DNA from: a virus
IMG/VR virus record: IMGVR_UViG_3300030104_000539
Location: 5,915 to 42,313 of that record
DNA: 36,399 nt
Strand: one strand, 5' to 3'
The position numbers and the translations under genes were made by a program. The notes under the pieces were generated by a model. It was not told the DNA's origin, did not search any database, and saw only the letters and a program-made list of their open reading frames with translations. Below, piece by piece: positions 1 through 36,399 of this stretch. The stretch's first letter is position 1, and each line of letters opens with the position of its first letter.

Positions 1-1
1 A

Positions 2-79
2 AAATTTAAAATGAAAAGAGAAGATTGGGATAACATAACAGATAAAAAGGAGAAAATACAAGATGAAACTAACGATTGA
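2..79 (+). CDS. C-terminal end of an upstream gene (partial)
   Basis: A frame open from the left edge runs to a TGA at 77-79. It encodes about 25 very hydrophilic residues rich in Lys, Asp and Glu. It overlaps the polymerase start by 17 nt, and the AAGGAG at 47-52 that serves the polymerase lies inside it, as is usual for coupled phage genes. An ATG at 11 is in frame but has no good ribosome site in view, so this is more likely the tail of a longer gene than a 22-codon gene. The product cannot be identified; in related phages a replication gene would be expected here. Confidence 0.4.
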   Translation, partial: KFKMKREDWDNITDKKEKIQDETND

Positions 80-2081
80 TGTAGAAAACACTGTAACAAA
101 AAGAGATGGTAAAACACATCTTGACCCATTTGAACCTGCTAATAAATTAGTTTTAGTGGGTGCAAAAAAAGAAGATAATTCATATTATATCTTTGACGAA
201 AAGAATGATTTTGTTGGGTTACAAGAACTATTAGACCAAGCAACTATTTTAATTGGTCATAACATTGCATATGATTTAGTTTGGTTATGGGAAAATGGAT
301 TTAAGTATGATGGTCCTGTGTTTGATACAATGCTAACTGAATATGTATTACAACGTGGTGTTAAAGAACCTCTATCTCTTGAAGCGTGTGCAATAAGGTA
401 CAATCTTGATACAAAGAAACAAGACACTTTAAAAGAGTATTTTGCAAAAGGTATGAATGTAGACGAAATACCTAGAGTAGAATTGATAGAGTATTTAAAA
501 GCAGACTTACGAGCAACACAAGAATTATCAGATAATCAATATAAAAAATTAAATACTGTTGAGTACATTGGTTTAATGAATACAACTTTACTAACAAATA
601 AAGTATCTAAAACATTAGCTAGAATATATCAAACAGGATTTTTTGTCGATTCTAAAGTTTTAGAAGATGTTAGAGAGCAATTTAAAAAAGAAAAGATTGA
701 TATAGAAAAAAGATTATCTTCACAAGTAAAAGAATTAATGGGAGATACACCTATTAATCTTAATAGTCCTGAACAAATGTCATGGGTTATTTATAGTAGA
801 AAACCTGTAGATAAAACTATGTGGGTAAATAATTTTACACCTTATATGTCTAAAGATGCTTTTAATAAAGCAGTAAATATAAATTCTAATATTATTTTTA
901 AGACAAAAGCAGTGCAATGTTTTACCTGTTATGGAACAGGAAAAGAAAAAAAGATTAAAAAAGATGGCACACCATACATAAAACAACCAAGTTGTAAATC
1001 TTGTGGAGGATTAGGGTATCATTTTAAAAACACTGAAAGAGTTGCAGGTTTTAAATTTAAAGCTCCTAGTGCTAAATGGGTAAGTGCTAATGGATTTAGT
1101 GTAAATAAAGGGATGTTAGATATTTTAAGACATACAGCTAAACTTAATAATAGTTCACAAGCTTGTGAATTTTTAACAGACTTACAAAGATTATCTGCAC
1201 TAGATACTTATTTATCATCTTTTGTAGATGGCATTTCTAATTATGTAAAACAAGATGGTAAACTTCATGTGCAATTATTACAGCACAGAACTGCAACAGG
1301 CAGGTTTAGTGGTGCTAATCCTAATATGCAGAATATGCCTAGAGGTGGTACATTTCCTGTAAAGAAAGTATTTGTATCACGATTTGAGGGTGGTGAGATA
1401 CTTGAAGCTGACTTTGCACAATTAGAGTTTCGCACTGCTGCATTTTTATCACAAGATAAGGTAGCAATTAATGAAGTTAAAAATAATTTTGATGTACATA
1501 GTTATACTGCAAATATCATTACGAGTGCAGGTCAAAAAACTTCTAGGCAGGATGCAAAGGCACACACCTTCGCACCTCTCTATGGAGCAACAGGATTTGG
1601 AAGAACAAAAGCAGAAGCAGAATACTATGAACATTTTAACGAAAAATACAAAGGAATTCAAACTTGGCATACCAGATTGGCTAAAGAAGCTATGACTACA
1701 GGAAAAATAAAAACACCATCAGGAAGAGAATTTAGTTTTCCCAGTATAGAGAGATACACAAATGGAAAAGTATCAAATTTTACACAGATAAAAAATTATC
1801 CTGTGCAATCCTTTGCTACTGCTGATATTGTTCCTGTAGTATTAGTAGAAATAGAGGAAAAACTAAAAATGTTTAAATCTTGTATTGTTAATACTGTACA
1901 TGATTCGATTGTGATTGATGTACACCCTGATGAAAAAGAAAGAGTGTTACATTTAATAGATAATATAAACAAATATTTAGGAGATTTAATTGAAACACAC
2001 TTTAATGTTAAGTTTAATGTACCATTATTATTAGAATCAAAAATAGGTAAAAATTGGCTTGACACTAAAGATGTAGTTTGA
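63..2081 (+). CDS. polA: Family A DNA polymerase with DnaJ-type zinc-motif insertion
   Basis: Replicative DNA polymerase with 3'-5' proofreading, 672 aa, close in size to T7 gp5. The exonuclease domain occupies about residues 1-160: D6 and E8 (Exo I), N67/D71 (Exo II), Y144 and D148 (Exo III). The polymerase domain spans about 350-660: TGRFSG near 412, motif A with D450 and QLE, motif B with R495, K499, F503 and Y507-G508, motif C with H613-D614. Between the domains lie two exact CxxCxGxG motifs (C286/C289 and C311/C314) separated by a Lys-rich loop. This is a DnaJ-like zinc motif in the thumb region, where T7 gp5 carries its thioredoxin-binding loop. The equivalent of E. coli Phe762 is F503. 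AAGGAG at 47-52 supports the ATG start. All catalytic residues appear intact, so it should be active. From memory, the same domain order marks HMO-2011-type marine phages. Confidence 0.97.
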   Translation: MKLTIDVENTVTKRDGKTHLDPFEPANKLVLVGAKKEDNSYYIFDEKNDFVGLQELLDQATILIGHNIAYDLVWLWENGFKYDGPVFDTMLTEYVLQRGVKEPLSLEACAIRYNLDTKKQDTLKEYFAKGMNVDEIPRVELIEYLKADLRATQELSDNQYKKLNTVEYIGLMNTTLLTNKVSKTLARIYQTGFFVDSKVLEDVREQFKKEKIDIEKRLSSQVKELMGDTPINLNSPEQMSWVIYSRKPVDKTMWVNNFTPYMSKDAFNKAVNINSNIIFKTKAVQCFTCYGTGKEKKIKKDGTPYIKQPSCKSCGGLGYHFKNTERVAGFKFKAPSAKWVSANGFSVNKGMLDILRHTAKLNNSSQACEFLTDLQRLSALDTYLSSFVDGISNYVKQDGKLHVQLLQHRTATGRFSGANPNMQNMPRGGTFPVKKVFVSRFEGGEILEADFAQLEFRTAAFLSQDKVAINEVKNNFDVHSYTANIITSAGQKTSRQDAKAHTFAPLYGATGFGRTKAEAEYYEHFNEKYKGIQTWHTRLAKEAMTTGKIKTPSGREFSFPSIERYTNGKVSNFTQIKNYPVQSFATADIVPVVLVEIEEKLKMFKSCIVNTVHDSIVIDVHPDEKERVLHLIDNINKYLGDLIETHFNVKFNVPLLLESKIGKNWLDTKDVV

Positions 2082-2121
2082 TATAACTAACAAACATTTT
2101 GACGAAAGGAGAAAAAAACAA

Positions 2122-3030
2122 ATGGAAAATAGTATAGTAACAATAGATACAAATAATTATACCACAATGGCAAAAGCTATGGGTATGGCAATAGATGACT
2201 CTTCACCAAAGAAGTCAAACAATTTAGCTAGACTAAAAATAGAACACAAAGCTATTATGGGAACAGCAGAGGTAAATGGAAAATCTACCAATGTTGAAGT
2301 TATTTCAGGTGGACACTATAAGTTAGACATACCTGAAAAAGAAGTAATATATGCACCAACTGCAAAAATAAGAACTTTTGTACAAAGATTTATGTATAAA
2401 AGATTTATTTCTAATTCAGGTGCAAAAGCAGGAGAGCCATCAGGTAAATATCAGAAAACTATCATGGCAGATTCTTTAAATAAAGATTTAAAAGATAATG
2501 ATGGTGGTTTTAATTGTGGCAAACCTGCAGGTTGGATTGAAGATTTTAATTCTCTACCACAAGAAAAAAGAGATTTAATTAAACAAATAAAAAGAGTTAG
2601 AGTATTATTTGGTTTAGTAACACTTGAAAATCCTGTAGACTCTAATGGTAATCCTGTTTCTTTAGAGGACACACCTTTTATTTGGGAAATCGACAATCGT
2701 GATGCATTTAAAATAGTAGGTCAACCTATAGCATCACTAGCGAAAATGAAACGATTACCTGTACAGCATAAGATTTCTTTTGCTACTGAAAAGAAAGAAT
2801 TGCCAACAGGTATAAGTTTTTATTTACCTACAACAAGTTTAGATGCATCTAAGTCTATTTCTTTAAAAGAAAAAGACCAAGATTTATTTGCTGATTTTAT
2901 GGCATGGATTCAAAACTATAATGACTATATCTGTGCTGAATGGGATAAAAATACTCGTTCTACCATGAAACAAGAAGATATAGAAACTGTCGAGGGTTTT
3001 ATGGAAATTGAAACAGGTAATAAAGCATAA
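2122..3030 (+). CDS. Conserved-type phage protein of the replication block (unknown)
   Basis: 302 aa, preceded by AAAGGAG about 9 nt before the ATG. I do not recognise a family. It is mixed alpha/beta with a central basic stretch (KQIKRVRV and nearby), no membrane segment, a single cysteine pair at most, and a mildly acidic C-terminus. Its position between the polymerase and a recombination-type nuclease matches where phages often keep a single-stranded DNA-binding or annealing protein. The acidic tail would be compatible with an SSB, but no OB-fold signature can be asserted by eye. It overlaps the next gene by 1 nt (TAATG). Function is inferred only from context. Confidence 0.88.
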   Translation: MENSIVTIDTNNYTTMAKAMGMAIDDSSPKKSNNLARLKIEHKAIMGTAEVNGKSTNVEVISGGHYKLDIPEKEVIYAPTAKIRTFVQRFMYKRFISNSGAKAGEPSGKYQKTIMADSLNKDLKDNDGGFNCGKPAGWIEDFNSLPQEKRDLIKQIKRVRVLFGLVTLENPVDSNGNPVSLEDTPFIWEIDNRDAFKIVGQPIASLAKMKRLPVQHKISFATEKKELPTGISFYLPTTSLDASKSISLKEKDQDLFADFMAWIQNYNDYICAEWDKNTRSTMKQEDIETVEGFMEIETGNKA

Positions 3031-3893
3031 TGCAAAATCCTAAAGAATTAGCAGTTCATCAATATCTTGATGATGCATCAAAAGGTAAAGTCTTTATGTT
3101 GGACACTACAATAGAACGTGTAGTTAATGATGTGCGAGATGCTTTAAAAAAACAATTTAGACAAAAAGAAAAATTAAATTTTAAAGTAAGAATGTCTAAC
3201 GTGGGAAGACCATCTTGCCAACTATGGTTTGAAAAAAATACTCCACAAAAGGCTTTACCTAAACCCACCACCTTTATTATGAATATGATGATTGGTGATA
3301 TAGTAGAAGCTGTCTTTAAAGGTTTATTGACAGATGCAGGTGTAAAATTTAAAGATACAGAAAAAGTACATCTTAAATTAAAAGATACAACTGTTTCAGG
3401 AAGTTATGATTTAATTATTAATAATTCTGTTGATGATATTAAATCTGCTTCAGATTGGTCTTATAAACACAAGTTTGAATCTTATGATTCTTTAAAAGAA
3501 AAAGACGCTTTTGGTTACATAGCACAATTAGCAGGTTATGCTAAAGCATCTAATTGTGATGTAGGAGGTTGGTGGGTTATTAACAAAGCAACAGGTGAGT
3601 TCAAATATATTTCAGCATCTGATATGGATGTAGATACAGAAATAAAAAAGATTGAGTCTACAACTAAAAAAGTAACTGAAAATAAATTTGAAAGGTGCTT
3701 TGAAGCACAAGATGAAACATTTTATAGTAAACCTACAGGTAATAAAATACTAGGAACAACGTGTTCATTTTGTTCTTATCGTTTTGAATGTTGGGATAGT
3801 TTACAAGAAATACCCTCATTAGTATCGCAGGCAAAATCACCACGAACTGTGCCATACGTAAATATAGGAAAGGAGTATCTAAATGGAAAATGA
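3030..3893 (+). CDS. PD-(D/E)XK nuclease, Cas4/RecB-like with Fe-S cysteines
   Basis: 287-aa exonuclease-type protein. Core motifs in order: E93 in IGDIVEA, D127 in GSYD, D136-I-K138 (the D-x-K metal/catalytic pair), and Q166/Y170 in the QxxxY motif typical of RecB/Cas4 nucleases. C63 near the N-terminus and C245, C248 and C254 near the C-terminus form the four-cysteine 'iron staple' that holds a 4Fe-4S cluster in Cas4 and AddB. In this setting it probably acts as the phage 5'-3' exonuclease in recombination or host-DNA degradation, filling the slot of T7 gp6. There are no cas genes or repeats nearby, so a CRISPR role is unlikely. Translation is coupled to the previous gene by TAATG. Confidence 0.92.
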   Translation: MQNPKELAVHQYLDDASKGKVFMLDTTIERVVNDVRDALKKQFRQKEKLNFKVRMSNVGRPSCQLWFEKNTPQKALPKPTTFIMNMMIGDIVEAVFKGLLTDAGVKFKDTEKVHLKLKDTTVSGSYDLIINNSVDDIKSASDWSYKHKFESYDSLKEKDAFGYIAQLAGYAKASNCDVGGWWVINKATGEFKYISASDMDVDTEIKKIESTTKKVTENKFERCFEAQDETFYSKPTGNKILGTTCSFCSYRFECWDSLQEIPSLVSQAKSPRTVPYVNIGKEYLNGK

Positions 3894-4113
3894 AATGGAA
3901 ATGTTAGCTGAAGAAATCAAAGAAATGGAAAAAACTTTGATGGAAAAGAAAAAAGAGTTTCGTGAGAAACGTACATCTAGTTTAAGAGCTGCTTTAGAAG
4001 CAAAGAAAGAAGCAGAAAAGGCTGTTCGTGATGAATTAAAAGCATTAGGATATTCTAATGTTAATCTTTCTGATGATGGATGGTCGTATAGATACAATGC
4101 TTTTAGGTTATAG
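3883..4113 (+). CDS. Small coiled-coil protein (unknown)
   Basis: 76 aa. Residues about 1-52 form one highly charged Glu/Lys/Met-rich helix with coiled-coil character, followed by a short non-helical end with a GYSNV...GWSYRY segment. It starts inside the nuclease gene (11-nt overlap) and has a strong site, AAAGGAG, about 8 nt before the ATG. It ends in a TAGTG overlap with endonuclease I. No domain is recognised. Location suggests an accessory of the nuclease pair on either side, but that is inference. Confidence 0.82.
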   Translation: MENEMEMLAEEIKEMEKTLMEKKKEFREKRTSSLRAALEAKKEAEKAVRDELKALGYSNVNLSDDGWSYRYNAFRL

Positions 4114-4568
4114 TGTATTCACACAAAGCATATAGAGTAGCTAGAAAGAATGGTTATAGAAGTGGACTAGAACACAGAGTAGCCATTCTTTTAAAAGAGT
4201 TAAAGGTTAAATATAGTTATGAGTCTATCAAAATTGAATGGGAAGATTTAGCTTATAGAACGTATACACCTGACTTTATACTATATAATGGGATAATTAT
4301 AGAAACAAAAGGCATCTTTACTACAAGTGATAGAAGAAAACACATTGCGATTAAAAAACAACATCCTAAACTAGATATAAGATTTGTTTTTGAAAACAGT
4401 AAAAAAAAATTAAGAAAAGGTGCTAAATCAAGTTATGCTCAATGGTGTATAAAATATGGGTTTAGATATTATGATAGGATTATACCGGAAGATTGGGTAA
4501 AAGAAAAAGGTAAAAATAAACATTTAAAATTTATTAAATTTTCTAAAACAAAGATAAGGAGGAAATAA
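4113..4568 (+). CDS. Endonuclease I, Holliday-junction resolvase (T7 gp3-like)
   Basis: 151 aa, almost the length of T7 gp3 (149 aa). Catalytic residues match T7 nearly one for one: E20 in RSGLE, D54 in YTPDF, E64-T-K66 in IIETKG (T7: E20, D55, E65, K67). The following DRRKH, QHPKLDIRFVF, SSYAQWC and IIPEDWVKE segments also follow the T7 protein. The enzyme resolves branched DNA before packaging and helps degrade host DNA. The start is GTG, overlapping the stop of the previous gene (TAGTG); this choice puts the first catalytic Glu at position 20 as in T7. The C-terminus is Lys-rich. An RGGAAATAATG-type junction couples it to the next gene. Confidence 0.96.
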   Translation: MYSHKAYRVARKNGYRSGLEHRVAILLKELKVKYSYESIKIEWEDLAYRTYTPDFILYNGIIIETKGIFTTSDRRKHIAIKKQHPKLDIRFVFENSKKKLRKGAKSSYAQWCIKYGFRYYDRIIPEDWVKEKGKNKHLKFIKFSKTKIRRK

Positions 4569-4912
4569 TGACAAGTAAAAAAGTAAAACTAACTAATTCT
4601 TTCAGTATAGTAGTAGACCCAAAATGTATTGAAGATGTATGGACAGGCGAAGTTGAATTATCTATTGCTACACAAAATGGTAATACATTGAATGACGAGG
4701 ATTATGACTCACTGATGAATTTTTGTAGATTAATATGTGCTTCTGTGCCTGTAATGGAAAGGCGAATAGATATAAGAGAAATGTTAGAAAGTGAAGCAGA
4801 AAAGTATATGCCACAGTACCCTTTAGAAGATAAAAAAAATTTAAAAGTAGTTGACAAACAAGGAAATATTATTACATTAGATTTTACAACAAGAACGAAA
4901 GGAGAAGCATAA
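4568..4912 (+). CDS. Hypothetical protein
   Basis: 114 aa with AAGGAGG just ahead of the ATG and a 1-nt overlap with both neighbours, so it is clearly translated. Acidic and soluble, with predicted beta strands at the two ends (VKLTNSFSIVV and NIITLDFTTR) around a helical middle containing two cysteines. No family is recognised. It is part of the nucleotide and DNA metabolism block. Confidence 0.85.
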   Translation: MTSKKVKLTNSFSIVVDPKCIEDVWTGEVELSIATQNGNTLNDEDYDSLMNFCRLICASVPVMERRIDIREMLESEAEKYMPQYPLEDKKNLKVVDKQGNIITLDFTTRTKGEA

Positions 4913-5142
4913 TGCAAACAGAAGATATGGTAAATAGTCCACCACATTACAATAAAAATAATATTGAATGTATTGATGCTATTGAATCAGCTACAGATAA
5001 TGGATTTGAAAATTATTTACAAGGTAACATTATTAAGTATGTATGGAGATATAGATATAAAAATGGTGTTGAAGATTTAGAAAAAGCACAATGGTATTTA
5101 AATAAATTAATCAAAAAAGTATTAGCAAATGATAAAAGTTAA
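4912..5142 (+). CDS. DUF3310 protein (T7 gp1.7-like nucleotide kinase family)
   Basis: 76 aa. It shows the family signature: PPHY near residue 10, IECIDAI, FxxYLxGNIIKYVWRYRYKNG, then EDLEKAQWYLNKLI. T7 gp1.7 carries this domain and has been reported as a nucleotide kinase affecting dTMP metabolism; other members are small stand-alone phage proteins. Being next to the ribonucleotide reductase fits a dNTP-supply role. The kinase activity is known only for the T7 member and is inferred here. GAAAGGAG precedes the ATG. Confidence 0.88.
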   Translation: MQTEDMVNSPPHYNKNNIECIDAIESATDNGFENYLQGNIIKYVWRYRYKNGVEDLEKAQWYLNKLIKKVLANDKS

Positions 5143-5305
5143 AATATTAATAACACTAGAAGTTGACCCGGAAGATTATCCAGTTCCTGCTGATGGTAAT
5201 GTAGAAGAAGATTTTACAGGATATATGCAAGAATTAATACATGATGTAGAAGGAGTTAAAATAAAAAATTTAAAAATAACAACAACGGAGGATATATATG
5301 ATTAA
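5129..5305 (+). CDS. 58-aa acidic protein overlapping the reductase gene
   Basis: This short gene fills what would otherwise be a 155-nt gap. An ATG at 5129, 14 nt inside the DUF3310 gene, opens a 58-codon frame ending with TAA at 5303-5305, 8 nt into the reductase gene. The product has a beta-type N-terminus (IKVKILITLEV), an acidic central stretch and a C-terminal IKIKNLKI strand, suggesting a small ferredoxin-like alpha/beta fold. No family is recognised. The tight overlaps on both sides and the ACGGAGG reductase site inside its 3' end are typical of real genes here. Confidence 0.72.
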   Translation: MIKVKILITLEVDPEDYPVPADGNVEEDFTGYMQELIHDVEGVKIKNLKITTTEDIYD

Positions 5306-7238
5306 TAATGCATTACCAACAGACTATCAAAACTTCATAGCACTATCTAGGTATGCTAGATGGAAAGATGATGAACAAAGAAGAGAATCTTGGGGAGAAA
5401 CTGTAACAAGATATATGGATTACATGAGTAATCATTTAGAGAATAATTATGACTATACAATACCAACAGAATTAAAAGATAGATTATATAATGCAATACA
5501 TTCACAACAAATTATGCCAAGTATGCGAGCATTAATGACATCAGGACCTGCTTTAGATAGGTGTCATGTTGCAGGATATAACTGTTCATATATACCTGTA
5601 GATAGCCCTAGAGCTTTTGATGAATGTATGTATATATTAATGTGTGGTACAGGTGTAGGGTTTTCTGTAGAACGAGAAAACGTAGATAAATTACCTATTG
5701 TTAATGAGGATTTTCACGATTCAACAACCATTATTAGAGTTGGTGATAGCAGACCCGGTTGGGCTAAATCTTTACGAGAGTTAATTGCTATGTTGTATGC
5801 AGGTCAAGTTCCTGAGTTTGATGTGGAAGATGTAAGACCTGCAGGTGCAAGATTAAAAACATTTGGTGGTAGGGCATCAGGACCTCAACCTTTAGTGGAG
5901 TTGTATCGTTTCTGTGTAAGTATATTTAGAAATGCTGCAGGCAGAAGACTATATCCAGTAGAATGCCATGATATTATGTGTAAGATTGGTGAAGTTGTTG
6001 TTGTAGGTGGTGTTAGAAGGTCAGCATTAATTAGTTTATCTAATCTTGGTGATGACCAAATGCGACACGCTAAGTCAGGTTCTTGGTGGGAAAACGAAGG
6101 ACAACGAGCATTAGCAAATAACTCTGTTGCCTATAAAGGTAAAGTACAAATGGAAACATTTATGCGAGAATGGTTATCTCTTGTAGAAAGTAAGTCAGGA
6201 GAAAGAGGTATCTTTAATCGTAAGTCTGCTGTTAAACAAGCAGGAAAGAATGGTAGAAGAAATACAGAGTTTGCATTTGGTTGTAATCCTTGTAGTGAGA
6301 TTATACTAAGACCTTATCAATTCTGTAACCTATCTGAAGTTGTTGCAAGAGAGAATGATACATTAGAAACTCTACAAGAAAAGGTAGAACTTGCTACAAT
6401 ATTAGGTACATTTCAATCTACCCTTACAGACTTTAAATATATTAGAAAGATATGGAAAGATAATACTGAAGAAGAAAGATTATTAGGTGTATCTCTAACA
6501 GGCATATTAGATTGTCCTATACTTGTTCCTAAGAATGGCAGTATAGATAATCATATATTAAAATGTGTGTTAGAAAACTTAAAAGAAACTGCTGTAACAA
6601 CAAATGCTGTTTATGCCAAGCAATTAGAAATACCACAATCTACTGCTATTACTTGTGTTAAACCTAGTGGCACAGTATCACAGCTTGTAGATAGTGCTAG
6701 TGGTATTCATGCTAGACATAATGATTATTACATTAGAACTGTTAGAGGTGATGTAAAAGACCCACTAACACAGTTTATGATAGAGCAAGGCATACCTAGT
6801 GAACCTGATGTAATGAAACCACAAAGTGTTATGGTGTTTAGTTTTCCTATGAAATCACCACCTAATGCTATCAAGCGAAATGATAAGTCTGCTTTATGGC
6901 AATTAGAAACATGGTTAATGTATCAAAGATATTGGTGTGAACATAAACCTTCTGTTACAATAACAGTTAAAGAAGAAGAATGGATGGAAGTTGGTTCTTG
7001 GGTGTATAAACATTTTGATGAAGTATCAGGCATTAGTTTCCTACCACATAGCGACCACTCTTATAAGCAAGCACCTTATCAAGACATTACAGAAAAAGAA
7101 TATAATGAATGGATGGATAAGATGCCAAAGAATATAGATTGGTCAAAACTACAAGAGTTTGAAAGAGAAGATAATACTACAGGTGGTAGAGAATTAGCCT
7201 GTACAGCAGACTCTTGTGAAGTCGTTGACATAACATAG
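5298..7238 (+). CDS. nrdJ: Class II ribonucleotide reductase (adenosylcobalamin-dependent)
   Basis: 646 aa; reduces ribonucleotides to deoxyribonucleotides for phage DNA synthesis. Key residues resemble the monomeric Lactobacillus leichmannii enzyme: C96 (GYNCSY) and C343 (FCNLSE) as the redox pair, and N330, C332 (thiyl radical) and E334 in NPCSE. The KPSGTVSQL loop is near 455, RRSALISLS near 240, and a C-terminal shuttle pair C635-x4-C640. No class I radical subunit or class III glycyl motif is present. It is about 90 aa shorter than the L. leichmannii enzyme (739 aa), and I see no clear extra allosteric insertion. A strong ACGGAGG lies 7 nt before the ATG. Activity would need host cobalamin and a host thioredoxin-type reductant. 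Confidence 0.96.
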   Translation: MINNALPTDYQNFIALSRYARWKDDEQRRESWGETVTRYMDYMSNHLENNYDYTIPTELKDRLYNAIHSQQIMPSMRALMTSGPALDRCHVAGYNCSYIPVDSPRAFDECMYILMCGTGVGFSVERENVDKLPIVNEDFHDSTTIIRVGDSRPGWAKSLRELIAMLYAGQVPEFDVEDVRPAGARLKTFGGRASGPQPLVELYRFCVSIFRNAAGRRLYPVECHDIMCKIGEVVVVGGVRRSALISLSNLGDDQMRHAKSGSWWENEGQRALANNSVAYKGKVQMETFMREWLSLVESKSGERGIFNRKSAVKQAGKNGRRNTEFAFGCNPCSEIILRPYQFCNLSEVVARENDTLETLQEKVELATILGTFQSTLTDFKYIRKIWKDNTEEERLLGVSLTGILDCPILVPKNGSIDNHILKCVLENLKETAVTTNAVYAKQLEIPQSTAITCVKPSGTVSQLVDSASGIHARHNDYYIRTVRGDVKDPLTQFMIEQGIPSEPDVMKPQSVMVFSFPMKSPPNAIKRNDKSALWQLETWLMYQRYWCEHKPSVTITVKEEEWMEVGSWVYKHFDEVSGISFLPHSDHSYKQAPYQDITEKEYNEWMDKMPKNIDWSKLQEFEREDNTTGGRELACTADSCEVVDIT

Positions 7239-7251
7239 AAAGGAGAATATA

Positions 7252-7500
7252 ATGCGACAAATGTTAATTAATACTGCTAAAGCATACTATATAGGTATGA
7301 TAAATAGAAGAGTAGCCAATGTTGAGGTGTTGTTAAATCAACCTGTAGGTATTGGTGAGCATGGTGATATACAAGAAGAGATAGAAAAACATCTTGGAAT
7401 AATTGCAGATTACCATGACAAGATAGAAATATTAGAGAAATACTTTAACAAAAAAGAGGAGAGTAAAGATGATACAAAAGAGGAAAAGACATCTAAGTAA
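7252..7500 (+). CDS. Small helical protein (unknown)
   Basis: 82 aa behind AAAGGAG, 13 nt after the reductase. Mostly helical, with a hydrophobic first helix (LINTAKAYYIGM), a Gly-containing turn near residue 35, a second helix, and a Lys/Glu/Asp-rich tail. The family is not recognised. It overlaps the next gene by 32 nt in another frame; that charged tail carries the next gene's GAGGAG ribosome site. Confidence 0.8.
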   Translation: MRQMLINTAKAYYIGMINRRVANVEVLLNQPVGIGEHGDIQEEIEKHLGIIADYHDKIEILEKYFNKKEESKDDTKEEKTSK

Positions 7501-7684
7501 GTATGATGCTCCACTAAGTATTCAATTTGGATGGGGATATAAAGCTTTCAGGAGAGGAGATTTAGATAGTCGATTAAAGCACAACTCTATGCAACATAGA
7601 GAATGGCAAAGAGGTTGGAATACAGCCTATTTTGAAAATTTAAAAAAGGTAAAACAACGTGAACAAATTAGAGCAAGAAGCTAG
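7469..7684 (+). CDS. Small protein resembling ribosome modulation factor (Rmf/CrpP-like)
   Basis: 71 aa, basic. Residues about 22-56 follow the RMF pattern: GxGYxAFRRG, then an Asn-Ser/Met turn, then REWQRGWNTAYF. E. coli RMF has GYQAGIAG followed by CPY and WLGGWREAM. RMF binds the 30S/70S ribosome near the anti-SD region and causes dimerisation and silencing. If the likeness is real, the phage protein could alter host ribosome use. The match is by pattern only; the CPY motif is not kept and the protein is longer at the N-terminus. GAGGAGAG lies about 6 nt before the ATG. Confidence 0.78.
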   Translation: MIQKRKRHLSKYDAPLSIQFGWGYKAFRRGDLDSRLKHNSMQHREWQRGWNTAYFENLKKVKQREQIRARS

Positions 7685-7844
7685 AAAGTTTATGGAAAAA
7701 CAATTAGCCACTACTATGCGTAAAAGCATCAGTAGTGGTATTGGTAGAGAAAAATTATTAACTGATATAAAAACTGTGTTAGCATATTTAGAATCAACAC
7801 AAATAAAGTTGAAAGAAATTGTTAATACCTTAACAAAGAGTTAA
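7659..7844 (+). CDS. Small helical protein, last gene of the plus-strand block
   Basis: 61 aa with a GTG start at 7659, inside the preceding gene (26-nt overlap), preceded by AAGG at suitable distance. Entirely helical in appearance, amphipathic, Lys/Leu-rich, with a Gly-Ile-Gly turn near residue 28. No family recognised. Its TAA (7842-7844) overlaps the stop of the opposing 1174-aa gene, so the two blocks meet tail to tail with no spacer. Confidence 0.72.
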   Translation: MNKLEQEARKFMEKQLATTMRKSISSGIGREKLLTDIKTVLAYLESTQIKLKEIVNTLTKS

Positions 7845-10800
7845 TCTGTTTGTGTTATATTAGCTTCAAATTGTTTGGCTTGTCTATCGGAAAATCCTCT
7901 AAACCCTTTTCCTAGTTCATAAAGAACTTGATAATCATATTCATATTGATTATTAGGTTCTCCATTTCTTCTTATATATTCTTCTTTTGCTTGTTTCTTA
8001 AATGCTGATGGAAGTCTATTAAATAATAGTGCAAATCTAGGATTAAAACCATATTTTTCAACAATACGTTGGTCATTTCTAAAAGTTTTTAAACCTTTTA
8101 AAATTTCTCTTCTTACGTATCGCATCCTAGACTTTAATCGTTCTGCTTGCAGTTGTGGATTTTCATTTAATGATTTATATTGTTTACTATTAATGTATGG
8201 AGTAACTTGTTCTTGTATAAAGTTATCTAAAAGTTTTCCATATAATTGATTATATTCAGGTATCTCTGTTTTACCTCCATAAACAGCAGACCTCCTTATT
8301 CTTAATCTATCTAATTCTTTCTCTAAATCATTCTTATAATCTGTTTTAAGCAATCCAAATACCTGCCTTGTAAAAGGAGTAACACGTCTTTTTACATCTT
8401 CTGTTCCTACTCTACGTGGAGGAGGTGCTTTATACTTTACTCCACTAAAAGGACTTTTTACACCCATCTCTTCTAACTTTTTTTGCATGGCATAGTTTCC
8501 GGGAAATCTTGTAAGAGATTTATTTATGAATAAAGTAAACATATCTCTACTCTCTAAATCCCTAGATATTCTTTCATCATCAGGTGCAAGAAATGTATTA
8601 TATGTATCTTGAGCAGCAGTTATAGGAATAGAAAAAGTGCTTACAGTATTAGCTGCCCACTCTGTAACTATATTAGCTAATTTATCAAGTTTATCATCTC
8701 CTTCTTGGAGTAAATCGGAAGTTAATTTATCAAGTGTATAAAATCCCATTCCTACTCTAAATTGTGTGCCTGTAAGTGCTTGAAAAGCATCTCTCACAAG
8801 AGATTTTTGTCCTTGAAATACTTGAGGTTCTCCTAAAATATTATTTTTATACGTTTTTGCTAATAAATCACCAAAAAATAAAAAAGGTGCTGCAGGAAAA
8901 AAAGGTCTTGTGTCAAAAGTTCTACCATCTAAAGTTCTACCTTCATACCAATTTTCTCCAGAATAAGGACTTAATCGGTAAGCAGTTGCACCTAATAAAA
9001 AACTTGTTCCTACTAAACCTTTAGCAGCGTTACCATAAGATGTAATCGCTTCATCTCTTGACATACCCACTAGAGGTTTTATTACGTTAAATAATTCATT
9101 TCTACCTTTGCCATATGTTAAATACGTAGGTGAATATTCTAAAGTATGTTGTAATGCATTTATTATGAATCTAGGAAAAGGAACAAAAGCTGTTCCTATA
9201 AAAGGAGTTCTATGAATTGATTTAATTATCATGTTTCCTATTTGCCCAAGTTGTGTATCTGTTGAAGGTTGTTTTTGATATGTAAAATATAATGCTTCAT
9301 CTACTGCTCTATTTAAAGATTCCATTCCAGATTTAGTTCCAAAAACATCATTAAATCTTCCTCTTTTTATTATTTCTACTAAATTAAAATCATTTTCTGT
9401 AGCTTCTCTTCCCATGTTCCTAATAAAAGCTTCTTTAGTTGTAGGGTCTTGTAAAGTTTTTGTAAATCTTTCATTCAATTCTCTTTTTAAATTACCTATC
9501 AAAGCAGCTCTTTTAAACACATTATCGGTAATAGTATTTAAAGCATTTATTTGTCTTGATGCATTTCCTAATTTAGTCATTTTATTAGGAACGTCACCTG
9601 CATTTGCACCTATATCTTGTAACATACGAAACAATCGTGTTGCTTCTTTTTGAAATCCCATAGAAAAAATATTTTCAATAGCAACTGCTTCTTTATGATT
9701 TGTAAAATTATTAAATACAGCAAAGACATCATCTTGATTTGCTACTTTAATATCTTGTCCAGTTGCTTTTCTTAAACCTCTATCAAATGCTCTAGTAAGA
9801 GTGTCAAATCCCACTCTAGTTACTCCTGATACCACATTTCTAACAGTTGTTGCTGTCTGCGAGGTCATAGCAGCTAATCTTGCAGAATCTAATTGTCTAA
9901 TTTTGCTTACTTCAGTTAAATACTCTCCAACGTCATTTTTTTTTATAGATTTCGCTGCTTTTTTTTGAGCTTCAATTAACTCTCTATCGAATCCAAATAT
10001 GTCATAATCAGCAATAGCATCTAACGCAGTGCTAAAATTTCCAAGATTAGCTTTTAAATTAACTTTAGCTTGACCTAACTTTTGCATTATTCTAGCATGG
10101 TCAGAAACATCAGCCATTAAGATATTTGCTAAATCATCAAAAGTTAAATTATATTTTAGAAGGGTATCATCAAAAACTTCAGATATTTCTTTTGGAGCAG
10201 TTTTAGGGTCAAAGTCTTTAATAACCCTATAGAAACCTTCAGTTATTCTTTCATTTTTTAATAATCCACCCCTTGTTGTTAATATGTCTGTTAATGCAGC
10301 ACTAACTTGGTCAAATTTTTCAGGTTGAACAGCTAGTCGTATTGGAGCATCAATACCTTTTGTAGATGCCATTTCTCCTAACTTTTCTTTACCTAATGCA
10401 ACAGCTTCTACATTTAATCTTTTTAATTCTTCACTTACTTGTTTAAAGTCAGTAGATTTACTACTTTTAGTTTTTTTTACATTAGCTTCTGCTTTTTCTA
10501 ATCTTTTTTTAATAGCTTCTTCCGACAGTGTTACAAGGTCTTCAGTTCCTTTTTCTACATATGTAACTGCTTTCTTTTTAACAATCGCTAACCCACCTGC
10601 TACAGGTAAAGCTGTTGCTATCGCTGTAGATGCTACTGTTCTTCCAAAACTATATTCATCTTGTACATCAGCAGCAATCAGAGCTTTCTGTTGTGCTGCA
10701 TCTCCTGCTAAAGCAAATGCACCTTCTATTCCTGCTGCTGAAATTAATGTTCTAGTAGGTGTGGCTGTCATACCTGCTAATGCTCTACCAATTAATAATT

Positions 10801-11365
10801 TTGATGTAGCTTGTGCTGTTACACCTAATGCTTTACCACCTACAGGTAAAACTAATCCTGCATATGTAGATGGTGCTGTAGCAAAACCTGTTACATAATC
10901 ACCGATTGTTGACCCAACACCTCCTGCAAAATTAGGCAAAGATTCATAGGCTTCATATAACAATTTATAATCTTGTAATTCTTCTGTATTGTTATCTGAT
11001 TTTAAACCACTAACATAATTCCAATCTCCTGCTGCTGTCATCTCATTAACATTAAAATGTCTAAAATGTTCTATAGTTTCATCTATAGCTAATTCAGCAT
11101 TAGGGTTGTCAAATCCCAAATGATTTTGTGCAAAACGAACTGCTGCTTGCCTTAAATTAGGATTAGATTGAAATTGGTTGTATGTAAAATCATCAAAGTC
11201 TAAATCGTCTACAGATGTTTCTTTTTTTTCATAAACATTAGCAAATAAACCACTTGAACTTTCTTCTTTAAAATTATCATCTACTGGCACTTGTTCATAA
11301 ACATTAGCAAATAAACCACTTGACTTTTTTTCTTCCTCATTATTTTTAAAATCTTGTTGTTGCAT
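7841..11365 (-). CDS. Large internal virion protein (probable ejection protein)
   Basis: 1174 aa, the last gene of the late block. The acidic N-terminus holds a duplicated SSGLFANVYE peptide (residues 15-24 and 37-46). Residues about 150-270 are Gly/Ala-rich and hydrophobic, resembling membrane-inserting segments. The rest is long helical and charged, with basic RR/KR clusters near the C-terminus. Size, position after the tail genes and composition match the ejected internal core proteins of podoviruses (T7 gp15/gp16), which form a conduit across the envelope. I see no transglycosylase motif or other catalytic domain. It starts 2 nt after the preceding stop. Role inferred from context; tail-associated is the alternative. 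Confidence 0.87.
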   Translation of the reverse strand: MQQQDFKNNEEEKKSSGLFANVYEQVPVDDNFKEESSSGLFANVYEKKETSVDDLDFDDFTYNQFQSNPNLRQAAVRFAQNHLGFDNPNAELAIDETIEHFRHFNVNEMTAAGDWNYVSGLKSDNNTEELQDYKLLYEAYESLPNFAGGVGSTIGDYVTGFATAPSTYAGLVLPVGGKALGVTAQATSKLLIGRALAGMTATPTRTLISAAGIEGAFALAGDAAQQKALIAADVQDEYSFGRTVASTAIATALPVAGGLAIVKKKAVTYVEKGTEDLVTLSEEAIKKRLEKAEANVKKTKSSKSTDFKQVSEELKRLNVEAVALGKEKLGEMASTKGIDAPIRLAVQPEKFDQVSAALTDILTTRGGLLKNERITEGFYRVIKDFDPKTAPKEISEVFDDTLLKYNLTFDDLANILMADVSDHARIMQKLGQAKVNLKANLGNFSTALDAIADYDIFGFDRELIEAQKKAAKSIKKNDVGEYLTEVSKIRQLDSARLAAMTSQTATTVRNVVSGVTRVGFDTLTRAFDRGLRKATGQDIKVANQDDVFAVFNNFTNHKEAVAIENIFSMGFQKEATRLFRMLQDIGANAGDVPNKMTKLGNASRQINALNTITDNVFKRAALIGNLKRELNERFTKTLQDPTTKEAFIRNMGREATENDFNLVEIIKRGRFNDVFGTKSGMESLNRAVDEALYFTYQKQPSTDTQLGQIGNMIIKSIHRTPFIGTAFVPFPRFIINALQHTLEYSPTYLTYGKGRNELFNVIKPLVGMSRDEAITSYGNAAKGLVGTSFLLGATAYRLSPYSGENWYEGRTLDGRTFDTRPFFPAAPFLFFGDLLAKTYKNNILGEPQVFQGQKSLVRDAFQALTGTQFRVGMGFYTLDKLTSDLLQEGDDKLDKLANIVTEWAANTVSTFSIPITAAQDTYNTFLAPDDERISRDLESRDMFTLFINKSLTRFPGNYAMQKKLEEMGVKSPFSGVKYKAPPPRRVGTEDVKRRVTPFTRQVFGLLKTDYKNDLEKELDRLRIRRSAVYGGKTEIPEYNQLYGKLLDNFIQEQVTPYINSKQYKSLNENPQLQAERLKSRMRYVRREILKGLKTFRNDQRIVEKYGFNPRFALLFNRLPSAFKKQAKEEYIRRNGEPNNQYEYDYQVLYELGKGFRGFSDRQAKQFEANITQTD
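11228..11323 (-). repeat. In-frame 30-bp direct repeat (22-residue duplication)
   Basis: Two exact 30-bp copies at 11228-11257 and 11294-11323, 66 bp apart start to start, within the N-terminal coding region of the 1174-aa protein. The unit encodes SSGLFANVYE within a 22-residue tandem duplication. The identity at DNA level, including third positions, indicates a recent duplication or strong maintenance. Confidence 0.9.
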
Positions 11366-11367
11366 TA

Positions 11368-12642
11368 TTACCTAGATACATTTCTACCTTTTGATTGTGG
11401 TCTACTTTTTTCAATTTCATCAAATAACTGTTTAAATAAATTTAAATCATCTTCAGTAGCTTTAGGATTCTCTAGTTTAAAGTCATCTAACAGTTGAGTG
11501 TATGTCTTATTTTCATTTAGTCCTTGCTCCATTGCTTTCTTTAAAAATTCAGAATTTAAGACGCTATTTACAGTTGTACCTACTACCTCTTTTGTAGTAT
11601 TTGTTTTATCTTTGTTTTCATTAATCTGTTCATCAGCTTCATGTGTTGCTGTTATAGTATCTAAATATGCTTCAAATGCTTTTATTTGAGCAGGGTCATC
11701 TCCATATAGTGCTTTTGCTTGATTTAATACCTGCTCTCTAACTTCAGGACTAGACGACCATTTACCATATAGTATTGCATTAGTAGTTATAACTTCTCCA
11801 TTTGTATCAATATCTAACCCAGTTTTTTCTTTTCCTGTTCTTGTTGCTAAAGTTTTTATCATAGATTCGGCTCGTATTCTTGCAAGTTCTCCTTGCTCTA
11901 CTGTAAAATTACCACCTTTTGCAGCTCTTTTAGCATCTCTTAAATTATCTAAAGCTGTTCTAACAGAATTATAAGATTTTGAATTTTTATCCAATCTAGC
12001 TAATTGTGTTGTTAGCATTTGCTCTGTTGCATCTACAGAAACATTACTTCCTCTTAATGACATATCAACTTTAATATCAGCATAGTTTATCGGTGCTTTA
12101 GGTTCTCCTTTTAATACAGACTCAGGTATTAATCCTGCAGCTTCCATTTCATCTGCTCTTCTCTGTAAACCTTCTGCTACTCTTCTTCCCATTCTGCTTC
12201 CTCTAGGAATATCAGTTAAACCTTTTCCAAATTTAACTTCTTTCGTAAATGACTTTGCATATTCTTCTACTGTCATATCTGAAGTTTTAAAATCATCAGG
12301 CATATTAGAAATATATCCCATAGATACTAAATCACTACCAAAATTTGTTAGATTATTTGCACCTTGAAGCCAGTCTTTTGCATTTTCTATTGTTCCTAAT
12401 TTATTATAAATAGATGCTGCCTTGTCTACATTACCATCTACTCCTTTTAAAGATGCAATACTTTTTATTGTTTCTTCAATTACTTCTGCTTTTGCTTCCT
12501 CTTTATCTCTTTTTTCATAATATCTTTTAGTATGGTCATCCCATGCTTTATCAATAATAAGTTCTGTACGTTTTTTACGTGTATCTATATCTTCTTGTAC
12601 TTGCTCTGCAAAACCTGTTGCAAACCCTTGAAAACTAAACAT
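11368..12642 (-). CDS. Probable internal virion protein
   Basis: 424 aa, highly helical and charged. A short hydrophobic N-terminus (MFSFQGFATGFAEQV) is followed by Lys/Glu-rich coiled-coil-like stretches and a basic C-terminus (RPQSKGRNVSR). No enzymatic motif seen. It is coupled to the preceding gene by TAATG and lies directly before the 1174-aa protein, where podoviruses place the second internal core protein (T7 gp14/gp15 slot). That role is inferred from order and composition. Confidence 0.85.
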   Translation of the reverse strand: MFSFQGFATGFAEQVQEDIDTRKKRTELIIDKAWDDHTKRYYEKRDKEEAKAEVIEETIKSIASLKGVDGNVDKAASIYNKLGTIENAKDWLQGANNLTNFGSDLVSMGYISNMPDDFKTSDMTVEEYAKSFTKEVKFGKGLTDIPRGSRMGRRVAEGLQRRADEMEAAGLIPESVLKGEPKAPINYADIKVDMSLRGSNVSVDATEQMLTTQLARLDKNSKSYNSVRTALDNLRDAKRAAKGGNFTVEQGELARIRAESMIKTLATRTGKEKTGLDIDTNGEVITTNAILYGKWSSSPEVREQVLNQAKALYGDDPAQIKAFEAYLDTITATHEADEQINENKDKTNTTKEVVGTTVNSVLNSEFLKKAMEQGLNENKTYTQLLDDFKLENPKATEDDLNLFKQLFDEIEKSRPQSKGRNVSR

Positions 12643-13160
12643 TATGATACTCTCCTAGACATTAATCCTGTAGGTTCTTCTACCTCTTCTTCTAATGGTT
12701 CTTCTTCTTCAACTTCTTCCTCTTGTTGTTCTTCTTCTTTCATCTGTTGTTTTAATTTATCAATAACTACAGAAAACTTTGTTTCGGGTAATTCTTCTGA
12801 CTCTATTTCTTCTGTTCCTCTAGTATATTCAACTCCTGCATTTTCTGCAACTAATTCAATTAATTCAACTAAAACAGGCATAATTAAAACACCTACATCA
12901 ATACTATGTTTACCTTCCATAACACCTGCTAGTTGTACAGAGTTTGCAATCGTTGTAATTGGAATACCTAATTTTAATACATCAATAATACCATCAGATA
13001 CAGCAGGGTCTAATATTCTTTGACTGTAATATTCTATTGCTTCTTCAGGTGTGGCATATTGAGGTGGTCTTTGCCAACTTCTATCGCCTAAAGGTGAAGT
13101 TAAATGTTGACCCGGAATAGGACCATCAATAGCTAATTCAGGTATCTGTGGTTCTGCCAT
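12642..13160 (-). CDS. Virion-associated protein with PIPGQxLT N-terminus
   Basis: 172 aa. The N-terminus (PIPGQHLTSPLG, then WQRPPQYATPEEA) resembles a family I recall from many marine phages, where proteins begin with a similar PGQSLT...PWERPP pattern; function there is also unknown. A hydrophobic middle (VLIMPVLVELIELV) and a very acidic low-complexity tail (runs of Glu at about 140-165) follow. GAGAGGA lies upstream of the ATG. It overlaps the start of the next gene by 1 nt. Probably structural from position. Confidence 0.85.
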   Translation of the reverse strand: MAEPQIPELAIDGPIPGQHLTSPLGDRSWQRPPQYATPEEAIEYYSQRILDPAVSDGIIDVLKLGIPITTIANSVQLAGVMEGKHSIDVGVLIMPVLVELIELVAENAGVEYTRGTEEIESEELPETKFSVVIDKLKQQMKEEEQQEEEVEEEEPLEEEVEEPTGLMSRRVS

Positions 13161-13353
13161 TTTTTATTTCCTCTCTCATGCCTTGCAGTTTACGTATAAT
13201 ACTTACGACTGTATCATTATTTTTTTCTTGTTCAGGTTTAACTCTTCTTAACAAACCTTTTGAATTGTTTTTAGTTTTTTTAACAGGATTTTCTTTTAAA
13301 TATACATCCATTTGTTTTGTAACTATCCTTGCAGGATTAACTCTATTAATCAC
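13138..13353 (-). CDS. Small basic protein (unknown)
   Basis: 71 aa, Lys/Arg-rich, soluble. GTG start at 13353 in a GTGA overlap with the stop of the 652-aa gene. The ribosome site GGAGG (13363-13367, 9 nt away) is made by the Gly codons ending that gene. It overlaps the next gene by 23 nt. No family recognised; it may be a minor virion or assembly protein. Confidence 0.75.
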   Translation of the reverse strand: MINRVNPARIVTKQMDVYLKENPVKKTKNNSKGLLRRVKPEQEKNNDTVVSIIRKLQGMREEIKNGRTTDT

Positions 13354-15308
13354 GAGAATAAACCTCCTCCCCCACCAAAAATAATTTCTTTAACAATTCC
13401 ACCAAACGCTTTGGAAGATTCAAAATCATTTTTTAGTTCTTGTACATTAGTATCAGCATCAGCTACTAGTTGTGCTTTTGCTAATTCAATAACACGACTT
13501 CTTTCATTCTCTGCTGAAGTCCAAGCCCACTCCATAGTATCTCCATAATACTGCCATAAATTATTATATGCTTGATTACTAATACCCAATAAAGCCTGTG
13601 CATTTAATTCATTAACTCTATTAACCTGTGCTGTATTTGCTGTTGCTAACTGCCTTCTCCATTGTGCATTTGATTGTGCAACAACAGATTGATTTTGTGC
13701 ATTAAATTGGTCACGTTGATTATTTAATTCTGCATTAAATCTTTCTATCGTATTCTTCTGACCTGCATTAAACTGTTCTTGTGCATTGACTTGTGTTGCA
13801 TTAAATTGTTTTGCTTGTTGGTCTAATGAAGAAAAGAATTGGTCTACTTGATTTTGACTTGATGCATTAAATTGATTAGCAGCATTAATGGCAGCTTGGT
13901 CAGTAAATAAACTTTGTATTCTTTGTTGAGCATTAAACATATTTGCTTGCTGTGTATTACTTAAATTTGTCATATCCATTTGTAAAAATGATTGTGCATT
14001 TTGTACAGCAGATTGTTGTCTATTATTTAAGTTAGACATATCTAAATTAGCTAATGCAGATGCTTCAGCTATAACCATAGCTTGTCTATTATTTAAATTT
14101 TGTAAATTCATTGTATTAACAGCACGACTATTTTCTAAACCTATTTGTTGTTCTGCTGTAAAATTCATATTAGCTACATCACCAATCTTTGCAGCATTTT
14201 GCACTCTTGATTGAAACGCTTGGTCAAACTCTTGTCCTATAAAAGTTGCTCTTTGTTGAGCAGCTAACATTGCTCTTTGTTGTTTATTAGATAAGTTCTG
14301 TGCTTCAAACTGTGCAGTAACTTGTGCATCTGCTTGTGCAATAGGTAAAGCTGATTCAATGGCAGCTTGTATCATTGCTTGCCCTGCCATAGAAGAAGCA
14401 CCTAAACCTCTTTGTGCCATAGCAGCTTGTACACCTCTTAATGCTCCTGCAGCCCATGCAGGGGGATTTGTTGCATCAAAGTTAGCAGTTAAACTTGCAA
14501 GTTGTCCTTGCACTGTTGCTTTTTCAGAAGGTGTTGCTGTAGCAGCTTGTATTTGTTCTGTAAAGGTACTTGCTGTTTCAGCATTAGCAGAAGGAGAAAC
14601 AAGTTCACCCTCTTGTATTTTTCGTTGTGCAGGATTTACCATCTGACTAGCTACACCTTGAGCAGATTGTAATTCAGATACAGAACTAGCAATTTGTTGT
14701 TGTGCTTCTACTTGTGTTCTAGGGTCTAATACTCCTTGTGCTGCTTGTGTTTTTGTTAAAGCACTTTCTACTGAAGCACTTGCTTGTGTTGCTTCCATAG
14801 TATTTGCAGGTTTTTCTGTTACAGGTAATGTTGTTGCTGTATCTGCTTGAGCAGTAGGTAGTGCAACTGTTCCTGTTACTTGTCCTGTATTTGGGTCAAC
14901 AAACTGACCTGCTGTAGGGTCTGTTTGCACAGCTTGTATTTGAGCACCAGTTGGTAGTCCGGGTTGTGTTAGCATTTGAGCAGACACATCTGTAATTGCC
15001 TGTCCTGATTGTAAATTTTGTGTTGGAACTTGTTGTTGTTGTGTTGGACTAACTGTTGGTAAAGATGTATCAGGTGTTTGATTTTGAACCCTATCAAATT
15101 CTAAAGGTGCAGTAATCGCCATGCCACCCTCACGCATACTCATATTCGATTTATGATATTGATTGCTTTTAGTCAAAGCACCTATCATACCTCTATATCG
15201 TTCAGCTACTTGAGGATTACTAGCCATAAAACTTTGAAAGTTTGCCATATTTCCTGAGTAACCTGCTTTTTGTGCCATTGCTTGTTGTAACTCTACAGGT
15301 ATTTGCAT
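13350..15308 (-). CDS. Fibrous virion protein with 11-residue repeats
   Basis: 652 aa, Gln/Asn/Ala-rich. Residues about 80-270 are low-complexity Thr/Gln/Pro/Ala. Residues about 338-550 carry a regular repeat: NL(N/S)N(R/K/T)Q at 338, 404, 426 and 448 (spacings of 22 or its multiples), then FNA with Phe at 458, 480, 502, 513, 524 and 535 (spacings 22, 22, 11, 11, 11). That hendecad spacing implies a long helical coiled-coil rod. After a Trp-rich segment (WQYYGDTMEWAW) the protein ends in GGGGGLFS. It lies between a small membrane-type protein and the internal virion genes, so it is likely a tail or internal rod protein. No enzyme motif. Confidence 0.88.
   Translation of the reverse strand: MQIPVELQQAMAQKAGYSGNMANFQSFMASNPQVAERYRGMIGALTKSNQYHKSNMSMREGGMAITAPLEFDRVQNQTPDTSLPTVSPTQQQQVPTQNLQSGQAITDVSAQMLTQPGLPTGAQIQAVQTDPTAGQFVDPNTGQVTGTVALPTAQADTATTLPVTEKPANTMEATQASASVESALTKTQAAQGVLDPRTQVEAQQQIASSVSELQSAQGVASQMVNPAQRKIQEGELVSPSANAETASTFTEQIQAATATPSEKATVQGQLASLTANFDATNPPAWAAGALRGVQAAMAQRGLGASSMAGQAMIQAAIESALPIAQADAQVTAQFEAQNLSNKQQRAMLAAQQRATFIGQEFDQAFQSRVQNAAKIGDVANMNFTAEQQIGLENSRAVNTMNLQNLNNRQAMVIAEASALANLDMSNLNNRQQSAVQNAQSFLQMDMTNLSNTQQANMFNAQQRIQSLFTDQAAINAANQFNASSQNQVDQFFSSLDQQAKQFNATQVNAQEQFNAGQKNTIERFNAELNNQRDQFNAQNQSVVAQSNAQWRRQLATANTAQVNRVNELNAQALLGISNQAYNNLWQYYGDTMEWAWTSAENERSRVIELAKAQLVADADTNVQELKNDFESSKAFGGIVKEIIFGGGGGLFS
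13659..14297 (-). repeat. 33/66-bp periodic coding repeat (hendecads)
   Basis: Degenerate tandem repeats in the 652-aa gene with 66- and 33-bp periods, visible as recurring gcattaaa and attatttaa words on the plus strand. They encode the NLNNRQ and QFNA motifs spaced by 22 and then 11 residues. The period is a multiple of 3, so the reading frame is kept. Confidence 0.8.
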
Positions 15309-15311
15309 CTA

Positions 15312-15545
15312 TTATTTATCCTTTTGTAATGCTCTATCTAATTTGTCTTCTAGTCTATGTAGTGCTTCCATAACTTGTTGCATTTCATTATGCATATCAC
15401 TACGAGTAGAATATTCTTCTCTTGTTTTATTTAATAATATATCTATTCTTTTTACTTCAGATACTAATGCACGAAATGTCCAAAACGCAGGAGCTATAAT
15501 CAGCGTTAAGACAACATTCCAAAATATCATTGGGGATATTTCCAT
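15312..15545 (-). CDS. Small membrane protein with coiled coil
   Basis: 77 aa. One transmembrane segment at about residues 7-27 (IFWNVVLTLIIAPAFWTF), followed by a charged helix with coiled-coil character (VKRIDILLNK...VMEALHRLEDKLDRAL). The layout resembles XhlA-like holin accessories and small phage envelope proteins, but the match is by architecture only. It lies 3 nt from each neighbour, between the tail fibre and the fibrous protein. Confidence 0.8.
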   Translation of the reverse strand: MEISPMIFWNVVLTLIIAPAFWTFRALVSEVKRIDILLNKTREEYSTRSDMHNEMQQVMEALHRLEDKLDRALQKDK

Positions 15546-15548
15546 TTA

Positions 15549-18500
15549 TTAACTCGCTACAAACTGTCTTATACCATATTCAACAGCAACTAATTTTGTT
15601 TCACTAGAACTAGAAAATGTTACTGCTTCTCTTGCTATTCCACAAGTTATACCTGTTTCAGTAGCTTTCATTCCTATTCCTGCTGTAGAGGATGCAGTAA
15701 TAAAATCACCAATCTCTATATTTCCTGTTTCATTGTTACAGAGTATATGACCATCACCTAGTATATAGACTTGGTGTAATGGATTATCGACAACTTTAAT
15801 ATCACCAACTGCTTTTCCGTCAGGTATAGTTGATGCTGTTTTAACATCACCAACTGCTTTTCCACTTGGTATGGTATCACCCTGTAAATAATATTGTGTG
15901 TCATCTTCAGGAGCATAATACCTAGAATACTTACAAGCATAAGCACCCATCACTGCTTTTGACATTTTAGAAGAAGTTTTTTGCACATTATATTGTATTC
16001 CTCTTTCTAAAGTTGTGTTTGTTCCAACAGATTTTTTGTATGTTGTGCTTACAACTTCCATTAATGTTCCATAAGGATATCCTGTTTGTTTATCTGCATC
16101 AGGTAAATACACATCATGGTTTGCAGTAAAAGCACCATAATTGACAGTGCCGTTTGTACTTGTAATAGAACCTTGACTTGTGCCATCCCCATCTAAAAAT
16201 TCTATAGCTGTAGCTGTTGATGAATGGTTATCGTCTGCACCATAAAACATGACAAGCCCATGTCTATTTGAATTATTACCTTCATGTCTTATTTCAGCTG
16301 CAAATGAACCACCAGAATCATGTTGAACAGTAAATCCTCTTGTTAATCCCCCTGCTGAACCTGTTGATGTAAAATTTGTACCTTTTGCTGAACCTGCTTT
16401 TACTCCAACACTACCATTTCTCTGTATTCTAAATCCTTCTGCTAATGTATTTGAATTTAATGTGTTGAAAATTAAGTCCATAGAATTTGTAGCTTCTAAT
16501 GAAGCATTAAGTTCTACACCAACTGTAGTATCATCCCCACTTTCTAAAAATCTTAAATAAGCCATATTAGTAGAACCACTTGTTCCACCGGGTTGTATGT
16601 TTAAGATACCATGTTCACCATTACCTTTTACATGAATCCCACCTAAAGGTGATGTTGTTCCTACACCTAATCGCCCACCTGAACTTAATGATGCTTTTGT
16701 TGAAGCATTTTCACTAGAACCTGTTAAAAAATCTAGTGATGTTGCATTTGAACCAGAACTAAAATCTCCCTCTGACCTTGCTCTTATAGCTGCAGCTAGT
16801 AAATTTGCATCTGAACCTGTGCCTTCATCTGGTGCTTGAAATTCAATAACACCTAATACATCATCAGCAGCTAAATCTGTTTCACCAGTATGTAATGCAA
16901 GTTTTACTGGTTTATCATCTGCTGTATTTGCATTTTTAAGAATTAATCCTTTATCTGGATTATGCGTTAAAGTTATTTCATTATCTGCACCAAAAGATAA
17001 AATTGAACCATCACTCTTTAATTGTACGTCATGGTTAAATATTGCTGTTCCTGCATCACTGCCATCAAGAGTTAAAAATGTTGTATCTGAAGAATCATCT
17101 GTTCCTTTAAATATAATATCGCTATCACCTGCTTGTGCATCTATCGTAATATTACCACTTGTAGTTGTAAGATTTATGGCGGCATCACCTGCACTTAAAT
17201 CATCAGCTGCTAAAGAACCTGCAGTTACAGAGCCAAATACTAAATCACTTCCATCTGATTGTAGCACTTGACCATTAGAACCTAATGCTAATGCTGATGG
17301 GTCGCCACTTGAATCACCTACAATAATTTTACCTCTAGCTAATCCTGCCATCTTTGCTAATGTTACAGCGTTGTCAGCTATTTCATCAGTGTCCACAGCG
17401 TTGTCAGCTAACATAGCATTTTCCACAGCAGTGTTTGCTATGGTTACTGCACCATTTGATGCCATTGATATATCGCCTGATATTGCAACTGGATTATAGT
17501 TTGTACCATCACCGACAAGCATATGACCTGATGTATTTGTATTCATAAACAAATCATCACCAGTGATTGTTAAATCACCTGTAACAACTACATCACCACT
17601 AAATGTAGCTTTACCAACAAGAGCCATATCAATATCTAAAGCAGTGATTGCTGATGAACCATCTGTACCTTTAATCTTAAAGTTTTTATCTGCTGTACTA
17701 ACTGTTAGTTCAACATCTGTGCTATTGTTTGCAATATCTAAAATAGATGTTCCATCATCTTTAAATGTTACATTTGCACCATTAGCATCAAGAACTATAT
17801 CTCCTCCAGAATCTAAAGTAACTGTAGTTCCTGCAAGTTCGGCTGTTCCATCTGCTGTAATTTGTATATTTGCTGCTGCAGCACTATCATCAGTTGTAAC
17901 AATATCTAGTGTTCCATTAGTTCCTACTGTAAAAGTTGCAGTATCACTAGTAGAACCTGTCATGGTTATAACTTTACCATTCACTCCTACATCATCTACA
18001 GTTAATGCACCACCTGTAATTGTACCTGTGGTTGTAATTGCAGAAGAACCATTATCAATAGCACCAAAACCACTTGTTATAGAACCACTATTTAAAGCTC
18101 CTGTTGTTACAAGATTAGACATCTCTGTAATTTCAGAACCAAAATATGTAGCAAATGTTTGTACAGTGGTCTGTCGCATAGTACCACCATCATTGGTTAC
18201 AATACCATCTCCATCTGCAACTGCTGTTGTTCCTACTGTCGCACCACCATCCATTAAGTTTAGTTCAGCACCAGTAGCTGTTACATTTGTACCACCTATA
18301 TCTAAAGTTGTTACAGATATTTCACCTGCTACTGTAACAATACCATCTGCAACTGTAATTAAATCTGTATCATCTGTATGCCCTATAGTGCTACCATTAA
18401 CTACAACATCATCTATATCTAAAGAACCACCTGTAATTAATCCAGTAGTTGTTATAGTACCTGCAAAAGTTGCATTAGCACCACTACCTGTAAGCATAGT

Positions 18501-19565
18501 AGTAGAACCTGATTTGACAATCAAATTACCACTACTGTTTGTTAATGTACCATATTGTGTGCCACCATCTTTTAAGATAACATCTGCACCACCTGCATCT
18601 AAAATAATATCAGCTACAGCATCTACTGTAAGATTATTAGCAGAAATAGTTAAGTCTGTACCATCACCTTCAATCTTTTCACTATCACCACCAAATACAA
18701 TACCTACATTGTTTGGTATGTGTACGTCTGATGTTGCAGTTAAATTAATCTTTGCACCTGATGTAATTGTTAAATCTGTATTATCGCCTTCAATCTTTTC
18801 ACCACTACCAAATGTAATACCTACATCTGCAGGAATAACTACATCAGCAGTAGCAGTTAGGTTAATATTGTTACCTGTAATTGTTAAGTCAGTTCCATCA
18901 CCTTCTATCTTCTCTCCATCATCTCCAAATGTTAATCCAATATTTGCAGGTATATTTATATCACCATTTGACCCAACAGTAATAGTTAAGTCTGTTCCAT
19001 CTGATTCTATCTTTTCTGCTGTAGCAAAAGTTAATCCTACACCTGATGGTATATTTACATCTGCTGTTGCTGTAAGATTAATGTTATTACCTGTAATGGT
19101 TAAATCTGTTCCGTCACCCTCAATCTTTTCTCCATCATCACCGAATGTCAATCCAATGTTTGCAGGAATATTAATATCTGCACCTGATACTAAATTAAGG
19201 TCAGTGCCATCACCATGTATATATTCTCCACCCTCGTCATTAAAGTATAATCTTTTTGTGCTATCAATAAGTACATCATCACTAAATTTAAAATGGTCTT
19301 CATCTTCCATCCAAGTAAGAACACCATCATTTGTTTCACCATCAAATGTTACAGCAATATCTGTACCTGTTGTGCCATCACCGATTGTAATAGCAGTTCC
19401 AAGTAACTTAGTAATAGGTCCACCTTCTGCTGATGTACCATCATGTGTATGACCTGTACCTGAAGCAAAAGCAGCTAGTAATTGATTAAACTCATCATTA
19501 CTGTGTGCTGCTGTAATTGTATCTCCATCAGAGTATGTGGATTGTCTTGTATAGGTTGCTCCCAT
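15549..19565 (-). CDS. Tail fibre / receptor-binding protein with beta-repeats
   Basis: 1338 aa, the largest gene. The N-terminus has a GHTHDG turn (38-43), probably the virion-attachment region. Residues 118-330 contain six units of 32-40 aa starting GDGTDL and containing DINIP...GLTFG, EKIE: a beta-solenoid-like shaft. Gly/Thr/Asp-rich repetitive beta sequence continues to about 1000. The C-terminus (GNIEIGDFIT, GIGMKATETGITCGIA) recalls self-processing or trimerising tips of phage fibres, though no S74 catalytic dyad is identified. It binds the host surface by inference. AAGGAG stands 5 nt before the ATG. Confidence 0.92.
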   Translation of the reverse strand: MGATYTRQSTYSDGDTITAAHSNDEFNQLLAAFASGTGHTHDGTSAEGGPITKLLGTAITIGDGTTGTDIAVTFDGETNDGVLTWMEDEDHFKFSDDVLIDSTKRLYFNDEGGEYIHGDGTDLNLVSGADINIPANIGLTFGDDGEKIEGDGTDLTITGNNINLTATADVNIPSGVGLTFATAEKIESDGTDLTITVGSNGDINIPANIGLTFGDDGEKIEGDGTDLTITGNNINLTATADVVIPADVGITFGSGEKIEGDNTDLTITSGAKINLTATSDVHIPNNVGIVFGGDSEKIEGDGTDLTISANNLTVDAVADIILDAGGADVILKDGGTQYGTLTNSSGNLIVKSGSTTMLTGSGANATFAGTITTTGLITGGSLDIDDVVVNGSTIGHTDDTDLITVADGIVTVAGEISVTTLDIGGTNVTATGAELNLMDGGATVGTTAVADGDGIVTNDGGTMRQTTVQTFATYFGSEITEMSNLVTTGALNSGSITSGFGAIDNGSSAITTTGTITGGALTVDDVGVNGKVITMTGSTSDTATFTVGTNGTLDIVTTDDSAAAANIQITADGTAELAGTTVTLDSGGDIVLDANGANVTFKDDGTSILDIANNSTDVELTVSTADKNFKIKGTDGSSAITALDIDMALVGKATFSGDVVVTGDLTITGDDLFMNTNTSGHMLVGDGTNYNPVAISGDISMASNGAVTIANTAVENAMLADNAVDTDEIADNAVTLAKMAGLARGKIIVGDSSGDPSALALGSNGQVLQSDGSDLVFGSVTAGSLAADDLSAGDAAINLTTTSGNITIDAQAGDSDIIFKGTDDSSDTTFLTLDGSDAGTAIFNHDVQLKSDGSILSFGADNEITLTHNPDKGLILKNANTADDKPVKLALHTGETDLAADDVLGVIEFQAPDEGTGSDANLLAAAIRARSEGDFSSGSNATSLDFLTGSSENASTKASLSSGGRLGVGTTSPLGGIHVKGNGEHGILNIQPGGTSGSTNMAYLRFLESGDDTTVGVELNASLEATNSMDLIFNTLNSNTLAEGFRIQRNGSVGVKAGSAKGTNFTSTGSAGGLTRGFTVQHDSGGSFAAEIRHEGNNSNRHGLVMFYGADDNHSSTATAIEFLDGDGTSQGSITSTNGTVNYGAFTANHDVYLPDADKQTGYPYGTLMEVVSTTYKKSVGTNTTLERGIQYNVQKTSSKMSKAVMGAYACKYSRYYAPEDDTQYYLQGDTIPSGKAVGDVKTASTIPDGKAVGDIKVVDNPLHQVYILGDGHILCNNETGNIEIGDFITASSTAGIGMKATETGITCGIAREAVTFSSSSETKLVAVEYGIRQFVAS
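15801..15863 (-). repeat. Short direct repeat in tail-fibre C-terminus
   Basis: An 18-bp exact repeat at 15801-15818 and 15846-15863, 45 bp apart, encoding two GKAVGD units (PSGKAVGDVK and PDGKAVGDIK) 15 residues apart near the fibre tip. Confidence 0.75.
18576..19214 (-). repeat. Tandem 32-40-residue units in tail-fibre shaft
   Basis: Six units begin at residues 118, 150, 188, 222, 260 and 300 with (G/S)D(G/N)TDL. They share a beta-strand, IP...G(L/I)TFG and EKIE pattern. At DNA level words such as ttgcaggaat and atcttttc recur. Unit lengths of about 34 and 38 partly alternate. Confidence 0.88.
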
Positions 19566-19566
19566 G

Positions 19567-21102
19567 TTATCTCCTTGCTCCTACATCAAATTCTAATTGA
19601 AATCCTTTTAGTGCGTATGGAAGTGAAACAGCATTATCTACAATCTTTAATGCTAATGCAAACCCACTTCCTTCTATTGGTTGTCTTGTAAGTGGTGTTG
19701 ATTGACCACCATATGTTGAAGTATTGTATGTAGCTGAACCATATATTGCTACTACGTTTGAACTGTCAAATGGATATGCTGCAGGATTTGCAACATTAGG
19801 TGAATCATAATCATATCTTAAAAATAAATCTGTATTTAAAGCACCTTCAGGTGAATAGTTTATAATAGCACGTTGAAAGTTCTTTCTAATTCCTGCATCA
19901 CCCATTGTTAAATCAGGTGAACGATACTTTCCTATTATAGTTGTGCTATCAAACTGTGAACCTTGTTCTTGTCTAAACACATAAGAGTTCGCATTAAATC
20001 CACCATGTAAAATAACAGAGTCACCTGAAACGATTGATGTATCTGTACAGTTTGGTTGTATTCCTTTTATCTCACTAAACTCATAACCACTGTCTTTACG
20101 AACACATATTATACCTTTTGAGTTTGTTTCTGTCAAGCTTGACTTTGTAAAGAATATTCTATATTGTGTTTTTTCAGGAATAACTAAACTTACAAATTCA
20201 TCTACATCTGTTTCACTTGAGAATAAACTTTGAACAGGTCTACTAATTGTTCCTAATTCTACATCACCAATTCTAGCTGTTGCTGCTACAGTTCTTAAAC
20301 CATCCTTACTTAAAAAAATTAAATCACCTGCAAATTCTTGAATTGTAAATCCGTTTACACATCCTATATTTCTAGTAATCGGTGTTATTGCAAAGTTAGA
20401 ACTACTTGTTCCTGTTAATTGAAATATTCTATTTTCACAAAATATAAATAACCCATCACGAAATACTTTTAATCCTGTAATATCATCATCAACTTTTATG
20501 CTTCCTGCACCATCTGATGTATCAAAGTCATCTTCATCAAAAGGTTCACTAAAAACTATTTCTTGTGGTGTGCTTGACATACCTGCATAAAACATATGGT
20601 CTTTAAATGCAGCAACAAACTTTGCACCAGTTACTGCTGTTGTTACTTCTCCACCACCTGCTGATGTTACATCTGTTGCAGCAAATGATGTATTAAATAC
20701 TGTTGGTGCATTTGCTTGGTCAGCTACAATTATCTTATCATTACCATCAAAGTTAAACTTTTCAAATGTATAGCGTTTTGCATTTGACCTACTATTATCT
20801 CTTTCTGTCCAACTACTACCACCTACATCTGCTGAGAATATCTTTTCTCCTCTTGCTGCCATAACTTTTCCTGCAAAAGAAGTAACCATTAAAACATCTT
20901 CTGTACTAGCAGAAGTTTGAGGTACAATCGCAGTTACATATTTACTAAATCCATTTATCCTTCTATATCCACCTGTAACAGAAGGCTCAAAGTTTTCTAA
21001 CTCTAATGCCATTCCCGGTTGCATTGAAAAAGGTGATTGGTCTAAAACTAAACCACCTTGCAACGGAAAGGTAAATGGGCTAAGTCTTGCTTCATCAGCC
21101 AT
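19567..21102 (-). CDS. Tail nozzle/hub-like protein (beta-propeller type)
   Basis: 511 aa, beta-rich. It opens with LSPFTFPLQGGLVLDQSPF and GGYRRINGFSKY, then a series of blade-like segments (KVMAARGEKIF, DGNDKIIVAD, KDHMFYAG, FRDGLFIFCENRIFQL, DLIFLSKDGLRTV). It sits directly after the gp11-like adaptor, the position of the tail nozzle (T7 gp12) or the P22 gp10 hub in podoviruses, where beta-propellers are usual. Low Lys and high Ser/Thr content suit an exposed structural protein. AGGGG lies 7 nt before the ATG. The specific family assignment is inferred. Confidence 0.87.
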   Translation of the reverse strand: MADEARLSPFTFPLQGGLVLDQSPFSMQPGMALELENFEPSVTGGYRRINGFSKYVTAIVPQTSASTEDVLMVTSFAGKVMAARGEKIFSADVGGSSWTERDNSRSNAKRYTFEKFNFDGNDKIIVADQANAPTVFNTSFAATDVTSAGGGEVTTAVTGAKFVAAFKDHMFYAGMSSTPQEIVFSEPFDEDDFDTSDGAGSIKVDDDITGLKVFRDGLFIFCENRIFQLTGTSSSNFAITPITRNIGCVNGFTIQEFAGDLIFLSKDGLRTVAATARIGDVELGTISRPVQSLFSSETDVDEFVSLVIPEKTQYRIFFTKSSLTETNSKGIICVRKDSGYEFSEIKGIQPNCTDTSIVSGDSVILHGGFNANSYVFRQEQGSQFDSTTIIGKYRSPDLTMGDAGIRKNFQRAIINYSPEGALNTDLFLRYDYDSPNVANPAAYPFDSSNVVAIYGSATYNTSTYGGQSTPLTRQPIEGSGFALALKIVDNAVSLPYALKGFQLEFDVGARR

Positions 21103-21111
21103 TGATTACCC

Positions 21112-21831
21112 CTAATACTTACCAATAGATGTACCATAATATTGTGAACGAGGAATATAGGTAGACCGAATATAATTGACATTTCTATTTAATAACAACG
21201 ATTGCATTTGTTTTATTCCCTCTTCAAATCTAGTAAAATTTAAACCATACTGAGATGCTTCACCTCTATATTGATACCCATATGCAGTTGCACCATCTAC
21301 AATAACTTGTCTAAATTGTTCAGGTATAGATGGAACATCTGTTGCAGCACTTAACGCTGTTGGTTTTGAAAATGAATCATATTTTAATGTATATGCTTTA
21401 TCAGGATAAGGATATAAACCATAATTATTATCAGGAGTTCTAAATACATATAAAGGAACACCTCCTACATTACTTGTACTTTCTTGGTCTATAAATTTAT
21501 CTACATATTCTTTATAATCTAATACTCTTAAACTAACACCATCAACACCTAAACTATTATCTTTTTGTATTCTAAATGTTTCAAAATCTGTATGATATAC
21601 AGAACTAGATATTGTATATCTTGTTGTACTTGCTGTTAATGTTTGTGATTGTTCTGAGTGACTAAAAGACCACCCAAACTCTCTTTGATAAATATAATTA
21701 ATAGCATCATTTATTGCATTTTTACATTGAATTTGAAAACCCCTAGCATTTCCAAAACCACTAGAGGTGAGTTCTACTTCATTAAAACGATTTAGTACCT
21801 CGTTTGTAATATCTAAATATGTATATGCCAT
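21112..21831 (-). CDS. Tail tubular protein A / head-tail adaptor (gp11-like)
   Basis: 239 aa. YLDITNEVLNRFNE near the start, then INDAINYIYQREFGWSF, a beta domain with YTISSSVYHTDFETFRI, and PSIPEQFRQVIVDGATAYGYQYRGE, a pattern common to podoviral T7 gp11/P22 gp4-type adaptors. It would bind below the portal and seat the tail nozzle. It is the first gene after the presumed terminator that follows the capsid genes. AAAGGA supports the ATG start. Confidence 0.88.
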   Translation of the reverse strand: MAYTYLDITNEVLNRFNEVELTSSGFGNARGFQIQCKNAINDAINYIYQREFGWSFSHSEQSQTLTASTTRYTISSSVYHTDFETFRIQKDNSLGVDGVSLRVLDYKEYVDKFIDQESTSNVGGVPLYVFRTPDNNYGLYPYPDKAYTLKYDSFSKPTALSAATDVPSIPEQFRQVIVDGATAYGYQYRGEASQYGLNFTRFEEGIKQMQSLLLNRNVNYIRSTYIPRSQYYGTSIGKY

Positions 21832-21844
21832 TAATAAAAATCCT

Positions 21845-21878
21845 TTAAAAGAGGGAACAAGCTATCCCTGTTCCCCCT
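21845..21878 (-). terminator. Hairpin terminator after the capsid genes
   Basis: Read on the minus strand: a 10-bp stem AGGGGGAACA / TGTTCCCTCT (one G-U pair), a 9-nt loop, then TTTT. It lies 13 nt beyond the decoration-gene stop and about 15 nt before the adaptor start. The T-run is short, so partial readthrough to the tail genes is expected, as with T7 Tphi downstream of gene 10. No T-run on the other side, so it works in one direction. Confidence 0.75.
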
Positions 21879-21890
21879 TACTTTGAAGAG

Positions 21891-22382
21891 TTACGCTAAT
21901 GTATCTCTGTCAACTTCATCAGCACCTAATGTGCCAGTATCGTCAACATCCATACATACTGCGAAACATCTGACCTTACCACCTGTGGTAGTTCCTGTCA
22001 TAGCTTGAAGCAAGATATCAATAGTATCTGCTGTTCCACCAACCATAACTGGAGTTTGACCTGCTTTAAAAGCATAGTCGCCTACAGACGCACCATCAAA
22101 ATCAAAACCATCTACAAAGTTATCAACATCACCACCTGTGACACCAAAGTCAAAAGCTGTATCTGTTGAAGTACCTGCGTGTGCTTCTGTCACTTCAAAT
22201 CCTGCTGTCATAACCATAGTATTAGCTGGAATTGTAAGTGCAGTAATCACATCAGCAGAAGCAAGTGCTGTACCTTTTGAGGTTGTAGCAGTTGCGAAGT
22301 TGATTTCATTTTGAATTATGTAAGGTTGTCTTCCTCTAGCTGAGTTTCCCCTAGCTGAATTTGCTAAAGCTACTGTTGCCAT
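21891..22382 (-). CDS. Probable capsid decoration/accessory protein
   Basis: 163 aa, acidic, Gly/Ala/Thr/Asp-rich and beta-type, lacking long charged helices. The N-terminus contains a duplicated NSARG, then RQPYIIQNEINFA. It lies 13 nt after the major capsid gene, behind AAGGGAG, and shares the same promoter-terminator unit. Small beta proteins here are commonly head decoration or capsid-stabilising proteins. No specific family recognised. Confidence 0.85.
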   Translation of the reverse strand: MATVALANSARGNSARGRQPYIIQNEINFATATTSKGTALASADVITALTIPANTMVMTAGFEVTEAHAGTSTDTAFDFGVTGGDVDNFVDGFDFDGASVGDYAFKAGQTPVMVGGTADTIDILLQAMTGTTTGGKVRCFAVCMDVDDTGTLGADEVDRDTLA

Positions 22383-22395
22383 GATTCAATCTCCC

Positions 22396-23472
22396 TTACG
22401 CTAAGTGATATCTGGCAGTTACTATCGCTTCAGGTCGTAGTATTTTTCTGCCATATAGATGCATACCACGAACAATGTCAGCAAAGCTGTCAGGGTCACG
22501 ATATGTTTCTGTCTTATTAATCTGCTCGGCTGTTGCTACAGCAGATTCATGTCCTGCGACAATTACTCCAAAGTTACTTGTACTGTTAGTACCTGTATTT
22601 GAAGAGCCTGTTCCTGCTGAAGGTAAGTTATTAGACATATACACTTTAAATCCATGTACATTATTTAATATTAAACCATTCTGCAATCCATCTCCACCAA
22701 AGTCTGCGTTGAAGAGTCTTGAATCTTCATCTTTTAGGACTTCAATAAATACAGGGTCAAGAACTAACCATCTACCATTAGTGTCAACATTTTGTTGGTC
22801 TAATAGTCTAGCCATTCTTGCAATCAAAGTTAATGGGTAAGTATCACCTGCTGCCGGTGTTGCATCAGTTGCACCCGGAAGTCTAGGTTGAATTGCAATA
22901 CCTGCATTTGCAGAACCTGCTGTTCCTGAACCATCAGTAAAGTCAGAAGCATCTAACTTCATTGTTGATAAAAGTTCGTCAGTTCCTGCTGTTGAAACAG
23001 CTACTGCACCATTAACAGTATCATTAACAGTATCTGCAGCACCATGTATCGCAGACTGTTTAAATCCTGACAAGTAACCAAGTACGTCTTGGTCAAACTG
23101 GTCAGCTAGTCTATAAGCAGCTCTATCACTTGCTAACTGTTGAAAGTTTACGTGTGAGTGAGCTTCTTCAATGTCATCAACCTTAAATGCAAAGTAGTTA
23201 GCTTTGTCAATAGTAAGGTTAAAGTCTTCGTCATCAAGGTCTTGTGGTGTAATAGTTGTACCACGAGCATACTCTTTGACTGTGATTTCAGGTTCTTTGA
23301 TAATCTTAACAGTATCGCCCATGTTAGCAATTTCACCAAAATAATCACTATTTGTAATCATTTCTGTGATTGATGCCTTGCGAAATGCAAGTTGCACCTG
23401 TTTGCTGTAAATAACAGGACTAAAGTTACCATTAGGTAGATTACCATAACCTGACGCTGTTGAAAATGCCAT
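22396..23472 (-). CDS. Major capsid protein
   Basis: 358 aa, typical for an HK97-fold coat protein. Features: PVIYSKQVQLAFRKASI near the start, a hydrophobic/charged E-loop-like region with VKIIKEPEITVKEY, a spine-type helix AAYRLADQFDQDVLGYL, WLVLDPVFIEVLKDE, GFKVYMSNNLP and a C-terminal MHLYGRKILRPEAIVTARY. It lies between scaffold and decoration genes in canonical order. A strong site (AGGGAGAAGTAAC before ATG) and a dedicated upstream promoter fit the high output a coat gene needs. Base composition is slightly less AT-rich than neighbours, as is common for highly expressed phage genes. Confidence 0.95.
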   Translation of the reverse strand: MAFSTASGYGNLPNGNFSPVIYSKQVQLAFRKASITEMITNSDYFGEIANMGDTVKIIKEPEITVKEYARGTTITPQDLDDEDFNLTIDKANYFAFKVDDIEEAHSHVNFQQLASDRAAYRLADQFDQDVLGYLSGFKQSAIHGAADTVNDTVNGAVAVSTAGTDELLSTMKLDASDFTDGSGTAGSANAGIAIQPRLPGATDATPAAGDTYPLTLIARMARLLDQQNVDTNGRWLVLDPVFIEVLKDEDSRLFNADFGGDGLQNGLILNNVHGFKVYMSNNLPSAGTGSSNTGTNSTSNFGVIVAGHESAVATAEQINKTETYRDPDSFADIVRGMHLYGRKILRPEAIVTARYHLA

Positions 23473-23649
23473 GTTACTTCTCCCTATGTTTAAGCATATT
23501 TTTACAGATGCAAACCTTTAATATTCTCTAGGGCTGATACTTATGCAGGTGCAAGTGTACATCTTGGGCTACATTTTCTCAGGTATTCTGTCAAACTATT
23601 ATGTTTGCGTTATATATAGTTATATTCATTTATAACCATATGTCAACAA
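23473..23649 (-). other. Intergenic leader of the capsid gene
   Basis: At 177 nt this is the largest non-coding gap in the window. Its upstream end carries the promoter at 23619-23646; the remaining about 150 nt are an untranslated leader ending in the capsid ribosome site. No ORF longer than about 10 codons and no strong stem were found in it, only a weak CAAG/CTTG pairing. Confidence 0.7.
23619..23646 (-). promoter_or_regulatory. Sigma70-type promoter upstream of the capsid gene
   Basis: On the minus strand, TTGACA (23646-23641) is a perfect -35 box. A 16-nt spacer leads to TATAAC (23624-23619), five of six matches to the -10 consensus. Continuing AT-rich sequence offers a second -10 choice. 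It starts 4 nt after the scaffold stop, in the only sizeable gap. In so AT-rich a genome a -10-like word is cheap, but a perfect -35 at this location is not. Confidence 0.68.
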
Positions 23650-24531
23650 TTATCTTGCTGAACCAGATAAATCGTAGATAAATTTACCACTTCTTATAGC
23701 ATCCATGATTTTATCTGCATTTCTTTCATATTCTTTTGCAGACATTTTTTCTACTTGTGATTCTTTAAGATAAGAGTTACTTTCATCACTTTGTGGTGTA
23801 CTCCTTCTAGTTTTTGCATTAACTGTTTTAGCAGCATCTTTATCACTCTTCTTCGATACCTTTTGGCTTTTTTCTCTATCTGATTTATAGAGGTCAATCG
23901 CCCTTGCTGCTGATTTTGCATCTTTATCATTTTCATATAATGCCTTTTGTACCCACTCAGGCTGTTCTTCAGCCCAATCGTGAAAATCATCACTATCTCG
24001 TATTTCACCAAAGTCAGGATGTATTCTTAACAACTCTGCTTCAGCCTTTTCCTTTGTTGCAGTATGTTGCATTTCATCAATCGCTTTCATTCTATCTTCT
24101 AATTCTTTTGCTCTTTCATTAGATTTCTTCATTGCGATTGTTTCAACGATACCTGCAATATCAGGGTATTCATTTGCCCATGCTTCAATATCTTCATCAG
24201 ACTTAGGCAATTTCATTTCTTTTTTTGTTGCTTCCGATAATTGACTTCTTAAAGTTTCTATTTCTTTTTTAAAATCTTCTGCTTGTTTTTGTTGGTGTCT
24301 TCGTAAGTCGGAGTAGCGTTTCTTAAAGGTCTTCTCCTCTGGACTCTCTTCATTATTGCTCTCTGTTTCGGAGTTATCGTCATTCTTTACTTCCCCTTTT
24401 TGTTCTTTTAGTAATTGTTTTAACTCCTCTTCATCTTTTTGTATCTTATCTTCTCTTGAATAAGGTTTAGACATAAATGCAGTTTTTTTAACAGGTTCTA
24501 CATTACCTTGTACTTGTGCTTGTTCAGCCAT
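23650..24531 (-). CDS. Capsid scaffolding protein
   Basis: 293 aa, extremely charged and helical: acidic disordered N-terminus with Asn/Glu runs, a long coiled coil (about 85-130, EDFKKEIETLRSQLSEA), a mid domain with HPDFGEIRDSDDFHDWAEEQPEW, and a basic KSDREKSQKVSKKSDKDA stretch towards the C-terminus that could bind coat protein. It directly precedes the major capsid gene, where podoviral scaffolds lie. No protease motif, so it is likely reused or removed by a separate route. AAGGA lies before the ATG. Confidence 0.9.
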   Translation of the reverse strand: MAEQAQVQGNVEPVKKTAFMSKPYSREDKIQKDEEELKQLLKEQKGEVKNDDNSETESNNEESPEEKTFKKRYSDLRRHQQKQAEDFKKEIETLRSQLSEATKKEMKLPKSDEDIEAWANEYPDIAGIVETIAMKKSNERAKELEDRMKAIDEMQHTATKEKAEAELLRIHPDFGEIRDSDDFHDWAEEQPEWVQKALYENDKDAKSAARAIDLYKSDREKSQKVSKKSDKDAAKTVNAKTRRSTPQSDESNSYLKESQVEKMSAKEYERNADKIMDAIRSGKFIYDLSGSAR

Positions 24532-24550
24532 TTTATTTTCCTTTTGTTAG

Positions 24551-24586
24551 GGCTATCCGTAGCCTATATTGGGGGGATAGGTAGCC
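24551..24586 (-). other. Interrupted hairpin between virion and scaffold genes
   Basis: Two nested stems, GGCTA/TAGCC outside and CCTAT/ATAGG inside, with a one-sided 7-nt bulge and a 9-nt loop, in the 67-nt gap before the scaffold gene. No T-run follows, so it is not an intrinsic terminator; an RNA-processing site or mRNA-stabilising stem is possible. Confidence 0.4.
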
Positions 24587-24598
24587 AACTATGTGAGT

Positions 24599-26899
24599 TT
24601 ATCTTTTAGAAGCTAACCCACCATACTTCATGCTTTTTGGTTTAGGTTTAGACATTAACCCACCTTTATTTAAAATACCACCATAATCACCACCACCAAG
24701 ACCAGTTCCTTTATCTTGCGTAAAATCTTCTCCAACACCTGCTTCACCTTCAGGAGATGCATCAAACTCTGCTAACCCACTTGCTACACCACCTTCAAGG
24801 TCAGTAGGTTCAGATTTTTTCTGACCACCTGATGATGCTCCAACTTGACTAGCATAATCATCATAATTTTTTTGTGCTTCAGATTTTCCTTTTCCTTTTT
24901 CTCCTAAAGACTCATACTTTGATGCACTTATAATACCACCATGCCAACCTGAACTTGCACCAGCACCTAAATGATTTGCCCATTCTTTAAAACTACCATA
25001 CGACATAACTCCATTGTTAGTCGCTGCGTTTCCATCTTCGTCTAACGCTATTCCTGACGCATGAAATGTACCACCTGTAGAAACATCAACATCACCTGCA
25101 TCACTACCATACTTAAAAGTTGGTTCAGAACCAAAGATATTTTTTATTCTAAAAATACTATCTCCATATGCGTCTTTAGATTGTTCTTCTAAACTTTGTG
25201 GTGTAAATTGTTCCTTTTCTGCTTTTTTTTCGTCTTCTGTTTTTTTACTAAATAATTCATTAGCAACAAATCCTACAAGCCCACCTTGTTTAATAATATT
25301 TCCTAACCCTGATACAAGTTTTGATAAAGTTCCAGATTCAGTATTTTTTGCTATAGTTTCTGTAAGTTTTGTTGTTTTTACTCCTGTGCTTAACTCTTTA
25401 TTTTCTCCTTCATCTAATGGTGTAGTTTGTGTAGTCTGAGTTGTTTTTACTGCTGTATCTGAGATTTTATCTTCTTCTTTTGGAGCATCTGCTTTTTTTA
25501 CAAATCCTGTAGGGATTGGGTATAAAGGTTCACCACCAATAAAAGGTATATACATTTCTTCTTTTGTTTCAGGATTAGTATAGATAATAGTTTCTGATTT
25601 TTTTAACTGTCCTTTACCTGTGCCTAACAAATCTTTAAATGAAGGTTGCTGTTGTTTTGGTTGTGTTTGTGGTATTGGTGTTGCTACAGGTTGTGGTTTT
25701 GGAACACCTACAACAGGTGGTGTAATAGGTTTAGGCATAGCAACAGGTTGCACTTGTTGTTGAGAAGCAAACACAGAAGGTGTTTGTATTTGTGTTTTTG
25801 GTTGTGTTATTTGTAATCCTTGTGGAACATTTTGTGTATTTGGAGTTGCTATGTTAATACCTCCTTGTTGCATTTCTTTTGGTTTAAAGGGAATATCATC
25901 AGGAATTGTAGCTTCTTCACTATTTCCCATCTGACCCATTTTATTCATTTTATTTAAACCTAATTTAGCTTGTTGTCTTAATCCCATTAATTTTTCTAAA
26001 CCATGATAACGAACAACATCAGCAGGTAATACAAATTCACCTTCACTTAACTGAGCAGGAATATCATCTCTTACTTCTTGAGGAACAGAACCTTTAGGAA
26101 CTTCGTTTCCAGATATAGGGTCTACATTAGTTTTTGGTTTTACCATTTTACCAACATCACCAAACATTTCTAATTGTTGTGCTTCTACATTTTTTTTCAT
26201 TGAAGTTCCTCCCTCATTAAATTTTTTCTTAGTAGGTTGAAAAGCATCTGTTTCTTTAATTAAATCTGGTCTAGGAACTGCTTGAAAAATAGGCATAGTA
26301 GGATTTTTATTTTCGTTAATTCCTCCCCCTTTCACTATTTTTACTGCTGCTCTACCTAATCCTTTTATTATTTGAACTTTAAAATTATCTCCTAAAGTTT
26401 TTTTAATGTAGTTTTTTAATTCTGTATTAGTAAAACCTTTTTGAAATCTAGCATTTTTTCCTGTTCCAATAACAAACCCATCTTTTACCTTTACTTTATT
26501 TTTTACATTTTCAACATCTTTTCCTCTAGTAGAAACAATAGCTTCTCCATTTGGACTTAAAACTCGTGCTATTTCCTTTACAGCTTCTTTTCTTTGTTCT
26601 GGTGGTATAACATTTAAAACATTTAAACTTGTAATTTTATCATAACTATTACTAGGTATTTGACCTGAAGTTGTAAAATTGGGTTTACTTTTAACATAAG
26701 GTTCATAAGTATCAGCTTTTATAGCTTTTGCACCATCTCCTCTACCTGAACCAAAATCTAATTTTTTACCTTCCTTTTTATTAAATAATTTATCTGCAGC
26801 TAAGTAAGTTCCAACAGTTCCTCCTAATCCTGATGTACCTGCTCCTATAGCAGTTTTTGCTGACCTTTCAAGGGGAGGTAACTTTTTATCATTTGCCAT
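24599..26899 (-). CDS. Virion-type protein with N-terminal SAM-methyltransferase domain
   Basis: 766 aa from the ATG at 26899 (preceded by AAGGG); an upstream in-frame TTG adds two residues and is less likely. After a Gly-rich, possibly membrane-active start, residues about 45-190 look like a class I methyltransferase: motif I KLDFGSGRGDG (46-56), acidic residues after strand 2 (DTYEPY), YDKITSLNVLNVIP (86-99), RVLSPNGEAIVSTR (112-125). The rest is Pro/Gln/Lys-rich with AQLSEGEFVLPADVVRYHG, a segment I know from marine phage structural proteins, a Gly/Ser-rich C-terminus, and final NKGGLMSK and YGGLASKR motifs. It lies between portal and scaffold. Substrate unknown; the motifs look intact. 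Confidence 0.88.
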   Translation of the reverse strand: MANDKKLPPLERSAKTAIGAGTSGLGGTVGTYLAADKLFNKKEGKKLDFGSGRGDGAKAIKADTYEPYVKSKPNFTTSGQIPSNSYDKITSLNVLNVIPPEQRKEAVKEIARVLSPNGEAIVSTRGKDVENVKNKVKVKDGFVIGTGKNARFQKGFTNTELKNYIKKTLGDNFKVQIIKGLGRAAVKIVKGGGINENKNPTMPIFQAVPRPDLIKETDAFQPTKKKFNEGGTSMKKNVEAQQLEMFGDVGKMVKPKTNVDPISGNEVPKGSVPQEVRDDIPAQLSEGEFVLPADVVRYHGLEKLMGLRQQAKLGLNKMNKMGQMGNSEEATIPDDIPFKPKEMQQGGINIATPNTQNVPQGLQITQPKTQIQTPSVFASQQQVQPVAMPKPITPPVVGVPKPQPVATPIPQTQPKQQQPSFKDLLGTGKGQLKKSETIIYTNPETKEEMYIPFIGGEPLYPIPTGFVKKADAPKEEDKISDTAVKTTQTTQTTPLDEGENKELSTGVKTTKLTETIAKNTESGTLSKLVSGLGNIIKQGGLVGFVANELFSKKTEDEKKAEKEQFTPQSLEEQSKDAYGDSIFRIKNIFGSEPTFKYGSDAGDVDVSTGGTFHASGIALDEDGNAATNNGVMSYGSFKEWANHLGAGASSGWHGGIISASKYESLGEKGKGKSEAQKNYDDYASQVGASSGGQKKSEPTDLEGGVASGLAEFDASPEGEAGVGEDFTQDKGTGLGGGDYGGILNKGGLMSKPKPKSMKYGGLASKR
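26200..26212 (-). promoter_or_regulatory. Internal in-frame ribosome binding site and ATG
   Basis: GGAGG at 26212-26208, 7 nt before an in-frame ATG at 26200 (codon 234). Initiation here would give a 533-aa product lacking the methyltransferase domain. The site is built from Glu-Gly-Gly codons, so it could be fortuitous. Confidence 0.5.
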
Positions 26900-27110
26900 T
26901 TGCAATATCCCTTATTTGCTTTAATCTTCTTAATGTACTAATTGCACCTTGAGCCCTATATAACAAAACTTGATTGTCTGTTTGCTCAATGGCAGTATGT
27001 TGACTAGATATTAAACTATCTATGTATTTATTGAACGCTTCCCACTGCAGGGGATTGTTCAACATTGGTTTGAGTTTGCTCAACTCCTTGTGGTGATTGT
27101 TGTTGGTCAC
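26889..27110 (-). CDS. Small portal-linked protein (unknown)
   Basis: 73 aa, helical. Its pattern (LQWEAFNKYIDSLISSQHTAIEQ, then VLLYRAQGAISTLRRLKQIRD) resembles small proteins often found next to podoviral portal genes, function unknown. The first 83 nt overlap the portal's 3' end in another frame, and its last 11 nt overlap the methyltransferase-fusion gene. The conserved-looking second half lies outside the portal overlap, which supports it as a real gene. Confidence 0.78.
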   Translation of the reverse strand: MTNNNHHKELSKLKPMLNNPLQWEAFNKYIDSLISSQHTAIEQTDNQVLLYRAQGAISTLRRLKQIRDIANGK

Positions 27111-29163
27111 GACCTGTAAATCCTTGTTCTCCCGGAACAGGTACTTGCCCTATTCCTATATTACCTCCACCTGCACCTGTAGGGTCTTGAACAGGTGGAA
27201 CACCTTGTCCTTGTTCAGGTTGAGGTTGTTGTTGTTGAAACTGTTTCATTAACTCTGCTTGTAACGCAGCTTCACTCATATTGTTTGTAACTTTTTCAGG
27301 GTCTAATCCTAAAGACTTTGCAATCTCTCTGATAACGTACTGAAATTTTGCAAAAGGTGCTAATGCTTGATTACTTGCCACTTGTAAGAATTGCATTAGT
27401 CTTTGACTTCTTACTTCATTAGCCATTAGACTTTCTGTTCCTCTTGCTTTAATTTCTAAATCCCCTTTTATCTTAGGGTCAAAATCAAACTGCATATTAA
27501 ATCTAAAAAATCCTTCGCCTAGTGGTCTAAGCAAATAATCATCTACATTCTTAATAACATTTTTAATACTACCTTGAGCAGCGTTCATTAACATAGATAT
27601 ACCACTCGCAGTTCTACCTACACCTGACACACCTGTTTGACCGTGTGCAAAAGATGGAAACCCTGTACTTTCATCTGCTAATACTCTTGCTTTATCAAAC
27701 AACATCATATTTTCACTTGATACATTTGGAAACTTTGTACCAAAAATTGCTTGACCCGGAGCACCACTTTGTCTTCTGAATATTTTACCGGGATATATTG
27801 ACATATCTTGACCCGGCACTAAATTTGTTTCATCTACTTCTATTAATAAATTACCTGACAATACAGCGTTATCTACTGCCATACGCATAAATCCATTCAT
27901 TAATGTTTGTGTATCATCCATGTTTTCTGCTATACCTACACCAAAAAATGAATATGGATTTAATTCATATGGAGATGCTGCGTAAGGTATTTTTGCAGGT
28001 TTAAATGGATTTAAAACCATTCTTAATAATTTATTATTGCAAATCCAAATGTTTGCTTGTAATTCATCAAAGTCTTTTAATTCATCAGGAATTTCTATAC
28101 CTTGTTCTTCTAATATACTTGTGTCAACCATACCCCAATATTCAAGAACTTCAAATCTATCTATGCCATGTTCAGGTGCATAATCAGATAAATCATCTTC
28201 CCAATATTTTTTAGTATAATTTTCACCCATCTGTATTACTTCGTCAATAACTTGTGCCCTAAAGTATGGTCGTTTCTTTAAACCTCTTAATTGTGTTCTT
28301 GACATTTTATGACGTTCTATAACAAACTGTGCTTCATCCATATTGTTTGCATCAGGGTCAGGATAAAAATTCCAAACAGATACGTGTGTTACTTGTGGTA
28401 TTGTTTTAAATAATGGGTCATAATCACCATCATCATCCCAATTTGGATATTCTTTATCAACTGCAAAAGGTCCTTTCATAATGCCTGTACCAAACAATGC
28501 CATTTCAAAAGCAGAACTTCTTAATCCTTTATTTGCACCTGACTCTTGTAATTGGTCATGTATCTTTTTTTCCATCTTTTTTGCAGCAACCATAGCAGGA
28601 CTAAACTCTATTGCTGTAGGTGTTTGTGCAGGTCCTTCTTTTAATTTTTCTTGTACAGGTTCTAACTTTTGTTCTAATGCTCCTGTTTTTTCTAGTAAAC
28701 TTTCTTGTGTTGCACCTGCAGGTAAATTTCTACCATCTCCTGCAAAACCATAAGGTGTTTGCATTTGTGTTATTTGTTCAGGTTCTTTTGGGTCAAAATG
28801 TACATCAGCTACAACTCCTTCAGGTAACTCTGTAGGCTCAATACTTAACGGAAATTTATTACCTGCAAATAATACATCAACGATTTGTCCATATGCTGCA
28901 AGTGTCTTTGTTTTTGTAACTTTAATAAATACTCTTGATTTTTCTGCTTCAGTAAATTGAACATCAGGACCATACAATCCTCTATAGTTTCTATATGCAG
29001 TTAGCCATCTTTGTTCATCTTGATAACGATAGTCATATGCTTTTTGGTATCTATCGTAAACAAAGCTAACAGCATTTGTTATTTCTATATCGGTTTCTCC
29101 ACTATCAGCACTATCTTCTAATGCTATAGCATCATCTTCCATCATAATTTCTTCTTCTGCCAT
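27028..29163 (-). CDS. Portal protein
   Basis: 711 aa from the ATG at 29163; an in-frame TTG four codons upstream is rejected because the ATG lies 1 nt after the terminase stop. Podoviral portal size. Features: acidic N-terminus, AYRNYRGLYGPDVQFTEAEKSRVFIKVT, KTIPQVTHVSVWNFYPDPDA, GVGIAENMDDTQTLMNGFMRMAVDN, VGRTASGISMLMNAAQ and a Gln/Pro-rich C-terminus. It forms the dodecameric DNA channel at the packaging vertex. It lies between TerL and the scaffold region in canonical order. Confidence 0.95.
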   Translation of the reverse strand: MAEEEIMMEDDAIALEDSADSGETDIEITNAVSFVYDRYQKAYDYRYQDEQRWLTAYRNYRGLYGPDVQFTEAEKSRVFIKVTKTKTLAAYGQIVDVLFAGNKFPLSIEPTELPEGVVADVHFDPKEPEQITQMQTPYGFAGDGRNLPAGATQESLLEKTGALEQKLEPVQEKLKEGPAQTPTAIEFSPAMVAAKKMEKKIHDQLQESGANKGLRSSAFEMALFGTGIMKGPFAVDKEYPNWDDDGDYDPLFKTIPQVTHVSVWNFYPDPDANNMDEAQFVIERHKMSRTQLRGLKKRPYFRAQVIDEVIQMGENYTKKYWEDDLSDYAPEHGIDRFEVLEYWGMVDTSILEEQGIEIPDELKDFDELQANIWICNNKLLRMVLNPFKPAKIPYAASPYELNPYSFFGVGIAENMDDTQTLMNGFMRMAVDNAVLSGNLLIEVDETNLVPGQDMSIYPGKIFRRQSGAPGQAIFGTKFPNVSSENMMLFDKARVLADESTGFPSFAHGQTGVSGVGRTASGISMLMNAAQGSIKNVIKNVDDYLLRPLGEGFFRFNMQFDFDPKIKGDLEIKARGTESLMANEVRSQRLMQFLQVASNQALAPFAKFQYVIREIAKSLGLDPEKVTNNMSEAALQAELMKQFQQQQPQPEQGQGVPPVQDPTGAGGGNIGIGQVPVPGEQGFTGRDQQQSPQGVEQTQTNVEQSPAVGSVQ

Positions 29164-29164
29164 A

Positions 29165-30721
29165 TTAATATCCAAATGTTGTATCTGCTACTTTCATACC
29201 TGTACTTGGTCTACCCATAGGGTCATAATCAAATACACTAAATCTTGGTCGTGACATTATACCATATCTTAATGCATCATACAAATGGTCTTCCGAATTT
29301 GTATCTACATCTTCAGGATTTTTTTTATCCAATGGTAATGCAGGAAGTTGTGAAATTAAATTTGTACAATTATTAAAAATTACAATTCTAGGTTCTTCTG
29401 TAAATTCATCTATTTGTAATCTTCTATGCACTTCATTTTTACCTGCGACACGACTACCTCTACTTCTATCAGAAGGTCGCCAACGACAACCTCTACTTAT
29501 CATTTGCTCAGCCAAAGAAGGACCAATGTCGCCACGCTTGTGCCACAAAGAACTATCCAAAACTCCATACCGAATGTTACCATCTCCACTCTCCAATTCT
29601 AATACTGCATCTGCTAAATCAGTAGCCAATATCTTAGATGCATATAACTCTCTATAAACAACAAGTTGTTCAGAAGGTGCAACAGCAAACCACAGCACAC
29701 CACTATAAGAGCCATACCCATAATCACAAGACCTGAATTTGACCCAATTTGCAGGAATACTAAAAGGCTCAACCACGTGTACATCACGATTAAATTCTGT
29801 AAATGCTGCTCCTTCTTTAATATCCCAGTCGCCATCTAATAATTGTTTCCTTTGTTGTTCAGGCAATGATAATAACATTGCTTCATAATCACCTTGCTCA
29901 GATAAATAAGGATTATCCGATAATCTAGCAGGTATAAATCTTCTTCTAAATAAAGGTTCTCCTGCTTTACTGTGTCCTGCAGGATAACATAAAACTTCTC
30001 CTGTGTCAACATCTGTTGCATCAAAAGGTTGATTATATGGAGATGGGTCTATAAACATTTTCTTAACCCAGCCATGTCCTCTACCACCCGGATTAGTTGT
30101 AGCTCGCATATACACAGGTAAATCCGAAGCTATTGACCTTAAACGTGAACGCATATAGTTCCATGCAAAAGGTGTAGCCCACTGTGTTAATTCATCAAAT
30201 CCTATCCAACTAAATGCTAAACCTTGATATCTTAGAACATCATCATCTCTATCTAAATATGACATCCATAATCTTGCACCTGAAGGTGCTACCCATTGCA
30301 TTTTTCTTTCTGACCATTTAATGCCCGGATATACTTTTGGGTATAATTCTTGTGATTTAAATATAAGTTCTCTTAATTCTTCTGTTGTATGTCTTAATAA
30401 TAATCCACTAAAAGATGGATGATTTAAATATCTTAGTGGGTCTGCTAACATGGCAAATGACTTGCCACCTCCTGCACTTCCACCATATAAAACTTCTCGT
30501 TCCCCTGCTGCTAAAAATTCTGTTTGAGGTCCTTCGTTTGGTTTAAATAAAACATTATACTCTTCTTGAGGAACACTCTCTTCTATTTGCTCTTTAACAA
30601 CAACTTTAGGCTTTTGCACCTGTTCTTTCTTCTTCGATTTCTTTCGCCTTTTGTATTGCCTTTTCTGCGTATTCAGACCATCTTCTAAGAGTTGTAACTT
30701 TGTTCTTACGCTGTCGTTCAT
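29165..30721 (-). CDS. terL: Terminase large subunit
   Basis: 518 aa DNA-packaging motor. The ATPase domain has Q66 (GPQTEFL), Walker A GGSAGGGKS (80-88), Walker B with D176-E177 (SWIGFDE) and coupling motif ATTNPGG (207-213). The nuclease domain has D333 (SCDYGYG), D389 (GVLDSS) and D478/D482 (EDHLYDALRYG), the expected acidic triad. A very basic Lys-rich N-terminal extension (about 20-45) is encoded in the overlap with the preceding gene. GAGG 7 nt before the ATG supports this start. All motifs intact. Confidence 0.97.
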   Translation of the reverse strand: MNDSVRTKLQLLEDGLNTQKRQYKRRKKSKKKEQVQKPKVVVKEQIEESVPQEEYNVLFKPNEGPQTEFLAAGEREVLYGGSAGGGKSFAMLADPLRYLNHPSFSGLLLRHTTEELRELIFKSQELYPKVYPGIKWSERKMQWVAPSGARLWMSYLDRDDDVLRYQGLAFSWIGFDELTQWATPFAWNYMRSRLRSIASDLPVYMRATTNPGGRGHGWVKKMFIDPSPYNQPFDATDVDTGEVLCYPAGHSKAGEPLFRRRFIPARLSDNPYLSEQGDYEAMLLSLPEQQRKQLLDGDWDIKEGAAFTEFNRDVHVVEPFSIPANWVKFRSCDYGYGSYSGVLWFAVAPSEQLVVYRELYASKILATDLADAVLELESGDGNIRYGVLDSSLWHKRGDIGPSLAEQMISRGCRWRPSDRSRGSRVAGKNEVHRRLQIDEFTEEPRIVIFNNCTNLISQLPALPLDKKNPEDVDTNSEDHLYDALRYGIMSRPRFSVFDYDPMGRPSTGMKVADTTFGY

Positions 30722-31007
30722 GCAATAACCTCTTTCTTAATCCTACGTGTGATATTTTTCTTCCTGTTTTTGTTGTTATCCAATTAGCAACTTCTCTGTA
30801 AGAATATTGTTTTACATATTTTCTTGCTAATTCTAACGCTTCTAATTCTAATTCTATTGGGTCTAAAACATCATTATCATTATCATTTACTTTATAACCA
30901 AATGGAACTGTCCTAGCAATTCTAGGTATTTTAACCCACTGCTTTTCATCTTCATCTTTTAAATCAGTAGGTTGTGGTAACTTCCAAAATCCTAAACTTC
31001 TACTCAT
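30606..31007 (-). CDS. DNA-binding HTH protein, possible terminase partner
   Basis: 133 aa. It starts SLGFWKLPQPTD, then VPFGYKVNDND, a helical ELEALELARKYVKQYS segment and a helix-turn-helix-like YREVANWITTKTGR...SHVGLRKRL, ending basic and acidic. I recall relatives next to terminase genes in marine phages. It overlaps TerL by 116 nt and starts in ATGA overlap with the previous gene. It may be the DNA-recognition subunit of the terminase, or work with the more typical small-subunit candidate at 31243-31605. Which of the two is the real TerS cannot be settled here. Confidence 0.85.
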   Translation of the reverse strand: MSRSLGFWKLPQPTDLKDEDEKQWVKIPRIARTVPFGYKVNDNDNDVLDPIELELEALELARKYVKQYSYREVANWITTKTGRKISHVGLRKRLLHERQRKNKVTTLRRWSEYAEKAIQKAKEIEEERTGAKA

Positions 31008-31240
31008 TTTTTTAATTTTAAATTATCTACTACTTTGACAGGATTCATATATTTTTTAGATAGTAATCCACCTTTATCTAATTTTTTTTTAGGTTCTGGG
31101 TCTAACGATATTATGTAACTTCTTACTGAAGCAGTATTTTCTCCTTTTACATAATCTAGTTCATCTTTGCCAAAGTTATCTTTAATAAAAGAACCATATT
31201 TTTTTAAAATCTCTGCTTTACTCATTTTACTATAATCCAT
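31004..31240 (-). CDS. Small basic protein with KGGLLSKKYMNP motif
   Basis: 78 aa. An acidic/basic helical N-terminus (MSKAEILKKYGSFIKDNF) is followed by a Lys-rich tail with DKGGLLSKKYMNPVKVVDN. The KGG(L)xSK element recurs in other proteins of this window. It lies within the packaging cluster with ATGA overlap to the next gene. Function unknown. Confidence 0.8.
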   Translation of the reverse strand: MDYSKMSKAEILKKYGSFIKDNFGKDELDYVKGENTASVRSYIISLDPEPKKKLDKGGLLSKKYMNPVKVVDNLKLKK

Positions 31241-31242
31241 TT

Positions 31243-31605
31243 TTAATCTCCTTCTTTGGGTGGTAATAACATAACACCTCCACTCGCTTTTACTTCCATG
31301 CGTTCTGTTTTTACTAAACCTGTCCTGTCTAATAAATCTTTCGCAGCTAACATCTTTTCTTTGATGCCTAATTCTGTTGGGTCTAACAACGCACCTGTCA
31401 TTGCTACTGCAGCTTTTGGTGCATTTCTAGCCATATACATCTGTGTTGCTTCTAATATTTCTTCTTTTAAACCTTTTATAATTTCTGCTGTTGAAGATGC
31501 ATTAGAATATCCTGCTAATTTTTTAGCAGTAATAATATCTCCACCTGCTTCTTCAAAAAGAACATTTAAAAGTTTTTGTTGTCTTTCTGTTAATTGTCTA
31601 GTCAT
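31243..31605 (-). CDS. Putative terminase small subunit
   Basis: 120 aa. It opens LTERQQKLLNVLFEEAGGDIITAKKLAGYS, a helix-turn-helix-like DNA-binding region of the type seen in phage small terminases, then a helical oligomerisation-like region (APKAAVAMTGALLDP) and a C-terminus with DLLDRTGLVKTERMEV...GGVMLLPPK, a tail typical of small terminases. It lies three genes upstream of TerL. It would recognise viral DNA and load the motor. Assigned by pattern and context. Confidence 0.82.
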   Translation of the reverse strand: MTRQLTERQQKLLNVLFEEAGGDIITAKKLAGYSNASSTAEIIKGLKEEILEATQMYMARNAPKAAVAMTGALLDPTELGIKEKMLAAKDLLDRTGLVKTERMEVKASGGVMLLPPKEGD

Positions 31606-31789
31606 TAATTTTTATCTTTTCTTTTAATCGCATAATTTGTTTAGCAAGTTTATCTGCTTTTGCAGCACCTCCTGTACCTGTGCTTAACATTTTAAATTTT
31701 AACTCTAACTGAGCTAATTTTTGTTTGTTATTTAAAGGTTGTTTATTATTTAAATTATCTGTTTGGCTAAATTGAAAAAAATTTGCCAT
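31598..31789 (-). CDS. Small basic protein (unknown)
   Basis: 63 aa from the ATG at 31789, with GGAGAG 7 nt upstream; a GTG 15 nt further up is in frame but has no site and was rejected. Asn/Gln-rich start (FFQFSQTDNLNNKQPLNNKQ), then an amphipathic helix and a Lys-rich end. No family recognised. It overlaps the TerS candidate by 8 nt. Confidence 0.74.
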   Translation of the reverse strand: MANFFQFSQTDNLNNKQPLNNKQKLAQLELKFKMLSTGTGGAAKADKLAKQIMRLKEKIKIND

Positions 31790-31790
31790 A

Positions 31791-32300
31791 TTAAAACTCT
31801 CCACTTCGCATAGCGATTGCCATTTTCTTTGCTCTGCTTTTTACTTGTCTTGCCCATTTGCTATCTAACATCTCTAGTGATGCAGCACGAAAAAACTTTT
31901 CTTTTTTAATATCAGCTTCTACTGCTTTGTGAATATTCCTCCACATATTTTTAAACTTACGTAATCTTGGTACACCCATGTTGTAAGCCATGTCCATCAG
32001 TATAAGCTGACGTACAGCATCTAACCTTTCCACACAAGGATGTGCTTTAGAAAGTTCATCTTCAACAATCTGTACGTCATTCTCTGCAAGATATATTGCA
32101 TCTGCTTCTGTAATACCTTTATCGTGAATATCCTCTATAGATGTTTCCATCTGTGCAAGTTCTTCAGGAGATATTCCTCTATCTTGTAAATTTCTACCGA
32201 TACCAATAGTGTCTATTCCTAAACTATCTTGATATACAGTTAGAACGCATCCCTCATGTTCAATTAATTTTTCTATAAATTGTTTTCTACTATACTTCAT
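31791..32300 (-). CDS. Endolysin, T4-type lysozyme (GH24)
   Basis: 169 aa from the ATG at 32300 (AAAGGG upstream); an in-frame TTG eight codons earlier, inside the preceding gene, is rejected. The catalytic triad has the T4 spacing: E16 (HEG), D25 (YQD), T31 (TIGIG), against E11, D20 and T26 in T4. DAVRQLILMDMAYNMGVPRLRKF, and WARQVKSRAKKMAIAMRSGEF near the end also follow T4 lysozyme. It hydrolyses peptidoglycan at lysis. No signal peptide, so it relies on a holin, and two candidates lie upstream. Confidence 0.94.
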   Translation of the reverse strand: MKYSRKQFIEKLIEHEGCVLTVYQDSLGIDTIGIGRNLQDRGISPEELAQMETSIEDIHDKGITEADAIYLAENDVQIVEDELSKAHPCVERLDAVRQLILMDMAYNMGVPRLRKFKNMWRNIHKAVEADIKKEKFFRAASLEMLDSKWARQVKSRAKKMAIAMRSGEF

Positions 32301-32304
32301 TTTT

Positions 32305-32709
32305 TTACCCTTTATTTTTAACAATTTTAGGTCTACGCACAGGTAAACTTATACCTAATCCTGTAGAATATGCTTTGGGATTATATCTTGTGTTCTCTGA
32401 TTGATAATCCATTGATGCTTTTAATCTTCTTCTATTTAATATCTTTTTATATCTACTAAATATAGTCGGATGTATTATAGGAATAAAAGTATCAGGATTA
32501 AACTCTCTTATCTTTACAGCACTTTTTGTTTCTATCAATTTTGATGAGTTTTTTCTTATTGCAGCAATATTGTTTTCCTTTTTTATAGATTCAAATTTTC
32601 TTAATTGAGCTGGTGACATATTTTTTTTATCTTTATTGGTAATAATAATAAAATCTTTGTTAAATTTTTTTCTGTTTTTTATAATTTTATCTTCTAATTT
32701 TTTGTTCAT
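32305..32709 (-). CDS. Basic protein of the lysis region (unknown)
   Basis: 134 aa, very Lys/Arg/Ile/Asn-rich (pI clearly high), no membrane segment. It contains IPIIHPTIFSRYKKILNRRR near residues 75-95 and ends in SLPVRRPKIVKNKG. Unusually AT-rich even for this window. ATGA overlap with the holin-like gene and 4 nt to the lysozyme start place it in the lysis operon. Function unknown. Confidence 0.78.
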   Translation of the reverse strand: MNKKLEDKIIKNRKKFNKDFIIITNKDKKNMSPAQLRKFESIKKENNIAAIRKNSSKLIETKSAVKIREFNPDTFIPIIHPTIFSRYKKILNRRRLKASMDYQSENTRYNPKAYSTGLGISLPVRRPKIVKNKG

Positions 32710-32927
32710 TTTTTCTTTCCACTAAAACCAAAGTATGCTGCAACTAATGCAGACAAACTACCATACATCATCATTAGGATTGCTTCTGCACTTGCAAACC
32801 TCTCTGGACTCGCAATCACAGCCACAGTTGCCACCATCATCATCACAAGTGCAGCCCATGCCATATACCTTCTGTTCTTTTGGTACGTTGCTTTGTCCGG
32901 TATTAAGTCCGAAGTTTCTTCTGCCAT
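32706..32927 (-). CDS. Holin-like two-TM protein
   Basis: 73 aa, two transmembrane segments at about 21-41 (MAWAALVMMMVATVAVIA) and 48-68 (AILMMMYGSLSALVAAYFGF), a short acidic N-terminus and a basic FSGKKK tail. This is classic class II-type holin architecture, two genes upstream of the lysozyme. Start in TAATG overlap with the preceding gene. It could pair with the neighbouring holin-type protein as holin/antiholin. Confidence 0.82.
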   Translation of the reverse strand: MAEETSDLIPDKATYQKNRRYMAWAALVMMMVATVAVIASPERFASAEAILMMMYGSLSALVAAYFGFSGKKK

Positions 32928-33310
32928 TATTTTTTACCAAAGAACTTAGTAGCACTGCGAACCCCAAAGGAAGCAGCAACAATGACCCCAAGACTGTATT
33001 GATACCATTCTGGCATTTTTTCCAACTGTTCAAATCCATTTTGTACAATCCCTTCCATACCCGGAATAAAGGCTAAAATTAATGGTATAGAAAAAAGTAT
33101 TACTAACCATTCGTCTTTCCACGAGTTATGCGAGCCTTTAGCCATTTCCAAATCCCAGTCAATTTCTCCTGTAGCTTTCTTTTGCATAACGATAGCTTCT
33201 GCTTCAGCTTTTGCCACATCTGCTTTAACTTTTGCTTTACCTTTTTCAACTTTACCCTCCAACCATGTTGACGCTAAACTAGATATAGGACCTATTAATG
33301 CCTGTATCAC
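32927..33310 (-). CDS. Holin-family protein (GTA-holin-3TM-like)
   Basis: 127 aa. Amphipathic N-terminus (IQALIGPISSLASTWLEG), a charged Lys/Ala/Glu-rich region, then WKDEWLVILFSIPLILAFIPG and YQYSLGVIVAASFGVRSATKFFG membrane segments: the WKDEW-L...hydrophobic arrangement I know from GTA-holin-like proteins. GTG start at 33310 in GTGA overlap with the stop of the preceding gene, whose Gly codons supply GGAGG 9 nt upstream. Probably the main holin or its partner. Confidence 0.85.
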   Translation of the reverse strand: MIQALIGPISSLASTWLEGKVEKGKAKVKADVAKAEAEAIVMQKKATGEIDWDLEMAKGSHNSWKDEWLVILFSIPLILAFIPGMEGIVQNGFEQLEKMPEWYQYSLGVIVAASFGVRSATKFFGKK

Positions 33311-33516
33311 GACTTATATCCTCCACCTGCTTTTTTATAAGCCATAGCCAACATCTGTGCTTTTCTAGCAGACCATTGACCGGGCTTTCCACCTTTACTG
33401 CCTGCTTTAATTCTATTAAATAATCTTTTTCTTAACTCAGGTTTTGTATAATTACCAGCTTTATTAACTGTAGATTTTGCTTTTTTCTTTGGTCTTTTTG
33501 TTGCTCTTGGTGGCAT
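33307..33516 (-). CDS. Small basic protein with KGGKPGQWSARKAQ motif
   Basis: 69 aa, strongly basic. Disordered Lys-rich N-terminus, then YTKPELRKRLFNRIKAGSKGG, GQWSARKAQMLAMAYK and a Gly-rich end (AGGGYKS). The central motif is widespread in marine phage small proteins from memory; a DUF5872-like assignment is tentative. Nucleic-acid binding is suggested by charge only. Its terminal Gly codons provide the next gene's ribosome site. Confidence 0.8.
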   Translation of the reverse strand: MPPRATKRPKKKAKSTVNKAGNYTKPELRKRLFNRIKAGSKGGKPGQWSARKAQMLAMAYKKAGGGYKS

Positions 33517-33755
33517 TATGTATATCTCCTAGTTATACGAGCTATTTTTTTAGGTTGCTTTACAAATTGCTTACCCTTTTTTGTTCCTGCTCTTTTTACT
33601 TTGCTCGTTGCAGCATATTGTGCAGATGTTAATGCTTTAATGGCTTTTGTTGGTAAATACCTCTCTCCTGTTTTAGAAGAAGGTTTACCTGATTTGGTTC
33701 TCCACTTTTGTTTTCCCCAGTCCTTTAAACTTTTTTGTGATGCTCTTAAAGCCAT
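33516..33755 (-). CDS. Small basic protein, DUF5872-like
   Basis: 79 aa, very basic. Pattern SLKDWGKQKWRTKSGKPS, GERYLPTKAIKALTSAQYAAT, TKKGKQFVKQPKKIA. I recall this arrangement from small proteins in many large and marine viruses (DUF5872 type), function unknown. It overlaps the next gene by 1 nt and starts 10 nt inside the 49-aa membrane protein gene. Its partner at 33307 has a related motif, so they may be diverged duplicates. Confidence 0.8.
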   Translation of the reverse strand: MALRASQKSLKDWGKQKWRTKSGKPSSKTGERYLPTKAIKALTSAQYAATSKVKRAGTKKGKQFVKQPKKIARITRRYT

Positions 33756-33895
33756 TTAAACTCCCACCAATTATTATAATCTCTTGCACAATCACATATT
33801 GTATTTAATGTTGCCATTCCTATTGCATATATAAGATATAATGTTACAATAATAGTACAAAAATGTAAAAAGTATGTTGCTATTTTTTCTATCAT
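33746..33895 (-). CDS. 49-aa single-TM protein
   Basis: This fills an apparent 136-nt gap. ATG at 33895 in ATGA overlap with the previous stop, TAA at 33746-33748, 10 nt inside the next gene. One membrane segment (about 8-29, FLHFCTIIVTLYLIYAIGMA), then two Cys and a Trp-rich C-terminus. Coupled overlaps on both sides support translation. Possible lysis accessory or small spanin-like protein, but no lipobox or periplasmic domain is seen. Confidence 0.7.
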   Translation of the reverse strand: MIEKIATYFLHFCTIIVTLYLIYAIGMATLNTICDCARDYNNWWEFKWL

Positions 33896-34377
33896 AATGC
33901 AGGTTTTGACATTACTAATATCATAACTGCAACTAAACTTAAAACGATTAATACTAACCCTATTACTCCACCTATCATCTTAAAAAAATCTATATTCTCT
34001 TGTCGTTCTATTGCTCGCTGTTTTTTCTCTTCAGCAAGTATTTTTTTTTGTTCTTCTATTCTTTTCTTTCGTTCTGCCAAAATACCAGCCCACGTTCCAT
34101 GTCCAAATCTGAGGTCTACCATTACAGCCACCTGTGCAAGCTTCTCGGCAGCTAACTTGGCATCTATAGTTTCCTGTGCTACAGATTCTGTATCAAAATT
34201 AGAAAATCCTCTTGCCTTTTTAAATCTTGCTTTTTGTGATTCGGACTCTCCCTTTATCAAGTTATCTATCTCTCCTGCAATATCGCCTATATCTTTTGCA
34301 GTTTCTATATTTTGTTTGATAAAATCGGTAGCCTGTTTTACTAAAGCTATTCCTGTCAAAACTTCTGCGACTACCAT
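33892..34377 (-). CDS. Tail-anchored membrane protein (unknown)
   Basis: 161 aa. N-terminal VVAEVLTGIALVKQATDFIKQNI, then acidic helices, DAKLAAEKLAQVAVMVDLRFGHGTWAGI, a charged coiled-coil stretch (ERKKRIEEQKKILAEEKKQ) and a C-terminal TM at about 134-156. I recall the RFGHGTW pattern from hypothetical proteins of cyano- and pelagiphages. Possible spanin-like or virion membrane role, unproven. Confidence 0.82.
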   Translation of the reverse strand: MVVAEVLTGIALVKQATDFIKQNIETAKDIGDIAGEIDNLIKGESESQKARFKKARGFSNFDTESVAQETIDAKLAAEKLAQVAVMVDLRFGHGTWAGILAERKKRIEEQKKILAEEKKQRAIERQENIDFFKMIGGVIGLVLIVLSLVAVMILVMSKPAL

Positions 34378-34393
34378 TTATATATTATCTCCG

Positions 34394-34543
34394 TTAGTCT
34401 AATGTGTCAAGTATATCTCTATGCTTTCTCCAAAACCAATTACCTATTTGTGAAAAGGGATTTCCCATATATAAGAAGGTTAATCCAAGATAATAAATAA
34501 ACTTTCTTGGTAGTTTATGCCCAATATGTTTTAACTTTATCAC
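34394..34543 (-). CDS. 49-aa basic protein with hydrophobic segment
   Basis: Start taken as GTG at 34543 with AAGAAGG just upstream. A longer frame reaches a TTG at 34615 but its first 24 codons overlap a better-looking gene in another frame. Sequence: basic start, FIYYLGLTFLYMGNPFS (possible short membrane helix), then WFWRKHRDILDTLD. No family recognised. It overlaps the 36-aa gene by 29 nt. Confidence 0.6.
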   Translation of the reverse strand: MIKLKHIGHKLPRKFIYYLGLTFLYMGNPFSQIGNWFWRKHRDILDTLD

Positions 34544-34625
34544 GTTTATTAACCTTCTTTTTATGTCTTCCCGGTCTACGAATACGCTTCTTGGGAATAT
34601 ATGTTGAACGAACAAGTTTCGGCAC
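34515..34625 (-). CDS. 36-aa very basic protein (PKLVRSTYIPKKRIRRPGRH)
   Basis: GTG start at 34625 in TAGTG overlap with the 49-aa Met-rich gene; TAA at 34515-34517. About half the residues are Lys/Arg. The RIRRPGRHKKK pattern resembles tiny proteins I recall from T4-like and podoviral marine phages. Likely nucleic-acid or capsid-interior binding by charge. Very short, so confidence rests on the overlap and the familiar pattern. Confidence 0.6.
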   Translation of the reverse strand: MPKLVRSTYIPKKRIRRPGRHKKKVNKRDKVKTYWA

Positions 34626-34774
34626 TATTTCTTTTTCTTAGCCATACCACCCATACGCATCATTTTTTTCTTCTTAGCCATTTTAGCCATACCACCACCC
34701 ATCATTTTCTTGGGTTTCATCATTCCTCCTCCACGCATTTTCTTTGCCATTTTTGCTTTCTTGTGACCCGGCAT
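34625..34774 (-). CDS. 49-aa Met/Lys/Gly-rich mini-protein
   Basis: ATG at 34774 with AAGGAG about 8 nt upstream. About 85% of residues are Lys, Met, Gly or Ala: repeated MAKK, MMGGG and MRMGGMAKKKK units. No acidic residue at all. The upstream ribosome site is one of the better ones in this cluster, which argues that this, not the overlapping frame, is the main product of 34683-34774. Possible nucleic-acid or membrane-surface binder; function unknown. Confidence 0.68.
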   Translation of the reverse strand: MPGHKKAKMAKKMRGGGMMKPKKMMGGGMAKMAKKKKMMRMGGMAKKKK

Positions 34775-35294
34775 TTCTTAATCTCCTTCTATCTACTACT
34801 AGACTTTGATATATCCATTTTGGAAAATACTGATAATATCCAGACTTTTCCAAACTCATTGCAGCATCATCAAGTGTGGATAATCTCTGCACAAACACCA
34901 TTGCATACTCTAACTCTTGGTCAGTTATGCCACCATCATCCAAAAACTCTAACCCTGCAGTAATAGCGTCAAAGTCAGGATGAAATACCATCAAGTGCAT
35001 ATCTTTGCCTAGTACCGATAGAACCTCGTTGATTCCATCACAATATCCGTCAAGATATTGCATTTCAGGTATCTCTTCATCACAAGCCCATATTACAATA
35101 TCATACTTGTGATTATCAAACTCTTTAATTTGTTTTGTTAAACCTTCAAACCCAGTGTTAATATCAAACTTTACTTTATCTTTTAACCAAGCATCTGCTG
35201 CATAAGGACAAGGTGGTAATCCATTTAATTTATCACTTGGTATTTCTAAAAAGTTTTTAGACCAATTTCTAATGTCAGCTTCTATTGGATGCAC
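34683..35294 (-). CDS. Conserved-type hypothetical protein (DUF1415-like pattern)
   Basis: 203 aa, acidic, alpha/beta. KLNGLPPCPYAADAWLKDKVKFDI near residue 25 resembles the LCPFA...RVRF signature of DUF1415 proteins; then YDIVIWACDEEIPEMQYLDGYCDGIN and LMVFHPDFDAITAG. The last about 30 codons (from RRLRNAGS on) lie over the 49-aa gene in another frame and look unconstrained, so the C-terminus may be a readthrough tail. The start ATG at 35294 overlaps the preceding gene by 20 nt. Confidence 0.82.
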   Translation of the reverse strand: MHPIEADIRNWSKNFLEIPSDKLNGLPPCPYAADAWLKDKVKFDINTGFEGLTKQIKEFDNHKYDIVIWACDEEIPEMQYLDGYCDGINEVLSVLGKDMHLMVFHPDFDAITAGLEFLDDGGITDQELEYAMVFVQRLSTLDDAAMSLEKSGYYQYFPKWIYQSLVVDRRRLRNAGSQESKNGKENAWRRNDETQENDGWWYG

Positions 35295-35577
35295 GTTTCT
35301 TTGTTTTCTTTTTTTGTTCTTCTATAAATGCTCGATACACTGCTGCTGCTTTAAGTTTACCTGCAACTCTTGCTCGTTGTTCCATTGCAATAGCAGCTTG
35401 TGTTTTATGTGCGTGTGTTCTATTTGACCTTTTTATCTTTGCTACAGATTCTTTAGCATCTTTTACTGTAGCAAACTTTAATCCACGTATTGTACCCTTT
35501 GGGTCTTCATCTGTGTAGAGGTCACTATGTTTTTTAGACTTTGCAGGTTGTCCTTTTTTTCTAGGTATTCTACGCAT
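35275..35577 (-). CDS. Small basic protein RRIPRKKGQPAKSKKH (unknown)
   Basis: 100 aa from the ATG at 35577; a further in-frame ATG 12 codons upstream lies within the preceding gene and looks less likely. Sequence: SDLYTDEDPKGTIRGLKFATVKDA, then KIKRSNRTHAHKTQAAIAMEQRARVAGK and YRAFIEEQKKKTKKR. I recall similar proteins from marine phages and T4-like cyanophages; function unknown. Helical and basic. Confidence 0.75.
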   Translation of the reverse strand: MRRIPRKKGQPAKSKKHSDLYTDEDPKGTIRGLKFATVKDAKESVAKIKRSNRTHAHKTQAAIAMEQRARVAGKLKAAAVYRAFIEEQKKKTKKRASNRS

Positions 35578-35824
35578 AGATATTTCTTTTTCTTGCAGTT
35601 GATGTTCTTGCAAAAGAACGATTTTTAGATGCTTTTTGTAATCCTAAATTACGAGAAGTATTATCTAAAGGATTTCCATTTCTATGTATAACATCTTTAC
35701 CATCTCCTTTTTTTGCCATGCCTGTTCTAATAAACTTTGCTCGTGCTGTGTTACGAGATGCTCGTTTCTTTTTTTGCATTGGCGAAGATTGATAATTTTG
35801 GTATTCCTTTTGATAATTACGCAT
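35570..35824 (-). CDS. Small HNH-like basic protein
   Basis: 84 aa from the ATG at 35824, 1 nt after the preceding stop; a longer frame back to 35881 lies inside that gene and is rejected. The end GDGKDVIHRNGNPLDNTSRNLGLQ...KNRSFAR follows the DxxHxxGNPxxNxxxNLxxxxxxxNR skeleton of HNH endonucleases; the first metal-binding His is replaced (KDVIH keeps one). It may be a reduced or inactive HNH homolog or a DNA-binding derivative. Very basic N-terminus with a Gln/Tyr-rich start. Confidence 0.75.
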   Translation of the reverse strand: MRNYQKEYQNYQSSPMQKKKRASRNTARAKFIRTGMAKKGDGKDVIHRNGNPLDNTSRNLGLQKASKNRSFARTSTARKRNIYA

Positions 35825-35825
35825 T

Positions 35826-36374
35826 TTAAGTTTTGCCAGTAATTTTATTATATGCTTCCATTCCTTTAGGACCACTTGCACGTAACGCTTTTAGTCCGGG
35901 ATTATCAACTACCATTCCTTTTGCTGCAGCATACATATGTTTTTTACCACTTGCCATGCCACCATATGCCATTTTAACCCTTTTAACTTTTTTAGTTATC
36001 GCACCACCTTTATTAACTTGTTTACCTTCTTTTTCTAACACTATCTTTATAGCTTCTTCTTCAGACATACCTTTTTTCATTAACTTTAATACTTCGTTTT
36101 CTTGCTGTATTCCTATTCTAGCATCTGTACTTGCCATTTTTCTTGGTCTACTTTTTGGTGAAGTAACTTCTTTTTCTTCCTTTAATGGAGATGTTTTATC
36201 TCTTGTTGTATTATCAGAACGTTCATCCAAAATATCAAGAAGTTTATTAGATGCTTTTATTTGGTTTCTTCTCCTTAACTCTCTACTTTTTTGAAACAAC
36301 TCTTTATCACTCATATTTTTTGTTGCTTCTTCTATAGATTTAGGTGAAGCTACTCCTGCTCCACCTTTATTCAT
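35826..36374 (-). CDS. Lys-rich protein with repeated NKGG motifs (probably partial)
   Basis: 182 aa from the ATG at 36374, but the frame stays open to the right edge (reads AGGKKKSK before the Met), and no ribosome site stands at a usable distance from this ATG, so the true start is probably outside the window. Contains NKGGAGVA, VNKGGAITKK, MAYGGMASGKK and a region LLDILDERSD with charged helices; C-terminus GLKALRASGPKGMEAYNKITG. MSEEEAIKIVLEKEG resembles a short UBA/CUE-like helix pair only weakly. Function unknown. Confidence 0.72.
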   Translation of the reverse strand: MNKGGAGVASPKSIEEATKNMSDKELFQKSRELRRRNQIKASNKLLDILDERSDNTTRDKTSPLKEEKEVTSPKSRPRKMASTDARIGIQQENEVLKLMKKGMSEEEAIKIVLEKEGKQVNKGGAITKKVKRVKMAYGGMASGKKHMYAAAKGMVVDNPGLKALRASGPKGMEAYNKITGKT

Positions 36375-36399
36375 CTTGCTTTTTTTTTTACCTCCAGCA

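Follow-up and report, generated by a model that had tools for sequence, protein, structure and literature searches.

Host-type promoter sequence, closing hairpin and a shared RNA module around the capsid genes of an HMO-2011-type podovirus

Few virus groups of the sea are as abundant as the HMO-2011-type phages. No T7-type RNA polymerase has been found in them, and the excess of coat over other late proteins needs explaining. The locus described here raises the question of how such a phage sets the amounts of its capsid proteins. The window, a stretch of 36,399 nucleotides (36.4 kb) that is part of a 42.3-kb virus record, is from an HMO-2011-type podovirus; its coat protein is 78% identical to those of Puniceispirillum phage HMO-2011 and Roseobacter phage CRP-345. 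On the minus strand, a 768-aa gene is followed by a 293-aa gene (putative scaffold), the coat gene, a 163-aa gene (putative decoration), and the adaptor gene (Table 1). The name scaffold is positional and is also taken from homologs, which have the portal-side gene on one side and the coat gene on the other. Homologs of the putative scaffold occur across the group, including CHOED and MQM1 (E of about 1e-19 to 1e-30), and the protein itself has no Pfam match and no recognised domain. The putative decoration protein has no PHROG or Pfam match. The comparison set comprised 80 IMG/VR loci together with HMO-2011 and CRP-345, in which the gap between scaffold and coat genes was inspected.

Table 1. 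Coordinates of the genes, promoter elements, RNA elements and hairpin at the capsid locus (positions in the window)
Feature	Position	Strand	Remarks
Putative scaffold gene, 293 aa	23650..24531	-	ATG at 24531; matches phrog_13678 (unknown function)
-35 element TTGACA	23641..23646	-	Capsid promoter; kept in relatives
-10 element TATAAC (C at -7), then TATA	23619..23624	-	79/79 leaders
Major capsid protein (coat) gene, 358 aa	22396..23472	-	phrog_267 and phrog_283 major head protein; HMO-2011 coat 78% identical
Putative decoration gene, 163 aa	21891..22382	-	Positional name; homologs in relatives
Hairpin closing the capsid block, 13 bp, then TTAAAGG	21849..21879	-	-20 kcal/mol; between decoration and adaptor genes
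Adaptor gene	ATG 21831	-	Downstream of hairpin 21879-21849
Scaffold-leader RNA element	24546..24589	-	Top module match in window; minimum-energy fold exactly this double loop
Coat-leader outer closing helix	23510..23608	-	GCAAAC 23608-23603 with GUUUGC 23515-23510; minimum-energy fold
Coat-leader RNA core	23520..23598	-	Covariance model match 37.1 bits, E 5e-7
Core, 5' half	ACC 23584-23582; P2 5' strand 23582-23569; GCC 23569-23567; P3 CAAG 23566-23563	-	
Core, 3' half	P3 CUUG 23555-23552; ACC 23550-23548; P2 3' strand 23548-23534; GCC 23534-23532	-	
Small hairpin GCAU...AUGC around conserved AUCUGU, before ribosome site	23494..23511	-	Seen in sequence; visible in relatives

A sequence-only reading of this locus had likened the capsid block to T7 gene 10, which is framed by its own promoter and terminator, and as to layout the likeness is correct. 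In the T7 record the end of gp9 (22873) is followed by phi10 (22904), gene 10 (22967), Tphi (24210), and gene 11 (24228), the same order of scaffold, promoter, leader, coat, terminator or hairpin, and tail gene as here. In contrast to the T7 unit, the present one has a sigma70-type host promoter instead of a phage-polymerase promoter, a structured leader, a decoration gene within the unit, and weaker T-runs. A gene for a T7-type RNA polymerase (PF00940) was found in 0 of 22 records, with T7 as positive control giving an E of 1e-109; a T7-like cassette driven by a phage polymerase would be accompanied by such a gene. The conserved promoter before the coat gene together with the lack of PF00940 in these records agrees with the suggestion that a host-type promoter does the work without a phage polymerase. 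Promoter, hairpin, and layout stand as proposed, but the T7-like framing belongs to part of the group only, as both coat promoter and coat leader are missing in the pelagiphages. The further statement that gapless coupling is the rule among the other late genes holds only in part, since a leader of 67 nt (24598-24532) precedes the scaffold gene as well.

The candidate promoter, a perfect TTGACA and a TATAAC separated by a 16-nt spacer, begins 4 nt past the stop codon of the 293-aa gene, and the leader that had been estimated at roughly 150 nt measures 146 nt from the end of the -10 element to the coat ATG (23472). The sequence alone is not convincing for a promoter because promoter-like sites in a strand-wide scan of the window are fewer than in shuffles and because two matches to all 12 consensus positions occur elsewhere in the window, one of them inside a gene. 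A perfect 12/12 sigma70 consensus at 20136-20108 (-), within the gene at 21102-19567, is probably a chance match or else an internal late promoter. It is conservation that carries the case. TTGACA-N16-TATAACTATA lies between the putative scaffold and coat genes in all 79 of the relatives whose contigs reach the site, with one spacer of 17 nt; in nearly all of them TATA follows the -10 element and an A-rich tract precedes the promoter. In the divergent CRP-3 group of Roseobacter phages, changed hexamers stand at the same place in most members (TTGCAA, TTGATT, or TTGTAA with TATAAC, TATAAT, or TATACT, at a spacing of N17/18). In about 20 loci (L002, L008, L009, L010, L033, L036, L040, L041, and others) an extra gene of about 200 codons, with a conserved ...APFGPxMGY..., lies between scaffold and coat promoter, and there the promoter moves with the coat gene.

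Hexamers at 15-18 nt that are conserved in 79 of 79 relatives and keep their place in the CRP-3 group are as expected of sigma70 promoters, but the T at -7 is absent, being C in 79/79 of the HMO-2011 class. Such a C would be odd in E. coli. However, more than 60% of alphaproteobacterial sigma70 promoters are without the -7 T, and CarD has been proposed to compensate (PMC8407463). From this conservation, seen by comparison of relatives, we infer that the promoter is active. It is one of several, since further strong intergenic promoters are present in these genomes. A second TATAAC promoter (with TTGACA or TTGACG, 17 nt) is found at the end of the DNA polymerase gene, at 2059 (+) in the window and 5022 (+) in HMO-2011. 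A dyad spans -35 to +1, but we do not take it for an operator, as TATA-rich promoters give such inverted repeats anyway.

At the other end of the block, a hairpin of 13 bp with a 5-nt loop separates the putative decoration gene from the adaptor gene. Its stem is better than the 10-bp stem first described and its T-run poorer (TTTT, with two T inside the stem). Its z-score is -4.4, and none of 200 shuffles was as stable. A hairpin of about -11 to -22.5 kcal/mol, often with a GCAA or UUCG-type loop, directly follows the decoration gene, or the coat gene where there is none, in 81 of 81 distinct relatives. Both elements that had been singled out for a conservation check in relatives hold up (promoter 79/79, hairpin 81/81 distinct). 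While the stable G+C-rich hairpin of an intrinsic terminator is present throughout, complete termination is unproven because only 33 of the 81 have a good T-run, that is, at least 5 T in the next 8 nt; TTTT is found in 25 of the 81. Features of this kind are known, and we take the hairpin to terminate or attenuate with a strength that varies, its activity as a terminator being inferred. For example, the P22 coat gene is followed by an annotated stem-loop, GGGGCTGCGGCCCC then TTTCTTT, described as similar to those of HK97 and lambda. Common to all is a strong G+C hairpin directly after the capsid block; in contrast to them, the hairpin here usually follows a decoration gene and its T-run is often poor. 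The hairpin keeps its place even where the downstream gene differs, and it marks a mosaic boundary. Adaptor proteins are about 39 to 78% identical while coat proteins are near 80% (loci L002-L081), and other genes are inserted after the hairpin.

Between promoter and coat gene lies a conserved structured RNA that the sequence-only reading had missed. It is well supported by comparison and absent from Rfam: no match was found for the window at E<=1 (two chance-level matches elsewhere have E 3) or for five relatives at E<=3. The RNA consists of a helix P1, an internal loop (UAC/CC), a helix P2, the same loop inverted, and a P3 hairpin. The pattern ACC-N11-13-GCC-(hairpin)-ACC-N11-15-GCC is present in 90 of 92 pooled leaders. 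The two N stretches form P2, about one helical turn, and at both of its ends the last C of ACC pairs with the G of the far GCC. The internal loops, approximately (Y)UAC opposite CC, thus lie at the two ends of P2, one inverted relative to the other; P1 lies beyond the outer loop and P3 beyond the inner one. The sequences of the outer closing helix, GCAAAC...GTTTGC, are conserved in the HMO-2011 class.

The case for this fold is carried by comparison and covariation and not by energy because the window leader is not unusually stable (z -0.6); minimum-energy folds of the CRP-212 (z -4.2) and phiM6 (z -3.0) leaders do reproduce the architecture. When pairs of P2 were counted without any pairing requirement, the first two variable pairs beside the outer loop were canonical in 51 of 51 leaders, with 3-4 pair types, where the best of 500 shuffles reached 42. 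Beside the inner loop the first variable pair was likewise canonical in 51/51. In alignment A1, 85.5% of cells are paired as against 31-43% with slid partners, and covariation is 0.371 as against 0.177 when shuffled. Compensatory changes therefore exceed both the shuffled and the slid controls. An independent set agrees: under a strict test, the core was found in 42 of 52 distinct leaders of the CRP-3 group, mostly again with an 11-nt strand. The covariance model R1 has the coat-leader core as its only significant match in the window, matches at E 0.2-4 in coding regions of the window being taken as chance. On whole genomes it gives one significant match each, always just upstream of the coat gene, and it also matches phages outside its building set (phiM6, RHph_N3_13, CRP-235, ctYwJ313). 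R1 misses the ACTTTA/TAAAGT leader class, in which anchored patterns show the same architecture.

Several parts of the leader may have alternative pairings. The small GCAU/AUGC hairpin and the closing helix share GC and may be alternatives, and as the segment 23515-23510 overlaps that hairpin, a switch is possible. The GCAAAC at the start of the segment 23608-23586 (-) can pair either locally with GUUUG (GCAAACAUAAUAGUUUG) or far away with the GUUUGC at 23515-23510. A pseudoknot of ACGGAU with the conserved AUCUGU is also possible, and both of its sides hardly vary. In 28 of 49 coat leaders the loop module is present once more, in a 5' hairpin that the window lacks. In MW202701.1 (L087), an annotated HNH-type endonuclease gene (1702-2501) splits the coat leader between promoter and RNA core.

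The module is not confined to the coat leader. A first lead was a weak R1 match in the pelagiphage HTVC103P (E 0.41), which lies upstream of the scaffold gene rather than the coat gene; inspection of every scaffold leader then revealed the module at this place throughout. In the window, the scaffold leader reads GUUGG-[CUAC]-CUAUCC-[CC]-CC(AAUAUA)GG-[CUAC]-GGAUAG-[CC]-CUAAC, with two inverted CUAC/CC internal loops, and ends just before AAAAGGA and the scaffold ATG. A strict search found the module in 61 of 74 distinct scaffold leaders, where dinucleotide shuffles gave a mean of 0.95 and a maximum of 3. Pairs in the scaffold elements were counted by anchoring because an alignment of these elements mixes inner helices of 5 and 6 bp; in the anchored counts the first pairs had been selected for by the search. 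Such counting shows covariation in the inner helix, where canonical pairs stand at position 4 in 44/49 and at position 5 in 48/49, neither position having been demanded by the search. Between the end of the element and AAGGAG there are often 0-4 nt, and 10-15 nt to the start codon, a placement that would be the geometry of a translational operator, translational control itself being hypothetical. In whole-genome scans, few matches beyond chance lie away from the scaffold and coat genes.

All 27 distinct pelagiphage scaffold leaders carry the module, and in these phages the coat gap is 44-52 nt, with neither leader nor coat promoter. By eye, it can also be seen in the scaffold leaders of the gammaproteobacterial phages CHOED (UUAG-AUAC-CGUAC...GUACG-AC-CUAA) and MQM1 (UAG-ACAC-CGUAC...GUACG-CC-CUA). 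Hosts of phages with the module span SAR116, Roseobacter, SAR11, and Rhizobium and, by eye, Vibrio and Aeromonas. In HTVC103P (L101, 1328-1462), two CUAC/CC module hairpins lie side by side upstream of the scaffold gene and do not form an inverted double loop. Loop variants CUAC/CA and AUAC/AC are seen in the HTVC033P (L097) scaffold leader, CRP-738 (L092), and CHOED (L100). In some cases a change at the first base of one loop strand goes with a change at the first base of the other, as would be expected if the two were in contact.

To account for these features, we propose, with a probability of about one half, that the capsid genes form a transcription unit of the host RNA polymerase and that a shared RNA operator co-regulates translation of scaffold and coat, probably by capsid-assembly feedback. 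The coat and putative decoration genes would be a late transcription unit of their own, read from a host sigma70-type promoter behind the scaffold gene, with a strong hairpin at its end acting as terminator or attenuator. Host RNA polymerase would start about 140 nt upstream of the coat gene, and CarD may help because the -10 element ends in C. The coat leader would fold into a rod in which the two asymmetric loops, about YUAC opposite CC, face each other across P2. One trans-acting factor would bind both leaders and adjust scaffold and coat translation together, and the likeliest such factor, a hypothetical ligand, would be a phage capsid-assembly protein, either free scaffold or free coat. 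A common factor is suggested because the module is shared by both leaders and is absent as a family elsewhere, and translational control is favoured because the module adjoins the ribosome site of the scaffold gene. For the coat gene, whose start codon is about 50 nt downstream of the core, it is less easy to see how the ribosome site would be occluded directly. Coat genes that lack a promoter and leader of their own also lack the copy, which suggests that every mRNA with a separate start requires the element.

Features of known systems lend this proposal its precedents. Unassembled P22 scaffold limits its own synthesis. As in the mechanism proposed here, this feedback couples scaffold synthesis to head assembly, whereas here the coat leader carries the module too; the precedent is an analogy only because no obvious module lies upstream of P22 gene 8. 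Coat proteins of the RNA phages MS2 and Qbeta bind RNA hairpin operators that control translation, which resembles the proposed binding of a capsid protein to RNA controlling translation. In contrast to these operators, the present case concerns a DNA phage and an internal-loop module instead of a hairpin-loop operator, and its binder is hypothetical. The loops also bear a resemblance, and no more than that, to the RNA C-loop motif (PMC8983868), likewise an asymmetric internal loop in which C is often the first base of the longer strand.

The best-surviving alternative, although an unlikely one, is that only transcription matters: the level of capsid mRNA would be raised by promoter and terminator, as by phi10 and Tphi in T7, and the fold of the leader would do no more than shield the 5' end of an abundant mRNA. 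Both promoter and hairpin are conserved, and coat leaders are confined to genomes with a separate coat promoter, the short pelagiphage gaps being without one. However, a fold serving stability has no need of internal loops that are invariant and inverted about a strand of fixed length (11 nt), and the same loop stands before the scaffold gene, where in most members the 200 nt upstream hold no strong promoter (a score of at least 11/12 is reached in 5). The promoter alone is not established as a full explanation of the capsid unit. Because the scaffold leader carries the same module as the coat leader, stoichiometry is probably also set after transcription.

It is improbable that the two elements are instead processing sites, at which a nuclease such as RNase III, as between T7 genes, would mature the scaffold and coat mRNAs by cleavage. 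T7 RNase III substrates are typically rod-like helices interrupted by internal loops, and both elements here resemble them and lie between late genes. RNase III, however, needs no sequence-conserved CUAC/CC loop, and this loop is kept from alpha- to gammaproteobacterial phages with matched changes such as AUAC/AC. Somewhat less credible again is the binding of a host factor or small ligand, such as a ribosomal protein or a metabolite, that would time late translation; the range of hosts could be taken to mean shared host factors, but the module is found at scaffold and coat genes only in the scanned genomes, with few matches beyond chance elsewhere, and no Rfam riboswitch or ribosomal leader matches it. 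The least probable reading takes the coat leader for an antiterminator RNA of the HK022 put type, which would let host RNA polymerase read through the hairpin into the tail genes on some transcripts: like putL (PMC9378689), the leader is a structured RNA right behind a phage promoter, and a hairpin follows the capsid block, but put RNA comprises two separate, adjacent stem-loops, with a triplex, after early promoters, whereas here a single long interrupted rod with inverted loops occurs once per genome before the coat gene, and the same module recurs mid-operon before the scaffold start codon.

Returning to the proposed capsid-protein translational operator, the position of the module and its sharing by the two leaders are what would support it. 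Whereas the promoter and hairpin around the coat gene are known kinds of feature, the RNA family and its sharing have no counterpart in Rfam or the literature searched, and the papers searched on HMO-2011 and RCA phages make no mention of promoters or RNA leaders. We suggest, more tentatively than the mechanism as a whole, that the inverted YUAC/CC loop pair in scaffold and coat leaders may represent a phage RNA operator of a new class, the target of a capsid-assembly protein through which scaffold and coat translation would be under feedback, and conserved in podoviruses of alpha- and gammaproteobacteria with a P22-type coat.

The structured RNA adds to Rfam a family that it is missing, and its covariance model marks capsid operons in metagenomes. 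The sigma70-type promoter with C at -7, kept in every relative examined, is a natural test case for CarD-assisted late transcription. The RNA module before both scaffold and coat genes makes assembly feedback in a DNA phage a specific hypothesis that can be tested quickly, and it is through this module, shared by the two leaders, that the virus probably balances its building blocks.
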